From Sessilibacter corallicola (GTDB lineage: Bacteria > Pseudomonadota > Gammaproteobacteria > Pseudomonadales > Cellvibrionaceae), in assembly GCF_021290925.1 (NCBI RefSeq), contig NZ_JAJSLX010000002.1, positions 957,001-1,021,000 on the forward strand: a stretch of 64,000 nt of DNA, written 5' to 3'. The position numbers and the translations under genes were made by a program. Below are positions 1 through 64,000 of the stretch, piece after piece (position 1 is the first letter of the stretch; each line of letters opens with the position of its first letter). The notes beneath the pieces are model-generated. The model made no database searches, was not told where the DNA came from, and saw nothing but the letters and a program-made list of their open reading frames with translations.

Positions 1-43
1 GAATAAAGCGATTATTTATCAGAAATTTCTAAACCCTAATTTA

Positions 44-1438
44 TCAGTGGTTTCTTAATTGTTTGGCTAATTGACCGTGCAAACTTTTTAATTCTTCTGC
101 ATCGATTGCGCTGTGCTCAAAATTATTAATAACCCATTGCCCGGCAACCATTAATTTTTCCACGCGATGACCACCACAAATTACTAATGCAGCAAGCGGA
201 TCGCCAGCGCCCGAAAACCTGAGTTCGTTCAAATTAAAAATGGCCAAATCCGCTTGTTTACCCACGGATAATTCTCCGATGTCCGAGCGATGAAACACAG
301 AAGCATTGCCTGATGTGGCAAAACCGAGCACAGTTTCGGCGGTGATTTTTTCCGCACCGTACACAAGGCGTTGCTGCAAAAGTGATTGCCGGACTTCGGT
401 AATCATATTTGAACAATCATTTGATGCCGAACCGTCTACCGCTAAACCGATGCGACAACCTGCCTGCTGTAAATCTAATGTTTTGCACATGCCCGAGGCC
501 AATAACATATTCGATGTTGGGCAGTGGGCAATACCTATTTTTGCATTCCCGAGTTTTTTAATTTCTTCGTCAGTAAAATGAATGCCGTGAGCTAACCAAG
601 TTCGTGAATTCAACCAACCGCACTGTTCAAGATAATCCAGAGGTCGCACACCGTATTTTTCCAGGCAAAAATCATTTTCGTCTTCGGTTTCGGCAAGGTG
701 TGTATGAAGCAAGACATCGTATTGTTCTGCCATTTGAGCCGATTCAATCATTAAATTTTTTGAAACTGAAAAAGGTGAACAAGGAGCCAGTGCTAATTGA
801 ATCATCGCTCCATCTTTGCGTTCATGGTAAGAGGTAATTAAACGCTCGCTTTCTTTTAATATCACATCTTCATTTTCGACCACGGAATCCGGCGGTAATC
901 CGCCTTGAGATTCGCCCAAACTCATCGAACCACGTGTGAGATGCATGCGACAACCGAGCGATGTTAACGCCTCTATTTGAATATCAATGGCGTTACTGAT
1001 GCTGGGCGTGAAGACATAATGGTGATCAGACACTGTAGTTGCACCGGACAACATTAATTCCAGCGCGGCCAATTTTGACGATATGGCGATCATTTCCGGG
1101 GTTAGATTTTGCCAGACCTTATAAAGACTGGTTAACCAAGGAAACAATGGTTTATTCAACGCGGCGGGTAGGCACCGTGTTAATGTCTGGTAAAAATGAT
1201 GGTGCGAATTAATTAATCCGGGAATGAGTACACGGCCGCTCAGGTCAATTTCCTGATCGACGAGAACCGTCGGTTTATTATTGCTGGCAACTAACTCTAC
1301 GATTTTATCGCCTTGGACGACAATACCGTTAGTGGCATCTTCGTGGTTGCCGGTAAATACGGCGTCAGCATTTTTCAACCATAAAGTCTGTTGCACTTGG
1401 TTGGATTGGGGTGAAGCAATCATTTCTGAAGTAGTCAT
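44..1438 (-). CDS. 8-oxoguanine deaminase (amidohydrolase)
   Basis: Predicted cytosolic zinc aminohydrolase that deaminates 8-oxoguanine to urate, or a closely related guanine/hydroxyatrazine-type deaminase. Of 464 residues, the metal-binding set of the amidohydrolase superfamily is visible: SHHHF near residues 78-82, HTHLAE at 245-250, HGIH at 284-287 and VDGSASND at 334-341. The stretch RGSMSLGESQGGLPPD near 169-184 is what I associate with the 8-oxoguanine branch rather than with classical guanine deaminase. It lies 22 bp downstream of an NCS2 purine permease on the same strand, so the two probably form a purine salvage operon. No strong ribosome binding site is seen before the ATG at 1438. 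Substrate specificity is inferred. Confidence 0.85.
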   Translation of the reverse strand: MTTSEMIASPQSNQVQQTLWLKNADAVFTGNHEDATNGIVVQGDKIVELVASNNKPTVLVDQEIDLSGRVLIPGLINSHHHFYQTLTRCLPAALNKPLFPWLTSLYKVWQNLTPEMIAISSKLAALELMLSGATTVSDHHYVFTPSISNAIDIQIEALTSLGCRMHLTRGSMSLGESQGGLPPDSVVENEDVILKESERLITSYHERKDGAMIQLALAPCSPFSVSKNLMIESAQMAEQYDVLLHTHLAETEDENDFCLEKYGVRPLDYLEQCGWLNSRTWLAHGIHFTDEEIKKLGNAKIGIAHCPTSNMLLASGMCKTLDLQQAGCRIGLAVDGSASNDCSNMITEVRQSLLQQRLVYGAEKITAETVLGFATSGNASVFHRSDIGELSVGKQADLAIFNLNELRFSGAGDPLAALVICGGHRVEKLMVAGQWVINNFEHSAIDAEELKSLHGQLAKQLRNH

Positions 1439-1460
1439 GTTTAATGCGTGCGGTTAGTTT

Positions 1461-2837
1461 TTATTTTTCGCTGTTGACTGCGATATCGTTACTCAGTATT
1501 TCTGTCTCTGTTTTTTCGTCGCTAAAAATAAGCTGCATGACGATTGCAGTGATACCGGCGATGGCAACGGGAGAGGAAAATAAAATTTGAATAATAGAAG
1601 GCGTTTTGGCTAATACATTGGGAACCATCATACAACCCAAACCTAACCCCAAAGACGTTGCAATGATGAGTGATTTTTTACGATCGAATTCAATATTCGC
1701 CAATATGTTCACTCCGGCCACAGCGACCGTGGCAAACATGACCAGTGTGGCGCCGCCTAATACAGGCTTTGGAATTTGTTGCAAAACGTTTCCGATAAAA
1801 GGAATAAACCCCAGTAGAAGAATAATTGCCGCGACAAAAAAGCCCACGTAACGACTGGCGATTCCGGTTAAGCGAATAACGGCGTTATTTTGCCCAAAGG
1901 TTGTGTTTGGGAATGTACAAAAAACAGAGGCTATTAACGAATTGACGCCATCGGCGAGAACGCCATTGCGTATGCGTTCGATGTAACTCTTGCCTTTAAT
2001 AGGCAGGCCACAAAACAACGAGTTTGCGGTGAGATCCCCCGAGGTTTCAATGGCGGTTAATAAATAGATAAACGCAATCGGTAAAAACAGTTGCCAATCA
2101 AACGCAAAACCGTATTTAAAGGGAATCGGAATCACAAACGTTGATGTGGATGCAATGCCTTGGAATTCGAATATGCCGAAATAATAGCCGGTGGCAGAAC
2201 CGACGAGCATGCCGATTAAGATTGACGACAACCGAAGCCAGTTATTGCTGCTGGCATTGAGTGCAATGATGATGAGAAGCACAAAAAAGCCGATGGCTAA
2301 AAAGGAGGGTGCCCCGAAATTGTCGGCGCCGTATCCGCCGGCAATATCCGTCATTCCCACTTTTATCAGCGAGACGCCGATAGTGACAATAACAATTCCC
2401 GTCACTAAAGGTGTGATGATTCTTCGAAGTTTGTGAATAAATTGGCTGAGAACAATCTCAATAAAAGCGCCGAAGAAACAAATCCCGTTGAGCATGGCGA
2501 TAATTTCTTCGTTACTGCCACCTCTGTTTTTGACCGTGAAGCCTACGGTAATCAACGAACCTAAAAAGGCAAAGCTGGTGCCTTGCACAGCAATTAATCG
2601 AGATCCTACAGGGCCAATACCTTTTACCTGAATAAATGTGGAGATACCCGAGACGATTAACGCCATGCTCAGTAAATAAGGTATTTCCTCTTGCAAGCCG
2701 AGAGTGCTTCCGATAACCAAGGTAGGAGTAATAATGCCGACAAAGCTTGCCAATACATGTTGAACAGCGGCGGTAACGGATTGAGCGATGGGTGGTTTTT
2801 CTTCCAGGTGAAAGAGAATATCGGAATCTGTCTTCAT
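1461..2837 (-). CDS. NCS2 family purine/xanthine permease
   Basis: Polytopic inner-membrane nucleobase symporter of the NCS2 (xanthine/uracil permease) family, 458 residues with about a dozen hydrophobic segments. Family features include the glutamate-containing FIYLLTAIETSGDLTA stretch in the middle, used for substrate binding in UraA/UapA-like carriers, and the FGQNNAVIRLTG segment that follows. It begins the minus-strand purine operon and is followed after 22 bp by the 8-oxoguanine deaminase gene, which suggests import of an oxidised purine, xanthine or urate. The exact substrate cannot be read from the sequence. The start ATG at 2837 has only a weak upstream purine stretch. Confidence 0.88.
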   Translation of the reverse strand: MKTDSDILFHLEEKPPIAQSVTAAVQHVLASFVGIITPTLVIGSTLGLQEEIPYLLSMALIVSGISTFIQVKGIGPVGSRLIAVQGTSFAFLGSLITVGFTVKNRGGSNEEIIAMLNGICFFGAFIEIVLSQFIHKLRRIITPLVTGIVIVTIGVSLIKVGMTDIAGGYGADNFGAPSFLAIGFFVLLIIIALNASSNNWLRLSSILIGMLVGSATGYYFGIFEFQGIASTSTFVIPIPFKYGFAFDWQLFLPIAFIYLLTAIETSGDLTANSLFCGLPIKGKSYIERIRNGVLADGVNSLIASVFCTFPNTTFGQNNAVIRLTGIASRYVGFFVAAIILLLGFIPFIGNVLQQIPKPVLGGATLVMFATVAVAGVNILANIEFDRKKSLIIATSLGLGLGCMMVPNVLAKTPSIIQILFSSPVAIAGITAIVMQLIFSDEKTETEILSNDIAVNSEK

Positions 2838-2916
2838 AAATTAGGGCAATCTCTGGTTAACTCCACGAACGATGTGCTTTCTTCTGGGAAAACAGGCAAT
2901 GGAGGTCTAACGGGTT

Positions 2917-3003
2917 AAATCCAACCAAGCACCAAACAAGTACTAAATCCAACCAGATACCAATATCCAACCGAATACTAATACCCAACTGAATACTAAT
3001 AAA
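2917..3003. repeat. Degenerate 17-18 bp tandem repeat
   Basis: Roughly four to five tandem units built on TCCAACCGAATACTAATA, the best copies lying at 2958-2997, with weaker copies on both sides. It sits about 80 bp upstream of the purine permease start. On the minus strand one frame stays open through the repeat and encodes repeated six-residue blocks, but it has no start codon. I treat it as non-coding repeat sequence. Confidence 0.55.
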
Positions 3004-3599
3004 AGCAGGAATAGCAAAAGTAGGAAAAACGACTGAATCTCAATGAGCGCGACCTTAAATTTTACCTTGCAAGCAAACCATTGAGCTTGCAGCAGCAAAT
3101 ATTGGAACCAATCAGAATTTTCTGTCGTACTAATTTGGTGCTTTCAAATTCTGTTTGCACTAAGTGTGCCCGAATCTGTATTGGTTGTTCTATTTTCACT
3201 GATCCAGATCCTGGAATGGAACAGTTTGAGTTATAAAATAATCGAATAAACGATGCTCTGATGTAGATAGTGTTTGCTTTTTAGAAGATGTCACCGGTTT
3301 TTTCTGTTTTATGCGTGATCAATTCATCAGACGAGTAACAACGCACTTTTATCATTGGTATCTTTAAATTTTTCTGTCTCAATAGGGTGCAATTATTTGT
3401 TGGCTTAAATCCAACGCCCAATATTGGAACTTAGTTAAGGGTCCTCTGATTGGTCCCTTGTTAATCAAGCTGGATATTGGTCCGTACTTAGGGGTATTCC
3501 ATCCTTGGAAGTGGTAAAAATTCGAACAGACTGTGAGCAAGTTGTACGAGTAGCGCCATTTATTGTGAATAGAACACTTTCCTTTTTACCTGAGCCGAC

Positions 3600-3780
3600 A
3601 AGAATTCTTTTGGGTAGGCCGTAAACCGCTACCAAAAAAGGAGTCGAGCGCAGTAAATTTAGAACTTAAGTCGAAGGTGGCACGGTAACTGCTCTAGTAA
3701 TCGTACCCTATGAGACTTCTCATTGGGTATTCTCTCATGAAGCTTGCTCTTAAGGGGCTGTGCACTGGCCCCGTTTTTTC
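3600..3780 (+). ncRNA. Candidate small RNA
   Basis: A plus-strand segment with two hairpins and no open frame. The first hairpin pairs TACCC-T-ATGAGA (3704-3715) with TCTCAT-T-GGGTA (3718-3729), an 11-bp stem with one mismatch and a 2-nt loop. The second is an intrinsic terminator, GGGGC (3754-3758) with GCCCC (3768-3772) followed by six T at 3774-3779. No gene on the plus strand precedes it, so the terminator must end an unannotated transcript. The 5' end is a guess and I do not recognise a known RNA family. Confidence 0.4.
3754..3779 (+). terminator. Rho-independent terminator
   Basis: GC-rich 5-bp stem GGGGC/GCCCC extended by a G-T wobble, followed by G and a run of six T. It belongs to the candidate small RNA, because no protein gene ends here. 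Confidence 0.7.
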
Positions 3781-4788
3781 ATCTGAGAGAGTTAGAAAAT
3801 ATTTAATGTAACTGACCTTGTTAACTGTTTTGACGTAACTCGGTTTTTACGTAAGCGAATTTAGGCGTTGTATGATTGCCAGGTATTCCATTATTTTTTA
3901 AAAGTAATAATTCGCGCTTTTCTATTTGTAAAATTCTATTGAATTTTCTATTCTGTTTTGCCCGTCGCAAATTACCTTCTGTGTGAAATTCTTCCTACTT
4001 GATATTTTTTCGACTTAAAAATACCGGCTTCTGTAAGCTGATTATTTTATTTTGAAATATCCCATCTTATTTTATTAATGGTGTGTCTGTGTTATTCGCA
4101 ATGCTGATTATAAATTAAATGAGTATGAAATAAATTCCGATGTTTCGTGCGCGATATTCCCGAATTATTACCTACCAAGATGAAAAACCACTTTTACGAT
4201 TTATTTTCAGCGAACAACTCTGGGTTTGTAGTCTTTAGTTAAGGAGCATCTGATTAATTAATCTGCAATAAAACGCTCGTTATAACTAATCTTTAATTTT
4301 TTATGAAAGAACCAAGATTATTGGGTTAAAAACTTAGCAGCTGTTAATTCTGCAGGTTACTGGTTTGCCAACAAACGAATATTTTGATCGTCTCTGAGTT
4401 TTTGGTCACTTCCTTGTGCGGTGAAAACCGCATAATTGAACGTTAGATAAAAACGACATCAACTCGGCATGAAACATGCTCCAAGAATAAATGAAATCCA
4501 TTTTTCTAGGTTGTATATAGAAATTAATATCGCATTACTCGTTTGAATACAGTGGTAGAAATACATAACAGCTCAAAATAGTACGTTGTTGATAGTACTT
4601 AATTGATAAACATTGATGGCAAAAATTATGGTGTTTTTGTGTTATTTGCTTCGATTTTATTAATGAGCGGACTAAGGAGAGGTATTATCGTATTTCATGA
4701 AACAGCGCAAAAATCTAAGGTATTTAGATTGCCACAATAATGTAATGTCAAATGTTCCGTTTGCAATACTTTGAGAGAGGATGGTTTT

Positions 4789-5721
4789 TTGTACAATATT
4801 AATAATCAAGAGCTCGACACAGTACTGAATGAGTTTATTGAATTACACAGTTTAAAAAAATCCTACATAGATACGGTACATCGTTGGTATTTCCCCCAAA
4901 TTCAAGCGTTGCTGTCTCGTATTGAATCTCGGTCTGAACCATTTGTCATTGGCATAAACGGTTGCCAGGGCTCGGGTAAAAGTACGCTGGCTGATTTGAT
5001 CGTTCATATATACACGAGATTATATGAAAAGAAATGCGTCGCTATTTCCATTGATGATTTTTATTTAACCCTTGAAGAAAGAAAACAGCTGGCTGATCGC
5101 GTTCATCCTTTGTTTTTAACTCGAGGCGTTCCGGGAACTCACGACGTTTCACTCGCAACGTCTACGCTCAATCAACTGTCGAGTCAGTCTGGTGAGGTTA
5201 AGGTTCCGCGCTTTAATAAAGCGTTAGACGACCGTTACGACGAAAATGAGTGGACCCAAGTTGAACCCCCAGCTGACGTGATTGTATTAGAGGGTTGGTG
5301 TTTGGGTGCTACCGCTCAGAATGACAAACAACTTAAATCGCCAGTGAATGAATTGGAAGAATTTGAGGACCGAAGCGGTATTTGGCGTGATTATGTCAAT
5401 CAGTGTCTTCAAGGCGAATACCAAGAGCTGTTTTCTAAAATCGATTATTGGATGATGCTGAAAGCACCTTCTTTTGAAAGCGTGTTCGAGTGGCGTTTAG
5501 AGCAAGAAAGAAAATTAGAAACTCATTTGAAAAGCGATACCAATTTTTCTGCCTCTAAAAAAGAGAACAGTTATTCATTTATGAGTCCTCAGCAAATAAG
5601 AAGATTCATTCAGTATTACCAAAGAATTACAGAACATTTACTGGATGATTTACCGGATCGATGTGACTGTGTTTTTGATCTCGGAAAAAACCGAGAGGTG
5701 CAAGCAGTTAAAAGCAATTAA
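4789..5721 (+). CDS. D-glycerate 3-kinase (P-loop, GLYK type)
   Basis: Predicted cytosolic kinase that phosphorylates D-glycerate to 3-phosphoglycerate. A Walker A motif, GCQGSGKST, lies near residues 58-66. It is followed by the SIDDFYLT segment and the VLEGWCLG segment seen in plant/fungal-type glycerate 3-kinases of the phosphoribulokinase/uridine kinase fold. I choose the TTG at 4789 because GAGAGAGG lies 8 bases before it; the upstream in-frame TTG at 4771 has no such site. It opens the glucosylglycerate cluster. There it would recapture glycerate released by the phosphorylase as 3-phosphoglycerate, the acceptor used by GpgS. About 230 bp separate it from the next gene. Confidence 0.82.
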   Translation: MYNINNQELDTVLNEFIELHSLKKSYIDTVHRWYFPQIQALLSRIESRSEPFVIGINGCQGSGKSTLADLIVHIYTRLYEKKCVAISIDDFYLTLEERKQLADRVHPLFLTRGVPGTHDVSLATSTLNQLSSQSGEVKVPRFNKALDDRYDENEWTQVEPPADVIVLEGWCLGATAQNDKQLKSPVNELEEFEDRSGIWRDYVNQCLQGEYQELFSKIDYWMMLKAPSFESVFEWRLEQERKLETHLKSDTNFSASKKENSYSFMSPQQIRRFIQYYQRITEHLLDDLPDRCDCVFDLGKNREVQAVKSN

Positions 5722-5756
5722 ATTTTTTGTGAGTAAGTTTTAATTATAGTCATTGA

Positions 5757-5829
5757 CTAGAGAAGATATAAAACACAGTTCTGATAACAATTGGTTCTAA
5801 TTATTGTTTTATTCTTCTCTTTATTCTAG
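5757..5829. repeat. Imperfect inverted repeat between glycerate kinase and phosphatase genes
   Basis: AGAAGATATAAAACA at 5761-5775 faces TGTTTTATTCTTCT at 5805-5818, with CTAG on both outer flanks (5757-5760 and 5826-5829). The arms pair with a single-base bulge. It could be an operator or a transcript hairpin; no T-run supports a terminator. Confidence 0.4.
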
Positions 5830-5960
5830 TGTAGTTGTTGTTAAGCCTGTGGGCGGTTAACGCAATAAATTTAGGCTCATAAATGCTAGAAAAATATAAT
5901 ACGTATATAAGTAGATGTGCTGATGGTTGTTATATTAAGTTACGGTGTTAGGTGTGCGTC

Positions 5961-6839
5961 ATGGAAGTTATGATTTTTACTGACATGGACGGTACGTTGC
6001 TCGATCACTACAGTTACAGTCATAAACCCGTAGATGAACTCTTGGTCGACTTGCGAAAGCTAACCATACCTGTGATTCCAATTACCAGTAAGACTTTCTC
6101 CGAATTAATTCCACTACGATTAGAAATTAAAAGCGCTTGTCCTTTTGTCATTGAAAATGGTGCTGCGGTTGTATTACCTAAAGCGGCATTTCCATTAGCG
6201 TCTATGATTTCTAAAGGGGATGATATTGAAGATGCGGGAGATTACTGGATTAAATCCTTCTGTCCCAATCGCCATTATTGGCAATCACTGATTTTCTCCA
6301 TTAAAGATGAGTTTCCGTGTCAGTTCTCAACCTTTTCAGAATTGGGCGTTGAAGGTGTGGCAGAAGTTACGGGGTTAAGTTTAGGGCAAGCTGAACTTGC
6401 CGTGGATCGCCAATATGGAGAACCGGTGTATTGGACCGGTAACGCAAAAGATTTAGAGAAGTTTTGCAGCCGAATAACCGAGCTTGGTGGTTTTACGCTA
6501 AGAGGAGGGCGCTTTACTCACGTGTCTGGAAATGTCGATAAGGGTAAAGCGTTGCTGTGGCTTAAAAAGTTGTATGAGAAAAAAAATGGCAAACAAATTA
6601 AGTCGATTGCGCTCGGCGATAGCGGTAACGACATTGCCATGCTGCAAGCGGCAAATTTTCCAGTAATCATCCGCTCTCCTGTTCACGAGCCGCCGTTGTT
6701 TCAGCAGACAGAGAACAACCGGGTTCCAGCAATGATTACCAGTGCAACCGGCCCTGAAGGTTGGGACGTTGCGGTTAAAGAATTACTTAAAATGATAGGC
6801 GTAATGACTTCGCCGAAAGAGGTTAACAACGATGGCTGA
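5961..6839 (+). CDS. Glucosyl-3-phosphoglycerate / mannosyl-3-phosphoglycerate phosphatase (HAD-IIB)
   Basis: Predicted phosphatase that removes phosphate from glucosyl-3-phosphoglycerate to give glucosylglycerate. The HAD nucleophile motif FTDMDGTLLD is at the N terminus and the C-terminal Mg-binding motif GDSGNDIAML lies near residues 220-229. Sequence and length (292 residues) fit the MpgP-like Cof/HAD-IIB family. Specificity for the glucosyl form is inferred from the following gpgS. I choose ATG 5961, which has AGG 8 bases upstream; an in-frame GTG at 5952 is the alternative. The 3' end overlaps gpgS by 8 bp, a sign of translational coupling. Confidence 0.82.
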   Translation: MEVMIFTDMDGTLLDHYSYSHKPVDELLVDLRKLTIPVIPITSKTFSELIPLRLEIKSACPFVIENGAAVVLPKAAFPLASMISKGDDIEDAGDYWIKSFCPNRHYWQSLIFSIKDEFPCQFSTFSELGVEGVAEVTGLSLGQAELAVDRQYGEPVYWTGNAKDLEKFCSRITELGGFTLRGGRFTHVSGNVDKGKALLWLKKLYEKKNGKQIKSIALGDSGNDIAMLQAANFPVIIRSPVHEPPLFQQTENNRVPAMITSATGPEGWDVAVKELLKMIGVMTSPKEVNNDG

Positions 6840-8058
6840 TTTTCATCAAAACGGTGTAATTACTACGCTTCATAACTTGTCTCCAAGACCGTTGGAAGAA
6901 CTTGAAAGTGAGCTGGTTAAATTCAGCAAGCAACGGCCGATGGCGCTCATTTTGCCGAGTTTGTATTCCGAGCTTGAAGGCCCGGCCATGCCCAATATTT
7001 TGAGCGAATTAGGCAAAGTACCGTATTTGAATCATATCGTTATTGGCTTGGACCGAGCCGATCAATCCCAATACCAAAAAGCGGTTAACTTTTTTTCTGA
7101 GTTACCGCAAGAGCATCGAATTCTCTGGAATGACGGTCCTCGGTTACAGGCCCTTGATAACGATTTAAGAAAATTAGGTTTAGCGCCCAGAGAAAAAGGC
7201 AAAGGTTGTAACGTCTGGTATTGCATGGGTTATACACTGGCGGTTGATAAAGCAGAATCGGTTGCTCTGCACGATTGTGATATTACGACCTATTCAAGAG
7301 AATTACTTGCACGTTTAATTTATCCCGTTGCAAACCCTCGTTTTAACTACGAGTTTTGCAAAGGCTATTACGCGCGTGTTGCGGCCGATAAAATTAATGG
7401 TCGCGTTTGTCGATTGTTGGTAACACCGTTATTACGGGCGTTAAAGAAAGTCTTGGGTTATCGAGAATATCTAGAGTACATGGACAGCTTTCGGTATTCG
7501 CTTGCCGGAGAGTTTTCGTTTCGACGAGATGTACTAACCGATTTAAGAATTCCCAGTGACTGGGGGCTCGAAATTGGTGTTTTATCCGAAATGCACCGCA
7601 ACTACGCTCACAACCGACTTTGCCAAGTTGATATTGCACACCGATACGATCATAAGCATCAGGATTTGTCTTTACGAGACAAATCGACCGGATTGTCTCG
7701 CATGTCAATTGATATTGCCAAAGCCCTATTTAGAAAATTAGCAACGCAAGGTGAAGTATTTACGCCCGAAACTTTCCGCAGTATTAAAGCAACCTATTTT
7801 AGAATCGCTCTGGATTTTGTTGAAACCTATCACAACGACGCGTTGATGAACGGACTGAAACACGATCTGCACGAAGAAGAGAAATCGGTGGAAATGTTTG
7901 CTCGAAATATTATGGAAGCCGGGCAAGTGTTTTTAGACAGTACTAATACAACACCGTTTATTCCGAGTTGGAACCGAGTAGTCAGCGCGATGCCGGATGT
8001 TCTAGAACGGTTATTGGAAGCAGTAGAATTGGATTATAAGGAGTTCTCTGGTAAATAA
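6832..8058 (+). CDS. gpgS: Glucosyl-3-phosphoglycerate synthase (GT81)
   Basis: Retaining GT-A glycosyltransferase that transfers glucose from an NDP-glucose to 3-phosphoglycerate. The 408-residue protein matches the GpgS family in length. A nucleotide-sugar region with the metal-binding LHDCDITTY motif lies near residues 142-150, with a GKGCNVWYCMGYT segment before it. The helical C-terminal part resembles GpgS proteins of bacteria and archaea. Its start overlaps the phosphatase gene, so synthase and phosphatase are probably made together, the usual two-step glucosylglycerate route. The whole cluster supports the glucosyl rather than mannosyl product. Confidence 0.88.
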   Translation: MADFHQNGVITTLHNLSPRPLEELESELVKFSKQRPMALILPSLYSELEGPAMPNILSELGKVPYLNHIVIGLDRADQSQYQKAVNFFSELPQEHRILWNDGPRLQALDNDLRKLGLAPREKGKGCNVWYCMGYTLAVDKAESVALHDCDITTYSRELLARLIYPVANPRFNYEFCKGYYARVAADKINGRVCRLLVTPLLRALKKVLGYREYLEYMDSFRYSLAGEFSFRRDVLTDLRIPSDWGLEIGVLSEMHRNYAHNRLCQVDIAHRYDHKHQDLSLRDKSTGLSRMSIDIAKALFRKLATQGEVFTPETFRSIKATYFRIALDFVETYHNDALMNGLKHDLHEEEKSVEMFARNIMEAGQVFLDSTNTTPFIPSWNRVVSAMPDVLERLLEAVELDYKEFSGK

Positions 8059-8296
8059 TGCGTGGGCCCGGTTTTGATTCAATTCCATGTGATTGGCAGT
8101 GATAAAGAGTGAGTTTTTAAACGTTGATTATGATTGTGTAATAGAAATATTCGGCTCTAAAACGGCAAAGGCTGCTTAACGGTTCCTTAAATCTCGTTTG
8201 AGTACTAAGTGCAACGATATTTGTGTTTACAACAAATAAAAAACTGCTTCATAATTCACTTTTGCACACTGTCGATTGCAGGGAGTTGGGACATCT

Positions 8297-10042
8297 ATGA
8301 GTGAGATAATGGATCACTTAAAACAAAAAGTCGCTCATCATTTATCGGTTATTTACTCCGATGTTACGTTGGACATCACCACAGATACGCTTGCCGACGA
8401 AGTTATGTCGATAATGCGTCTCGATAGTGAGGTGTGTAATCCAGTTGCTCATCAAAACCATTGGAGCCAAGAAGACGTCATATTAATTACGTATGGCGAT
8501 AGCATTAAAACTGAGAATCAACCACCGTTACAGACATTGCATGGGTTTTTACAAGATTATTGTAATGATGTGATTACCAGTGTGCATATTCTGCCGTTTT
8601 TTCCTTACTCATCTGACGATGGTTTCTCGGTAATTAATTTTTCAGCGGTTAATGAGAGTTTGGGTGACTGGCAAGACATTTCGTCGATTTCAGACGATTA
8701 CCATTTAATGGCTGACCTTGTTATTAACCACTGTTCCAGTCGCAGCTTGTGGTTTGAAAATTTTAAACTGGGGCGTCAACCTGGTTTGGATTATTTCGTT
8801 ACCGCCGATCCCAAAGACGATATAGAACAGGTTGTCCGCCCACGTACCAGCCCGCTGTTGCGAGAAACGCAAACTAATGAGGGTATCAAACACGTCTGGT
8901 GTACCTTCAGCCACGATCAAGTGGATTTAAACTTCAAAAACCCTGAGGTATTAAAAGAATTTATAGCGATTATTCGGCTTTATTTAGATAAAGGCGTGAA
9001 AATATTTCGCTTAGATGCAGTCGCGTTCTTGTGGAAAAAATTAGGGACTCGGTGCATTAATTTAGATCAGACTCATGAAGTGGTGCGTTTGATTCGAACC
9101 CTGGTTGAGCATTCATCTGAACATGCAATGTTAATTACCGAAACCAACATTCCAAACCGAGAAAACTTAACGTATTTCGGTAACGCTAATGAAGCGCATT
9201 GTATCTACAATTTTTCATTGCCGCCGCTGCTCGTCAATACATTGGTTACTGGTAATTGTAAGTATTTAAAACAATGGATGATGAGTATGCCGCCGGCGCA
9301 AAACGGGACGGCGTATTTTAATTTTATTGCTTCTCACGACGGTATCGGCTTGCGTCCAGCAGAAGGTCTTCTCAAAGACGAAGAACTGAATACATTGATT
9401 AACACCATGCAATCATTTGGGGGTCGAATTTCTTGGCGAGCGACCAACGGCGGTGTTAATAAAGCCTACGAAATTAATATCGCATTGATCGATGCCTTGC
9501 AGGGAACCGTAAAAGGTCCAGATAAATGGGGCATTGATCGCTTTATTTGTGCCCACGCCATTATGTTGTCTCTTGAAGGCATTCCAGGTATTTATATTCA
9601 CAGTTTGTTGGGTACAGGCAACGATTATGAAAAGGTAAAACATACTAATCATAATCGCTCCATCAATCGCCATCAGTGGGATTACGAAGAGCTTGTCAAT
9701 CAATTGGGCCAAGAATGGACCCAGCACGCGCAAACCTACTCGCGATTAAAGCATTTAATTAAGTTGCGTGCGGAACAACCTGCGTTTCACCCGAATGCGA
9801 CTCAGTTTACCTTACATCTGGGCGATCAAATGTTTGGCTTCTGGCGTCAAAGTATGGACCGACGTCAGAGTATATTTTGCATTAATAATATCAGTGACGA
9901 AGTGATTAATTTATCGTTGTCCGACATCAATTTAATCAGTACTGACAACTGGTGTGATTTAATCACAGGTACAGTTTACGACTCTATTGAACTTGGAATA
10001 GAAGTTCAGCCTTACCAAACGCTTTGGATCAGTAACCTGTAA
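8297..10042 (+). CDS. Glucosylglycerate phosphorylase (GH13_18, sucrose-phosphorylase-like)
   Basis: Predicted cytosolic phosphorylase that cleaves glucosylglycerate with phosphate to glucose-1-phosphate and D-glycerate. The alpha-amylase-type motifs are present in order: [21 protein letters not shown] with the nucleophile Asp, LITETNIP with the acid/base Glu, and FIASHDGIG. The overall sequence is of the sucrose phosphorylase subgroup that includes E. coli YcjM-type glucosylglycerate phosphorylases. No signal peptide is present. ATG 8297 is preferred, with GGAG 11 bases upstream; an in-frame TTG lies at 8276. Placement after glycerate kinase, phosphatase and gpgS is what fixes the substrate; by sequence alone sucrose phosphorylase would also be possible. 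Confidence 0.83.
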
Positions 10043-10375
10043 TTTTATTTAAATTACAACGGTTTACTGCCATTTCTCAGTTATCGCCAAAGAGTGACAA
10101 ATTTACGGTTTATTTTTAAAAATTTGATGAATCGTATTTTTGTTGCTCTTTTGGTTATCAGCTTTCCTACTTTTAATTATAATTATTACTAATCGATTGC
10201 TTTTTTTAATTTTTAAAAAAAGTATATTATTTTGAAATGCTGAGTTTTGCGCTAAAGTTGTGTGATGCTCTGGTCGCTCTGTGCTGATTTCGAATTACTC
10301 ATTAGCCGTTTATCAGTGTGGTAAGAGCTAAATTAGAAAAAAATAATTAGAAAATTAAATTAGCAAGCGCCTTCG
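10043..10375. other. AT-rich intergenic stretch
   Basis: 333 bp between the phosphorylase and the NIT-like gene. It is rich in A and T runs. I see no convincing terminator, promoter or RNA in it. Confidence 0.5.
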
Positions 10376-11236
10376 ATGGATAATTTAATGCCTGTTCTTT
10401 TGCTGGTTTTGGCGGCAGTAGGGCTGATTTCGTTATTGTCGTTCCGATACGTTAATCAGCGCCGTCTGCGCAGTCGACAGCGTGAAGGACTCAATCTTAT
10501 TCAAGCTCTACAGCGAATGCTGTCGCACGTTCAGCGCCATCGTGGTCTGAATTACGGCGTTATGAAAGGCGCTAATGAGCTTGATTGCCAAATTTTGGAT
10601 TTAAAACATTTCATCAGTGAAGATATTCATAGAATCGAACATTCTAATCAATGGTTATCGACCACCGACTCTTGGGGGACGATAACAAAAACCTGGGCAA
10701 AATTGACGAATCCTCACGGAACCTGGATTTGCGAGGCCAATTTTTCAAAGCATAATGAATTAGTAGAGCTAATACTTGATTGTATTGATCTCAGTGTTAC
10801 TGAATATCAGTTAATCCAGTTACAAACATTCGATACAGACCGCAGCTACGGGTATTTATGGCAAGAATTACTACCCACAGCGGAATTACTCGGGCAAGTC
10901 AGGGCGTTGGGTACCGGTATTGCTGCTGCGGGTTATCATAGTGACGAAGATAGAGTTCGCCTGCATGAATTGGTGCGTGCTATTGAGGTGAACATGGATT
11001 GTTTGTGGATGAATATTCTAAACAATCAGCAGTTGGAGCGTGATATTGATCTTTTTTTATCGAGTGTTGACGACAGTATTATTGTTAGAAAACCGTCAAT
11101 AATGCCGCACGAATATTTTAATTTGGGCACAGCAGCCATTGACGGTTTGTACAACCATTACCAATTAGAAATTAATCATTTAACCGATCATATTTTTCGA
11201 GAATCACCCATTCACCCAATCTTTAATTCACCTTAA
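10376..11236 (+). CDS. Membrane-anchored NIT-like (nitrate/nitrite sensing) domain protein
   Basis: 286 residues with one N-terminal transmembrane helix (about residues 5-24) followed by basic residues and an all-helical domain. The segments LSHVQRHRGLNYGVMKG near 45-61 and LLGQVRALGTGIAAAG near 170-186 resemble the two hallmark stretches of the NIT nitrate/nitrite sensing domain. No kinase, GGDEF or methyl-accepting output domain is attached, so it would be a stand-alone sensor or scaffold. Basic residues after the helix suggest that the domain is cytosolic. It ends 6 bp from the convergent flavin reductase gene. The assignment rests on motif resemblance and is tentative. Confidence 0.5.
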   Translation: MDNLMPVLLLVLAAVGLISLLSFRYVNQRRLRSRQREGLNLIQALQRMLSHVQRHRGLNYGVMKGANELDCQILDLKHFISEDIHRIEHSNQWLSTTDSWGTITKTWAKLTNPHGTWICEANFSKHNELVELILDCIDLSVTEYQLIQLQTFDTDRSYGYLWQELLPTAELLGQVRALGTGIAAAGYHSDEDRVRLHELVRAIEVNMDCLWMNILNNQQLERDIDLFLSSVDDSIIVRKPSIMPHEYFNLGTAAIDGLYNHYQLEINHLTDHIFRESPIHPIFNSP

Positions 11237-11242
11237 CAAAAC

Positions 11243-12277
11243 CTAGGGATTTTTTGCCGGTAGAAAAGGGTCGCTCATAATGCTTTTCATGGGAGTGCCA
11301 CTCAAGAATAATTGCTTTTTTAACTTGCCAACAAACGATTGTGCACCGCACAAAAATGCGTGAGTTTTCGAAAAATCAATGTCTAGATTTTTGCAAAAAT
11401 CGTAGATGTTTTCTATTTTAATTCCCTCGTATTCTTCACCCTCTAATGCCACGAGCGATACGTGAAGATTAGGAAATTGCTTTTCCAATTTATTCAGCTC
11501 TTCGATGAGATAAATATCGTTGCTATTTCGAGCTCCAGCGACCAAATGGATAGGTTTGTCAAAGCCTTGATTCAGCGCATCTCGGACAATACCGTACAGC
11601 GGTGCAAGGCCAGTACCTAAGCCCGCAAGGAGCAGCGTGTTGGTGTTGTCATGGGCGAGTGAATCAGAATAGAAGCAGTGGCCCAACGGGCCTTGGATTT
11701 CAATATTTTGATCTTGAACACTAGAACCTTTAATCCACCGGCCAAACACTCCGTTCTCGTAAGTTTTTATGTGCAGCTCAACAGTCGTCTGATCTAATTC
11801 GGGAACACTGGCTATGGAATAACTGCGTGTGTGTTGCACGCCAGCGTCGTCGGTGAACAGTAAATTCAGGTATTGTCCTGGGCGGTAATCTAACGGTGCC
11901 GAGAAACGCACTCTCAATATTGTGTTATTGAGTGGTCGTACTTCGGTAATTTGTGTGGTGATCGCAGAGTCCGAAGCTTCGCTGGGCAGCTGCACAGTGA
12001 TGGGATTGCTGGGTACGCAGCTACAAGATAAAAAATAGCCCAGTTCTTTTTCAGGCGAGGTCAAACCCTGTTGGCTCGACGCAGGCAAGTGTGCTTTGCC
12101 CTCTGGGGTTACTTGCATTAAACAACATTGACACGCGCCAGCTCTGCAACTGTTTGGAATGGCATGTCCTTCACGCAGAAGGGCTTCCAATACGCTTTCC
12201 TCGGGTTTTAAGGTAATAGAATTCTTGTTAAACGTTATTTGGGACGGTTTTATAACGTTTGAGTGGTCTATACTCAT
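11243..12277 (-). CDS. Ferredoxin-fused NAD(P)H:flavin oxidoreductase
   Basis: Cytosolic electron-transfer protein with a plant-type [2Fe-2S] domain fused to an FNR-type FAD/NAD module. Cysteines C44, C49, C52 and C85 or C87 form the CX4CX2C...C cluster motif. RSYSIAS near residue 151 is the FAD-binding motif, GLGTGLAPLYG marks the nucleotide-binding site, and FLCGAQSFV near the end is the C-terminal motif. The domain order, ferredoxin first, is that of phenol hydroxylase/AscD-type reductases. The truncated haemoglobin gene lies upstream on the same strand but with a terminator and an operator-like palindrome between, so the reductase probably has its own promoter. Its partner is unknown. Confidence 0.85.
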   Translation of the reverse strand: MSIDHSNVIKPSQITFNKNSITLKPEESVLEALLREGHAIPNSCRAGACQCCLMQVTPEGKAHLPASSQQGLTSPEKELGYFLSCSCVPSNPITVQLPSEASDSAITTQITEVRPLNNTILRVRFSAPLDYRPGQYLNLLFTDDAGVQHTRSYSIASVPELDQTTVELHIKTYENGVFGRWIKGSSVQDQNIEIQGPLGHCFYSDSLAHDNTNTLLLAGLGTGLAPLYGIVRDALNQGFDKPIHLVAGARNSNDIYLIEELNKLEKQFPNLHVSLVALEGEEYEGIKIENIYDFCKNLDIDFSKTHAFLCGAQSFVGKLKKQLFLSGTPMKSIMSDPFLPAKNP

Positions 12278-12332
12278 TAAGAGGGTCTCGCCTAATTTAT
12301 TAGAGTTTACTCAATTAAACAGTGTAATGATA

Positions 12333-12350
12333 TTTGTCATTGCTGACAAA
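12333..12350. promoter_or_regulatory. Perfect palindrome upstream of reductase gene
   Basis: TTTGTCA (12333-12339) and TGACAAA (12344-12350) are exact inverted arms around a 4-base centre, 56 bp upstream of the reductase start codon. Geometry is FNR/Dnr-like but the half-site differs from the classical TTGAT. The cognate regulator is unknown. Confidence 0.5.
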
Positions 12351-12368
12351 ATTGGGTTGTTTCGGCTT

Positions 12369-12397
12369 AAAAAGCGCAGCGGCTCGAGTAAGCTGCG
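12369..12397 (-). terminator. Terminator after truncated haemoglobin gene
   Basis: Read on the minus strand, CGCAGC pairs with GCTGCG around an 11-base loop, followed by C and five T. It lies 23 bp beyond the haemoglobin stop and separates that gene from the reductase gene. Confidence 0.65.
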
Positions 12398-12419
12398 TTT
12401 GTGTGATCTTTTTCTCTAT

Positions 12420-12782
12420 TTATACATTGAGAACATCGTCTTTTACGCTCAGCGCAATTTCTACGACGGAATCAATATCTTCTTTAGGCACGTTAAGTTC
12501 TTCTAGTGTTGAAACCAAGGCTTCTGCGACTGCGCCAAAATGTGTGTCGGTTAATTGCATGTGTTTATGAGCTTCACGCATGTCTTTGCCGTTGTAGTTA
12601 TTGGGACCGCCAAAAGCCATTGTTAAAAAAGCTTTTTGTTTGTTGTGTTGTTCTTCCATGTCGGTGGAATCGAAAAAGTGGCTGATTCGATCATCGCTTA
12701 ACACTTTGCGATAAAAAATATCGACGGCGGCATCAACGGCTGGAGCGCCACCTAATTTATTAAATACAGAAACGTCACTCAT
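12420..12782 (-). CDS. Truncated haemoglobin, group I
   Basis: 120-residue 2/2 haemoglobin. It shows the N-terminal FNKLGG turn, a B-helix FYRKVL with the Tyr that lines the distal pocket, the CD-corner HFF, the FGGP segment, and HKHMQLTDTHF with the proximal His. Group I proteins of this type bind oxygen and nitric oxide and often act in NO detoxification. I choose ATG 12782, preceded by GGAG about 8 bases upstream; the open frame continues further upstream, but that extension has no family resemblance. A terminator follows. With the adjacent flavin reductase and NIT-like protein it suggests a nitrogen-oxide theme, which is inference. Confidence 0.88.
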   Translation of the reverse strand: MSDVSVFNKLGGAPAVDAAVDIFYRKVLSDDRISHFFDSTDMEEQHNKQKAFLTMAFGGPNNYNGKDMREAHKHMQLTDTHFGAVAEALVSTLEELNVPKEDIDSVVEIALSVKDDVLNV

Positions 12783-13021
12783 TGTCTTCTCCATTGCGTT
12801 CAGTACGCTAATCAGTACGGTGTGTCTATATAATCGAACAGTGTGAAGTTGCGTTGAGTACGAGTAATGTTCACGGTTATTGACTCGGTACAACTTGTTT
12901 AACACACGGTTGTTTTTAGTATTTGGTTTTCTAATATTCCATCTGTAAGCATCATTTATGCCCAAACATAACTCAGCCTGTTAGCAGATCTGGTTGTGGA
13001 TAACTCGGTATCACACGATAA

Positions 13022-13111
13022 CTGTAGCTACTAAAACCGTATCCACTAAAACTAGAGCCATCAAAACGAGAGCTACTAAAACTATAGCCACTGAAACTGG
13101 AGCTATTGAAA
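13022..13111. repeat. Six-copy 15-bp minisatellite
   Basis: Six contiguous 15-bp units of consensus CTAGAGCYACTAAAA with exact period and point differences. On the minus strand one frame reads through as five-residue repeats of the form F-S/D/N-G/S-x-S, continuing open for about 54 codons, but a TAA lies upstream and no start codon is present. It may be a remnant of a pentapeptide-style gene or a plain minisatellite. Confidence 0.75.
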
Positions 13112-13263
13112 AAGTTTCGGGGTTTAATTATTGGTTATTCGTAAATTTTCAAGACGGGTAAAATTTTTCTGTCAGTGGTTATAAGGCTGAACTCATTCTC
13201 GATAATTACCTTGAATTAATTATTTTGTCAGACTATGCCAGGCTTGGTTATTCTGCTTAAATT

Positions 13264-13281
13264 AGTGTGAACAGGCCCTAA
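13264..13281. repeat. Arm 1 of 18-bp inverted repeat
   Basis: The 18-mer AGTGTGAACAGGCCCTAA is the exact reverse complement of the sequence at 14307-14324, 1.03 kb away. The CCC/GGG ends of both copies face inward. Confidence 0.8.
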
Positions 13282-13754
13282 AACGATTGGTATTCACGAG
13301 CTTCTCACTGGCTTCTTGCTGAAATCGTTTTTTACTTCTTTGTTCTTATTTAAAAACCAAATAGTGTGTTGTTTTTTCTGTGTTCGCGGGAGCGGTAAGC
13401 GGATGTGGTTTGAAATTTCTCTCTTTGTTTGGTTTTCGATCAGTTTTGTAACAAAAATGAATATGCTTAGGTAAATTGATGAAACCTGCTATGGCGAGTT
13501 TTGATGGTTTACTCGTTCTTATGCGTTATTGTTGATCAAGCCTCCTGATAAAAGCGACAGTATGAATAAATTCAAAAATTAATGAATTTATCGACAAAAT
13601 CCGGGAACTTATCTGTAATATCGTCTAACTGATTGAATTTTCTGGCTTAAATTGCATGTGGCGGTGCGGAAAATTAACGCAAACTGAGATTAAATAGTGA
13701 CTTACTGCACTGTTTAGGTAGTTGGCAAATAAATTCGAAAATATTTTGAACTTA

Positions 13755-13882
13755 TATAGTGCCCCTAAGTCTGAGAGATACGTTGTGAAATTAAGTGCTT
13801 TAATTTTTCAATGTTTCCTAGCGAGATTATATCTCACATTCCCTAAGGTGTTGCTTGGGCGCTTTTTAAGCGCCTATTTTTT
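13755..13882 (+). ncRNA. Candidate small RNA with terminator
   Basis: A -10-like TATAGT at 13755-13760 precedes about 115 bp of structured non-coding sequence. It includes the hairpin GAGAT-TAT-ATCTC (13823-13835) and ends in a strong intrinsic terminator, GGCGCTT (13858-13864) with AAGCGCC (13868-13874) and then TATTTTTT. No plus-strand gene precedes it. No known family recognised. Confidence 0.35.
13858..13882 (+). terminator. Rho-independent terminator
   Basis: Seven-base-pair stem GGCGCTT/AAGCGCC with a 3-base loop and a T-rich tail. No annotated gene ends here. Confidence 0.65.
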
Positions 13883-14306
13883 GTGACATATGTTCATTTA
13901 TTGAAAACCTCTCCGTTAAACAATGTATCGTTTCATGATTCTGTAATATTACTGGGAATTATAAAAATGCTTAATCATCGTTAGAATTGTAATCCTAGTG
14001 TGTCTTGTGACACTGGCGATTATAAAAATCAGCTGGAATAATTTTGTTCGCGTTTATTGCATTAATTATCAGAAAGTATGTGTTTAATGAAAACGCGAGT
14101 GCGAGACTGTATTTTAATTTCGCGTTAAATAAACTGAAATTTTCGAGTTGCAATTTATTTCTAATTTTAAAATCTTTTATATGGTGAACTAAAAATAAAT
14201 AGAAAAATCTTTTGCGATACGGTTATCAATTTTATTTTTAATCAGAGATTTTTCTAGACGGCTACTTATTGTCGCATCCCAACTGATGCATTCGATGTTT
14301 AGGATA

Positions 14307-14324
14307 TTAGGGCCTGTTCACACT
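14307..14324. repeat. Arm 2 of 18-bp inverted repeat
   Basis: TTAGGGCCTGTTCACACT, the exact reverse complement of 13264-13281. From here a structured element extends to the right. Confidence 0.8.
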
Positions 14325-14431
14325 CACTTAATCACACCTGCTGGAGTGTATTTTTTTCGTATTTTAGGCGCAGTGAGTGTGATTTGGTTGTTCCAAATGA
14401 ACGAGCTGCAACACGAAATACGGGAAAAATA
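14310..14431. mobile_element. Fold-back element, possible MITE or insertion-sequence end
   Basis: Starts with GGGCCTGTTCACAC and contains nested inverted repeats. TCACACTCACT (14318-14328) pairs exactly with AGTGAGTGTGA (14372-14382). ATTTGG (14382-14387) pairs with CCAAAT (14393-14398). The segment at 14347-14367 is roughly complementary to 14411-14431. A 68-codon frame runs through it but follows the palindromes and has no gene-like features. No transposase is visible, so the mobile label is tentative. Confidence 0.35.
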
Positions 14432-14533
14432 CGCCGAGCCCCTAGATCAAAGAAAAAATTCACAAGAAGATTTATGGAGGAGGGTACGTTGACGGTTTTG
14501 GAGAAAATACGTGTTGAGGAATTGTGACGAAAT

Positions 14534-14569
14534 GGGAAAAAGCTAGAACCATCCAAAGATGGCTCTAGC
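14534..14569 (-). terminator. Terminator of the CoA-transferase operon
   Basis: On the minus strand GCTAGAGCCATC pairs with GATGGTTCTAGC, a 12-bp stem with one G-T wobble and a 4-base loop, followed by five T. It begins 17 bp after the subunit B stop codon. Confidence 0.8.
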
Positions 14570-14585
14570 AAAGCTGAAATGGCAA

Positions 14586-15248
14586 TTAAACGGAAAATTT
14601 CATTTCAGGAACGTGGTCCGGTATAACCAAAGCACCTGCGGTTTTTTCAGCAATTTCTTCCACTGAAACGCCGGGCGCTCGTTCTTTTAGCCAGAACTTT
14701 TGGTCTTTAATTTCTAGATACGCAAGGTCAGTAAGAACTTTCTTAATGCAGCCTGCTCCGGTTAATGGCAGAGTACATTCAGTGAGCAATTTTGATTCAC
14801 CGTGCTTGCTGGCGTGTGTCATAACAACAATGATGTTATCCGCACCCGCCACTAAATCCATGGCGCCGCCCATACCTTTAATGAGCTTGCCGGGAATCAT
14901 CCAAGAAGCGATATTACCGCTGACATCAATTTCAAATGCACCCAATACCGTCAAATCTACGTGGCCGCCTCGGATCATGCCGAAAGATTCTGCTGAAGAA
15001 AAAATCGACGCCCCTGGAATTGCAGTCACGGTTTGTTTACCGGCGTTGATCATATCCGCGTCGACTTCGTCTTCGGTTGGGAATTGTCCCATGCCGAGTA
15101 GACCGTTTTCGGATTGGAACATGATCGACATGCCGTCGGGAATGTAGTTCGCAACTAACGTGGGAATCCCAATGCCAAGGTTTACGTAATAGCCGTCTTT
15201 AAGTTCACAGGCAACACGTTGTGCCATTTGTTCTCTAGTTAAAGCCAT
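14586..15248 (-). CDS. scoB: 3-oxoacid CoA-transferase, subunit B
   Basis: Beta subunit of a succinyl-CoA:3-ketoacid (or acetate:acetoacetate) CoA-transferase, 220 residues. The catalytic glutamate lies in the SENGLLGMG motif near residues 46-54, preceded by the NLGIGIPTLV segment. The enzyme moves CoA between acids and acetoacetate, allowing use or formation of ketone bodies and related acids. It follows subunit A after 13 bp and is followed by a strong terminator, so the pair is a complete two-gene operon. The divergent LysR gene is the likely regulator. Confidence 0.92.
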   Translation of the reverse strand: MALTREQMAQRVACELKDGYYVNLGIGIPTLVANYIPDGMSIMFQSENGLLGMGQFPTEDEVDADMINAGKQTVTAIPGASIFSSAESFGMIRGGHVDLTVLGAFEIDVSGNIASWMIPGKLIKGMGGAMDLVAGADNIIVVMTHASKHGESKLLTECTLPLTGAGCIKKVLTDLAYLEIKDQKFWLKERAPGVSVEEIAEKTAGALVIPDHVPEMKFSV

Positions 15249-15261
15249 TGTTCATCTCCCC

Positions 15262-15963
15262 TTAGCTTGCACGCACAGTTCGTTGTTCGATTCGTTTTTC
15301 AAAGGTGCCTTTGATTAAACGGTCGACATAGATACCTGGCGTTTGAATATGCGCAGGCTCGATTTCTCCTGGCTCGACGATTTCTTCAACTTCAACCACG
15401 GTGATTTTTCCGGCAGTTGCCGCAATTGGGTTAAAGTTTTGTGCGGTGTTGCGGTAAACAACGTTGCCGAAGCGATCCGCTTTCCAACCTTTAACAATGG
15501 CGAAATCACCGACAATGGATTCTTCTAATATGTAGTCGCGACCGTTAAAGCTTCTCGACTCTTTACCTTCGCCAACTGGGGTTCCGTAACCTGTGGCGGT
15601 ATAGAATGCTGGAATGCCAGCGCCACCGGCGCGCATTTTTTCAGCCAGTGTGCCTTGTGGTGTGAGTTCGACTTCCAGTTCTCCAGAGAGCAATTGTTGT
15701 TCGAACAGCGCGTTTTCACCAACGTAGGAGGCCACCATTTTTTTAATTTGGCGATCTTCAAGCAGGATGCCCAAACCAAACCCATCGATTCCGCAGTTGT
15801 TGGAAACGATTGTTAATCCTTTTGCACCCATTGCTTTAATTTGGCTGATACAGCCTTCGGGAATGCCGCAGAGACCGAATCCGCCTGCAACTATGGTCAT
15901 GTTATCGGTCAGTCCCGCCATGGCTTCTTCGTAGCTGGACACAACTTTATCAAAACCGGACAT
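15262..15963 (-). CDS. scoA: 3-oxoacid CoA-transferase, subunit A
   Basis: Alpha subunit of the heterodimeric CoA-transferase, 233 residues, the normal length. The glycine-rich CoA-binding stretch [11 protein letters not shown] lies near residues 27-37, with GAGIPAFYT near 114-122 and [16 protein letters not shown] in the second half, all typical of SCOT-type proteins. The ATG at 15963 follows an AGGAGACG-type site. The 300 bp to the divergent LysR gene contain a perfect inverted repeat that may control both genes. Confidence 0.92.
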
Positions 15964-16162
15964 AACGTCTCCTTTGATGTATTTGTGATGACAGTGATTG
16001 TTGTTGTAACTAACTTTTGACCTGGCTGTTTAAGCCTGGGTGGTAAAGCCGTTGTTTGCAAATTTTAGTGAGTGGTTATGTTTATATGTTCTCAGAAAAA
16101 CGCTGCAAACGCCCTTTTTACCGGTGAGTGGCTTTATCATTGCGAATGTTGATTTATTTATC

Positions 16163-16195
16163 AAATATAAATAAATTATAGTTTCATTTATATTT
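16163..16195. promoter_or_regulatory. Inverted repeat between scoA and LysR gene
   Basis: AAATATAAAT (16163-16172) and ATTTATATTT (16186-16195) are exact inverted arms around 13 bp, in the shared divergent promoter region. Size and position suit a LysR binding site, although the sequence is AT-rich and could partly be chance. Confidence 0.45.
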
Positions 16196-16260
16196 TAAAT
16201 TTATTGGTTGTGGGTTATTCGGCTAACAATACCTTCTGAGATACCAAAGAGGCCGTGATA

Positions 16261-17133
16261 ATGAATGTAACCGTAAAGCAGATTAACGCGTTTGTAGCGC
16301 TGGCCCAATGTCGAAGTTTTGCGGAAGCGTGTGAGCGATTGCATCTGTCGCAGCCAGCGCTGAGTATCACGATCAAGAACTTGGAAGACTCCCTCGGTGG
16401 TGGCTTGTTCAGCCGATCAACACGTTCGCTTCATCTGACACCCGAAGGTGAGGCTTTTTACCCAGTGGCTCTGCGTTTGCTCAATGATTGGGATCAAGCG
16501 CTCGGTGATGTCGTCAATTCCTTCAATTTAAAGCAGGGTCGTTTAATTATTGCCGCCATGCCGTCGTTTGCGGTGGCGAGGTTGCCCAGCATTCTTGCGA
16601 CGTTTAAAAACCAATTTCCCAATATTAATATTCTCTTGCACGATGTGTTGAACGAATCGGTGATCGATTTGGTGCGTCAGGGGCGAGCTGAATTGGGCAT
16701 CTGTTTTAATCCCGGTGAATCCGATGATTTAATTTTTAAAGAATTGTTTAACGACGAATTAATTGCCGTTGTGCCGCAGAAACATCCGTTAACCAAAAAG
16801 GCGTCGGTTACCTGGGCCGAATTGGTCGACGATACCTTAATTATGTTGCAAAAACCGTCGAGCATGCGTTTGTACATTGAGGAAGTTTTGGCCGATCACG
16901 ATTTACAAATTACTCCCGCAATTGAAGTGAATCAGCTGGCAACGGTGGGCAAATTGGTTTCTCTAGGATTGGGCGTCAGTACGGTGCCGAAAATGTGTGA
17001 ACAGCAAATGGAAGAGTCTGGGGCGGTGTGTTTGCCGTTGTTAACGCCAAAAATAGAGCGAAGTGTGGGTGTTATTTGGCGGACTCGATTTGCGTTATCA
17101 GCGGCGGCTAAAGCGCTTCACAGTCAGCTTTAG
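16261..17133 (+). CDS. LysR family transcriptional regulator
   Basis: 290-residue regulator with an N-terminal winged helix-turn-helix (about residues 1-60, including SFAEACERLHLSQPALSITIKNLE) and a C-terminal LysR effector-binding domain starting near residue 90. ATG 16261 is chosen because AGAGG lies 8 bases upstream; the in-frame GTG at 16255 overlaps that spacing. It is divergent from scoAB, the classical arrangement for a LysR regulator and its target. The effector is not known; a keto acid or its CoA ester is an inference. Confidence 0.88.
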   Translation: MNVTVKQINAFVALAQCRSFAEACERLHLSQPALSITIKNLEDSLGGGLFSRSTRSLHLTPEGEAFYPVALRLLNDWDQALGDVVNSFNLKQGRLIIAAMPSFAVARLPSILATFKNQFPNINILLHDVLNESVIDLVRQGRAELGICFNPGESDDLIFKELFNDELIAVVPQKHPLTKKASVTWAELVDDTLIMLQKPSSMRLYIEEVLADHDLQITPAIEVNQLATVGKLVSLGLGVSTVPKMCEQQMEESGAVCLPLLTPKIERSVGVIWRTRFALSAAAKALHSQL

Positions 17134-17332
17134 TTATTTGTGTTCTCGCAGCAGCGTATTTTTAAATCCGTTTTATTCATTTTATTTTATAAATTGTTTG
17201 GCAACACTCAAAGCCATTCGTCATTTATTCGAAAATAATAACTATTGCTTGTTTACGCGTGTTTAAATTCATAAAAAAGCACCCTAATAAAACGCGTGTA
17301 AATAACGAAATTTCTGAGCCTCATAAACGGGT

Positions 17333-17803
17333 TTAAATCGGCAATTGGGTTGTGTACTTCACCTGTTTTAGTGCGAAATCCGAGCTGATGGAAGCAACAC
17401 CCGGTAAATTCAATAAGGTGTTTTTCAAAAGCTGTTCGTATTGGGAAACACTTTTAACGGTAATTTTTAGAACGTAATCGTTATCGCCGCTGATTGAATA
17501 ACACTCAATAATTTCTCGAATTTCGAGCACCGCCTGCTCAAACGCTTGGCGGGTTGCTTCGTCGTGTCTGGACATATTCACCTGAGCGAGCAAGCTAACG
17601 CTTAAATCGAGCTTGTTCGGGTCGAGAAGTGTGACGCGGCTGCGAATAATACCGTCAGCTTCTAAACGCTTGATTCTTCTCCAGCACGGAGTGTGAGATA
17701 GCCCCACTTTTTCACCCAATTCTGCCATAGAGTAATCAGCATTCTCTTGGAGTGCCCGTAGGATTTTGCGATCATAATCATCGATATCTGTGGTTGAAGA
17801 CAT
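17333..17803 (-). CDS. Lrp/AsnC family transcriptional regulator
   Basis: 156-residue regulator with an N-terminal helix-turn-helix (IDDYDRKILRAL start; SMAELGEKVGLSHTPCWRRIKRLE recognition region split across residues 25-48) and a C-terminal RAM ligand-binding domain ending in the KQVKYTTQLPI tail common to this family. It is divergent from an aromatic aminotransferase gene 230 bp away, which is its likely target. Amino acids such as tyrosine or leucine would be the expected effectors by family precedent. Confidence 0.9.
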   Translation of the reverse strand: MSSTTDIDDYDRKILRALQENADYSMAELGEKVGLSHTPCWRRIKRLEADGIIRSRVTLLDPNKLDLSVSLLAQVNMSRHDEATRQAFEQAVLEIREIIECYSISGDNDYVLKITVKSVSQYEQLLKNTLLNLPGVASISSDFALKQVKYTTQLPI

Positions 17804-18032
17804 ACGCCTCGATCCAACTATTGATAGGTTCTTACTAATGATAGAACTAGATTTAAAAAATGCTTAACATTGGCTATTTTTTTACTTTAAGAATTTCTTA
17901 ACAGCTGTTAGCTTAGAGAATTCGCCAAAAATTCAGTTCCCTTCATTCCCGAATTTAAGGGAGCTGGCGGAGCTGACAACTATTTGACACATCCCAGTAA
18001 AAAAATTGGGAGTGCCGTGATTGGAGTGCAGA

Positions 18033-19229
18033 ATGTTCGAAACTTTACCGACATTAGTACCCGACCCAATTTTAGGGTTGGTTGCTGAATGTAAGCGTGA
18101 TAACAATCCTAATAAAATCGATTTAAGTGTTGGTGTATACAAAGACGAAAGTAACCACACTCCGGTTATGGCTGCGGTAAGAGAGGCTCAAATCCGTTAT
18201 TTGGAGTCTGAGACCAGTAAGGTGTATCAACCTCCGGGTGGTACTGAGAACTTTATCGGTAAAGTTAACGAATTAATCTTCGGCGAATCCCATCCAGCGT
18301 TAAAAGACAACCGAATTGCCACGGTTCAAGCGACCGGAGGCTGCGCCTCGTTGCATCTTGCTGCCAAACTGATCATGCGCGCAAATCCCGACGCAAAAGT
18401 GTGGTTGAGCGATCCCAGCTGGCCCAACCATTTCCCTCTGTTAAGCAGTACCGGTATCAATATTGAGTTGTATCCATACTACGACAGCGAATCGCACAGC
18501 GTTTCATTCGATAAAATGGTGTCGACCCTTGAAAACGCAGGCGCTGGCGATTTGGTGTTAATTCACGCAAGTTGCCACAATCCCTGTGGTGCAGATTTAA
18601 CCAAAGAACAGTGGCGAATACTGACCGAACTCGCTCAAAAGAACGGTTTTGTTCCTTTTATTGATATGGCTTACCAGGGTTTTGGTCTCTCGTTGGACGA
18701 CGACGCCTACGGAATCCGCTACATGTCGGAGCATCTGCCTGAAGTAGTTGTGTGTAATTCATTTTCGAAAAACTTCGGTCTTTATCGAGAGCGCGCCGGC
18801 AGTTTGTCGGTGGTTGTCAGCGATGCTCAACAAACATCAACGGTTATGAATCAGGCACTGAATGTTGCCCGCGGGATTTACTCCATGCCTCCAGCGCACG
18901 GTGCGGCCTTAGTTGAAACGGTTTTATCGAATCCAGATTTAAGAGACATGTGGCATAGCGAAGTTAACGCGATGCGCGAACGAATCGTGGCCATGCGCTC
19001 TGCACTTGCCGATGGTATTGCTGCACTCGGCTGTGATCGAGACTTTAGTTTTATTAAACAGCAATTCGGAATGTTTTCGTTCTTAGGCCTGACCGAAACC
19101 CAGGTAGACCGCCTAAAGACGGACTATAGTGTATATATCATTAAGTCCAGTCGCATTAGCGTTGCTGGAATTAACCCTGGCAATCTGCCTTACCTGTGCC
19201 GTGCAGTGTCTGAGGTGGTTAAGTTATGA
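18033..19229 (+). CDS. tyrB: Aromatic/aspartate aminotransferase (class I)
   Basis: PLP-dependent aminotransferase of 398 residues. The segment HASCHNPCGADLT carries the Asn and the PLP-phosphate-contacting region, DMAYQGFG holds the cofactor-binding Asp and Tyr, and NSFSKNFGLYRERAG contains the Schiff-base Lys. It transfers amino groups between aromatic amino acids or aspartate and 2-oxoglutarate. ATG 18033 is preferred over TTG 18021 because GGAG lies 6 bases upstream of it. Substrate preference between AspC and TyrB types cannot be settled here. The divergent Lrp-type gene suggests amino-acid-responsive control. Confidence 0.88.
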   Translation: MFETLPTLVPDPILGLVAECKRDNNPNKIDLSVGVYKDESNHTPVMAAVREAQIRYLESETSKVYQPPGGTENFIGKVNELIFGESHPALKDNRIATVQATGGCASLHLAAKLIMRANPDAKVWLSDPSWPNHFPLLSSTGINIELYPYYDSESHSVSFDKMVSTLENAGAGDLVLIHASCHNPCGADLTKEQWRILTELAQKNGFVPFIDMAYQGFGLSLDDDAYGIRYMSEHLPEVVVCNSFSKNFGLYRERAGSLSVVVSDAQQTSTVMNQALNVARGIYSMPPAHGAALVETVLSNPDLRDMWHSEVNAMRERIVAMRSALADGIAALGCDRDFSFIKQQFGMFSFLGLTETQVDRLKTDYSVYIIKSSRISVAGINPGNLPYLCRAVSEVVKL

Positions 19230-19283
19230 CAAACGTGTGAGAGTGACCTAAATTAGCCGCTCTCACGGATTCGAGGGCCTTAC

Positions 19284-20537
19284 ATGTCCAGCGAGATACA
19301 CAGCGGACATTTTGTTTCTAACACTGAAACTAAGAAGCTTCACATCAGCGAGCTTCAAATCGGAATGTGGGTTTCCAAGCTCGATCGAGATTGGCTTGAA
19401 ACCCCGTTTCTGATGCAAGGGTTTTTGGTTGAATCCATGGAGGATATCGAAACCCTGGCTGAGTTTTGCGAACACGTTTGGGTGGATGTTCACGAAGAGC
19501 AGTGGGTCGATAACTTTTCCAATAAAACCCTCAAAAACGCGCCTAAACGTCAGCGCTACATCAATAAAATTCCCGTCCGAGAAGAAAACCAAAAGGTATT
19601 CGGTGTTTACCGGGAAGCCCGCCGCATCACCAAAAGTCTGTTAGATGAAGCCAGGCTGTCGTCGGTGATCAATACCGAACAAGCCAAAGGTCTGGTGAAC
19701 GAATGCGTCGATAGTATTCTGCGCAACGCTGATGCCTTAATGTGGATGTCTAAAATCCGCAGTCAAGACGAATACACAGCCGAGCATTGTTTGAATGTCT
19801 GTATTCTCGCCATCGCCTTTGCCCGTCAATTGGGTTACGCTGAAAACGAACTCCATGACATTGGTATGTGCGGTCTTTTGCACGATGTTGGCAAAATGAA
19901 AGTGCCTCTAGAAATTTTGAATAAACCCGGCAGGCTTACCGACGAAGAATTAAAAATCATGCAGCGGCACACGACTTATGGCCGCAATTTATTGATGTCG
20001 GCAGGCAGTGGCGCGGCGCAAGCGGTGGACGTTGCCTGGAGCCACCATGAGCGAATGGACGGAAAAGGCTACCCACGAGGGCTTACCGATTCTAAAATCG
20101 GTCGCTACGCCAGAATTATTGCCATTGTTGATGCCTTTGATGCAATGACAGCGCACCGAGTGTACAAACCGGCTTTTCCTGCGACCAAAGCGTTAAAAAT
20201 AATTTTTCATGAGCGTGGAACGCACTACGATAAAGAGCTGACCGAAGTTTTTTTAAAAACTGTCGGGCTTTATCCGCCTGGGTCTGTTGTGGAGCTTGTG
20301 AATGGTGAGATTGGGCTTGTGGTTGAAACCAATCAACGCTATCGCCAATTGCCGAAGGTGATTATTTTACGGGATGCTAATAAAGTGCCTGTTAAAGAAA
20401 AAATCATTGATTTAGCGTTAATTGAACAGGGCAAATTGGATAAATGCTTTTTAATTAAAGATACTCACGCAGACGGTGCTTTTAATGTGAGCGTGCGCGA
20501 GTATCAAGAAAAAGGGTTGATGTTTCGCAGTCGATAA
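19284..20537 (+). CDS. HD-GYP cyclic-di-GMP phosphodiesterase with DUF3391 domain
   Basis: 417 residues. The N-terminal ~140 residues match the DUF3391 module found before many HD-GYP domains (LQIGMWVSKLDRDWLETPF). The catalytic domain shows LLHDVGKMKVP, the HD pair, then HHERMDGKGYPRGL with the intact GYP signature and IVDAFDAMTAHRVY. Such proteins hydrolyse cyclic di-GMP and influence motility and biofilm. No signal peptide or membrane helix is seen, so it is cytosolic. A GAGGG site lies 6 bases before the ATG. It is probably monocistronic; the next gene is convergent after 7 bp. Confidence 0.9.
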   Translation: MSSEIHSGHFVSNTETKKLHISELQIGMWVSKLDRDWLETPFLMQGFLVESMEDIETLAEFCEHVWVDVHEEQWVDNFSNKTLKNAPKRQRYINKIPVREENQKVFGVYREARRITKSLLDEARLSSVINTEQAKGLVNECVDSILRNADALMWMSKIRSQDEYTAEHCLNVCILAIAFARQLGYAENELHDIGMCGLLHDVGKMKVPLEILNKPGRLTDEELKIMQRHTTYGRNLLMSAGSGAAQAVDVAWSHHERMDGKGYPRGLTDSKIGRYARIIAIVDAFDAMTAHRVYKPAFPATKALKIIFHERGTHYDKELTEVFLKTVGLYPPGSVVELVNGEIGLVVETNQRYRQLPKVIILRDANKVPVKEKIIDLALIEQGKLDKCFLIKDTHADGAFNVSVREYQEKGLMFRSR

Positions 20538-20544
20538 TTTTTAT

Positions 20545-20877
20545 TTAATTATCGATGTAAACGTACGCTACTTCACAAGAGTCTGTGCCCTCAATAATTC
20601 TGATGGTCACTTCTTTTTGAGTCACCAATGCCGTTAGCAATAACGAGTAGGTTTCTTCAAATACGTTGTGGCTCTTATACATAGTAAAATAAATACCACC
20701 TAATGGTGTGCAGTTAATTCCTGCCAAAGACCCGGCAGGTTTAATATAAACCCCACCGTTATTAGCTCCGGTCGGATAAACACGATCTACCGTGGTTGTG
20801 CATCTATCTGCTGTGCAATCTGCTGAACTAAAGTGTGATATTGAAAGTAAAACGAGAATGGAAAGAAATTTTTTCAC
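20545..20877 (-). CDS. Small secreted protein of unknown function
   Basis: 110 residues starting with a clear signal peptide (MKKFLSILVLLSISHFSSA, then DCTAD). The mature part is about 91 residues with four cysteines, which could form two disulphides in the periplasm. I do not recognise a domain. It is convergent with the HD-GYP gene and has a plausible start at the ATG 20877, with a GGAGCC-like stretch upstream. Function unknown. Confidence 0.65.
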   Translation of the reverse strand: MKKFLSILVLLSISHFSSADCTADRCTTTVDRVYPTGANNGGVYIKPAGSLAGINCTPLGGIYFTMYKSHNVFEETYSLLLTALVTQKEVTIRIIEGTDSCEVAYVYIDN

Positions 20878-21010
20878 GCGGGCTCCTGCGATGATTAAAC
20901 ATAAGTAAACTCATAACGCAGTGCGGTAAATTGAGAGTAAATCCCATTGCTAGAATCGTTGAGTGTGAGTGAAGAGCGCATTGATGCGTAATCTAAAAAC
21001 TGGGGGTGTA

Positions 21011-21036
21011 AAGGAGCTGAGTTCAGCTCCTTTTTT
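21011..21036 (+). terminator. Strong orphan terminator
   Basis: AAGGAGCTGA (21011-21020) and TCAGCTCCTT (21023-21032) form a perfect 10-bp stem with a 2-base loop, followed by further T. The plus strand has no gene between 20878 and this point, and the minus-strand glycosidase gene ends 37 bp to the right. On the minus strand only a short T run follows, so it may serve both directions, or end an unannotated plus-strand RNA. Confidence 0.65.
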
Positions 21037-21072
21037 GATTGTGTGCGAAGAAATTAACGGAAATATAAAAAC

Positions 21073-22890
21073 TTAATGATTGCCAAACCGGTTGATTAGC
21101 ATGCAGTAAAAAGCGTTGGGCCAGGCGAACCAATGTCGAGAAAATACCGAGTTATCGTCACTTGAGTAAGCTTCTGGTAGCGCGCCGTCAAATTGTGCTG
21201 CTTGATTGATGCGCTTTACTGTCGCATTAAAGCGTTCCTGATTATTGGTTTCTTTCGCAATGATGGCTTCTTGAATATCGCCCAGTGGCCAAGGTGCTTT
21301 GGTGTGCACGGAGCCTAATTGGTTGCATCCAAAAATACCGGATGCATTGGCTTGGCTAAACGAAAAATCCAGGGTGTTTAGCCACGTTGTATTTTGCGCA
21401 TCGCAAAAATCCCACTGGATTGCGAGTGCTAAAGGTACGTCGTTGGCATCGTGATACAGTAAGTGATTACCTAACGTATCGCAGGCGTAAGAAAATATCG
21501 GTTTGCCTTCCCAGCTGGTAGTGAATTGAGACAGCGAATCTTTTTTCACATTTTCAGCCAGGGTTAAATAGTCTGTTTTTCCAGAAGCTTCGGCGTAGGT
21601 TTTTAAGGTGTGCCAAATTAAAATATGGCTGGAAAAATGGTAAGCATATTCCAGTGGGTCATCGCCGGGTGTTTCGTCGGTGGGAAACAAAAAACAGTTT
21701 TCGTGTTTTCGTTTCATAACCGCATCGATAATGCTATCAACTTGGTTGGCAAAGCGGTTTAACGTTTCGGTGTCACCACTGGTGAGCGTGTATTCTGCAA
21801 GTTCTAAAATAGGAAAAAACTGCTGGTCTAACTGATAAGCCAAGTCTTTTGCTTTTCCATTGGCAAGATAACATCGACCCCATTCGTTGGATTCGCCTCG
21901 GTCAGCAACATCAAACATCCAATTAATATGTTTGCGAACAATGTCTCTTCCTTCGCTGGATTTATCAAGAAGAACTCTGGCGACAAAGTAAGCATCTCGA
22001 TTCCACGATAATGGCAATAACATATGGTCGGTGAGAATACAGGTGGCATCGGGATGATCCGACAGAGGAATACTTACTTGTTCGGCGTAAGTAATTCCAC
22101 GGCGATATATTGTGTCATTGGGGGTGCCTTGTAGCTTTTGATCTTCGAGGTGGGCGAGTCTGTTTATCAGTGCATCAAAACCTTCATTGTTTAAAAGCGA
22201 TTTTAATTGATCGATGTCTGTCTGAGCAGAATGGGTGGAGTTTGAAACCGCATGAAGAACATAAAATTCAAATTCTTGTTTAGAGCGGTTGTCGGATGTT
22301 GAATTGAGAAAGATCTGTTCGCACACATAAGTGCATCCTAAATTGTCATCCGTAATTTTAAGAGAATCACCGGTTTGCTCGATAATATTATTGGGAATAA
22401 TGTCTTCAAGTGGGCCACCCTCAGTAATTTGGGTGTAAGCCGCTCTTTGTACCGAAGCATTACCGCACCAATTTAAATGCTGTTTGTTTGAAATCCACTG
22501 TTGGATGATTCCGTATTGGGTTGCGACAGATATAGATTGCGCATAATCCCCGTGCTGATTGGTGATTTTTATTTTAGGGAAAGAGCCAGCAATTAAAGTG
22601 CACTCTCTGTTGGTGATATCGCCTTCAAGTTTTGGCCCAAAGCCATCGCTATTGGCTACGCTTTTTCTGAATTTACGAACCTCAACTTCTGAGTAGCGAT
22701 CACTCTGTTCGAACGGTTTGATGACTGTAAATCCTGCAAATCCCTGTTTTTGATGATATTTACCAAAATTAATGAGTTTGCCCGATAAATCGATCGACGC
22801 GACGAAGTCTTCCGTGCCTATGTCTAAGGGTTTGGTGTGTAACGGATCTAAATGCAGGTGAACGTCACTTGAGAATTCATCGATGGCCAT
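21073..22890 (-). CDS. Putative six-hairpin alpha-glycosidase, proposed mannosylglycerate hydrolase
   Basis: 605 residues, no signal peptide, so cytosolic. An N-terminal beta-rich half (to about residue 255) precedes a helical half with the conserved-looking patches PLSWNRDAYF near 295-304, FPTDETPGDDP near 402-412, PWPLGDIQEAI near 533-543, GALPEAY near 569-575 and SRHWFAWPNAFY near 584-595. This is the layout of (alpha/alpha)6-barrel glycosidases such as GH63, GH125 and relatives; I cannot place it in one family. ATG 22890 is preferred with AGAGG 8 bases upstream; a GTG lies at 22899. It is divergent from a TonB receptor gene and neighbours mannose and glycerate enzymes, which is the basis for the proposed substrate. 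Confidence 0.6.
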   Translation of the reverse strand: MAIDEFSSDVHLHLDPLHTKPLDIGTEDFVASIDLSGKLINFGKYHQKQGFAGFTVIKPFEQSDRYSEVEVRKFRKSVANSDGFGPKLEGDITNRECTLIAGSFPKIKITNQHGDYAQSISVATQYGIIQQWISNKQHLNWCGNASVQRAAYTQITEGGPLEDIIPNNIIEQTGDSLKITDDNLGCTYVCEQIFLNSTSDNRSKQEFEFYVLHAVSNSTHSAQTDIDQLKSLLNNEGFDALINRLAHLEDQKLQGTPNDTIYRRGITYAEQVSIPLSDHPDATCILTDHMLLPLSWNRDAYFVARVLLDKSSEGRDIVRKHINWMFDVADRGESNEWGRCYLANGKAKDLAYQLDQQFFPILELAEYTLTSGDTETLNRFANQVDSIIDAVMKRKHENCFLFPTDETPGDDPLEYAYHFSSHILIWHTLKTYAEASGKTDYLTLAENVKKDSLSQFTTSWEGKPIFSYACDTLGNHLLYHDANDVPLALAIQWDFCDAQNTTWLNTLDFSFSQANASGIFGCNQLGSVHTKAPWPLGDIQEAIIAKETNNQERFNATVKRINQAAQFDGALPEAYSSDDNSVFSRHWFAWPNAFYCMLINRFGNH

Positions 22891-22964
22891 GCTCAGCACC
22901 TCTTTGTATGAGCTTTTATTGTCTAGGTGGTATGGGAAAACTATATCACTTATCTTTTTAATAT

Positions 22965-22987
22965 TTAATACCCATAATGAGTGTTAA
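22965..22987. promoter_or_regulatory. 23-bp palindromic operator candidate
   Basis: TTAATACCCAT (22965-22975), one central base, then ATGAGTGTTAA (22977-22987): 9 of 11 positions are symmetric. It lies about 75 bp upstream of the glycosidase start, in the divergent region. The ROK repressor encoded at the end of the neighbouring operon is the likely ligand. Confidence 0.5.
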
Positions 22988-23119
22988 ATGCAGTGTTTGG
23001 CTTTTTGGTCTGTGTGGTTTTTAGCTGCTTATCAATATTTATGCAAAATATGTTTCTATGTGTATTGTATTAGCTGTTGTTTTTGCACGAAAAACGTACT
23101 TTTTATGCATTTTTAGAAT

Positions 23120-23130
23120 TTAATACCTAT
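23120..23130. promoter_or_regulatory. Operator half-site copy 2
   Basis: TTAATACCTAT differs by one base from the left arm of the palindrome at 22965. A loose right-hand partner, ATGAGCATAAA, follows 6 bp later. Confidence 0.35.
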
Positions 23131-23153
23131 TTTCATATGAGCATAAATTATTA

Positions 23154-23164
23154 TTAATACTCAT
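23154..23164. promoter_or_regulatory. Operator half-site copy 3
   Basis: TTAATACTCAT matches the inverse of the right arm of the palindrome at all but one position. It lies about 145 bp before the receptor start codon. Confidence 0.35.
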
Positions 23165-23307
23165 GAAGAGTTGTATTTGGGTTTTATTGCGGTTATATTC
23201 TCTACAAGCCAATTCTGAAGTTAAGGGGCTCTCTCTGCTTCCCTGGCTAAGACTAATGAATAGTCGCCCTTAGGTAATATAAAAATAATGATCCTTCGGA
23301 GATCCGT

Positions 23308-25806
23308 ATGAAAATAAGTAATCTAAGTCTTGCGGTTAGTCTCGCAACAACCGGATTAATGAGCGCTTCGCATGTTTTTGCCCAAGATTTATCTTCTGAA
23401 AATAACGCGGGCCCCATAGAAGAGGTAGTGGTAACGGGTGTTGGTTCTGTTAAGCGAACGTCCTTTGATACGCCCTTATCCGTGAATTCCTTTGACGAAA
23501 CAGAAATCGCGCGCCTCGCTGCTAGCAGTAACGCTGATATTTTAAGAAATGTACCTGGAATATCCGCCGAGGGTGGCGGCGGCGAAGTGGCCGTGAATTT
23601 ATTTGTTCCTGGTTTGCCAGCCGCGGGTCAATACGCTTTTACACCTCTAAATTATGATAATTTTACGGTAGTCAGTTATTTTGGTTTGAACTCTTCTTCG
23701 TTCGACGTTTATCACCGTTCTGACATCGGCTTGGAGCGGGTTGAAGTGGTTCGCGGCGGTGTGTCGAATTTATTTGGTCCAGGTTCGGTTGCCGGTATTC
23801 TTAATTTCATCAGTAAAAAAGGATCTATTGATCCAGAAGCAAAAGTTGAATTGGAAGTTGCTGAAGAAGGGCGCGTTGCAACCAATTTTGCTGTGAGCGG
23901 TCCGGTTGGAGAATCAACCAGTGACTTTTACGCGTTGTCTGGTTATTACCGATACGACGAAGGCCCAATTGATACCGGATTAGAAACCAAGGGTTATCAA
24001 ATTAAAGGTAATTACCTGCACGAATTTGAAGATGGCTCGGGTAATTTCGCGGTATACGGACAAGTAATTGATGACGACGTACAGTTTTTCTTGCCGTTAC
24101 CACTCGATGCCGATAGCGACGAATTTGCACGCGGCAATAATGGCAGTGAAGTCAGAACCATTCAAACGGATGCATTAGACAATTTTGTTTACCCTACCGC
24201 TAATGGACTGCGAGATTTGCGCGTTGGCAATGGTGTGGAAACCAGTGGTAGCACCATTGCAGTCGAAATTAATAAAGAATACGAAAGTGGCTGGGCGTTT
24301 GGCGCAAAAGCGAAATATTCTGAATACACCCATTATTTTAATTTATTCATTCCTGCCGGTGGTGACGCCGTTCTGTCTACAGACGCCTTTTTGGCTCAGC
24401 AAGGTTTGGACGGTTTTGAAAACGCAACCTTCACCAATTTAAATACGGGTCAAACTTTAAGTGACAGTGATTTGGTGTATCGCACTCAAGCGTGGGACCG
24501 ACGCCGTCCAGTAGAAGATGTAACTGCGCAGTTTGATTTGAGTAAATCGTTTGAAATTAATGGGCTGGAGCACAACTTTACCGGTGGTATTTGGTTGTCG
24601 CGCGCTGATGCCGATGATTTTAACAATCGCGTTTTTTATCTCAGCGAATTTAATGACAGCCCAGATTTACTGGCTTTGAGTGTCAGTGGCGATGATTTAA
24701 ATACTGCAGAAACCGAAACCGGTACACGCCATTATTCCGTTAACGGCTTTGCCGGTTCTGGTGGTCACGTTAACGCGGGTGGTTCAGCAACCCGTCAGGC
24801 GTTTTATTTTGCCGATCAAATTGAAGCTGATCGATGGAATTTCGATATCGGATTTAGGTTTGAGCGCTTTTCTGCAGAATACTTTGACGAAGGTTCTCAA
24901 AGTGCCGCAATTGATCCCAGTTTATACGCAATCAGTGATGACGACATTGTCTTAGCGAATTTACAAAACGACACCATTGGTAACGGTATTTTTACGCGAT
25001 TGGATGTTGATGCAACGGCTTGGGCGGGCGCTATTGCCGGTTTGTATCGCATTAATGATCAATTAAATGTTTACGGTAACTTATCGAGAGGTTTTTTCTG
25101 GCCGCAAGCGAGAACCTTACCAGGACAGGTTAACAATGTTTCCGGTGTTGACAATCCCATTGCCTTTGTCGAAAACCAATTTGAAGAAGAAATCATCGAT
25201 CGAATTGAAGTGGGCTTAAAGCTTGATACCGAATTATTTACCGGTTCTATCGGGTTGTACAATTTGCAGTTAAGCGATAGCACCACTTTTAGGCAAGTTG
25301 AGCAAGACGACGGAACCTTCGAGGTAGAAGCCATTTTGCAGGAAACTGACACAACCGGTATTGATGCCAGCGGTACGTTCTATTTTGGTTCCAATTTCAG
25401 TGTTGATGTTAATTTAACCTACGCCGATCACGAGTTTACCGCAGGACCGAATGACGGTAATGAAATTCGTCGTCAACCAAACTTCTTAGCGGGTTCGAAC
25501 TTTAAGTACGAAACCGATACCTTTGATGCAAGCTTGTCTTACAGTTATCGCGGCGACAGTTTTGGCGATGACAGTAATAACCGTGAGTTGGATGGTTTTG
25601 GTTTCTGGCGCGCGCAGGCAGGTTATAACTTGCCGCTAAGTGGTGATGATTCATTGCGTATTGCGCTCAGTATTTTCAATCTAACCGACGAAGAAGGGTT
25701 GACCGAGGGTAACCCAAGAGCGGGAACGGGTCCGCAAGGCGATTTTGCTGTTGGACGGCCAATCTTACCTCGTCGCGCTTCATTGAAGTTAACCTATACC
25801 TTTTAA
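23308..25806 (+). CDS. TonB-dependent outer-membrane receptor
   Basis: 832-residue outer-membrane transporter. A signal peptide ends near residue 25 (HVFA, then QD), a TonB box EEVVVTG follows at about 38-44, then a plug domain (DILRNVPGISAEGGGGE; VEVVRGGVSNLFGPGSVAG; LNFISKKG) and a beta-barrel ending in LKLTYTF with the terminal Phe. It resembles receptors for siderophores and sugars alike; context with a glycosidase, symporter and sugar kinases favours a small glycoside. No SusD-like partner is present. Two terminators separate it from the downstream operon, so it is probably transcribed alone. A GGAG site precedes the ATG. Confidence 0.92.
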   Translation: MKISNLSLAVSLATTGLMSASHVFAQDLSSENNAGPIEEVVVTGVGSVKRTSFDTPLSVNSFDETEIARLAASSNADILRNVPGISAEGGGGEVAVNLFVPGLPAAGQYAFTPLNYDNFTVVSYFGLNSSSFDVYHRSDIGLERVEVVRGGVSNLFGPGSVAGILNFISKKGSIDPEAKVELEVAEEGRVATNFAVSGPVGESTSDFYALSGYYRYDEGPIDTGLETKGYQIKGNYLHEFEDGSGNFAVYGQVIDDDVQFFLPLPLDADSDEFARGNNGSEVRTIQTDALDNFVYPTANGLRDLRVGNGVETSGSTIAVEINKEYESGWAFGAKAKYSEYTHYFNLFIPAGGDAVLSTDAFLAQQGLDGFENATFTNLNTGQTLSDSDLVYRTQAWDRRRPVEDVTAQFDLSKSFEINGLEHNFTGGIWLSRADADDFNNRVFYLSEFNDSPDLLALSVSGDDLNTAETETGTRHYSVNGFAGSGGHVNAGGSATRQAFYFADQIEADRWNFDIGFRFERFSAEYFDEGSQSAAIDPSLYAISDDDIVLANLQNDTIGNGIFTRLDVDATAWAGAIAGLYRINDQLNVYGNLSRGFFWPQARTLPGQVNNVSGVDNPIAFVENQFEEEIIDRIEVGLKLDTELFTGSIGLYNLQLSDSTTFRQVEQDDGTFEVEAILQETDTTGIDASGTFYFGSNFSVDVNLTYADHEFTAGPNDGNEIRRQPNFLAGSNFKYETDTFDASLSYSYRGDSFGDDSNNRELDGFGFWRAQAGYNLPLSGDDSLRIALSIFNLTDEEGLTEGNPRAGTGPQGDFAVGRPILPRRASLKLTYTF

Positions 25807-25830
25807 TTTGTTGTATGTCCTTATGAGTTT

Positions 25831-25854
25831 GAGCGGTTTCGGCCGCTCCTTTTT
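25831..25854 (+). terminator. Terminator after the TonB receptor gene
   Basis: GAGCGG (25831-25836) pairs with CCGCTC (25843-25848), followed by C and five T, 25 bp after the stop codon. Confidence 0.75.
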
Positions 25855-25971
25855 ACCATTTCACTATTTTTATTTTAATCATTAAATTTATTTTTTATTC
25901 AGCTTCTTATTGAGTGTTCAATAGTCGTTTAAATTGACATTAGTAATGTTGTCTATCGGGGCAATCTTCTT

Positions 25972-26020
25972 TTAGCTGCTCCACAGCTAAATGTTTCTGG
26001 CGGTTCGTCCGCCTTTTTTT
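25972..26020 (+). terminator. Hairpin plus second terminator upstream of the symporter gene
   Basis: TTAGCTG (25972-25978) pairs with CAGCTAA (25984-25990). GGCGG (25999-26003) then pairs with CCGCC (26009-26013) followed by seven T. It ends 32 bp before the symporter start. Because a terminator already follows the receptor gene, this second one may be an attenuator in the symporter leader or the end of a short RNA. Confidence 0.6.
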
Positions 26021-26052
26021 GAATTTTTTCCAAACTATTAAGTTGATGTTGA

Positions 26053-27651
26053 ATGAATTACTTGGATTATTTGATTGTTTTTGGATACCTCGCTGCAATG
26101 CTGGGTTTCGGTTACACACTTAGAAAGCAAAGCAACGAAAACGACTATTTTTTAGGGGGTAATTCTTTAGGCTGGGCACCTCTAACATTGTCGACCATGG
26201 CAACGCAATTATCGGCGATCAGTTTTATTTCTGCGCCCGGATTTGTAGGATTGCGTGAAGGTGGTGGGCTAAAATGGTTGACCTATGAGCTGGCCGTGCC
26301 TTTGGCCATGATTTTAGTGGCCTTTGTTATTATTCCGCCGTTGTACCGATCTGGCGTTGTAAGTATTTACGAATTTTTAGAACGACGATTTGATCGTACA
26401 ACGCGTTTTTATATTAGTGTGTCATTCCAAGTAGTACGATCTTTTAGTACTGGGATTATGGTGTATGCCACTGGAATTATTATCGAGTCGGTATTGGGTG
26501 TTCCTTTTTGGCAGTCAATTCTAATTATTTGTGTCATCACCATTATTTATTCCTTGCAAGGCGGCATGAAAGCGGTGGTGTATGGCGATGCCATTCAGAT
26601 GATTCTAATCATTCTCGGATTGATTCTGTGTGTGTTTTATTCGGTGCAAGCTTTGGGTGGTGTGGACTCGTTTTTATCCGGTATCGATAAAGAGCGGCTA
26701 GTTGCTGTTGATTTCGGTTCAATGGGTTTTAATGGCGATGAATTTGGTTTTCTTCCCATGCTGTTCGGTGGTTTTGTATTGTACGCGTCCTATTACGGGT
26801 GTGATCAAACCCAAGCTCAAAGAGCACTGTCTGCGCGAAGCTTAAATGATATTAAAAAGATTCTGATTGCCAACGGTTTGCTGCGTTTTCCAATTACAAT
26901 TTTATACTGTTTTGCTGGCTTGTCGGTTGGAGTATTGGCGTTGAGTTCGCCGGAGTTTTTGTCCAAAATTCCTGAAGGCAAGCCCGATTTTATGATGCCA
27001 GTATTTATTATTGAATACTTGCCTAACGGTTTAATTGGTTTGTTGCTGGTTGCCATACTAGCCGCAGCAATGTCAACGCTAAGCTCAACCATTAATTCCT
27101 TGTCTGCGGTCTCTATTGAAGATGCCCAACGTCTTGGGCTTCTTAAAAAAGGTGGTAACTCTGAGGTTTTAGCGTCACGAGTGATTGCGTTATTTTGGGG
27201 GGTATTAACGTTAACGCTTTCTATTTTTGCTGGAAACATCGCGCCAACCGTTATCGAAGCCATTAATAAAGTAGGTTCGGCATTGTACGGACCTATTTTG
27301 GGCGTATTCTTATTTGCCATTTTAACCAAAAAAGTTTCATCTTTATCGATTAATATTGGTTTGACAGCAGGGCTGGTGGTTAATTTAATTTTTTGGTTGG
27401 CTGTTAAAAATGTATTTTGGATGTGGTGGAACGTTATTGGTTTCGCTGTTATGTGTTTAGCAACCTACCTTGTTCATATTGTTGTCTCTGGTCGTGAAAA
27501 ATTTTCGGAAGTCTCTCTTGAAAGCCTGCAAGATGCTGTTAAGTCAAAAGAGTCCTTTGTTGGTAAAGATGTTTTAATAAGTTCTGCGGTTCTGGTTTTA
27601 TTTTTCGCCATCATTTTGTCGATTAGTATTGTGATAGAAAATATTGTTTAA
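26053..27651 (+). CDS. Sodium/solute symporter (SSS family)
   Basis: 532-residue inner-membrane carrier with about 13-14 hydrophobic helices. It has the SSS-type N terminus (YLIVFGYLAAMLGFGY), the ATQLSAISFISAPG segment in the second helix, and the AILAAAMSTLSSTINSLSA segment that carries sodium-site serines. SglT-like members import sugars and glycosides with sodium. As the first gene of the operon it would bring the compound that enters through the TonB receptor from periplasm to cytosol, where the glycosidase acts. It is followed by the glycerate kinase gene after 17 bp. Confidence 0.9.
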   Translation: MNYLDYLIVFGYLAAMLGFGYTLRKQSNENDYFLGGNSLGWAPLTLSTMATQLSAISFISAPGFVGLREGGGLKWLTYELAVPLAMILVAFVIIPPLYRSGVVSIYEFLERRFDRTTRFYISVSFQVVRSFSTGIMVYATGIIIESVLGVPFWQSILIICVITIIYSLQGGMKAVVYGDAIQMILIILGLILCVFYSVQALGGVDSFLSGIDKERLVAVDFGSMGFNGDEFGFLPMLFGGFVLYASYYGCDQTQAQRALSARSLNDIKKILIANGLLRFPITILYCFAGLSVGVLALSSPEFLSKIPEGKPDFMMPVFIIEYLPNGLIGLLLVAILAAAMSTLSSTINSLSAVSIEDAQRLGLLKKGGNSEVLASRVIALFWGVLTLTLSIFAGNIAPTVIEAINKVGSALYGPILGVFLFAILTKKVSSLSINIGLTAGLVVNLIFWLAVKNVFWMWWNVIGFAVMCLATYLVHIVVSGREKFSEVSLESLQDAVKSKESFVGKDVLISSAVLVLFFAIILSISIVIENIV

Positions 27652-27668
27652 GTGATTTGGGTATTTAT

Positions 27669-28910
27669 ATGATTGGGAAGTCTGGTCTTACCGATTTGTT
27701 TTTAACAGGCGTCAACGCTTGTTTGCCCGAAGTCGCAATGGACGGAAAAATACCTGATTTATCCGAATACAAAAAAGCGTACTTGTTGGGGTTTGGAAAA
27801 GCTGCAGTTGAAATGGTGGCTAGTGCACGAGCACAAATCACGATTCCCGTTGAAGGTGTTGCAATAACTCGGCACGGTTACGGCAATAACCAAACGATTA
27901 ATGACATCGAAATTATGCATGCCTCTCATCCTGTGCCCGATAAGTCATGCACAAAAGCAACATTAAGGCTAATCGAAATTTTAGAAAAAGCGACTGAAAA
28001 CGATGTCGTGATTTTTCTGGTTTCCGGTGGTGGTTCGTCGCTACTGTGCGCCCCGGCGGAGGGAATTTCACTCGTTGATAAAAAAAGCATTACCAAACAA
28101 TTGTTGTTTTGTGGTGCGTCTATTTCGGAAATCAATAAGGTTAGGCCGTATTTATCACGTGTGAAAGGCGGGCGTTTAATCAGTCGCTGTGCTTGTCCGA
28201 ATGTTATGAGCTTTCTGATATCGGATGTTGTTGGTGATAATCCGCAAGCCATTGCCTCTGGCCCTACGATTAATAACTCGACGGATATTAACGAAGTTTT
28301 GTCGATATTGGCTAAGTACGATATTGATTTGTCTGAAAATATTATCGAGTCGATGCGCGCTAATTCTACGCCCGAAGTACTCTGCTCAAATTACGACATT
28401 ATTTCTAAAAGCTCGATCGCTCTAGACACTATTGAACGCACGCTAGAGCGTGGTGGATGGCAAGTCGAAAGTTGGGGTGATGCTTTGGAAGGTGAAGCTC
28501 AAGAAGTGGGTCGGCATCACGCAGAGTTGATAAATCGGCTGGCGCTAAGTAAAGGAAAATATGCCTTTATTTCTGGAGGTGAGCTGACCGTTACTATCAA
28601 TAATCCCAATGGTGCAGGCGGGCCTAATCTCGAATATTTACTGGGTTTATTGAGCGGCATTGATAAAAAAATTCATTTTGAAGCGTTGGCTTGTGACACC
28701 GACGGTATTGATGGTTCCGAAGACAACGCCGGAGGTTACGTTAATACAACCACGTTAGATCGAAGCGAAGCCGCTGGTTTGAGTGTTAGCGAGCAATTGC
28801 AAAGTAACCAATCGTATGAATTTTTTAAAACGATTAATGATCTGGTGGTCACCGGGCCTACGGGCACGAATGTGAACGATATAAGAATTATTTTGATGTA
28901 CGTTGATTAA
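27669..28910 (+). CDS. Glycerate 2-kinase (GCK/MOFRL family)
   Basis: 413-residue kinase of the MOFRL type that converts D-glycerate to 2-phosphoglycerate for lower glycolysis. Visible motifs are LLGFGKAAVEM near the N terminus, ASHPVPD, FLVSGGGSSLL, KVRPYLSRVKGG, SDVVGDNPQAIASGPT, SGGELTVTI and the C-terminal DTDGIDGSED and TGPTGTNVND. It is unrelated in fold to the glycerate 3-kinase at 4.8 kb. ATG 27669 is chosen over TTG 27657 although neither has a strong site. It implies that the imported compound releases glycerate or a precursor. Confidence 0.9.
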   Translation: MIGKSGLTDLFLTGVNACLPEVAMDGKIPDLSEYKKAYLLGFGKAAVEMVASARAQITIPVEGVAITRHGYGNNQTINDIEIMHASHPVPDKSCTKATLRLIEILEKATENDVVIFLVSGGGSSLLCAPAEGISLVDKKSITKQLLFCGASISEINKVRPYLSRVKGGRLISRCACPNVMSFLISDVVGDNPQAIASGPTINNSTDINEVLSILAKYDIDLSENIIESMRANSTPEVLCSNYDIISKSSIALDTIERTLERGGWQVESWGDALEGEAQEVGRHHAELINRLALSKGKYAFISGGELTVTINNPNGAGGPNLEYLLGLLSGIDKKIHFEALACDTDGIDGSEDNAGGYVNTTTLDRSEAAGLSVSEQLQSNQSYEFFKTINDLVVTGPTGTNVNDIRIILMYVD

Positions 28911-28926
28911 TAAGTTGGGGGAGAGC

Positions 28927-29295
28927 ATGAGTTCAGACGTAAAATACGCAGTAGGTCAAAGTGACAATCGTCCTTGGGGAAAATGGCAGGTGGTTGATGT
29001 TGGCAGCTTTCATATTGTTAAGCGCATCAGTGTTAATCCCGGTGAAAAATTGTCGTTGCAAAGCCATCAGTTTCGCGATGAGCATTGGGTGATTGTTGAA
29101 GGCTCTGCTCAGGTAACTTTGGGTGAAGAATTACTTAAGCTCAATCAAAACGACAATGTTTTCATTCCGAAAACCGTTAAGCATCGTATCGAAAATATCG
29201 GTGACTCTGAACTTATTTTTATTGAGGTTCAAGCGGGCAGTGCACTTGATGAAAGTGATATACAAAGGTTCAATGATCAATACGGTCGTTCGTAG
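28927..29295 (+). CDS. Stand-alone type II mannose-6-phosphate isomerase cupin
   Basis: 122 residues corresponding to the C-terminal isomerase domain of ManC/AlgA proteins, without the nucleotidyltransferase. Characteristic features are RPWGKWQVVD, ISVNPGEKLSLQSHQFRDEHW with the cupin metal ligands (split here around SLQSHQ), VTLGEELL, VFIPKTVKHRIEN and the FNDQYGRS end. It would convert mannose-6-phosphate to fructose-6-phosphate. ATG 28927 is chosen because GGGGAGAG lies just before it; an earlier in-frame ATG at 28903 overlaps the kinase gene. Its presence indicates that the pathway yields mannose. Next gene follows after 20 bp. Confidence 0.85.
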   Translation: MSSDVKYAVGQSDNRPWGKWQVVDVGSFHIVKRISVNPGEKLSLQSHQFRDEHWVIVEGSAQVTLGEELLKLNQNDNVFIPKTVKHRIENIGDSELIFIEVQAGSALDESDIQRFNDQYGRS

Positions 29296-29315
29296 TTAGA
29301 TTCTGGAGAGAGAGT

Positions 29316-30212
29316 ATGTTTGGCGCGATTGAAGCGGGCGGAACTAAATTTGTGTGTGCTGTTGGAAATAGTCCCGACGATATCATTGAATCAGCGGTAA
29401 TAGATACCACCTCGCCAGAAAAGACTATGGCTCAGGTTAAGCAATTTTTTCAGCAGCAATTTCCTGAGCCCATCCGTGCGATTGGATTGGGAGCATTTGG
29501 CCCAATTTGCTTAGAAAAACACAATGAGAATTTTGGCTCAATTTTAGAATCGCCCAAGGAAAGCTGGTCGGGCTTTAATATTTATCGTTATTTAACGGCT
29601 AATTTTAAGGTTCCGATTCATGTCACTACCGATGTTAATGCAGCCTTATTGGGTGAATTTTATTTTGGGATTGCAAAAGGGTTACATTCGGTTGTTTATT
29701 TAACGGTAGGTACTGGCATTGGCGGTGGTGCCATTACTAATAATCGTTTGATCTCTGGTATTTCTCATCCTGAATTCGGTCACATGATGTGTAAACCGCA
29801 TCCAAAGGATATTGATTTTAAGGGTGTGTGCCCGTATCACGGCGGACATTGTTTTGAAGGCGTTGCCTCTGGTCCTGCGATCAAAGCACGTTCAAAAAAG
29901 CCCGGTTATGAAATTTCTGAAGATGACGAACTGTGGGATATTGAAGCGTATTACTTGGCCCAACTGACGTTTAATTTAGTCAGTACGTTTGCTCCTCAGA
30001 AGGTGATACTGGGTGGTGGAGTTATGAAACAAAGCCATTTGTTTGATAGAATTCGTACTCACTTTAACCTATTAAACAAGGGCTATACTCAGTTAGACGC
30101 ATTCAATCTTAATGTAAACGAGCTTGTAAGCCCTGTTGCGCTTGACGGCAATGCGGGTGTGATGGGCTGTTTGTATCTGGCTAAGTACGGTTTTGGAAAA
30201 CTGGTTACGTAA
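29316..30212 (+). CDS. ROK family fructokinase/mannokinase
   Basis: 298-residue sugar kinase of the ROK family. The N-terminal phosphate-binding GAIEAGGTKFVCAVG, the sugar-binding TDVNAALLGE region, YLTVGTGIGGGAI, and a zinc site HPKD...VCPYHGGHCFEGVASGPAI are all present, as in YdhR/GmuE/Mak-type kinases, several of which accept fructose and mannose. In this operon it would phosphorylate mannose to mannose-6-phosphate, the substrate of the preceding cupin isomerase. A GGAGAGAG site precedes the ATG. Substrate is inferred. Confidence 0.87.
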   Translation: MFGAIEAGGTKFVCAVGNSPDDIIESAVIDTTSPEKTMAQVKQFFQQQFPEPIRAIGLGAFGPICLEKHNENFGSILESPKESWSGFNIYRYLTANFKVPIHVTTDVNAALLGEFYFGIAKGLHSVVYLTVGTGIGGGAITNNRLISGISHPEFGHMMCKPHPKDIDFKGVCPYHGGHCFEGVASGPAIKARSKKPGYEISEDDELWDIEAYYLAQLTFNLVSTFAPQKVILGGGVMKQSHLFDRIRTHFNLLNKGYTQLDAFNLNVNELVSPVALDGNAGVMGCLYLAKYGFGKLVT

Positions 30213-30245
30213 GAATTATTTATTCGGGAAACGTTATTTTTAACA

Positions 30246-31391
30246 ATGGTTGTTCCTTCATTTTTTGAAAAAAATAATATTAAACAGAACCTTCTTAGCG
30301 AAAAGAAAGTACTGAGTGTTGTCTTGCAACGGCACTTTGTTTCCCAGCCAGACATCTGCCGCTACACCGACTTGGCCCAGCAAAGTGTGTCGCGTATTGT
30401 CAAAGGTCTCACCGATATTGGTGCCATTGTCGGTGAGCGCGTCTCAAGCGGCAGAAGAGGCCAGCCCAGTATTTCCATCCGAGTTGTGCCAGAGTTTGCG
30501 TACACTTTTGGCGTCGCCATCATGACCGATTCTTTTTCGGTGGTGCTAATGGACTTCTCGTGCCAAGTCTTAGAAGAAGTTCACTGCCATGAAGCCACCA
30601 TGGATCGTCCGCGAATTGTTGCGAAAATCAATGAAATCTTCGAAAACCTCCTGAGTAAACATCAAATTGATGCCAATCGAATTGTCGGTGTTGGTGTTGC
30701 CATTTCTGGTTATTCCCTGGGTGGTACGGGTATGTACAATCCTCCCCGAGCCCTGGGCGACTGGGCGCTGATCAATCTGGTAGAAGTATTAACCACAGAT
30801 TTCGGTTTCCCGGTTTGGGTCGAAAACGACGCTAATGCCGCCGCAGTCGGCGAGAGCTTGATGGGCGCGGGCAAAACCTACAAAGATTTCGTTTATTTGT
30901 ATCTGGCGGCGGGTATCGGCGGTGGTGTGATTATCAACGGCGAGCTTCTTCGCGGCTGCCACGGTAACGGCGGCGAAGTGGGCTTAATTCTGCCCAGTGG
31001 CATGTATTTGGAGCCCAATTTAAGTTTGTTGGAGAAAACATTAACTCGAAATGGCGTCGAGGTTGATGGCATTTCCGACTTGTTGTCACGTTTTGATGTT
31101 AACTGGCCGGGTGTGGAAGAGTGGTTAAATAAAACGCAGGAATCTTTTTCGTTGATTGTATCGGCGTTATCGGCGATTTTAGACCCCGAAGCCATTGTTT
31201 TTGGCGGGCGTATCCCGGCTTCTCTGAGTAAAAAAGTCGCATCAAGGTTAGAAATTTACGACGATGCGCGACGGGCTTCTCCGCGTCCGTTACCGCAATT
31301 GATGAGTTCCGATTTGACCGACGGCGGCGCAATTGGCGCCGCCGCACTGCCCTTAAAACAACACTTTTACCCCGGTGGAGTCAGCGTTTAG
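30246..31391 (+). CDS. ROK family transcriptional repressor
   Basis: 381 residues: an N-terminal winged helix (about 10-70, with DICRYTDLAQQSVSRIVKGL) followed by a ROK sugar-binding domain (GVAISGYSLGG; WVENDANAAAVGE; YLAAGIGGGVIINGELLRG). This is the NagC/Mlc/XylR architecture of repressors that sense sugars. It is the last gene of the symporter operon, 33 bp after the kinase gene. The likely target is the palindromic motif between the glycosidase and receptor genes and perhaps a site before the symporter. The effector may be mannose, its phosphate or the intact glycoside. Confidence 0.88.
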   Translation: MVVPSFFEKNNIKQNLLSEKKVLSVVLQRHFVSQPDICRYTDLAQQSVSRIVKGLTDIGAIVGERVSSGRRGQPSISIRVVPEFAYTFGVAIMTDSFSVVLMDFSCQVLEEVHCHEATMDRPRIVAKINEIFENLLSKHQIDANRIVGVGVAISGYSLGGTGMYNPPRALGDWALINLVEVLTTDFGFPVWVENDANAAAVGESLMGAGKTYKDFVYLYLAAGIGGGVIINGELLRGCHGNGGEVGLILPSGMYLEPNLSLLEKTLTRNGVEVDGISDLLSRFDVNWPGVEEWLNKTQESFSLIVSALSAILDPEAIVFGGRIPASLSKKVASRLEIYDDARRASPRPLPQLMSSDLTDGGAIGAAALPLKQHFYPGGVSV

Positions 31392-31410
31392 GTATTCGTT
31401 ACCTTAGCTT

Positions 31411-32022
31411 TTATCTCGGCCGTTCAATGGTGATAATTTCGCCAAGGCCGGTGTAATCGTTACCTCCCAATCTGCCGATCGGTGATAGTTTTTCCGCATC
31501 GATAGTCACACGTCCGTTGTCGTTGGATGTGATCAATTCATCATCGACGTATACCGCTTTAATAAGTCCGAGAATCATGGCTTGAGAGTCGGTAATGTCT
31601 TCTACACGAAATTTTTCGCAAGCTAGAGCAATTCGTGCGTCTTTCAGTCTTGGCAGCCTGGAGCCTTCAAATTCGACGGTTTCGAGTTGTTGGGCGTCTA
31701 TTTCCGATTCGCCATTGGCCAACGGACGGGCGCTTTCGGTTACGGCTGCGGCCATTTCTTTGTGGGGAATATGGATGACAAACTCGTTTCGTTCGATAAT
31801 GTTTGCGCGCGTATCTTTCATGCTGCCGTCGTTTTTCTTGCCAACGGAAATCATGATGAGCGGTGGATCACTGGATACACCACTGAAATAAGAAAACGGC
31901 GCTAAATTGAGCGATTGGTTACTGTTTTCGGTAAGAACCCACGCAACTGGGCGAGGTACAATGCTCTGTGTTAGCGTAAAATAACGCTGATTGGGCGATA
32001 ATTCGTCTAAATTGAAAATCAT
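31411..32022 (-). CDS. Flavin reductase-like FMN-binding protein
   Basis: 203 residues of the DIM6/NTAB flavin reductase-like split-barrel family. The motif QSIVPRPVAWVLTE near the N terminus and LNLAPFSYFSGVSSDPPLIMISVG mark the FMN-binding strand and loop (residues about 20-62). It may reduce flavin or act as an FMN chaperone-type oxidoreductase; the partner is unknown. It is convergent with the ROK repressor gene, 19 bp apart, and probably unrelated to the sugar locus. Confidence 0.85.
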   Translation of the reverse strand: MIFNLDELSPNQRYFTLTQSIVPRPVAWVLTENSNQSLNLAPFSYFSGVSSDPPLIMISVGKKNDGSMKDTRANIIERNEFVIHIPHKEMAAAVTESARPLANGESEIDAQQLETVEFEGSRLPRLKDARIALACEKFRVEDITDSQAMILGLIKAVYVDDELITSNDNGRVTIDAEKLSPIGRLGGNDYTGLGEIITIERPR

Positions 32023-32177
32023 AGTCTAGCCGTTTGGGGTTTAAGAGTTTGGTGGTTACATGAGGTTAAGGTAATGGAAAACCGAATTCATGCAAAGAGT
32101 GAGTTTTCGAACACTGAGTTCAATCTTTGGCATCGAAAAGATACGGTGAGTCACCCCATAAAATATAGGAGCAACGC

Positions 32178-32651
32178 TTGAGAACACCGCTGATTACTCG
32201 CCAAGGTTTTGAAAACCTAAAGCAAGAACTCGATTATTTATGGCGAGAGGAACGACCGGAAGTAACCAAGAAAGTTTCTTGGGCGGCAAGTCTAGGTGAT
32301 CGCAGTGAAAATGCCGATTATCAGTACAATAAAAAACGTCTTCGCGAAATTGATCGCCGTGTTCGCTATTTGCGCAAATCGATAGAGCATCTAAAAATTG
32401 TGGATTATCACCCAGAGCAAGAAGGCAAGGTATTCTTTGGCGCCTGGGTTGAAGTAGAAAATGAAGTCGGTGAATTGAAAAAATTTCGCATTGTTGGCTA
32501 TGACGAAATTTTTAATCGAAAAGATTATATTTCTATTGATTCTCCCATGGCGCGTGCGCTGTTAAAAAAAGAAGTCGACGACGAAGCCGAAGTGGTGACC
32601 GAAGCAGGCACCGTCGAATGGATAATTAATTCCATCAGTTACGAAAAATAA
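32178..32651 (+). CDS. greB: Transcription elongation factor GreB
   Basis: 157 residues, the length of E. coli GreB. It has an N-terminal coiled coil with the acidic tip region (SLGDRSENADYQYNKKRLREID) and a C-terminal FKBP-like domain (VFFGAWVEVENEVGE; SPMARALLKK). It rescues backtracked RNA polymerase by stimulating transcript cleavage. Start is TTG 32178 with AGGAG 6 bases upstream. It is followed by cca after 35 bp. Confidence 0.93.
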   Translation: MRTPLITRQGFENLKQELDYLWREERPEVTKKVSWAASLGDRSENADYQYNKKRLREIDRRVRYLRKSIEHLKIVDYHPEQEGKVFFGAWVEVENEVGELKKFRIVGYDEIFNRKDYISIDSPMARALLKKEVDDEAEVVTEAGTVEWIINSISYEK

Positions 32652-32686
32652 CATTCCTAAAACGTATTTATTAAACGACGTAAGCA

Positions 32687-33928
32687 ATGACACACGAAAA
32701 CCTTTCTTCTATTAACGCCTATTTAGTCGGTGGCGCGGTTCGAGATGAACTGTTGCAGCGACCGGTGGCTGATCGCGATTGGGTTGTGGTAGGTTCCACG
32801 CCGGAGCAATTAATCGATTTGGGCTTTACCCAAATTGGCAATGATTTTCCGTGTTTTTTACACCCAGATTCGAAAGAAGAGTACGCCTTAGCTCGAACCG
32901 AGCAAAAAAGTGGTGAAGGGCACACCGGATTTATTTGCGACTTCCATCCTAATATTTCTTTAGAAGACGATTTGCTGCGTCGAGATCTTACGATTAATGC
33001 CATTGCTAAGCGCGACAATGGCGACTACGTTGATCCCTACGGTGGCATCGATGATCTTAATAATCGTGTTCTTCGGCATGTTTCTCCCGCGTTTGTTGAA
33101 GATCCTCTGCGAGTTTTAAGGGTTGCCCGGTTTGCCGCCCGATTTGCAAATTTAGGGTTTTCGGTTCACTCCGATACTATGGCATTGATGTCGGTATTGG
33201 CGCAAAACGACGAGCTTGATTTACTGACACCTGAGCGTGTTTGGAAGGAAATTTCCCGAGCCTTAACCGAGCCAAAACCGAGCGAATTTTTTCGTGTTTT
33301 GCGGGCTTGTGGCGCATTAAAATCTATTATGCCCGAGCTTGATTGTTTGTTTGGTGTTCCACAACCCGAACAGCACCACCCCGAAATAGATACCGGCGAG
33401 CACGTTATGCTTTGCCTCGATTACGCCCGCCAACAATTTAATGATTTAACCGTAACCTGGGCGGTGCTGTTGCATGATTTGGGTAAAGGCGTAACGCCAA
33501 AAGAGCAGTGGCCCAGTCACGTCGACCATGAAAACCTCGGCGAGCCGTTAGTTCGAGAGGTGAATAAGCGATTAAAAACACCCAAAGAACTCGGTGAAAT
33601 TTCCGCTCTCGTTGCCAAACATCATCTTCGCGCACATCAATTGAAGGTTATGAAAGCGGGAACCATAATGAAACTGATCGAGAGCCTCGATGGCATTCGT
33701 CGTCCTGAACGTGTCGGCTTATTTATTAATGCTTGCGAAGCGGATGCTCGGGGTCGATTGGGATTGGAAGAGTCACCTTATCCTCAAAGAATTGTTTTAG
33801 AAAATGCTTTAATTGCCGCGAAATCAGTAGAAGTAAAACCGCTGTTAGAAAAAGGCTACAAAGGAAAAGATTTGGCCGAGCAAATTCGTCAAGCACGAAT
33901 TAAAGCAATTAAGCACAGCTTGCAATAA
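32687..33928 (+). CDS. cca: Multifunctional CCA tRNA nucleotidyltransferase
   Basis: 413 residues. The class II nucleotidyltransferase core shows YLVGGAVRDELL, DRDWVVVG with the catalytic Asp pair, RRDLTINAIA and the VEDPLRVLRVARFAARF stretch. An HD domain follows (AVLLHDLGKG; VAKHHLRAHQ), giving the additional phosphatase/phosphodiesterase activity of the gammaproteobacterial enzyme. It adds or repairs the CCA end of tRNAs. The start ATG at 32687 lies in a short gap after greB. Confidence 0.95.
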   Translation: MTHENLSSINAYLVGGAVRDELLQRPVADRDWVVVGSTPEQLIDLGFTQIGNDFPCFLHPDSKEEYALARTEQKSGEGHTGFICDFHPNISLEDDLLRRDLTINAIAKRDNGDYVDPYGGIDDLNNRVLRHVSPAFVEDPLRVLRVARFAARFANLGFSVHSDTMALMSVLAQNDELDLLTPERVWKEISRALTEPKPSEFFRVLRACGALKSIMPELDCLFGVPQPEQHHPEIDTGEHVMLCLDYARQQFNDLTVTWAVLLHDLGKGVTPKEQWPSHVDHENLGEPLVREVNKRLKTPKELGEISALVAKHHLRAHQLKVMKAGTIMKLIESLDGIRRPERVGLFINACEADARGRLGLEESPYPQRIVLENALIAAKSVEVKPLLEKGYKGKDLAEQIRQARIKAIKHSLQ

Positions 33929-33963
33929 TAACGCATCAGCTGACTTTTTAATGTTTTTCGCTA

Positions 33964-34878
33964 ATGAGTCTTGGTAAAAGGAGTTTTGGTAAAAGAGTGA
34001 AGTTTGTTTCGATTTTAATTACATCAATTTTTTGCTGGATTCAGTCATCAAATTCTATGGCCGAAATCGTCGTGGTTGATGATTTAGGGCAAACCGTGCG
34101 GTTGGAAAAAGCAGCGGAACGTATTGTCAGCTTAGCTCCGCATTTAACGGAAAATTTATTTGCCATCGGTGCGGGTAACTCTGTGATTGCAGTGTCGGCA
34201 TTCAGTAATTTTCCGCCACAAGCGCAACAGCTTCCCAGTGTGGGTGATTTTCAACACGTCAACGTCGAGAAAATTATTTCGTTGCAACCGGATTTAGTCG
34301 TTGCCTGGGTCGATGGCGGCGATACCACCAGCATAGGTCAGTTACAAAAATTTGGTATTCCCGTGTATTGGTCCAAGCCTAATAAAATTGCTGGAATTGT
34401 GACGGAATTTAATCACCTTGGAAAATTAACGGGCAAGCACCAAAAAGCTGACGATGTGATTGCCGCGTTTAATCGTTCATTAGCGAGCCTGAACCAATAC
34501 CAAGCACGCGAAAAAATTCCGGTTTTTTATCAGGTTTGGTCAACGCCTTTACAAACCTTGAATAAGAATACATTAATCAATGATGTTATCAGTCTGTGTG
34601 GTGGCGTTAATGTTTTTGCCGAAGCGCTAGCAACGGTTCCTCAAGTTGCCATGGAGCAAGTAATTGCTAAAAACCCCGAAGTTATTTTAGGCAGTCACGC
34701 GTTTGATGACTCTCCTGCTTGGCCTGCGGCCTGGAGCGAGTGGCCTATGATTTCAGCGGTTGCTAATCAACGTGTTCATTCGGTGAATGCTGATTGGCTT
34801 TCACGACATACCGCGCGTATTTTATTGGGCGCTCAAGAGGTTTGTCGCTATCTTGAACAGGCGAGAATTTCTGAGTGA
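33964..34878 (+). CDS. Cobalamin-type ABC transporter substrate-binding protein (BtuF-like)
   Basis: 304 residues with an N-terminal signal peptide (hydrophobic segment about 13-32, cleavage near SMA-EI). The class III periplasmic binding fold is indicated by RIVSLAPHLTENLFAIGAG, VGDFQHVNVEKIISLQPDLV and the C-terminal RHTARILLGAQEVC segment. BtuF proteins carry vitamin B12 to BtuCD; iron-chelate binders are the alternative. No BtuC or BtuD gene is in the window, so it would serve a transporter encoded elsewhere. The gap to cca is 35 bp. Confidence 0.82.
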   Translation: MSLGKRSFGKRVKFVSILITSIFCWIQSSNSMAEIVVVDDLGQTVRLEKAAERIVSLAPHLTENLFAIGAGNSVIAVSAFSNFPPQAQQLPSVGDFQHVNVEKIISLQPDLVVAWVDGGDTTSIGQLQKFGIPVYWSKPNKIAGIVTEFNHLGKLTGKHQKADDVIAAFNRSLASLNQYQAREKIPVFYQVWSTPLQTLNKNTLINDVISLCGGVNVFAEALATVPQVAMEQVIAKNPEVILGSHAFDDSPAWPAAWSEWPMISAVANQRVHSVNADWLSRHTARILLGAQEVCRYLEQARISE

Positions 34879-34986
34879 TTTGTTTTAAAAGTGATTGAAC
34901 GTATCGGGTAAATCGTGTTTCATGCCCGCAGTTTTATCGACAACGATTTATTTTCACTTATTCACGCTGTTTCACGATGTAACCTT

Positions 34987-35250
34987 ATGCTTAATCTACG
35001 TACTGGAATCTATAAACATTATAAAGGCCCACGCTATTTGGTGATGGATGTTGCTAAACACAGCGAAACCGAAGAACAGTTGGTGGTTTATCGCTGTTTG
35101 TATGGCAATTATGACCTTTGGGTTCGGCCTTTAGGCATGTTTACGGAATCGGTGCTGGTTAATAACGAACCTGTGCCACGATTCGAGTACATTGGTGAAA
35201 TGGCCGATGAGGAACGTGTAGAACTCAACCATAAAATTGCCAACCTATGA
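34987..35250 (+). CDS. DUF1653 small protein
   Basis: Small cytosolic protein whose core, GIYKHYKGPRYLV through VVYRCLYGN, DLWVRPLGMFTE and RFEYIGE, is the DUF1653 domain of unknown function. I choose ATG 34987 (87 residues) because the family starts just before this motif; an upstream in-frame GTG at 34915 would add 24 unrelated residues. Its last bases overlap the rlmA start (ATGA), so the two are translationally coupled. Confidence 0.8.
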   Translation: MLNLRTGIYKHYKGPRYLVMDVAKHSETEEQLVVYRCLYGNYDLWVRPLGMFTESVLVNNEPVPRFEYIGEMADEERVELNHKIANL

Positions 35251-36089
35251 TTTGGAATTGTCCTCTGTGTAACAGCGAATTGGTTATTTACGATTCGTGT
35301 TTAAAATGCTCAAACAACCACAGTTTCGATATCGCTCGCCAGGGCTACGTTAATTTGTTGCCCGTGCAAAAAAAACATTCCAAAAATCCGGGCGATTCTC
35401 AAATGATGATTCAAGCAAGAAATCGCTTTTTGCAGCAAGGATTTTATGAGCCCCTTGCCCAAGCCATCAGTGAAATGATTGACGATTATTTTTCAGAAAT
35501 TACTGAGTCTGATCAGCCGTTAACGGGGTTGGATTTGGGGGGGGGTGACGGCTATTTTTCCAGTTATCTCAATCAGCATCAGGGCACAGAAAAATCCAAT
35601 GGCAAGGTAACCTGGTGGTTGTCGGATATTTCAAAAGAAGCCGTCAAATTGGCAGCCAAGCGGTTTCCCAAGACTCAAACTGCGGTGGCCAACAGTTTGG
35701 ATCTTCCTGTCGTTAATCAATCTGTTGATTGTATTTTTCAAGCGTTTGCTCCGGCCTCAGACTCGGAATCTGACCGAGTGTTGAGCGAGCGCGGTATTTG
35801 GATTCGTGTGTATCCGGGTACTCAGCATTTGCAGGAGATGCGTTCTATTATTTTTAAGGATGCACAACCTCACAAGCCTTGGCCTGATCCTGAGGGCTTT
35901 GAGCGCCTTGCGGAAAAACAGCTAAATTTTTCGCTGCGTGTAGAATCCGAACAAAATAAACAGGATTTGTTGGCGATGACGCCGATGTATTGGCGCAGCC
36001 GTCCGGAAGATCAAACACTTTGGTTACATTCTCAAAACCACGATGTTACCGCAAACTTTGTGATCACTTGTTTTAAACGACATGACTGA
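35247..36089 (+). CDS. rlmA: 23S rRNA (guanine-N1)-methyltransferase RlmA
   Basis: 280 residues. The N-terminal zinc ribbon (CPLCNSEL, then CLKCSNNHSFD), the QGYVNLLPVQ motif and a Rossmann SAM-binding loop LDLGGGDGYFSS near residue 94 match RlmA, which methylates G745 in helix 35 of 23S rRNA. Start overlaps DUF1653 by 4 bp, and the end overlaps tadA by 8 bp, a tightly packed RNA-modification operon. Confidence 0.9.
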   Translation: MIWNCPLCNSELVIYDSCLKCSNNHSFDIARQGYVNLLPVQKKHSKNPGDSQMMIQARNRFLQQGFYEPLAQAISEMIDDYFSEITESDQPLTGLDLGGGDGYFSSYLNQHQGTEKSNGKVTWWLSDISKEAVKLAAKRFPKTQTAVANSLDLPVVNQSVDCIFQAFAPASDSESDRVLSERGIWIRVYPGTQHLQEMRSIIFKDAQPHKPWPDPEGFERLAEKQLNFSLRVESEQNKQDLLAMTPMYWRSRPEDQTLWLHSQNHDVTANFVITCFKRHD

Positions 36090-36600
36090 ACAACACGATA
36101 TTTATTGGATGGAACGTGCCTTGGCGTTAGCCGATCAAGCCTCTTCGATTGGTGAGGTTCCCGTAGCCGCAATTGTGGTAAAAGAAGGGGAGCTAATTGC
36201 CGAGGCTTGGAATCAACCAATTTCCACGTGTGATCCTACCGCCCATGCGGAAGTGTTGGCGATACGCAAAGCGTCTCAGGCCATTGGCAATTATCGCTTG
36301 GTAGATTGCGAGCTGTTTGTCACGTTAGAACCCTGTGCAATGTGTACGGGCGCGATTATTCACAGTCGAGTAAAGCGTTTAATCTACGGCGCGAAAGAGC
36401 CTAAAGCCGGTGCGATAGAAAGTCGATTAAAGCTAATTGAAGAGGGTTACGGGAATCATTATTTAACCGTAACCGGTGGTGTTCTTGAGGAGCGTTGTTC
36501 TGAGAAGCTGAGTGCTTTTTTTGCTCAGCGTCGCGAACAAATTAAAGCTCAGAAGCGCTTGAAGCAGCAGTTAAAACAACAGCAGGCTTCTGAGCAGTAG
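36082..36600 (+). CDS. tadA: tRNA-specific adenosine deaminase TadA
   Basis: 172 residues. Zinc-site motifs HAEVLAIRKA (His, catalytic Glu) and PCAMCTGAIIHSR (two Cys) are intact. The enzyme converts adenosine 34 to inosine in tRNA-Arg. The C terminus carries a lysine- and glutamine-rich helical tail. Start overlaps rlmA. It is convergent with mltF, with only 4 bp between stop codons. Confidence 0.95.
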   Translation: MTEQHDIYWMERALALADQASSIGEVPVAAIVVKEGELIAEAWNQPISTCDPTAHAEVLAIRKASQAIGNYRLVDCELFVTLEPCAMCTGAIIHSRVKRLIYGAKEPKAGAIESRLKLIEEGYGNHYLTVTGGVLEERCSEKLSAFFAQRREQIKAQKRLKQQLKQQQASEQ

Positions 36601-36604
36601 AGAT

Positions 36605-38086
36605 TTACAGAATCGGTTGAGAGAGTTCCAGTGAGTCGTCGTTTTGGAATCTTACCGGCTGTACGTCTGAATGTGGATCTTTGCGAGTCGATGCAAAGGC
36701 GCGATTTTGATTTTTAAAGGTGTCGTGCCAGGTCAGGATTGTGTAGTAACGCTGAATGTTTTCAACGTACTGCACCGGCTCCCAACCGCGTGCGTATCCG
36801 TGTTTAAGCGAGCGGTAATATTTGCGCTTTGCTAACAGTGGCAAATTTTCTCTAACATCGTCCCATTTGTCGGGATTGCCGCCGAGATGCTCTGTTAGCA
36901 CTCTCGCATCTTCCAAATGGCCCATGCCCACGTTGTAGGCGGCTAAAGCCATCCAAGTGCGGTCTTCACCTTGAATTCTGTCTGGAATGCGATCAAATAT
37001 TTTCTTGAAGTACTTTGCACCGCCAAAAATGCTTTGCACCGCATCAATTCTGTTATCCACGCCCATTTCTTTGGCGGTAGTTTGAGTGAGCATCATAAAG
37101 CCACGCACACCCGTACGTGATCGGGCTTTGGGATTCCAGTGAGATTCTTGGTAGCTAATCGCCGCCAGCAATCGCCATTCAATATTGAATTCTTCACCGG
37201 CTTCTTTCAGGTGGTTTTCCCACTTGGGCAGGCGAGATTCAATTTTGCCCGAAATAGTAAGTGCGCCGCCGCGATCCAGATCGATGTCATTGTTGTATTT
37301 GGCGACCCATTCATCCAGTTGCCCACTGGCTTTAACTGAGTCCAAATAGTTTTGAGCAACTTCGAACAGGCTGTCGTCAATGTGATTTGGGAACGCCCAG
37401 GCGAGTGACTGAGAACCTTCGAGCTCAATGGCAATATCGGCTCTTGGGTAAATCTTCTCGGTCATTTCGAATGCGTGAGAGTCGACAATGGTGTAATCGA
37501 TTTTCCCTGAGTGGACCATTTCGATCAGCTCGATCATTTCGGCCTCAGGGCTCTCAGTCCATTGCAACTGAGGAATTTCAGCTTGAATGTTTTTTAAACG
37601 CTGGGAGTGAGCGCTGTCGGAGATGACAAGAATGTTTTTGCCAACCAAGTCTTCTAAGCTCTTTGGCTTAGGGTTTCGTCGGTTGTAGATGAGAACTTCT
37701 TGTACATCTCGGTAAGAGGTTGCGAAACGCACGCTTTCTGATCGCTCAGGATTGGATGTTAATCCAGCTGCGGCAAAATGCGCTTGGCCATCAGCGACTT
37801 TTGAAATCACACGGCCAATGTTTTCTTGCTCGTGAATAACAAGTTCAACACCGAGATAGTCGGCAAAACCCTTCGATAAATCGTACTCTAAGCCGGTGTA
37901 GCCGTTAGAGTCTTCATAGTAGGTGGTTGGGCCGTTGCGGGATATGACGTCCAGTTTTCCGTTGGCGTAGACCTTTTCCAATTCTGTGGGTAGATGGCTG
38001 CTGATTAAAGGCGCACACAAGCCGCCGACTACTGCAGTAGCAACCGACAATTTTAGTACTCGCTTAAACAAACCAAATATCGACAT
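36605..38086 (-). CDS. mltF: Membrane-bound lytic murein transglycosylase F
   Basis: 493 residues. An N-terminal hydrophobic anchor/signal (about 10-30) is followed by a family 3 solute-binding-type regulatory domain (GLEYDLSKGFADYLG; FAAAGLTSNPERSESV) and a C-terminal SLT lysozyme-like domain with LAAISYQESHWNPKARS (catalytic Glu) and ALAAYNVGMGHLEDA. It cleaves peptidoglycan at the outer membrane's inner face. The tadA-mltF-purL neighbourhood is common in gammaproteobacteria. It is divergent from purL. Confidence 0.93.
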   Translation of the reverse strand: MSIFGLFKRVLKLSVATAVVGGLCAPLISSHLPTELEKVYANGKLDVISRNGPTTYYEDSNGYTGLEYDLSKGFADYLGVELVIHEQENIGRVISKVADGQAHFAAAGLTSNPERSESVRFATSYRDVQEVLIYNRRNPKPKSLEDLVGKNILVISDSAHSQRLKNIQAEIPQLQWTESPEAEMIELIEMVHSGKIDYTIVDSHAFEMTEKIYPRADIAIELEGSQSLAWAFPNHIDDSLFEVAQNYLDSVKASGQLDEWVAKYNNDIDLDRGGALTISGKIESRLPKWENHLKEAGEEFNIEWRLLAAISYQESHWNPKARSRTGVRGFMMLTQTTAKEMGVDNRIDAVQSIFGGAKYFKKIFDRIPDRIQGEDRTWMALAAYNVGMGHLEDARVLTEHLGGNPDKWDDVRENLPLLAKRKYYRSLKHGYARGWEPVQYVENIQRYYTILTWHDTFKNQNRAFASTRKDPHSDVQPVRFQNDDSLELSQPIL

Positions 38087-38763
38087 AAGTTAGATGTCTT
38101 CCTTTTCTATTAGATTGAACTAACGTTAGGTGCACCAAGATGAATAGCTAATGAACGTTGTTGAACAAAAAGTGCGCGAATTTTAACGGCCAATTTCGAG
38201 AGACGCTAGATTGAAAATAATGAAAAATTATAGTAGGCGCCCAAAAAGTTTCTGTTTTGAATAATGGTTTGTATATTTCTTATCCAAATAAAAACCTGAT
38301 TAAAAAGCGCCTGCTAACTTTGTGAGCTACGCACGGTTTATATTTCTGGTTTCGTTCAAAAAATAAAAAGCTATTAACTATTTTGTTTTAAGACGAATAA
38401 AGTTTAAAAAAAGTTTACGTGTGATCTCGTTCAAAATTTAGGAATGAAACATTCAATGGTTGTTATTTGATCTAAAACACGCTTTTTATACAAGTTAATC
38501 TTTGTATTTGTGCACACTAATTGATGTGGATAGTGACAATCTTATGCCTTAAGTCTCACCTTAAACGGTTAAACCTAACAAAGTGTTCCTTCATGCAGAG
38601 TCGGCAGGTGCCAAACTAAAAATTAACACGCCTGAAAAATAAACCTGGAGGTCGGATGTAAGGCCTTGGCAATTCAAGTACAATGCGCCGCAAAATTGAC
38701 CCCAGAAAATCTGGTCAATACTTGCTTTACCTATCGACAAAGTTATTGAGGCTTTATATATCA
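38087..38763. other. Divergent intergenic region mltF/purL
   Basis: 677 bp, AT-rich, holding the promoters of mltF and purL. A TACAAT (38679-38684) is a plausible -10 element for purL. I see no RNA gene or repeat. Confidence 0.5.
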
Positions 38764-41700
38764 ATGTTAATTCTGCCTGGCTCCGAAGCACTCTCCCAGT
38801 TTCGCCGCGAAAAACTCCTGAAGCTGTTCAACGAATCCGAAATTGGTGTATCGAGTGTTTGTGCTGTTTACATGCATGTAATTGATTTCAACGATGGATC
38901 ATCTGAAGACGATTTAACCCCAGAGCAGAACGACGTTATCAAGCAATTGCTGCAATACGGCCCCTCCGCTGGTCAGACCTCTGGCAGCGGTGACTTATAT
39001 ATTGTGGCGCCAAGAATCGGCACTATTTCTCCTTGGTCGTCTAAGGCGACGGATATTTTCCATCAAGTGGGTTTAGAGGGCGTTGCCCGAGTTGAACGCG
39101 TAAAGGCGTTCTATATTGAAGGCGGTAACGAGCAGCGTGATCAGTTGCTAGCACTGATTCACGACCCAATGACCGAAACCGTATTTGACGATCTGCAACA
39201 GCTATCTGAACTGTTTACCAAGTTGGAGCCAAAGCCATCTTCAACCGTTGACGTATTAGGTGGTGGTAAAGACTCACTCGTCAGCGCCAACGAAACCTTA
39301 GGTTTAGCTCTCACCGATGATGAGATCGATTATCTAGTTAAAGGCTTCACTGAGTTGGAGCGCAATCCCGTTGATGTGGAATTAATGATGTTTGCTCAGG
39401 CAAACTCAGAACATTGCCGCCATAAGATTTTTAACGCCTCATGGACGCTAAATGATCAAGATCAGCCGCACAGTCTGTTCAAGATGATCAAAAATACCTA
39501 TGAGTGCGGAGGTGACAACGTACTTTCTGCCTACGCCGACAATGCTTCGGTAATTACCGGTCATAAGGCGGGTCGTTTTTACCCGGATCACCAGTCACAA
39601 AGTTATTCTTACCATCAAGAAGACATTCACATCTTGATGAAGGTTGAAACCCACAACCATCCTACGGCTATCGCGCCATTCCCAGGTGCAGGTACGGGCT
39701 CAGGTGGTGAAATTCGCGACGAAGGTGCAGTGGGTCGCGGCTCCAAACCAAAAGCCGGTCTGTCAGGCTTTTCGGTCTCTCAGTTGTTGATTCCTGATTT
39801 CGTTCAACCGTGGGAAAACAGCTACGGCAAGCCCGATCGTATCGTATCGGCTCTCGATATCATGATTGAAGGCCCAATTGGAGGTGCTGCGTTTAACAAC
39901 GAGTTTGGGCGTCCCAATTTGTGCGGTTATTTCCGTTCCTTTGAGGCGGATTTTGACGGTCAGCGTCGCGGCTACCATAAGCCGATTATGATTGCGGGCG
40001 GTTACGGTAATATCAAAGCTGAGCACGTTGACCAAAACACCTACGATGCCGGTTGTAAGCTGGTGGTTCTCGGTGGCCCTGCCATGCTGATTGGTTTGGG
40101 TGGGGGTGCTGCTTCCTCTGTCACCTCTGGTAGTTCTTCACAAGATTTGGATTTTGCGTCAGTGCAACGTCAGAACCCTGAAATGCAGCGCCGCGCACAA
40201 GAAGTGATCGATCGCTGTTGGCAGTTGGGTGACGATAACCCCATTGCGTTTATTCACGACGTGGGTGCGGGTGGTTTATCAAATGCATTCCCAGAGCTTG
40301 CCAAAGATGGCGGTTGTGGCGCGGATTTCGAATTGCGCAATGTGCCTAACGATGAGCCAGGAATGAGCCCGCTGGAGCTTTGGTGTAACGAATCCCAAGA
40401 ACGTTACGTGATGGCGATTCGCCCAGAGAATTTATCGGTTTTCGAAGACATTTGTAAACGTGAACGTGCGCCGTTTGCTGTCGTTGGCGAAGCTATTGAT
40501 GAGCAGCGATTGATTCTGAACGATCGCCACTTCGATGCTAAACAAGTCGATCTACCGATGTCGCTGTTATTTGGCAAGCCGCCGAAGATGCATCGAACCG
40601 GACAAAAACACACGGGTGTTACTCAGGTGTTTGCCACCGAGAATATCGAACTGAACGAAGCCGCTGAACGCGTTCTTCAACACCCAACGGTGGCCAGCAA
40701 AAACTTCTTAATTACCATTGGTGACCGCTCTATCACCGGTCAGGTAGTACGTGATCAAATGGTTGGTCCTTGGCAGGTGCCAGTGGCGGACTGTGCTGTC
40801 ACCACGTCCTCGTACGACAGCTACTTTGGTGAAGCTATGTCGATGGGTGAGCGCACACCATCAGCTCTAATTAATGCCCCGGCTTCCGGTCGTATGGCCA
40901 TCGCTGAGGCGATTACCAATATTGCCAGCACGCGTATCGGTGCTATTGGTGATATTAAGTTATCTGCCAACTGGATGTGTGCCGCTGGCCACAAAGGTGA
41001 AGACGAAAAACTTTACCGCACGGTTGAAGCTGTCGGTATGGAATTGTGCCCTGAGCTGGGCATTACCATTCCTGTGGGTAAAGACTCTATGTCTATGCGC
41101 ACCGCATGGGAAGACAACGGTGAAAGCAAATCCGTTACGGCTCCGTTGTCGTTGGTGATTTCTGCGTTCGCACCAGTATTGGATGTTCGCAAAACACTGA
41201 CGCCACAGTTGCGTACCGATTTGGGTGAAACCGACTTGGTGTTTGTCGATCTTGCTAACGGCCAGCAGCGTATGGGAGCTTCGATCTTAGCTCAGGTGTA
41301 TCAGCAGCTTGGCGATGAAGTTCCAGATCTAGATCAGGCATCGTGGTTGGCGGATTTCTTCTCGACAACTCAAGAGCTGTTGGCTGCAGATCAGTTAATT
41401 GCCTACCACGACCGCTCAGACGGTGGTTTGTTTGCAACATTGGTTGAGATGGCCTTTGCCGGTCACACTGGTATCGATGTTGATTTAACCGAATTGCCAG
41501 GTGAGTTGCTGGAGTCACTCTTTAACGAAGAGCTTGGCGCTGTTATTCAGGTTGCATCGGAAAACACAGAATCAGTGTTGAACAGCTACCGAAATGCAGG
41601 TTTGCAAGTTTTCGCGATCGGAAAACTCAACGACGATAAGCAAGTTAGAATTTCTCGCAACGAAGAATTGGTGTTCGAGCAGGCGCAATCGTACTTGCAA

Positions 41701-42639
41701 CAATTGTGGAGCGAAACCAGTTTCCGAATTCAATCATTGCGCGATAACCCTATTTGTGCGGAACAAGAATTCAACCGAATTTTGGGTCGCAACGATGGCT
41801 TAAGTGCGAGTTTGACCTTTGATCCTAACGAAGATGTCTCTGCGCCGTATTTAAATCTCTCGGTAAAACCAAAGGTGGCGATTTTACGAGAGCAGGGTGT
41901 TAATGGTCAGGTCGAAATGGCCGTTGCCTTCCAAAGAGCCGGTTTTGATGCCATTGATGTTCACATGAGCGACCTGCTTGAAGGACGACTGACGTTAGAA
42001 GGTTTTAAAGGTTTGGCTGCTTGTGGTGGCTTCTCCTACGGTGACGTATTGGGTGCAGGCGAAGGTTGGGCAAAAACTGTTTTGTTTAACGCTCGTGTAC
42101 GCGATATGTTTTCGGAATTCTTCGTTCGCTCCGATACGTTCAGTTTAGGTGTTTGTAACGGTTGCCAAATGATGAGCAACCTTAAAGAACTTATTCCGGG
42201 TGCTGATTACTGGCCGAGATTTGTGCGCAATCTTTCTGAGCAATTTGAAGCGCGAACCTGCCTAGTGAAAGTTGAATCTACGCCGTCTGTTCTTATGGCC
42301 GGTATGGCGGGTTCTCACATGCCGGTTGTAGTTGCCCACGGAGAAGGTCACGCGGAATTTCGAGACCAAGCGCATTTGCAAGCCTGTGAGGATTCCGGCA
42401 CAGTGGGTCTTCGCTACGTCGATAACGGCATTGAAGTTACCGAAAATTACCCAGCGAATCCAAACGGTTCTCCGCAAGGTATTACGTGTTTGTCCAGCAC
42501 CGATGGTCGAGCAACCATCATGATGCCTCATCCAGAGCGTGTTATTCGCACGGTGTGTAACTCTTGGCACCCGGATCATTGGCAAGAAGATGCTCCTTGG
42601 ATGCGCGTATTTAGAAACGCGCGGATTTTTGTCGATTAA
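38764..42639 (+). CDS. purL: Phosphoribosylformylglycinamidine synthase (large fused form)
   Basis: 1291 residues, the length of the fused gammaproteobacterial enzyme of step four in purine synthesis. Domain order is an N-terminal linker region, two AIR-synthase-like halves ([51 protein letters not shown]) and a C-terminal glutaminase ([30 protein letters not shown] with the nucleophile Cys; MMPHPER). I choose ATG 38764, which matches the family N terminus; the frame is open 27 codons further upstream without family resemblance. Apparently monocistronic. Confidence 0.97.
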
Positions 42640-42795
42640 ATTCCGTAGGCCCACTTGGGGGCTTTATGTTTAATTCGCTGGCTTTTATGAAAACCGGTGA
42701 ATTAAACGTTAATTTTCCTCGTAGTTGTTTCGATAGCGTCTTCCAATTTAATAAGTGTTATCGCTAAATTCACTCATTTAACAGAGTACAATTGA

Positions 42796-43413
42796 ATGTC
42801 TAATAAGTTTGAATCCAATGAAGCCCGAGCGAGCTATGGTATCGGTCGTCAACTCGGTGACCGTATTGCAGAGAAACCATTTTCCAGTTTTGATACCGAA
42901 GCTGCTCTAGCTGGCTTTGTTGATGGTATGAACAGCGCAGAGTTACAAGTCAGTGCTGACGATATCAATGCCGCTTTCACTGTGATTCAGCAAGAAGTTG
43001 AAGAGCAGAAGAAAAAAGAAGCCGAAACTCTTGGTGCTGCGGGTGCTGAATTCCTTAAGAAGAACGCAGAAGAAGACGGTGTTGTGGTTCTAGAATCTGG
43101 CCTTCAATATAAAGTATTGGTTGAAGGTAATGGCGAAAAACCTACCAGCGCTTCTACCGTTAGAACCCACTACCACGGCACATTAATTGACGGAACTATT
43201 TTTGACAGTTCTGTTGATCGCGGTGTACCAGCAGAGTTTCCTGTCAACGGTGTTATTCCCGGTTGGACTGAAGCATTACAATTAATGCCTGTTGGTTCTA
43301 AATGGCGTTTGTACGTGCCTTACAACCTAGCCTACGGTGAGCGTGGTGCGGGTGGTAAAATCGGACCTTACTCTACATTGATTTTTGACGTTGAATTGAT
43401 TGATATTCTTTAA
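42796..43413 (+). CDS. fklB: FKBP-type peptidyl-prolyl isomerase (FklB-like)
   Basis: 205 residues: an N-terminal helical dimerisation domain (ARASYGIGRQLGDRI) and a C-terminal FKBP domain (VRTHYHGTLIDGTIFDSS; GVIPGWTEALQLMPVGSKW; PYNLAYGERGAGGKIGP). No signal peptide is seen, so this is the cytosolic FklB type rather than periplasmic FkpA. A strong terminator follows 27 bp after the stop. Confidence 0.93.
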   Translation: MSNKFESNEARASYGIGRQLGDRIAEKPFSSFDTEAALAGFVDGMNSAELQVSADDINAAFTVIQQEVEEQKKKEAETLGAAGAEFLKKNAEEDGVVVLESGLQYKVLVEGNGEKPTSASTVRTHYHGTLIDGTIFDSSVDRGVPAEFPVNGVIPGWTEALQLMPVGSKWRLYVPYNLAYGERGAGGKIGPYSTLIFDVELIDIL

Positions 43414-43440
43414 TACCTTAAAAACTATAATGTATTTAAA

Positions 43441-43465
43441 AAGCCTCTTTTATAGAGGCTTTTTT
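43441..43465 (+). terminator. Terminator after fklB
   Basis: AAGCCTCT (43441-43448) pairs with AGAGGCTT (43454-43461) around a 5-base loop, followed by T to 43465. Confidence 0.85.
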
Positions 43466-43595
43466 GATTGGGTTCGATTTTATTTTGCCACTCATTAATT
43501 TTGCCCGGAAAAAACGTTAATTTTTGCTGATTGTTTTGTTAATAAAAATATTTAAAAACGTTTGCAGAGAATTTTAAAAAGAGAAATTTTTTATT

Positions 43596-43895
43596 ATGTC
43601 TGAGACTGATAATCACGAAGATAAAATTTGGAATTTAATTGATCAGTTCGTTGATATGGCCAACTCATCGTGTGAGGATGGATTAAGCCCTGGTGATGTG
43701 CATCAAGCGTTAATGTATGCAAGTGCACGGTGGGGCGCATTTATTGTGGCTGCAAACAGCGAAACTCGCGATGAGTTTCGTGAAGACATTAAAGACTCAC
43801 AAAAGTTTTTCTTAGATCAGTTTCGCGAGTATTTAAAAGATAATTTTAATGAGTACGATGAAAATTTTAAAATTTATCGCCGTGAAGAAGATTAA
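43596..43895 (+). CDS. DUF3144 protein
   Basis: 99-residue acidic cytosolic protein. The pattern WNLIDQFVDMANS, GLSPGDVHQALMYASARWGAFI and YLKDNFNEYDENF is that of DUF3144, a small gammaproteobacterial family without known function. It has its own upstream purine-rich site (AAAGAGAAA) and a hairpin terminator after the stop. Confidence 0.85.
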   Translation: MSETDNHEDKIWNLIDQFVDMANSSCEDGLSPGDVHQALMYASARWGAFIVAANSETRDEFREDIKDSQKFFLDQFREYLKDNFNEYDENFKIYRREED

Positions 43896-43916
43896 TGTTT
43901 TATCTATAAGTGAATA

Positions 43917-43944
43917 AACCAGCCCGTAAGAATACGAGCTGGTT
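43917..43944. terminator. Bidirectional terminator
   Basis: AACCAGCCCGT and ACGAGCTGGTT form a stem with one mismatch around AAGAAT, between the convergent DUF3144 and M20 genes. T-rich sequence follows on the plus side. Confidence 0.65.
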
Positions 43945-43950
43945 GTTTTC

Positions 43951-45273
43951 TTACTTTTGCATCAAATCCAGTAGCGCCAGTACAGTCGCTTCAACGCCTG
44001 CAGTTACCGAGGGCTCAGGGGAAATCTTGAAAAGTGGCGAATGGTGGCTGGCAACTTGAGGCCCGCCAGCGGCAGCTTTTTCAAAGTCTTCCGCGGGGGT
44101 TCCACCAACGGCAAAATAAACACTGGGAATGTATGGGTCGGTGGTAAACATGGGGAAATCCTCAGCACCCATTCCCGAAGGTTCAAGGCTAGAAACTTTT
44201 TCTGCTCCCATATTTTCAACCCAGAGAGATTTTAATCGACGTGCAAGTTCTGGGTTGTTTACCGTCGGTGGCACGCTCTCTTTCGAATAAATAACTTCAG
44301 GTAATTTATCATCTGGAAGCCCGGCGACTCGTCCCATATTTTCGGCAATGCGTTTAATGCCATCAAGCAGAATTTGGCGAGTTTCTAGGTTTGTGTTGCG
44401 AACAGTTAATTGTAGATGTGCGCTGTCAGAAATAATATTGTGTTTCGTACCACTGTGGAACGACCCGACCGTTACAACACCCGGTTGTCTTGGAGACAAT
44501 TCGCGAGAAACCAAGGTTTGCAATGCAAGTACAATTTGCGAGCCTAAAACAATGGGGTCTTTGCCCGCGTGAGGGCTCGCGCCGTGAGCACCAACTCCGT
44601 GAATGATGATATCTACAGAGTCTGATCCCGCATAAGGGCTGCCTTCAACGACATTAATCACGCCCGCTTCTAAGCCGGACGATACGTGCAAAGCCAGAGC
44701 GTAATCGGGTACGCCAAATTTCTTCCACAGGCCGTCTTCCATCATGGCCTTTGCGCCAATGATTCGTTCTTCGGCGGGCTGGCCCACTAACATGAGTGTG
44801 CCCGACCATTGATCTTTCATCGCCTGCATTCTGCGGGCAGTTCCTACTAAGCTGGTAATGTGCATGTCGTGGCCGCACGCGTGCATCACGGGAACTTCAT
44901 TGCCAGTAATTGGATCGATCTGACGAGCTTTAGAGGAATAGGGTAGCCCCGATTTTTCTTCTACCGGTAAGCCGTCCATGTCTGCGCGCATCATTACGAG
45001 TGGACCTTCACCATTTTTCATTACAGCAACAACGCCAGTGCCGCCGATACCTTGTGAAACGGAGAAGCCGACTTTTTCCAACTCTTTTGATAAACGAGCT
45101 GCCGTTTGTGTTTCTGCCAAACTTAATTCTGGATTGGCGTGAAAGTGTTTAAAAAGAGGATCAAGATAGTTGTCGTAATCTTTTTGGATAACGTTTGCTA
45201 GTGTCGAATCAGCGTTTGCATTAAACGCAGAAAGTACGGCGAATGTCATAGGAATCAATAGTTTGCGGGACAT
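43951..45273 (-). CDS. Secreted M20 family amidohydrolase/peptidase
   Basis: 440 residues with a signal peptide (hydrophobic to about residue 21, FNANA-DS). Peptidase M20D motifs: MRADMDGLPVEE, HACGHDMHITSL with metal-binding Cys/His, GQPAEERIIGAKAMMEDG with the catalytic Glu, and the insert dimerisation domain (GAHGASPHAGKDPIVL). Family members are N-acyl-amino-acid or hippurate hydrolases and IAA-amino-acid hydrolases. Periplasmic location suggests use of external amides. No operon partner is seen. Confidence 0.9.
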   Translation of the reverse strand: MSRKLLIPMTFAVLSAFNANADSTLANVIQKDYDNYLDPLFKHFHANPELSLAETQTAARLSKELEKVGFSVSQGIGGTGVVAVMKNGEGPLVMMRADMDGLPVEEKSGLPYSSKARQIDPITGNEVPVMHACGHDMHITSLVGTARRMQAMKDQWSGTLMLVGQPAEERIIGAKAMMEDGLWKKFGVPDYALALHVSSGLEAGVINVVEGSPYAGSDSVDIIIHGVGAHGASPHAGKDPIVLGSQIVLALQTLVSRELSPRQPGVVTVGSFHSGTKHNIISDSAHLQLTVRNTNLETRQILLDGIKRIAENMGRVAGLPDDKLPEVIYSKESVPPTVNNPELARRLKSLWVENMGAEKVSSLEPSGMGAEDFPMFTTDPYIPSVYFAVGGTPAEDFEKAAAGGPQVASHHSPLFKISPEPSVTAGVEATVLALLDLMQK

Positions 45274-45717
45274 TTACAGGGCTCCAACGGTTTCTCGCTA
45301 ACGGTAAAATAAAGACTGAAACATAATCTACAAGACGAGTGGTATTTGAACTACCTGACAGAATGAGAAAGCCGAGAATCGATTGCTGTGGCGTGTTTTT
45401 GATTTTTTTGGCGGGAATTGCAGGTTTTTAAGTTTGTAATTTTAATAGTAAGGGTAAGTTAATTCTAGGGATCGAATTTTTTAGATAAACCCACATTTTA
45501 ATGTGCGACGATAAAAAACAGCAATTTATAACGTGTTGGTTTGAGATTATCTAAATTAGCGCTAAAAATTTGAATAACGAAATTAATAAAGTTATTGAAA
45601 AGATGAATGGTAAAGAGTTTGAAAGGTGGAAGAGAGGAGAGTAGAAGAAGGGTGAATTGCGTTGCAATCCCTTAATGTGAAGGTTAATTGACATTAAGGG
45701 ACTGAAATAAAGAAAAA
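45274..45717. other. Intergenic region
   Basis: 444 bp, purine-rich on the plus strand near 45600-45650. The only structure I see is the 11-bp-stem hairpin at 45668-45701. Confidence 0.5.
45668..45701. repeat. Perfect 11-bp inverted repeat
   Basis: TCCCTTAATGT (45668-45678) and ACATTAAGGGA (45691-45701) with a 12-base loop, 17 bp after the end of the roadblock/GTPase operon. It lacks a T-run, so it may protect the 3' end of the transcript rather than terminate it. Confidence 0.6.
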
Positions 45718-46077
45718 TTAGATTTCTAGTTTTTCTTCAACCGCTTTTAATTGCAAGCGAGCCAATGCTAAGTTCGCTTTGCTAGAGCTTAGTACGAAGT
45801 AAAGAAACAATCCGTCCAACTTTTGAGTGGGTCGGATTAGGTGGAATTGGTCAGATAGAGTAATAAGAATATCTTGAATTTCAGAACTCAAACCCAACAT
45901 TTTCATGGTTTTCATTTTCGAGCGAACAACTTCGGTGTTACCGCCAGCTGCCACGTCTAGGTCAATTCCAGTTCCTGCACCGCCAAGTAACATGCCGCTG
46001 TTGTAATCCACAACTGCTGCTGCCATTGCGCCGTCGACTTCTAGCAACTCTTTTAAAACTGTATCAATGTTTGCCAT
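45718..46077 (-). CDS. Roadblock/LC7 domain protein (first)
   Basis: 119 residues forming a single roadblock/LC7 domain: ELLEVDGAMAAAVVDYNSGMLLG at the N terminus (split around residues 12-34), a central DLDVAAGGNTEVVRSKMKTM helix, and DILITLSDQFHLIRP toward the C-terminal half. Such proteins, like MglB, act as dimeric regulators or GTPase-activating partners of small Ras-like GTPases. It is the last gene of a four-gene operon, 22 bp after a second roadblock gene. Cytosolic. Confidence 0.85.
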   Translation of the reverse strand: MANIDTVLKELLEVDGAMAAAVVDYNSGMLLGGAGTGIDLDVAAGGNTEVVRSKMKTMKMLGLSSEIQDILITLSDQFHLIRPTQKLDGLFLYFVLSSSKANLALARLQLKAVEEKLEI

Positions 46078-46099
46078 TGTTTAATTCCATCATTGGTCA

Positions 46100-46501
46100 T
46101 TAATTTGAATCTAAGAGGTTTTGGAAACCGGCTAACTGGTTTCTAAAGCTCCACAGTGCTAAACCGTGTTGAACGCCTTTGGCAAAAATTCCAAGGAGAA
46201 CATAGTCTGTTTCAGTGGTGTTAATTAGACCGAAGATAATGAGTCCGTCAGCGGTTTCGACAATTCCTCCAAGGGCGTCTTTTTTCCCACAAGTTGTCGC
46301 TATCGTCAAGCTTAACCCGGCAAAAGATGCGGCCATAGCAGATAATTGTGTCGGCTCTATTGCAGAGCCTCGGTAATTTGCGCTTGCTATTTCGTGTCCG
46401 TCGGATGAACACAGTAAAAGGCTTTCGATGTCGTCACGAGTTAATGAGGAATCATTGAGGTGAGATTTAATTTTTTCAATTAATTCTGGCGGTAGATTCA
46501 A
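46100..46501 (-). CDS. Roadblock/LC7-like protein (second)
   Basis: 133 residues. LLLCSSDGHEIAS near residue 24 and LSAMAASFAGLSLTIA near 49, followed by the GLIIFGLI and DYVLLGIFAKG strands, resemble a diverged roadblock fold. I place the start at TTG 46501, with AAGAGG upstream inside the 3' end of the GTPase gene and only 4 bp after its stop. The frame is open further upstream, but that extension overlaps the GTPase gene. It probably pairs with the other roadblock protein or with the GTPase. Confidence 0.65.
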   Translation of the reverse strand: MNLPPELIEKIKSHLNDSSLTRDDIESLLLCSSDGHEIASANYRGSAIEPTQLSAMAASFAGLSLTIATTCGKKDALGGIVETADGLIIFGLINTTETDYVLLGIFAKGVQHGLALWSFRNQLAGFQNLLDSN

Positions 46502-46505
46502 GCAA

Positions 46506-47045
46506 TTATTCCTCTTGCAGTAAAAGATCAAGCTCCGCGTTGACAATTAATGCTTCTAAAAGCAGATTAACGTCACTGGACTCTCTTGGGTCCATAAAAA
46601 AGTAAGGTAGAGCTAATTCGAAATTAAGTGAAAATTGTTGCATGGTATCGGACACGTCATCGGAATCAGTGACTCTGTTTAATCCGATTACCATTGCACC
46701 TGTGTCGGCATGAGAACGGAATGCATTAATGTAATATTCCAACTCATCTGACCAGTTGCTTTGGCTGCAGTCTAGTAACAGAATACTGCCTAAAGAGCCT
46801 TTTGCCACGATAGGCCAAATAAAACTAAAGTGGCGTTGGCCCGGAATTCCGTACAGAGCTAACTTATTGCCATCTTCTAGTGATAATTCTCCGTAGTCCA
46901 TAGCAACCGTGGTGGTTGCTTTGGAATATACCGATTTATCGTGATTTTTTGCTTCTGTTTTTACCGTGGGGATATCGCTGATTGCGGTGATAGCCGTGGT
47001 TTTACCTGCGCCCATCGGGCCTACAAATACTACTTTAATGGCCAT
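46506..47045 (-). CDS. Small Ras-like GTPase, MglA-like
   Basis: 179 residues. The P-loop GPMGAGKTTAITA is at residues 9-21, a switch region with TVAMDYGEL near 46-54, and a GIPGQRHF segment near 67-74 in place of the usual DxxGQ. The base-recognition loop reads GLNRVTD rather than the canonical NKxD, an oddity that may change nucleotide specificity. Such GTPases next to roadblock proteins act as polarity or motility switches in Myxococcus and as conservons in actinomycetes. Start overlaps the upstream gene by 11 bp. Confidence 0.8.
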   Translation of the reverse strand: MAIKVVFVGPMGAGKTTAITAISDIPTVKTEAKNHDKSVYSKATTTVAMDYGELSLEDGNKLALYGIPGQRHFSFIWPIVAKGSLGSILLLDCSQSNWSDELEYYINAFRSHADTGAMVIGLNRVTDSDDVSDTMQQFSLNFELALPYFFMDPRESSDVNLLLEALIVNAELDLLLQEE

Positions 47046-47925
47046 GAGATAATCCGAAATAAGACTGAATTTTCTTTCTTAGCCATACAAGTGTTTGCTT
47101 GTTTTGTAGTTCAGTAACACTTCCAAGTGTTGATGAGCTAATGTCTGAAGCTTTCACTGAAACGCCGCACACGTTGCAGGCATGTAAGAATGTCATAACC
47201 TGTTCGTTATCCAAACGACAGATTTTGGCTGCTTCACGAATTGAAATACTTTGCTTTGAGTATAAGGTTGCCAATTTAAAAATTTGTGGATTTGGCTCCC
47301 ATTCGCTGATCTGTGGCCAGCTGATGAGTTTATAACCTTTATCTAAAGACCAGTGTAAGCGCGCAAAACCTATCTCTTTGCGAGCCAAATTCCACAATAA
47401 TTTTTTCAAACTAATGCAGCTGCTCCAAACAAGCTTTTCTTTGATTGGAATTTCGTTTTTTTCTGTTATAGCAGATGGCGGTGTTTTTAAAATGGCATCA
47501 ATTAGATCGTGTTCATCGCCATTTTCTAAATAAACTTTTCCATTATCGCTTTTAAATCTTACTAACTTCTGATTACACAAAAGTACAGTTTCGTGAGCAC
47601 TTTTATCTTTCATTAATTCAGCAACGGCGGTTGCTGAGGAATGTTTCGCGGAAGGTTCGCATTGTTGCAGGAGTTCCATGAACTTCATAATGCGAATTGG
47701 ATATTCTAATACCAGCTCAGAGGATGAATCTGGATGTTCGCCCACCAGTACGAGCTTTGAGCCAGGGTGAAGGTCAGTATGTTGCTTGGCAAGTACGACG
47801 TCGCCGTCGATACCTTCACCAGTGTATTGCCATCCGTGTTGGGTACGTGTAGCAATTAAACGGACCTGTTTTTTTATGACGTCAATTTCATGTGGTTCGA
47901 AACCATAGCTTTTTATTGAGTACAT
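47035..47925 (-). CDS. Unrecognised first gene of the GTPase/roadblock operon
   Basis: 296 residues, no signal peptide or membrane helix. The first ~90 residues (DIDG-like block with GEGIDGDVVLAKQ and LVLEYPIRIMKFMELLQ) have the layout of a degenerate receiver domain. The C-terminal part (LKKLLWNLARKEIGFARLHW; SISIREAAKICRLDNEQVMTF) suggests a winged-helix or DUF4388-like module. I do not recognise a family. It starts the operon and overlaps the GTPase gene by 11 bp, so it probably acts with the switch, perhaps as an output or scaffold. Confidence concerns the gene being real, not its role. Confidence 0.7.
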   Translation of the reverse strand: MYSIKSYGFEPHEIDVIKKQVRLIATRTQHGWQYTGEGIDGDVVLAKQHTDLHPGSKLVLVGEHPDSSSELVLEYPIRIMKFMELLQQCEPSAKHSSATAVAELMKDKSAHETVLLCNQKLVRFKSDNGKVYLENGDEHDLIDAILKTPPSAITEKNEIPIKEKLVWSSCISLKKLLWNLARKEIGFARLHWSLDKGYKLISWPQISEWEPNPQIFKLATLYSKQSISIREAAKICRLDNEQVMTFLHACNVCGVSVKASDISSSTLGSVTELQNKQTLVWLRKKIQSYFGLSHGH

Positions 47926-49322
47926 AGTGAACGCTTCGCTATATCCGTGGTTAGAGCTAAATTCCTTAAATATATTTTAATGCTCTGGCGATATCTGGCA
48001 TCAAAATAATCCCCTGTGCGCGATAAGTCAATTATATGCAGCAAACAAATTTATTGATATGAATAAATGTAACTCAGTGTAAAAACTACACACCTTATTC
48101 ATTGGTTAGCAGTCAGTTGAAATCGAGACAGGCTGTTATAAATTTTATTGCCAATACTAAATATATAACACGTTTAGCGCTGAGACAGAATTAAATATAA
48201 AGATATTCCCGTAAATTACACTGTTGTCGTCCGATTTTTCAGAATTTCAGCGGCTATTTCTGTTGGTCTAGATTATTGATTTGTAAAGATAACGTTTTGT
48301 CTGATTTAGACAATCACATGCAGAATATGAAATAGCATAAAAATGTGAAAAATTAAGAAACTTATTTATATACAGGCTATATCCTGTTTTTCAGAGTGAA
48401 TACTAAGCACTTTATTCACATTAAAACCTTAATCTAGGTGCCAGTTCATCCGATTTTATCGAACAAAAATTGTCTGCTGATAGACTTTTTTTATCACTTG
48501 TTAACAAACGTATTGCCGGTTTGCAATAATTATACAGTTTGTAAGCGGTCTGATCGTTTGAGATAAAATAACTGCAATACCAATTTTACATTTTGGTGGC
48601 ATTATTGATCGGAGCACCTGGGTGAATTGCTGCTTTCATACTCGTCTCCGTATTTAACCCGTTTATCTCCCTCTCTGTTTAGATTGTTTAAACGCAACAG
48701 AGTTTTAGATTACGCAGTTTGTTAAAAGCATTATTAAAGCATGTAAAAAGATTCTTCTTGAATTGAAGGCGAACTTTCAGGAATTTACCGCCATTTTGCC
48801 TAAAAATTGAGTGGTGTAGGGTAAATTCTCTATCTGTATTCCTTCGATTTTGCTGCTCTGAGCCGGTTCTGCTGGAGAATTATTTTCCCGTTAAAATAAT
48901 AAATCTTTTATGATTTGTATTTTCTTTAATAAGAATAAATATTATTTCGATCGCCGCTTGCGCTATTTTGAGCTTGTTTTAGCTTCAATTCGCTTCAGTC
49001 TAAAGTAACTGTTTTTGGGCAATTATTTTTTAATGGAATCATTACGGATCATTTTTTTGGTAATTTGGGGTTAACAAAAAATAAAATTTATTTTTGTTAA
49101 CTTATTGTCTTTTTTGTCGGTTTGTTGCCTTTTTGTCGCGTTGGCCACATTCTGATTTCATCGATGAAATTTTTATAAATATTTCTTTCAGAGTCATCAT
49201 TGGTAGGGGTTGAGGATTTTTAGGTTCATTAAAATACCTTTCGCTTTTCTCGAATATCACTTTTAAATCTGGCGTTCAATGAGCTAATCTAGGCCTCCAA
49301 TTCAATCAGGTCTTTTTTATCT
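47926..49322. other. Gene-free 1.4-kb region
   Basis: Lies between two divergent genes, the GTPase operon and the benE-like gene. It is AT-rich throughout, with no open frame of note. It contains a long AT-rich palindrome at 49070-49101. Promoters for both flanking units must be here, but I cannot place them. Confidence 0.55.
49070..49101. repeat. 32-bp AT-rich palindrome
   Basis: Begins and ends with GTTAAC and is almost perfectly self-complementary, differing by one base in an A/T run. It lies 220 bp upstream of the benE-like gene. Possible operator or terminator. Confidence 0.5.
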
Positions 49323-50501
49323 ATGTCTGTGATGCTCTTTAGTATTTCTCGCATGAGTGCGGGATTTGTGGCGTTATTGGTAGGTTATGCAAGTTCTGCT
49401 GCCATTATTCTGCAAGCGGCTGAAGGTGCCGGCGCCTCTGAGGAAGAGATTATTTCCTGGTTTTGGGCGCTCGGTATTGGTATGGGCGCCACCTGTATTG
49501 GCTTGTCTTTGCGCTATAAAGATCCAATTGTCACCGCTTGGTCCACCCCTGGTGCAGCGTTACTTGCAACGAGTTTGTCGGGGTTATCACTGTCTGAATC
49601 CATCGGTGCGTTTTTATTCAGCTCGTGTTTGATTTTCCTAACCGGAGTCACAGGCATATTTGATCGCCTTATGCGAATTGTGCCAGCTCCTATTGCTGCG
49701 GCCATGTTAGGTGGCATTTTATTAAAGTTTGGTTTAGATATTTTTGTCGCGTTAAAAAATCAAACGCTATTGGTTGGCATTATGTTGGTTGTATTTACCA
49801 TTGTCCGGCCGTTGTCAGCAAAATACGTGGTTCCCATCACGCTACTAATTGCATTTATTGTGGCGTATTTTTTAGGGCAAACTCATCTGGAAAACGTGTC
49901 TTGGGAGATTTCAAAACCTGTATTTATTTTTCCTGATTTTAATTTAACTTCGCTTATTGGCGTGGGTATACCTTTATACGTTGTAACAATGACGTCGCAA
50001 AATATGCCCGGATTTGCCATTATGCGGGCAAATGGTTTCCACACTCCAGCCTCGCCAATCATTACATGGACAGGATTAACCGGAATTTTACTGGCACCAT
50101 TGGGTGGTTTTGCTTTTAATTTGGCAGCAATCACGGCCGCTATTTGTATGTCCGAAGACGCCGATTCCAATCCCAAAACACGCTATTGGGTTGCCGTGTG
50201 GGCGGGTATTTTTTATCTTTTGGCGGGTGTTTTTGCAGCTACCGTTGTTACGTTGTTAACGTCTTTGCCGAATGAATTAATTATTACTGTTGCTGGGTTG
50301 GCACTGTTGGGCGCTATCGCTAACAGCTTGGTGAGTTCGCTCACAGAAACTTCCACCCGAGATGCCGCTATTATTACGTTTTTGGTGTCTGCTTCTGGTA
50401 TTCAAATACTGGGCGTTGCCAGCGCTTTTTGGGGATTGGTATTTGGTGGTGTTTATCTTTCGGTTACTCGATTTGTTCAATCACAAAAAGGTACTGATTA
50501 A
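49323..50501 (+). CDS. BenE family benzoate/H+ symporter-like transporter
   Basis: 392-residue inner-membrane protein with about 11-12 helices. WSTPGAALLATSL near residues 73-85 and VVTMTSQNMPGFAIMRANGF near 218-237 are BenE-family features, as is GGFAFNLAAITAAICM. BenE members carry benzoate with protons, but no benzoate-degradation genes are in this window, so the substrate is open. It ends one base before the convergent methyltransferase gene. Confidence 0.85.
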   Translation: MSVMLFSISRMSAGFVALLVGYASSAAIILQAAEGAGASEEEIISWFWALGIGMGATCIGLSLRYKDPIVTAWSTPGAALLATSLSGLSLSESIGAFLFSSCLIFLTGVTGIFDRLMRIVPAPIAAAMLGGILLKFGLDIFVALKNQTLLVGIMLVVFTIVRPLSAKYVVPITLLIAFIVAYFLGQTHLENVSWEISKPVFIFPDFNLTSLIGVGIPLYVVTMTSQNMPGFAIMRANGFHTPASPIITWTGLTGILLAPLGGFAFNLAAITAAICMSEDADSNPKTRYWVAVWAGIFYLLAGVFAATVVTLLTSLPNELIITVAGLALLGAIANSLVSSLTETSTRDAAIITFLVSASGIQILGVASAFWGLVFGGVYLSVTRFVQSQKGTD

Positions 50502-51302
50502 CTACGAGTTAAAGACCGAGCGAAATGATAATAATGCCGCTGTGACGGCAACGTTTAAAGATTCAACGTTGTTATTCATAGGAATTTTTACCGCGTAATC
50601 ACTCAGTTGTTCAATGCTTTGGCTAACACCCGATGTTTCATTGCCAAGTACAAAAATTTTAGCTTCGTTTATTGTATTAATGTCTGCTATTGATCGAGAG
50701 CTATCAAGAGATAAACCAATGACTTTGGTATTGCAGGCAGATTTAAACTTTTCCAGCGTTTTAGTGAGATTTTCACAGCGCACAATTGGAGCTTTAAATA
50801 CGCTTCCTGCACTGGCTTTTATTACCAGTGGGTCAATTTGAGCACACCCTTTTTCGGGGAGAATAATTCCGTCGATAAATCCTGCTGTTGCAGATCGGAT
50901 GATCATACCCAAGTTTTGCGGATTGCTGATGCCATCTAAAGCGATCAACTCGAACGGTTTGTTTTTGTTGGCACTAATGAATTGATCATCCGTTAAATAA
51001 TTGGGGCATTGAATATCAACGCACACGCCTTGGTCTTGTTTTGAATTTTTCGATATCCGCGATAATGCCTGTCGTGTGTGGTAAATAATTTCTGCGTTCT
51101 TATTTTCCGCTAAGGCCAATATCTCGCGAATTATTTCCGATTCTTTATTACTTTCTGCTAAATGTAATTTTATGGGTTTGGTTTCAGGCGCTTGTAACGC
51201 CTCAAGCACAGGCTTTCTTCCGTAAACGGTTAGCAGAGAGCGGAAGAGCGCTTTTTTTTCCAAGTATTGTTGGGAATCGCTGGTACTGTTGTTCTTGGCC
51301 AT
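50502..51302 (-). CDS. SpoU/TrmH family RNA methyltransferase
   Basis: 266 residues. A substrate-binding N-terminal part (YGRKPVLEALQ) precedes the SPOUT knot with ALDGISNPQNLGMIIRSATA, FVLGNETSGVS and IPMNNNVESLNVAVTAALL, motifs 1-3 of 2'-O-ribose methyltransferases. The RNA target is likely a tRNA or rRNA ribose; RlmB or TrmH-like proteins are the nearest relatives. Its stop codon directly abuts that of the convergent benE-like gene. Confidence 0.88.
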   Translation of the reverse strand: MAKNNSTSDSQQYLEKKALFRSLLTVYGRKPVLEALQAPETKPIKLHLAESNKESEIIREILALAENKNAEIIYHTRQALSRISKNSKQDQGVCVDIQCPNYLTDDQFISANKNKPFELIALDGISNPQNLGMIIRSATAGFIDGIILPEKGCAQIDPLVIKASAGSVFKAPIVRCENLTKTLEKFKSACNTKVIGLSLDSSRSIADINTINEAKIFVLGNETSGVSQSIEQLSDYAVKIPMNNNVESLNVAVTAALLSFRSVFNS

Positions 51303-51392
51303 TGTTGCTCAGCTATAGTGCTTGTTGTGAGCGCAGCATACTACCATAAATTACGTCGAATCACTGGTTCGAGTGTTTTTTGAATTGTTGAT

Positions 51393-52316
51393 TCAAGTTT
51401 GGTCAGAATCGGAATTGAATAGATGACTGAGCTCAGTGTGTGTTTCTGGTGAGGTGTTTTTGTGATCAGTGAGCTTGAGAGTTGCTGAGCTGAGCATTTT
51501 ATAGAAGCTCGCTAGTTCAGGAGACGTGTTTTCTAACGCCATGATTTGCGACTCAATTAGCGATACATCCCCGCGTTGCACTGGGCCTGTTAATGCCGCG
51601 TTTGGTGACGTTTTTTCTATGTTGGTAAGCGTTTGCCGAGCTAACGGCAGGAGCATTTCATTGGCTTGCTGAGGGCTAAAACCCAAGACCTCTAAACACT
51701 CGTGACTGGCGTTAATAATAGAAGGTAAAAAGTTACAAGCAAAAACGGCAGCAGCGTGATAGACCAATTTTTGGCTTTGTTCGATTACCTTCCAGTGCAT
51801 GCCTAACGATTGAAAAAGAGGGTGCAGTTGCTCAAGCGCATAGTCATCACCTTCGGCGCAACAAAAGCAGTGCTGTAATTGTTGAATGCTGTGTGCTGGA
51901 TCGGCAAAACTGTGTAATGGATGGGCACTGGCAATGTGGGTGTTGTCCGATTTTAAGCAACTTAATACCGAAGACGAAAGCGAGCCACTGCAGTGGAAAA
52001 TTACTGTGTTTGTCCAGTTGAGCTCTAGAGCAAGCAGTTTCTTGGCGACGGTTTCAATGTCTGAATCTGGCACTGCAATCAATAAAAAATCGGACGGCTT
52101 TAAATCGAATAGGGTGTCGCAGGGAGTGCCACTGCCGATAAATGCTTTGGCCGCAAGTGAACTGGATTGTGTCTGATTAATAATTTGTTGGATATTAACA
52201 GTTGAATTGTCAAACCACACTCGCGCCAGAGTCTTACCGAGTTTTCCGGCGCCGATGATGCTAAGCGTAGGTAATTGAGTGGGCTTTAACAAATTTGAAT
52301 TCTTATTAATCAGCAA
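51393..52316 (-). CDS. Rossmann-fold protein with DUF2520 domain
   Basis: 307 residues. The N terminus has a NAD(P)-binding LSIIGAGKLGKTLARVW, followed by FLLIAVPDSDIETVAK and FHCSGSLSSSVLSCL. The C-terminal helical half (ASAHPLHSFADP; AAVFACNFLPSIINASHECL; LTGPVQRGD) is the DUF2520 type related to ketopantoate-reductase-like or pyrroline-reductase folds. Substrate unknown. It follows pdxJ on the minus strand after 18 bp, perhaps co-transcribed. Confidence 0.82.
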   Translation of the reverse strand: MLINKNSNLLKPTQLPTLSIIGAGKLGKTLARVWFDNSTVNIQQIINQTQSSSLAAKAFIGSGTPCDTLFDLKPSDFLLIAVPDSDIETVAKKLLALELNWTNTVIFHCSGSLSSSVLSCLKSDNTHIASAHPLHSFADPAHSIQQLQHCFCCAEGDDYALEQLHPLFQSLGMHWKVIEQSQKLVYHAAAVFACNFLPSIINASHECLEVLGFSPQQANEMLLPLARQTLTNIEKTSPNAALTGPVQRGDVSLIESQIMALENTSPELASFYKMLSSATLKLTDHKNTSPETHTELSHLFNSDSDQT

Positions 52317-52334
52317 AGGTAGGGGTGTGTTTTG

Positions 52335-53084
52335 TTATTTGCACAGAGCAACATAACGAGTCATGGTTTCTTTCAAGCCAAGCTCTAATGATTCAACCGT
52401 TAATGCATGACCAATCGATACTTCCAGTAATCCGGGTAGCTTACGATATTCAGTCATATTGGTTAAATTAAGATCGTGACCGGCGTTAACACCCAAACCA
52501 ATCTCTGTGGCGTGTTGGGCGGCGTTGGCGTGCTGTTCAAAAATAGATTGCCAATTATTTTGCCCAAAAGCCGCTGCAAAAGGGCCTGTGTAGAGCTCTA
52601 TTCGATCGGCTCCAACCGCTTTTGCTAGATCAATTTGTTTTATATCCGGGTCCATAAACAAGCTGACTCGGATATTTAAGTCTTTCAGTTTTTTAATGAT
52701 GGGTTCTAACGTTTTACCGGTTTTTTCTAAATCAAACCCGTGATCGGAGGTTAATTGATCGCTTTGGTCTGGCACCAATGTCGCTTGGTCGGGAAGGTTT
52801 TGTTCGATAATTTGCAGTAATCCTGGATAGCTGCCAATTGCTCCTTCAAACGGATTACCTTCAATATTAAATTCTACGTCTGCCAGAGGTTTGACGAGTT
52901 TTGAAAGTTCTGTGCAATCACCTGGGCGAATATGTCTTTGATCAGGGCGAGGGTGAACGGTTATGCCATTGGCCCCAAAGGCTATGCAAGACTTCGCATG
53001 CTCAACCACATTGGGGTAATTTCCTTCGCGAGAATTTCGCAACAGCGCGATTTTATTTAAGTTAACACTGAGAGCAAAAGACAT
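52335..53084 (-). CDS. pdxJ: Pyridoxine 5'-phosphate synthase
   Basis: 249-residue TIM-barrel enzyme that joins 1-deoxyxylulose 5-phosphate and 3-amino-2-oxopropyl phosphate to pyridoxine phosphate. LSVNLNKIALLRNSREG at the N terminus, GITVHPRPDQRHI, VNAGHDLN and LLEVSIGHAL at the end are PdxJ features. ATG 53084 is preferred because it yields the family N terminus (MSFALSVN); the frame extends 11 codons upstream. It has an isolated position with recO/acpS, its usual neighbours, absent. Confidence 0.88.
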   Translation of the reverse strand: MSFALSVNLNKIALLRNSREGNYPNVVEHAKSCIAFGANGITVHPRPDQRHIRPGDCTELSKLVKPLADVEFNIEGNPFEGAIGSYPGLLQIIEQNLPDQATLVPDQSDQLTSDHGFDLEKTGKTLEPIIKKLKDLNIRVSLFMDPDIKQIDLAKAVGADRIELYTGPFAAAFGQNNWQSIFEQHANAAQHATEIGLGVNAGHDLNLTNMTEYRKLPGLLEVSIGHALTVESLELGLKETMTRYVALCK

Positions 53085-53189
53085 AATGGTGATTTCCGAA
53101 CATTTTAGGAGTAGCAATCATAACCCACAGATCTTTTTACTGCGATTCTAATGACACAATAAAAAGATCTGCATGATGGGTGTCTGGCA

Positions 53190-53861
53190 TTAATCAAATT
53201 GAACTGTTTTAACTTCTACTTTTTTGCTTTCTTCTTTTTGATTGTCGCCAGTTTGGTTGTCGCCAGTAGCCTCAATTCGATACGCTTTTAAAATTCTGAT
53301 CGGTTCCGAAGGAGCGTTCGGGTATCGACGTGTATTGCCTGGCGGGCGAGTTACGATCTCGTCTACCACTTCCATACCGCTAATGACCTCACCGAAAACG
53401 GTGTAACCGGGTCGGCCGGGATAATTGTCTAAGTGCGGGTTATTAACAAGGTTAATAAAAAACTGAGCGGTTGCACTGTTGGGATCAGAGTAACGTGCCA
53501 TCGCAAGTGTGCCTCTTGCGTTGCGTAAACCGTTGTGCGATTCGTTAACTACGGGCTCACGGGTTTCTTTTTCAGTAAAATCGAACGTTAAACCACCACC
53601 TTGTACCATAAAGCCTGGAATAACTCGGTGAAAAATGGTTCCGTTGTAAAATCCGTCGTCAACATAAGTTAGAAAGTTTTCTACGGTAGCTGGCGCTTGC
53701 TCGGAAAATAAATTGACCGTAATTTCGCCTAAGTCGGTTTCTATTTTAACGGTCTCTGCATTTGCTTGCGTAAAAAATGCAGCAATGAATGCGAAGCTGA
53801 TGAGTATTTTCTTTGCTAACAACTGAGTTACGCTAAAAATATTATTATTGGGTAGCATCAT
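53190..53861 (-). CDS. Periplasmic cyclophilin-type peptidyl-prolyl isomerase
   Basis: 223 residues. A hydrophobic signal segment (ILISFAFIAAFFTQANA) precedes a cyclophilin domain: ITVNLFSEQAPATVENF, GTIFHRVIPGFMVQGGG, NARGTLAMAR, TAQFFINL and PGYTVFGEV. The C terminus carries a charged, repetitive tail (TGDNQTGDNQKEESKK). ATG 53861 overlaps the TGA of the preceding gene (ATGA), implying coupling; a further ATG lies one codon on. Confidence 0.88.
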   Translation of the reverse strand: MMLPNNNIFSVTQLLAKKILISFAFIAAFFTQANAETVKIETDLGEITVNLFSEQAPATVENFLTYVDDGFYNGTIFHRVIPGFMVQGGGLTFDFTEKETREPVVNESHNGLRNARGTLAMARYSDPNSATAQFFINLVNNPHLDNYPGRPGYTVFGEVISGMEVVDEIVTRPPGNTRRYPNAPSEPIRILKAYRIEATGDNQTGDNQKEESKKVEVKTVQFD

Positions 53862-54544
53862 TTGTACTCTATCCATTCTGAGTTTTTCTTTTTAAAATTG
53901 AACCGCGGTATGATTACGGCGATGAAAGCTCCGAGAAAGACAGCGGCAGCGCCGTAAATAAACCAGGTCTGGCGGTTGTCGTTTTTGTAACGGCTGTTTT
54001 CCGCCTTTAGAATATCGACCTGGTTTTGCAGCATTTGATGTTGATTCAGCAAATCTTGATGGCGATGGTTTAACTCAATTGCATCGGAAGACACACGTTT
54101 AATTTCTTCGAGTTCTCTCGCCGTTTCACTTTTTGCGTCAATGCTGCTGTTAAGTTGTGAATTGAGATCTTTATTATTTTGCTGTAGTTGATCAAGCTCA
54201 CTTTGCAGTTGTTGAGTTCGCTGTTTTAATGATGAAATTTGTTGCTCTGCATTGGTTAATTTCAACTGGGCAGTAGGTTCTTTAATAATGTACTGCGCTC
54301 TCACATAACCTTCTTTGCCGTCACTGGTGCGAACAGTAAACCAACCATTTTCTGTATCTTCTGCGAGTATTTCCAGCTTGGTGCCGGATTTCATTGCGCT
54401 GTCTAGAATACGGAACTGATTGCCTTTTCCGCTTCTGAGTGGAACATAAAGAATGTCTGATACATAGCCAGTTTCTGCAAAAGTGTTGTCGGTGTGTAGA
54501 AGGGTGGTTAAAACTATGAAAGAAACGAGTATAAATTGTTTCAC
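53858..54544 (-). CDS. SH3-domain, coiled-coil membrane protein (TIGR04211/YgiM-like)
   Basis: 228 residues: a signal peptide (to about residue 23), a bacterial SH3 domain (DILYVPLRSGKGNQFRIL through VRTSDGKEGYVRAQYI), a long glutamine-rich coiled coil (about 95-190), a transmembrane helix near 200-220 and a short basic tail. This is the SH3-coiled coil-TM plan of YgiM-like proteins, thought to act at the cell envelope. It is coupled to the cyclophilin gene downstream. Confidence 0.85.
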   Translation of the reverse strand: MKQFILVSFIVLTTLLHTDNTFAETGYVSDILYVPLRSGKGNQFRILDSAMKSGTKLEILAEDTENGWFTVRTSDGKEGYVRAQYIIKEPTAQLKLTNAEQQISSLKQRTQQLQSELDQLQQNNKDLNSQLNSSIDAKSETARELEEIKRVSSDAIELNHRHQDLLNQHQMLQNQVDILKAENSRYKNDNRQTWFIYGAAAVFLGAFIAVIIPRFNFKKKNSEWIEYK

Positions 54545-54612
54545 TACTAATCCAAGAAATAATTAAAGTCTAACAGTTAACGCATAACATCTTCAGTAAA
54601 TGCGATTTTATA

Positions 54613-54915
54613 TTATGAAGGAAACACCTTTTTAAACGGTTTTACTGTGACCGATTCGTAAACTCCGTGAGAAATATAGGGATCTTTATCGGCCCAGGAC
54701 TGCGCTTCTTCCAAAGATGGAAACTCAGCAATGATAATACTTCCAGTAAAACCGCCAGGGCCTGGATCTTCGCTGTCAATTGCGGGGTTAGGACCTGCGA
54801 CAAACAGACGGCCTTCGGCTTGTAATTGTTCAAGTCGCGCTAAATGCTCTGAACGCGCTGCCAGTCTTTTTTCAAGGCTGTTGGGTTTGTCGATTCCTAC
54901 AATGCTGTACCACAT
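54613..54915 (-). CDS. yciI: YciI family protein
   Basis: 100 residues of the YciI/DGPF dimeric alpha-beta barrel: [16 protein letters not shown] at the N terminus, the [17 protein letters not shown] segment and [17 protein letters not shown] with the conserved His-Asp region. Function is unresolved; in E. coli yciI lies in a cell-division-related neighbourhood. Next gene upstream is 9 bp away on the same strand, so the two are probably one transcript. Confidence 0.9.
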
Positions 54916-54924
54916 AATACTGTC

Positions 54925-55668
54925 CTATTTAGTTGAAGCTCCGACCATAATTTCTTCAAGAGTCAGGTCGGTTAAACGAGTTAAATTTTTGAATAAATAA
55001 TAAAATGCGCCCATCAAAATAACGGTAGCGGGAAGTACGATAACCGGATAAGACAACAGCTGCATTTTGCCAAGTTCGGAATTGTATTGCTCCGTTCCCG
55101 GTGGGCTGATCACAATCCATTTTGCCAAAACGTAGTTGAGAATGGATGACACAAAAAATGAGAGTGCAACCAGATAGGTGGCGGTTTTTAGTGTTTTCTC
55201 AAATCGTGCTTGATTGGAATGTTCTCTCAGTGCCTGATTAATTCGATCGACATCGACGATGGCTTCGTTAAACATGATGGTTTTAATCAGTGGGAATGGC
55301 GTATAAATAGAAACCAGTGAAACAATGGCGAGAATCCCTGGAATAGCGGCTTCTTTAATTGCGATGTATTTGGGGTCTAGCTCCAATAAACTGATGCCGC
55401 CGGTTGCCATTACGCTAAAGATACCGATGCCTGAAAACAGGTTGAATTTTTTCCGCGCCCGATAATCCATGATTCCGTAGATGAGCGGGAAGGCTAAAGC
55501 AACCACCAGACCCAAGGTTGGTCCGAGATATTCTTCTTTGCTGAGTTTGATCAGAATAACGGTGGGTAGAATGATGTTAAACGCAAGGTTAACCCACATG
55601 TTTTCTTTGGCAGGGGGTTCTGTCTTAACTGTTTCGCTGGTCAAGTTTTCCGTGTCTTTGTTAGTCAT
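54925..55668 (-). CDS. VC0807 family multipass membrane protein
   Basis: 247 residues with about six hydrophobic helices after a hydrophilic N terminus of 24 residues. LAFNIILPTVILI, LVVALAFPLIYGIMDY and FNEAIVDVDRIN resemble the VC0807 family, whose function is unknown. It takes the position where an intracellular septation protein gene often precedes yciI, but it is a different family. Possibly transcribed with yciI. Confidence 0.75.
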   Translation of the reverse strand: MTNKDTENLTSETVKTEPPAKENMWVNLAFNIILPTVILIKLSKEEYLGPTLGLVVALAFPLIYGIMDYRARKKFNLFSGIGIFSVMATGGISLLELDPKYIAIKEAAIPGILAIVSLVSIYTPFPLIKTIMFNEAIVDVDRINQALREHSNQARFEKTLKTATYLVALSFFVSSILNYVLAKWIVISPPGTEQYNSELGKMQLLSYPVIVLPATVILMGAFYYLFKNLTRLTDLTLEEIMVGASTK

Positions 55669-56179
55669 GATGTTCCGTGTTTGTAATCAATTGTTTCATC
55701 GCTGAACAGTAGGCAGATGTAGGGTACTCGGATTCATTCCGTGTATTCTGGCGTTCTCTTAAACAAGCAACATTAGCGTTGGAATTCCAATTCCACACGA
55801 TCATAGTTACTGGTTTCGTTACATCTGCGTTGTTTTCGCCTTTCAAATACTCTACGTCTTGGTTTTTGCCGCTTTGCCAGATGGACCTTTTTTTAAGAAT
55901 AAGGTTCGCTGGTAACCACTCACTTAAACGCGCGTGTCAGGGGCATGTTTAAAGCCGCCATTATACGCATTTTCGTTTTTAATGAATCACCGCCTACTCT
56001 TGATTGTTTCGTCGGTTCTTACATTGATCGTGATGGCGGTGATTTTAACGAGTTTCCGGTGTTGACGGGTATAACTCATTGTTTTGTCTGTTTAATTGAT
56101 AGAAACTTTTGGAAAAAGCTTTTGACTTTGTGGTGTAATACCGGGTTTAGCGAATTCAACACGGGTAAATGGGCGTATT
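55669..56179. other. Intergenic region between divergent units
   Basis: 511 bp separating VC0807/yciI from the PHP gene. Two short open frames cross it but neither has family features or a ribosome site. Promoters for both sides should lie here. Confidence 0.5.
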
Positions 56180-57025
56180 TTGAGTATTTGTTATGATTTG
56201 CATTGCCATAGCACATGTTCCGACGGCGCCTTATCGCCTGCTGATGTCGTTAAAAGAGCCCATGCTCAGGGCGTTCAGTGCTTAGCCATTACCGATCACG
56301 ATACCTTCGATGCCTATGAAATAGCGCGACCAACGGCCGAAGAGCTTGATGTGACATTAATCTCTGGGGTCGAGTTTTCTTGCCAGTGGAAGGGCAAAAA
56401 TATCCACATTGTTGGACTCAACGTTGATGTTCAACACCCTGTCATGAAAGCGGCCAAATGTTTGATGAATGAACGCCGCCTCAGTCGAGCAAAAAAAATA
56501 GCGGAACGACTCGAAAAGCTCGGTGTGGAAAATGCCTTCGCTGAGGCCGAAGCCAATGCTGCAGGCGGTCAAATTGGGCGGCCACACTTTGCCAAATATC
56601 TCGTTGAGGCAGGCTACGTGAAAAACCTCAACCAAGCGTTTAAGCGGTATCTTGGTGCCGGCAAGCCCGGCGACATAAAGCAACAATGGCCTGAATTTGA
56701 AGAGGTTGTTGGTTGGATTCGTCAAGCCTCTGGTGTCGCCATTATCGCGCATCCTCTGAAATACAAACTCACACGAACCAAATTGAGAGAAATGTGTGCG
56801 CATTTTCGATCGTGCGGTGGTCACGGAATTGAAGTGATCAGCGGCGGGCATCAAACTCCGGCTGAAACAAAAGCGTTGTGTGATTTGGCCAATCGCTTTG
56901 AATTTTTGGGTTCAGTGGGCAGTGATTTTCACAAAGAGGGGATGTCTTGGCAGGAGTTGGGGTGCATTGGCACACCCAATCTATCGTGTACGCCTGTGTG
57001 GTCCAGCTGGAGCAGCCAACAGTAA
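56180..57025 (+). CDS. PHP-domain exonuclease, RNase AM (TrpH/YciV-type)
   Basis: 281 residues. PHP metal motifs: YDLHCHSTCSDG, AITDHDTFD, SGVEFSC, AIIAHP and SVGSDFHK. Family members are 5'-3' exoribonucleases (RNase AM, formerly TrpH/YciV) that act on short RNAs and mature rRNA 5' ends. The likely start is TTG 56180, giving an N terminus aligned with the family; the ribosome site is weak. It heads the conserved row with yciO, scpAB and rluB. Confidence 0.87.
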   Translation: MSICYDLHCHSTCSDGALSPADVVKRAHAQGVQCLAITDHDTFDAYEIARPTAEELDVTLISGVEFSCQWKGKNIHIVGLNVDVQHPVMKAAKCLMNERRLSRAKKIAERLEKLGVENAFAEAEANAAGGQIGRPHFAKYLVEAGYVKNLNQAFKRYLGAGKPGDIKQQWPEFEEVVGWIRQASGVAIIAHPLKYKLTRTKLREMCAHFRSCGGHGIEVISGGHQTPAETKALCDLANRFEFLGSVGSDFHKEGMSWQELGCIGTPNLSCTPVWSSWSSQQ

Positions 57026-57105
57026 AAGCCTGATTGGCTGATTGAATAAAAAATTAGAATCAGAATAGTCCTCGTCCAAGAGGTTAATTGAATTAGGAGG
57101 CCTTG

Positions 57106-57738
57106 GTGGCTCAGTTTTTTCAAATCCACCCCGAAAACCCTCAACAGCGATTAGTACGCCAGGCGGTAGAAATTGTTCGACGTGGTGGTCTGATTGTTTA
57201 CCCTACAGATTCTGCGTATGCGTTGGGTTGCCATATTGGGGACAAAATGGCGTTGGATCGTATTCGCAGTATTCGCCAGTTAGATAAAGATCATAACTTC
57301 ACGTTGATGTGTCGCGATCTTTCTGAGCTTGCAACCTACGCCCGAGTAGACAACCAAGTGTTTCGAATGATTAAGTCGCACACGCCGGGTCCATTTACGT
57401 TTATTTTGCCGGCAACGTCGGAAGTGCCTCGACGTTTGATGCATCCAAAACGTAAAACTATTGGTATGCGTGTTCCCGACAATCCGATTGCGCTTGCCCT
57501 AATGCAAGAGCTGGGTGAGCCATTGATGAGCAGTACGCTTATCATGCCAAACGAAGAATTACCGTTGACTGACCCTTATGAAATTCGTGACATATTAGAA
57601 CATCAGCTAGAATTGATTATTGACGGCGGTTACTGCGCAATGGAACCCACCACAGTAATCGATTTCACGCACGATCATCCTAAAGTCATTCGAAAAGGGC
57701 TTGGCGACCTTTCTGGGTTTGATATCGAATTTGATTGA
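57106..57738 (+). CDS. yciO: YciO, Sua5/TsaC-like protein
   Basis: 210 residues aligned end to end with E. coli YciO: MAQFFQIHPENPQQR start, GGLIVYPTDSAYALGC, HNFTLMCRDLSEL, GPFTFILPAT, KRKTIGMRVPDNPIA and TTVIDFT. YciO belongs to the threonylcarbamoyl-AMP synthase fold; its own role is less clear than TsaC. GTG 57106 is chosen because AGGAGG lies 5 bases upstream; a TTG sits one codon earlier. Confidence 0.93.
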   Translation: MAQFFQIHPENPQQRLVRQAVEIVRRGGLIVYPTDSAYALGCHIGDKMALDRIRSIRQLDKDHNFTLMCRDLSELATYARVDNQVFRMIKSHTPGPFTFILPATSEVPRRLMHPKRKTIGMRVPDNPIALALMQELGEPLMSSTLIMPNEELPLTDPYEIRDILEHQLELIIDGGYCAMEPTTVIDFTHDHPKVIRKGLGDLSGFDIEFD

Positions 57739-57898
57739 TAGCTGCTCAGCTTTTCTGTGGTTTATTGAAGATAAATTCGCCTGCGCTGCTGCTTGTAGAA
57801 TCGCTATTTGATGAGATGGTTTTACTCGGTATAATGCCCGGCCGATTTTCCAACAGATGAAAAAATGCCCAATAATCCAACAAAACTAAAGGCGCACA

Positions 57899-58843
57899 GT
57901 GGCTGAAGAAAACGAATTATTTGGTCACACCGATTCTTCTCAAGACACCTTGCCTGATCCCCAAGGTGAAAAGCCCTCAGAATCTCAAACCGAATCTGAT
58001 TCGCCTGTGGTACAAGAACAGGCATCTGCGGCAGATAGCAGCGGTGAATCTGAGGCTCCGAGTCAAGGGGAGATGCCCTTCGCTATTGTTGCGGGTAAAG
58101 AAATAACGGAAATTCCAAAAGACCTTTATATTCCACCTGACGCCTTGGAAGTGATTTTGGAAGCTTTCGAAGGTCCGTTGGATTTATTGCTTTATCTGAT
58201 TCGAAAGCAAAACATTGATATTCTCGATATCAATGTCGCTGACATCACTCGCCAATACATCGATTACGTAGAAATGATGAATGCTCTGCAGTTTGAGTTA
58301 GCGGCGGAGTATTTGGTGATGGCGGCGATGCTTGCGGAAATTAAATCAAGAATGCTGTTGCCGCGCCCTCCCAAAGACGACGAAGAGGAAGAAGATCCAA
58401 GAGCAATGCTCATTCGTCGCTTGCAAGAGTATGAGCGATTCAAAAAAGCCGCTGAGGATATTGATTCTCTGCCGAGAATTGGCCGAGATGTGCACACGGC
58501 GCAAGCTCAGGCGCCGAGCAAAACCATTACGCGCGAAGATCCTGATGTCGATATGAAAGAGCTGTTGTTGGCACTGTCTGAGGTGTTGAGGCGCGCAGAT
58601 ATGTTTACCAGCCACCAAGTGGAGCGTGAAAAGCTATCCACTCGTGAGCGGATGGCGCAGGTGCTCGATAAGTTGTCGCATCAGCAATTTATGCCGTTTG
58701 TGAGTTTGTTCAGCATTAAAGAAGGTCGCTTAGGCGTTGTCGTTACTTTTTTGGCTGTTATGGAACTCATTAAAGAATCTTTGGTTGAGATTATTCAAAA
58801 TGAGCCTTTTGGACCTATCCACGTTAAGTCGCGAGCGCAATAA
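57899..58843 (+). CDS. scpA: Segregation and condensation protein A, with extended N terminus
   Basis: 314 residues. The kleisin core starts near residue 80 (LEAFEGPLDLLLYLIRKQNIDILDI split at about 85-105; FELAAEYLVMAAMLAEIKSRMLLP) and ends with the winged C-terminal region (FLAVMELIKESLVEI). ScpA bridges Smc heads together with ScpB. The first ~75 residues are an acidic, Ser/Gln-rich, probably disordered extension. Start is GTG 57899; a downstream start would remove the extension but none has a clear site. scpB follows after 2 bp. Confidence 0.92.
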   Translation: MAEENELFGHTDSSQDTLPDPQGEKPSESQTESDSPVVQEQASAADSSGESEAPSQGEMPFAIVAGKEITEIPKDLYIPPDALEVILEAFEGPLDLLLYLIRKQNIDILDINVADITRQYIDYVEMMNALQFELAAEYLVMAAMLAEIKSRMLLPRPPKDDEEEEDPRAMLIRRLQEYERFKKAAEDIDSLPRIGRDVHTAQAQAPSKTITREDPDVDMKELLLALSEVLRRADMFTSHQVEREKLSTRERMAQVLDKLSHQQFMPFVSLFSIKEGRLGVVVTFLAVMELIKESLVEIIQNEPFGPIHVKSRAQ

Positions 58844-58845
58844 TT

Positions 58846-60150
58846 TTGGACGCTAATCGGTTAAAACAAATCATTGAAGGTGCCTTGCTTGCCGCGGGCC
58901 AAACTTTAGACGTAAAGCGTTTATTGGAGCTTTTCGCTAATGATTCTGAGGAAATTCTTCAGGGTAAAGTGACCGCTGAAGACATTGACGCTGCTTTAGA
59001 AGCTATTGTTAAAGATTGTGAAGGTCGCGGTTTTGAACTCAAGCAAGTCAGCAGCGGCTGGCGCTTTCAAGTCCGAGAAGAGACCGCACAATGGGTTAAT
59101 CGCCTGTGGGAAGAAAAACCACAAAAGTATTCCAGAGCAATGCTCGAAACCCTCGCGTTGATTGCCTATCGCCAGCCTATTACCCGCGGTGATATTGAAG
59201 AGATTCGCGGCGTAGCGGTCAGTTCGCATATTATTAAGACGTTGTCGGAGCGCGATTGGGTTAAAGTGGTCGGTCATCGCGATGTTCCGGGTCGACCGTC
59301 TTTGTACGCAACGACAAAAACCTTTTTGGACTACTTCAATTTAAAGAGTCTCGAAGAATTGCCGTCGTTAGGTGAGCTGGCCGACATCGAACAATTGAAT
59401 TCTGAGCTTAATTTAGAAGTTAAGCCTGAAAATACCGGCGATAATACTGACAATAAGGTTGAAGGCAGCGACAGCAGTGAAGCAGACGCAACTGCGGCTG
59501 ACAGCGATGTTGCTGATAGAGATGTTGCTGACGTAGAAGCTGATGTTTCCGAACAAAACCCAGAGTCGGAAGGCGTTGATCTTGACGAGTCTGAAAATAT
59601 TGAATCGGCCGATACAGAGCAAACACAAGACTCTGATTCAACAACAGACGTGGATGAACCGGTATTTGTTGATGAAGCGCTTGTTGAAGAACTAGTTACT
59701 GAATCCGATACAGATGAAGCTGACCGTGAAAAGGTCGTTGTTGGCGAAGAAACCAGCAGCCCTGTTGATTCTCAGATTGACTCGGTCGAATCACGAGAGT
59801 TTGAGAGCGATGTGCTTGATGCCCCGGTGGATTCGGATGCAATCGATGCTGAATCGACCGAAGATAACGAAGAACCTGATGTGGTGTCGGAAGAATCCGA
59901 AACCCAATCAGAGCAAGTAGATATTGATGCTGACGATGAACAGGATTTATCGCTGGCGCCACAGGACCCAATTGACGAGGAGAATGAGACTGAACTCGTC
60001 AGTGAACCGGCTATTGATGAGCCTGAGATTGAAGCTGAACCGTCCAGCGTAGAGACGGAAAACCAGGATCAACTGGTGGATGATGAGGAATCAGAAGAAG
60101 ACGAAAAGCCAGTAGAGCACAAGGCTAAGTCCTTATTTGATATAAGTTAA
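58846..60150 (+). CDS. scpB: Segregation and condensation protein B, with long acidic tail
   Basis: 434 residues against about 180-200 usual. The core (LKQIIEGALLAAGQTLDVKRL; YSRAMLETLALIAYRQPITRGDIEEIRG region; GRPSLYATTKTFLDYFNL) ends near residue 180. Then about 230 residues consist mainly of Asp, Glu, Ser, Val and Thr with no fold I recognise, ending in a basic KPVEHKAKSLFDIS. Start is TTG 58846, 2 bp after scpA. Its last base is the first base of rluB (ATGA-type overlap variant), so expression is coupled. Confidence 0.93.
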   Translation: MDANRLKQIIEGALLAAGQTLDVKRLLELFANDSEEILQGKVTAEDIDAALEAIVKDCEGRGFELKQVSSGWRFQVREETAQWVNRLWEEKPQKYSRAMLETLALIAYRQPITRGDIEEIRGVAVSSHIIKTLSERDWVKVVGHRDVPGRPSLYATTKTFLDYFNLKSLEELPSLGELADIEQLNSELNLEVKPENTGDNTDNKVEGSDSSEADATAADSDVADRDVADVEADVSEQNPESEGVDLDESENIESADTEQTQDSDSTTDVDEPVFVDEALVEELVTESDTDEADREKVVVGEETSSPVDSQIDSVESREFESDVLDAPVDSDAIDAESTEDNEEPDVVSEESETQSEQVDIDADDEQDLSLAPQDPIDEENETELVSEPAIDEPEIEAEPSSVETENQDQLVDDEESEEDEKPVEHKAKSLFDIS

Positions 60151-61004
60151 TGATAGATAACAGTAGTGCCCATTCTATGGTAGAAGGCGAAAAAATTCAG
60201 AAAGTATTAGCCCGCGCAGGCTTTGGCTCCCGAAGAGAAATGGAGAGAGCCATTACCGATGGCTTGGTGACCGTTAACGGTCAGCCAGCAACATTGGGAG
60301 ACCGTGTATCCGAGGACGATAAATTACAGTTCAAGGGTAAGCGTGTCGCCGTCACTTCTGAAAAAGAAACATTGCGTGTACTTTTGTACAACAAACCCGA
60401 AGGTGAAATCTGTTCTCGGTCTGATCCTGAGGGCCGACGAACCGTGTATGATCGTTTGCCTAAATTACAAGGCGGTCGTTGGATTTCTGTCGGTCGTTTG
60501 GATTTTAATACCAGCGGTTTGTTACTGTTTACCAATAACGGTGAACTGGCAAATAAACTGATGCATCCTTCATCAGTTATCGATCGTGAATACTTGGTTC
60601 GCATTCAAGGTAATGTCGATGACGACATGAAAGAGCGGTTGCGTACGGGAGTCTTACTCGACGACGGTACCGCCAAATTTACCGACATTGTTGACGGTGC
60701 CGGTGAAGGCAGAAACCGTTGGTTCTATTGTGTGGTTATGGAAGGTCGCAACCGAGAAGTGCGTCGGTTGTGGGAATCCCAAGGCGTTAAGGTCAGTCGC
60801 CTAAAGCGCGTCCGCTACGGCAACATTTTTATTCCATCTCACGTTCGTGTTGGTCAATGGATCGAACTATTACCGAAAGAAGTCGGTGATTTGTGTTTGA
60901 CTGCGGGCATTAAACCCCCGAAAAAGCGACCAATGCACGTCAAAGAAAAACAAGCCTACGATCGTCACCAAAAGAAATTGCGATCAAAAGGTCAGCGTTA
61001 TTAA
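60150..61004 (+). CDS. rluB: 23S rRNA pseudouridine(2605) synthase RluB
   Basis: 284 residues: an S4 RNA-binding domain (EKIQKVLARAGFGSRREMERAI) followed by the pseudouridine synthase core GRLDFNTSGLLLFTNNGELANKLMHP with the catalytic Asp, and the REVRRLWESQGVKVSRLKRVRYG motif. A basic C-terminal tail follows. It modifies U2605 of 23S rRNA; RluF/RluE are less likely given the scpAB linkage. Its stop directly abuts the stop of the convergent GGDEF gene. Confidence 0.93.
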   Translation: MIDNSSAHSMVEGEKIQKVLARAGFGSRREMERAITDGLVTVNGQPATLGDRVSEDDKLQFKGKRVAVTSEKETLRVLLYNKPEGEICSRSDPEGRRTVYDRLPKLQGGRWISVGRLDFNTSGLLLFTNNGELANKLMHPSSVIDREYLVRIQGNVDDDMKERLRTGVLLDDGTAKFTDIVDGAGEGRNRWFYCVVMEGRNREVRRLWESQGVKVSRLKRVRYGNIFIPSHVRVGQWIELLPKEVGDLCLTAGIKPPKKRPMHVKEKQAYDRHQKKLRSKGQRY

Positions 61005-61904
61005 TTAACGGACTTGGTTTCGTCCCCCGCGTTTTGCCAAATATAGGTTGTCATCGGCTTGATTGAATAAGGCTTGGCTGTCTTTCGCTTCTTTCAAGCT
61101 GCCGATGCCAACACTGACGGTTGCTTTAATGTCATTACCACTAATAGTGACTGTCAGTTTCTCAACTTCTTTTCGAATTCGCTCTGCAATCACAAGCGCG
61201 CCTTCGCGATCCGTTTTGGTTAGGATCGCCGTAAATTCCTCACCACCGTAGCGAAAAATCATATCGGTTTGGCGCATAACAGACTTTAAACATTCCGCGA
61301 CTGATTTTAATACTTCGTCGCCTGCGAGGTGGCCGTACTTATCGTTAATGCGTTTAAAGTAATCGATATCGATCACCAGTAAGCTCAGGTCTTGGTGGTA
61401 ACGTTGAGCCAGCCGTTGCTCACGCTCGAAGTTTCGACTAAACGCAAAGCGGTTACCAACGCCTGTCAGCGCGTCTTGACGCGCGTTGCGAATGGCTTCT
61501 CGATAGAGCAAAGCGTTTCTCAGCGGGTACAACAAGTGTGAAAGACACAGCTCAACCATCGATAATTCATAATCGGTGAGCTTGGAGGAATTACTGATGC
61601 GTATTTCACCCAGCTGCTCTTGCTCGGCTTTCAGCTGGTAAAAGCACTGGTGCTTTAACACTGGCCCACCGATGGGAAGATTAATATTAGACTCAGGTAA
61701 GGAATAGAGGAGGCGGCAACCGGGAACCAGAGAGCGAATATGATCCAGAAGATGGGTAAATATAACTTCTAGCTCAAGACTTGATTGCAGCTTTTGCACC
61801 AAGAGTAAAACATCTTCTGTAGCGACTGTCAGTTGCTTATTGGTAATAGCGTTTGATGTGTTGCGTTTTCCAAGCACTGATACAGTAGATGTAGATGACA
61901 ACAT
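61005..61904 (-). CDS. Diguanylate cyclase with N-terminal sensory region
   Basis: 299 residues. The first ~130 residues form a GAF-like, soluble sensory part, followed by a GGDEF domain: DALTGVGNRFAFSRN, DIDYFKRINDKYGHLAGDEVL and RYGGEEFTAIL with an intact active-site GGEEF. It synthesises cyclic di-GMP. An inhibitory RxxD site cannot be confirmed by eye. ATG 61904 is preferred, with AAGGAAGGA upstream; an earlier in-frame ATG at 61937 lacks a site. It complements the HD-GYP gene elsewhere in the window. Confidence 0.92.
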   Translation of the reverse strand: MLSSTSTVSVLGKRNTSNAITNKQLTVATEDVLLLVQKLQSSLELEVIFTHLLDHIRSLVPGCRLLYSLPESNINLPIGGPVLKHQCFYQLKAEQEQLGEIRISNSSKLTDYELSMVELCLSHLLYPLRNALLYREAIRNARQDALTGVGNRFAFSRNFEREQRLAQRYHQDLSLLVIDIDYFKRINDKYGHLAGDEVLKSVAECLKSVMRQTDMIFRYGGEEFTAILTKTDREGALVIAERIRKEVEKLTVTISGNDIKATVSVGIGSLKEAKDSQALFNQADDNLYLAKRGGRNQVR

Positions 61905-62293
61905 GATTGATTCCTTCCTTAACAATTCCTGAGTCAATAATGAGTTATTGATCGACTTAGGGATAACAGTTTGGGAAGTCTTATCGCTAAATGTGTGCCA
62001 TTTTCGAAGAAAATAAAAACAGTATGAAAATCAAAGATTTATAATTTCTTAAATTAATTTCTAGATTCGGCAGTCAAACTATTGACGAGTGTGAAGGAAG
62101 TTTTTCACCTACTGACTTGGGTAGGCGACAAAAGTTTGAATGAAAACCGGCATTAATATGCCGCCATCGGACTGGGTCATGTTTCATATTTATTAGATAA
62201 TACTTTTATTTTGGGGCGAGTTAACAGCCTCTTGTACACTCTGAATTGGCTTTCGTCTGTTTGGATCAAATAACCTAGCCGACACATAAAATT
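61905..62293. other. Divergent intergenic region
   Basis: 389 bp between the GGDEF gene and the CbiM-like gene. AT-rich; no repeat or RNA recognised. Confidence 0.5.
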
Positions 62294-62959
62294 ATGTTTG
62301 TACTTATTTATCCGGGCACGGCTTTAATGTGGTTTAGCACTATAAGCGCATGTTTGATCATGCTGTTAATTGTGCTGTTTGCACCTTGGAGAGCGTTTTT
62401 TTCCGTTTCTCAGCGCGTATTGCTGTGGCTTTTTTACGCGTTCTCATTGGCTTCGGTATGGTTGTTAGAAGTGAAAGTGGCTGATGTATTTTCGGTTCAT
62501 TTGTCGATGATGACCGCAGCGGTCTTTTTGTTCGGTTTTCGTTTGGCGATATTGGCGGGTGTTTTTGGATTATTTGCTCACCAATTAGTATCGCCTTTTA
62601 TGTGGGATGTACTGGGTTTAAATTTTTTACTGACCGTGGTCATGCCCGCTGTAGGCACCTACATTGCTCTAAAAATTGTTGCTCTAGTGCCAATTAATAA
62701 TTTATTTGTGTTTATTTTAGGCGGTGGATTTTTTGGCGCGATTTTAAGTGTTTTAGTAACGGTCGCATCTGGATTGGCTTTGTTTGGCATTTTTAATGCC
62801 TGGAGCTTAACGGTGGTTATAAAAGACCATCTGTGGCTGTACGGAATGTCGCTGTTCCCAGAAGGTTTTATCAACGGTGCAATTGTATCAACGACGACAG
62901 TACTGTGGCCGCATTTGGTAAAAACCTACGACGATCACAGGTACCTTGATGATTCCTAG
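62294..62959 (+). CDS. CbiM-like energy-coupling factor permease homologue (COG3235)
   Basis: 221-residue inner-membrane protein with six to seven hydrophobic helices. The C-terminal LFPEGFINGAIVSTTTVLWP segment and the pattern of helices match the COG3235 group related to CbiM-type ECF permeases. No ECF ATPase or cobalt/nickel genes are adjacent, so it probably works with components encoded elsewhere or has another role. Confidence 0.7.
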   Translation: MFVLIYPGTALMWFSTISACLIMLLIVLFAPWRAFFSVSQRVLLWLFYAFSLASVWLLEVKVADVFSVHLSMMTAAVFLFGFRLAILAGVFGLFAHQLVSPFMWDVLGLNFLLTVVMPAVGTYIALKIVALVPINNLFVFILGGGFFGAILSVLVTVASGLALFGIFNAWSLTVVIKDHLWLYGMSLFPEGFINGAIVSTTTVLWPHLVKTYDDHRYLDDS

Positions 62960-63070
62960 CGGATTAAATTGTGTTGGATGGCCACTCTGCTGAATTTATA
63001 CGACATAAAACAACAGAGTGGGAAAACAGAGCGGTAAAGAGGTTTAACGTATATTGATCAGTGATCAATA

Positions 63071-64000
63071 TTAAGCGTGACCGATGGCGAAATTCGACTC
63101 TTCCAGAGGCTCGTCTTCTAACGTTTCCAATTGAGTCATGGGTAATATAACGCTGATGCTCAGGCCGCCGTCGGGTAAATTCTTAGCGATTATTTTTCCT
63201 CTGTGCAATCGAACCGTGCGTTCGGCAATCGCCAATCCTAAACCGTAACCACCTTTGTCTCGTGAACGCGCGCTATCTGAGCGATAGAATGGCTGGAATA
63301 TTTTCTCCAGGTCTTCCTCAGGTACACCAGGACCTTGGTCGGCAATGGTCACCATGGCGCATTTACCGCCGTGAACGCATTGTAATTTAACGTTGACGTT
63401 AGACCCTTTGAATGTGTAGCGAATCGCGTTGCGAAGAATATTTTCAAATACGCTTGTTAGAATATTGCTGCGCGTTTGAATGAGAATCTCTCCACAGCAG
63501 AAATCTTCCTCAACTTTAACGGATTTTTCCGCCGCGTCGTTTTTGCAGTTATCAACCAAATCAGCTAACAACAGAGAAACGTCGATGGTATCGGTCATTT
63601 CGAACGTATCGCGTTCGGTAACCGGCATCGCAAGAATCTGCGTGATGATTTCTTCTAAAGATTCGGTGGCCAAGCGGATGTTATTGAGTTCTTTATCGAC
63701 AACGCCATTGCTGCGTTGATAGGCCAATTCAAGAGCGACTTGTAAGCGCGCTAGTGGTGACCGTAATTCGTGAGAAACGTCTTTAATTAACCGCTTTTGT
63801 TGCAGCATGGCAATTTCAAGGCGTTCCGTCATGTGATCAAAATCACGTGCCAGGTCAGAAAATTCGTTGTTTCTGCGGCTAAATTTCGGATAAATGCGAG
63901 TTGAAAGATTGCCGCTGGCGATGCTTCGTGTGGCTTTTTTCAGTGTGCTTACATCGCTGGATAATTTTCTCGCAAACAGATAGCAGGCAATAGCACTTAG
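63071..64000 (-). CDS. Two-component sensor histidine kinase, CpxA-like (5' end cut by window)
   Basis: The frame stays open to the right edge, so only the C-terminal ~309 residues are visible. They include the end of a transmembrane helix (AIACYLFARKL), a HAMP linker (ASGNLSTRIYPKF to DFDHMTERL), the phosphoacceptor LIKDVSHELRSPLARLQ, the N box FENILRNAIRYT, DQGPGVPEEDL (G1), the F box and GYGLGLAIAERTV (G2). This is the CpxA type of envelope-stress kinase. The cognate response regulator is probably encoded beyond the edge. About 240 residues are missing if it has the usual length. Confidence 0.9.
   Translation of the reverse strand, partial: LSAIACYLFARKLSSDVSTLKKATRSIASGNLSTRIYPKFSRRNNEFSDLARDFDHMTERLEIAMLQQKRLIKDVSHELRSPLARLQVALELAYQRSNGVVDKELNNIRLATESLEEIITQILAMPVTERDTFEMTDTIDVSLLLADLVDNCKNDAAEKSVKVEEDFCCGEILIQTRSNILTSVFENILRNAIRYTFKGSNVNVKLQCVHGGKCAMVTIADQGPGVPEEDLEKIFQPFYRSDSARSRDKGGYGLGLAIAERTVRLHRGKIIAKNLPDGGLSISVILPMTQLETLEDEPLEESNFAIGHA

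Follow-up and report, generated by a model that had tools for sequence, protein, structure and literature searches.

MglA-type small GTPases have been divided into five groups (Wuichet & Sogaard-Andersen 2014, PMC4316618). Group 3 is almost exclusive to beta- and gammaproteobacteria and combines an MglA with a conserved protein of unknown function and one or two MglB proteins (PMC4316618). The unknown protein was predicted to have a receiver-like amino terminus and a winged-helix carboxyl terminus, and the same authors suggested for it a role in transcription control (PMC4316618). Groups 2 and 3 lack the lysine of the NKxD motif and have an unusual DAR sequence as G5, and Groups 2 to 5 carry GTPGQ in place of DxxGQ (PMC4316618). 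For Snodgrassella, a betaproteobacterium, the published mgl locus has an mglA of Group 3 together with mglB genes, some of them coupled to it and others orphan (PMC11112851). Work on an orphan roadblock protein of that organism is the only experimental study that we found besides the 2014 bioinformatic analysis, so that an earlier note on the present DNA was fair in calling such modules poorly described in gammaproteobacteria.

Here we analyze a four-gene operon (genes A to D) found in the window, the whole stretch of 64,000 nucleotides under study. The operon agrees with every point of the Group 3 description except for a T to I change in GTPGQ, and it very probably encodes a divergent Group 3 MglA switch system.

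Organization of the operon and of its relatives

The earlier note had described a compact four-gene operon on the minus strand; the tightly packed block was found at the same coordinates and on the same strand (Table 1). Genes A and B share 11 nt, while gaps of 4 nt and 22 nt separate B from C and C from D, respectively. The AT-rich region that precedes the operon is unusually long and presumably includes its promoter. A promoter scan of the proximal part of this region (to position 48400) and a terminator scan both gave results at chance level.

Table 1. Features of the operon and its upstream region (positions in the window).
Feature	Coordinates	Strand	Description and basis
Gene A	47035..47925	-	296 aa; Group 3 partner; AlphaFold2 pLDDT 82; VIA-align Z ~10 to receivers
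Gene B	46506..47045	-	179 aa; MglA-family small GTPase (GIPGQ, NRVT, DPR); Pfam/NCBIfam, family alignment
Gene C	46100..46501	-	133 aa, TTG start at 46501; roadblock/MglB-like, conserved Asp-Gly pair
Gene D	45718..46077	-	119 aa; second roadblock/MglB-fold protein; AlphaFold2 pLDDT 88, Foldseek
Intergenic region 5' of gene A	47926..49322		1.4 kb, AT-rich (33% G+C); composition

Homologues of the four proteins were gathered from public genomes. A Group 3-type GTPase match is present in 65 of the 369 sampled genomes of the class, and a partner gene lies directly upstream of 129 of the 140 related GTPase genes that come from other genera. Scanning contigs with the window GTPase alone gave no match; the scan with the family alignment succeeded. 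Profiles free of sequences from the genus retrieve all four window proteins, A to D, at 4e-17, 1e-58, 5e-14 and 2e-38, respectively, the A profile being built from 130 homologues outside the genus, with the caveat that the profile first used to collect A genes was seeded partly with this genus. The loci of Neisseria and Snodgrassella, assigned to Group 3 in the literature, have the same A-B-x-C layout. The system is thus real and of a known kind, with an operon layout conserved among beta- and gammaproteobacteria. The claim of a novel partner fails since layout and motif deviations alike were already described in 2014.

Two other arrangements were seen among related loci. In L013, L014 and L021 the GTPase gene is followed by a gene coding for a fused ABC-ATPase/dual-specificity-phosphatase-like protein, and no roadblock genes were present within the short loci examined. 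Two different GTPase genes are found close together in L043, L044, L046, L050, L124 and L127, which are of Thiotrichales/Thiomargarita type and others.

The GTPase and the roadblock proteins

Pfam (ATP_bind_1, 2.5e-10; Roc, 1.3e-6) and NCBIfam (small_GTP, 4.9e-7) identify protein B as a small GTPase, with the motifs GPMGAGKTT (G1), TTTV (G2), GIPGQ (G3), GLNRVTD (G4) and DPR (G5). All catalytic invariants of the family alignment are kept, including the P-loop, switch and xPGQ residues. Its size below 240 amino acids, the xPGQ type of G3 without Asp, the Thr in G2 where an Arg finger could stand, and a G4 (NRVT) deviating from NKxD accompanied by a DxR-type G5 are those of Group 3. In the related group G4 and G5 are mostly [V/I]T[QRK]MD and DAR. 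The usual G3 is GTPGQ (115 of 130 aligned homologues); its T is replaced by L, I, V or S in 15 sequences, B included, and GIPGQ occurs in just three, among them B and its counterpart in a congener. The earlier note was right that B is MglA-like, lacks NKxD and has GIPGQ for DxxGQ, but the unusual G3 and G4 are traits of the class and not peculiar to this gene. A PDB sequence search with B was dominated by eukaryotic Rab and Sec4 proteins, a similarity at the level of the fold that gives no family assignment; acquisition of a eukaryotic-style GTPase was considered and rejected in view of the xPGQ motif and the prokaryotic operon.

The two different roadblock/LC7 proteins announced by the earlier note were both recovered, each by its own route. 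C alone gives a weak match to Robl_LC7 (Pfam, 0.028), and the alignment of its homologues retrieves roadblock structures in the PDB at 2e-23. D alone has no Pfam match; its AlphaFold2 model displays roadblock topology, and the best Foldseek matches of this model are MglB of Thermus and of Myxococcus (5e-9, TM ~0.8). C and D together correspond to the one or two coupled MglB/roadblock genes of Group 3. A homologue of D with 59% identity is encoded in the genome of a species related to that of the published Snodgrassella locus. Equating D with the Snodgrassella orphan mglB-3 was considered and dropped, a C-type orphan found there fitting the published description better; the orphan mglB mutated in Snodgrassella thus probably codes for a C-type protein and not for a D-type one. 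D-type homologues are also dispersed in other genomes: up to seven are scattered in that of Stenoxybacter (G427: L107, L150, L154-L156), and in Snodgrassella two are found at a distance from the mgl operon.

The partner protein A

Single-protein scans of Pfam and NCBIfam gave no useful match for A or D. The AlphaFold2 model of A is composed of a receiver fold (residues 1-93), a middle beta region, a winged-helix-like part (about 190-264) and a basic carboxyl-terminal helix. Alignment of the model to known structures supports the receiver fold of residues 1-93 (VIA-align Z ~10, rmsd ~2), which Foldseek matches best to the CikA pseudo-receiver. The phosphoacceptor Asp is missing, its motif falling in a deletion, and so is helix 3. 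The KP lysine is also gone (YP in A), at a position with K in 26 and R in 4 of 35 aligned sequences. A therefore has the fold of a phosphorylatable receiver without the Asp after beta3 and the KP lysine, and sequence and model indicate that its amino terminus is a pseudo-receiver, predicted to be beyond phosphorylation in the canonical way. The window provides in this respect a divergent example of the class that points to phosphorylation-independent control. Its adjoining partner has the receiver-like amino terminus and winged-helix carboxyl terminus characteristic of Group 3; the receiver-like part had been correctly recognized in the earlier note, which was mistaken in taking the protein for an unrecognized one (PMC4316618).

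The winged-helix part is deduced from the model and from one match at residues 190-264. Receivers apart, the structure that it matches best is one chain from the SEA complex of yeast (Z 9.5, 71 residues), a lead only, as winged helices are common. The third winged-helix helix, compared in 35 homologues, has a hydrophobic and acidic character, with a mean of 0.54 K/R versus 1.20 D/E. The last 24 residues of A have a net charge of at least +3 in 88% of 132 homologues, versus 20% of other ORFs, and these tails are mildly amphipathic (0.64 versus 0.54 in shuffles). The tail of A in the window is basic (+4) and weakly amphipathic (0.37). Basic amphipathic tails recall those that target MinD or FtsA to the membrane.

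These properties bear on the role of the partner. Following the suggestion of 2014, A would be a response-regulator-like transcription factor whose binding to DNA is controlled by the GTPase and the roadblock proteins. The combination of a receiver-like part, now confirmed at the level of its fold, with a winged helix agrees with such a role, as do weak helix-turn-helix matches in Pfam of the partner encoded in a paralogous module (HTH_IclR, 0.0028; see below). However, the third helix, which would be the recognition helix, has the hydrophobic and acidic character described above, the receiver of the window has lost the Asp motif and the KP lysine, and the best non-receiver match of the winged helix is the SEA complex chain and not a DNA-binding protein, which makes the transcription factor an unlikely reading. 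Because the third helix is uncharged or acidic and the carboxyl-terminal tail strongly basic throughout the class, we rather favor, with some reserve, a function of A as a scaffold.

In a subset of partners (L026, L030 and L031 of genome G007; L016-L020, L029) a BLUF blue-light domain replaces the receiver-like amino terminus (PF04940; matches among the scanned partners reach 1.2e-22). The Tyr and Gln of this domain appear intact in G007 (L026, three copies), and in others Tyr is missing. Our literature search found no report joining BLUF with MglA or roadblock proteins.

Conservation and a paralogous module

The module is syntenic in the genome of a second species of the genus, where the four reading frames are intact, as in the window. 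Identity between the proteins of the two congeners is 61% for A, 73% for B, 71% for C and 83% for D. The genes differ at 72-87% of synonymous versus 14-27% of nonsynonymous sites; for most of them saturation of the synonymous sites prevented a dN/dS estimate. Since synonymous sites are near saturation while nonsynonymous differences are low, all four proteins are under purifying selection. A second, more typical A-B-C-D module, with D about 280 nt from C, is present in the same genome (G000:C2 ~261340-263650; L002, L158). Synteny, protein identity in the face of near-saturated synonymous sites and the existence of this paralogous module argue that the operon is not due to chance. An uncharacterized gene common to two genera of the family is located 3' of the module (L010 3006-3521, L011 2899-3516).

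The presence of the more typical copy, the long branch of the GTPase, the altered G4 and the lost receiver features could be taken to mean that the module is a decaying paralogue that no longer switches. Against this, the four frames are intact and synteny is kept in two species, nonsynonymous differences stay at 0.14-0.27 with synonymous sites close to saturation, and B has preserved its catalytic residues, so decay is very improbable.

Phylogenetic position of the GTPase

B shares 43-46% identity with the best members of the group and at most 32% with Group 2 references, and Group 5 references also rank behind. In a BLAST search with B, 121 group homologues outrank every Group 2 reference. 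A mixture-model tree, used instead of a first FastTree that mixed outgroups and long branches, places B on a long branch inside the Group 3 clade with a support of 85. As the AU test does not reject the joining of this long branch to Group 2 references (p=0.5), the assignment to Group 3 is based on gene context and similarity ranking, not on the tree. Transfer of a conservon-like (Group 2) system into a gammaproteobacterium would accord with the AU test and with the Asn in G4, loosely like NxFD, but is extremely unlikely given the absence from the four genes of a histidine kinase and of a DUF742 gene, in comparison with an annotated conservon (L142), the Group 3 identity of the partner and the BLAST ranking.

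Proposed mechanism and output

We propose that B is a GTP/GDP switch whose cycle would be set by the roadblock proteins C and D. Each of these could pair with itself or with the other, and the resulting dimers would bind B-GTP and serve as its GAP, as a scaffold or as both, a control deduced from homology to MglA/MglB. B would be wired to its dedicated partner A, a putative receptor or scaffold whose pseudo-receiver and winged-helix domain may serve as protein-protein interfaces, while its basic carboxyl-terminal helix may contact the membrane or an acidic surface. B-GTP would then act on a downstream output. A type IV pilus or surface motility output is plausible, if somewhat doubtful, because PilB and PilT are encoded in the genome and an mglB allele of Snodgrassella alters pilus-dependent motility (PMC11112851). 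Provided that the N. meningitidis strain concerned has a Group 3 module, a general pilus role is weakened by its complete mutant set, in which aggregation or twitching was lost just in mutants of pil genes and of three further genes (PMC7606547).

Going a step beyond scaffolding, we raise tentatively, as a rather unlikely idea, that the Group 3 partner is a membrane-contacting platform, not a transcription factor, made of an uncharged winged helix, a pseudo-receiver and a basic carboxyl-terminal helix and bringing roadblock dimers and a Ras-like GTPase together on the membrane or at the pole. The partner would then be an analogue, in bacteria, of GTPase platforms of the Ragulator/SEA type, one with interchangeable sensory amino termini: a receiver, a degenerate receiver or a BLUF light sensor. 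Whether the partner is a membrane-associated scaffold or binds DNA bears on the way in which these bacteria use small GTPases. The interest lies in the class and its class-wide leads, the scaffold-like partner and the interchangeable amino termini including BLUF, and not in this locus alone.

Comparison with known systems

The Myxococcus MglA/MglB/RomR polarity system, with which the earlier note compared the operon, shares with it a small GTPase, a roadblock GAP and a receiver-domain partner. The comparison is loose: Myxococcus MglA, a Group 1 protein, carries TVPGQ as well as an arginine finger of its own, and B has TTTV, without an Arg finger by the G2 Thr, and GIPGQ. We know of no homology between RomR and A. 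The actinobacterial conservon (CvnA-D, Group 2) is likewise a four-gene operon with a GTPase and a roadblock protein, a weak NKxD and a DAR-type G5, but it includes a histidine kinase and a DUF742 protein that have no counterpart in the window operon.

The closest likeness is to Group 3 (PMC4316618), through the receiver-like/winged-helix partner, the G3 without Asp, the absence of the NKxD lysine, the DxR-type G5 and the one or two MglB proteins. A species related to that of the published Snodgrassella locus (L080) shows the same A-B-x-C layout; in Snodgrassella itself, unlike in the window, extra roadblock proteins are encoded elsewhere in the genome. Particular to the present locus are the long-branch GTPase, GIPGQ and the degenerate receiver part of A, and it further differs from the usual Group 3 system by its second roadblock protein of the 119-aa D type.
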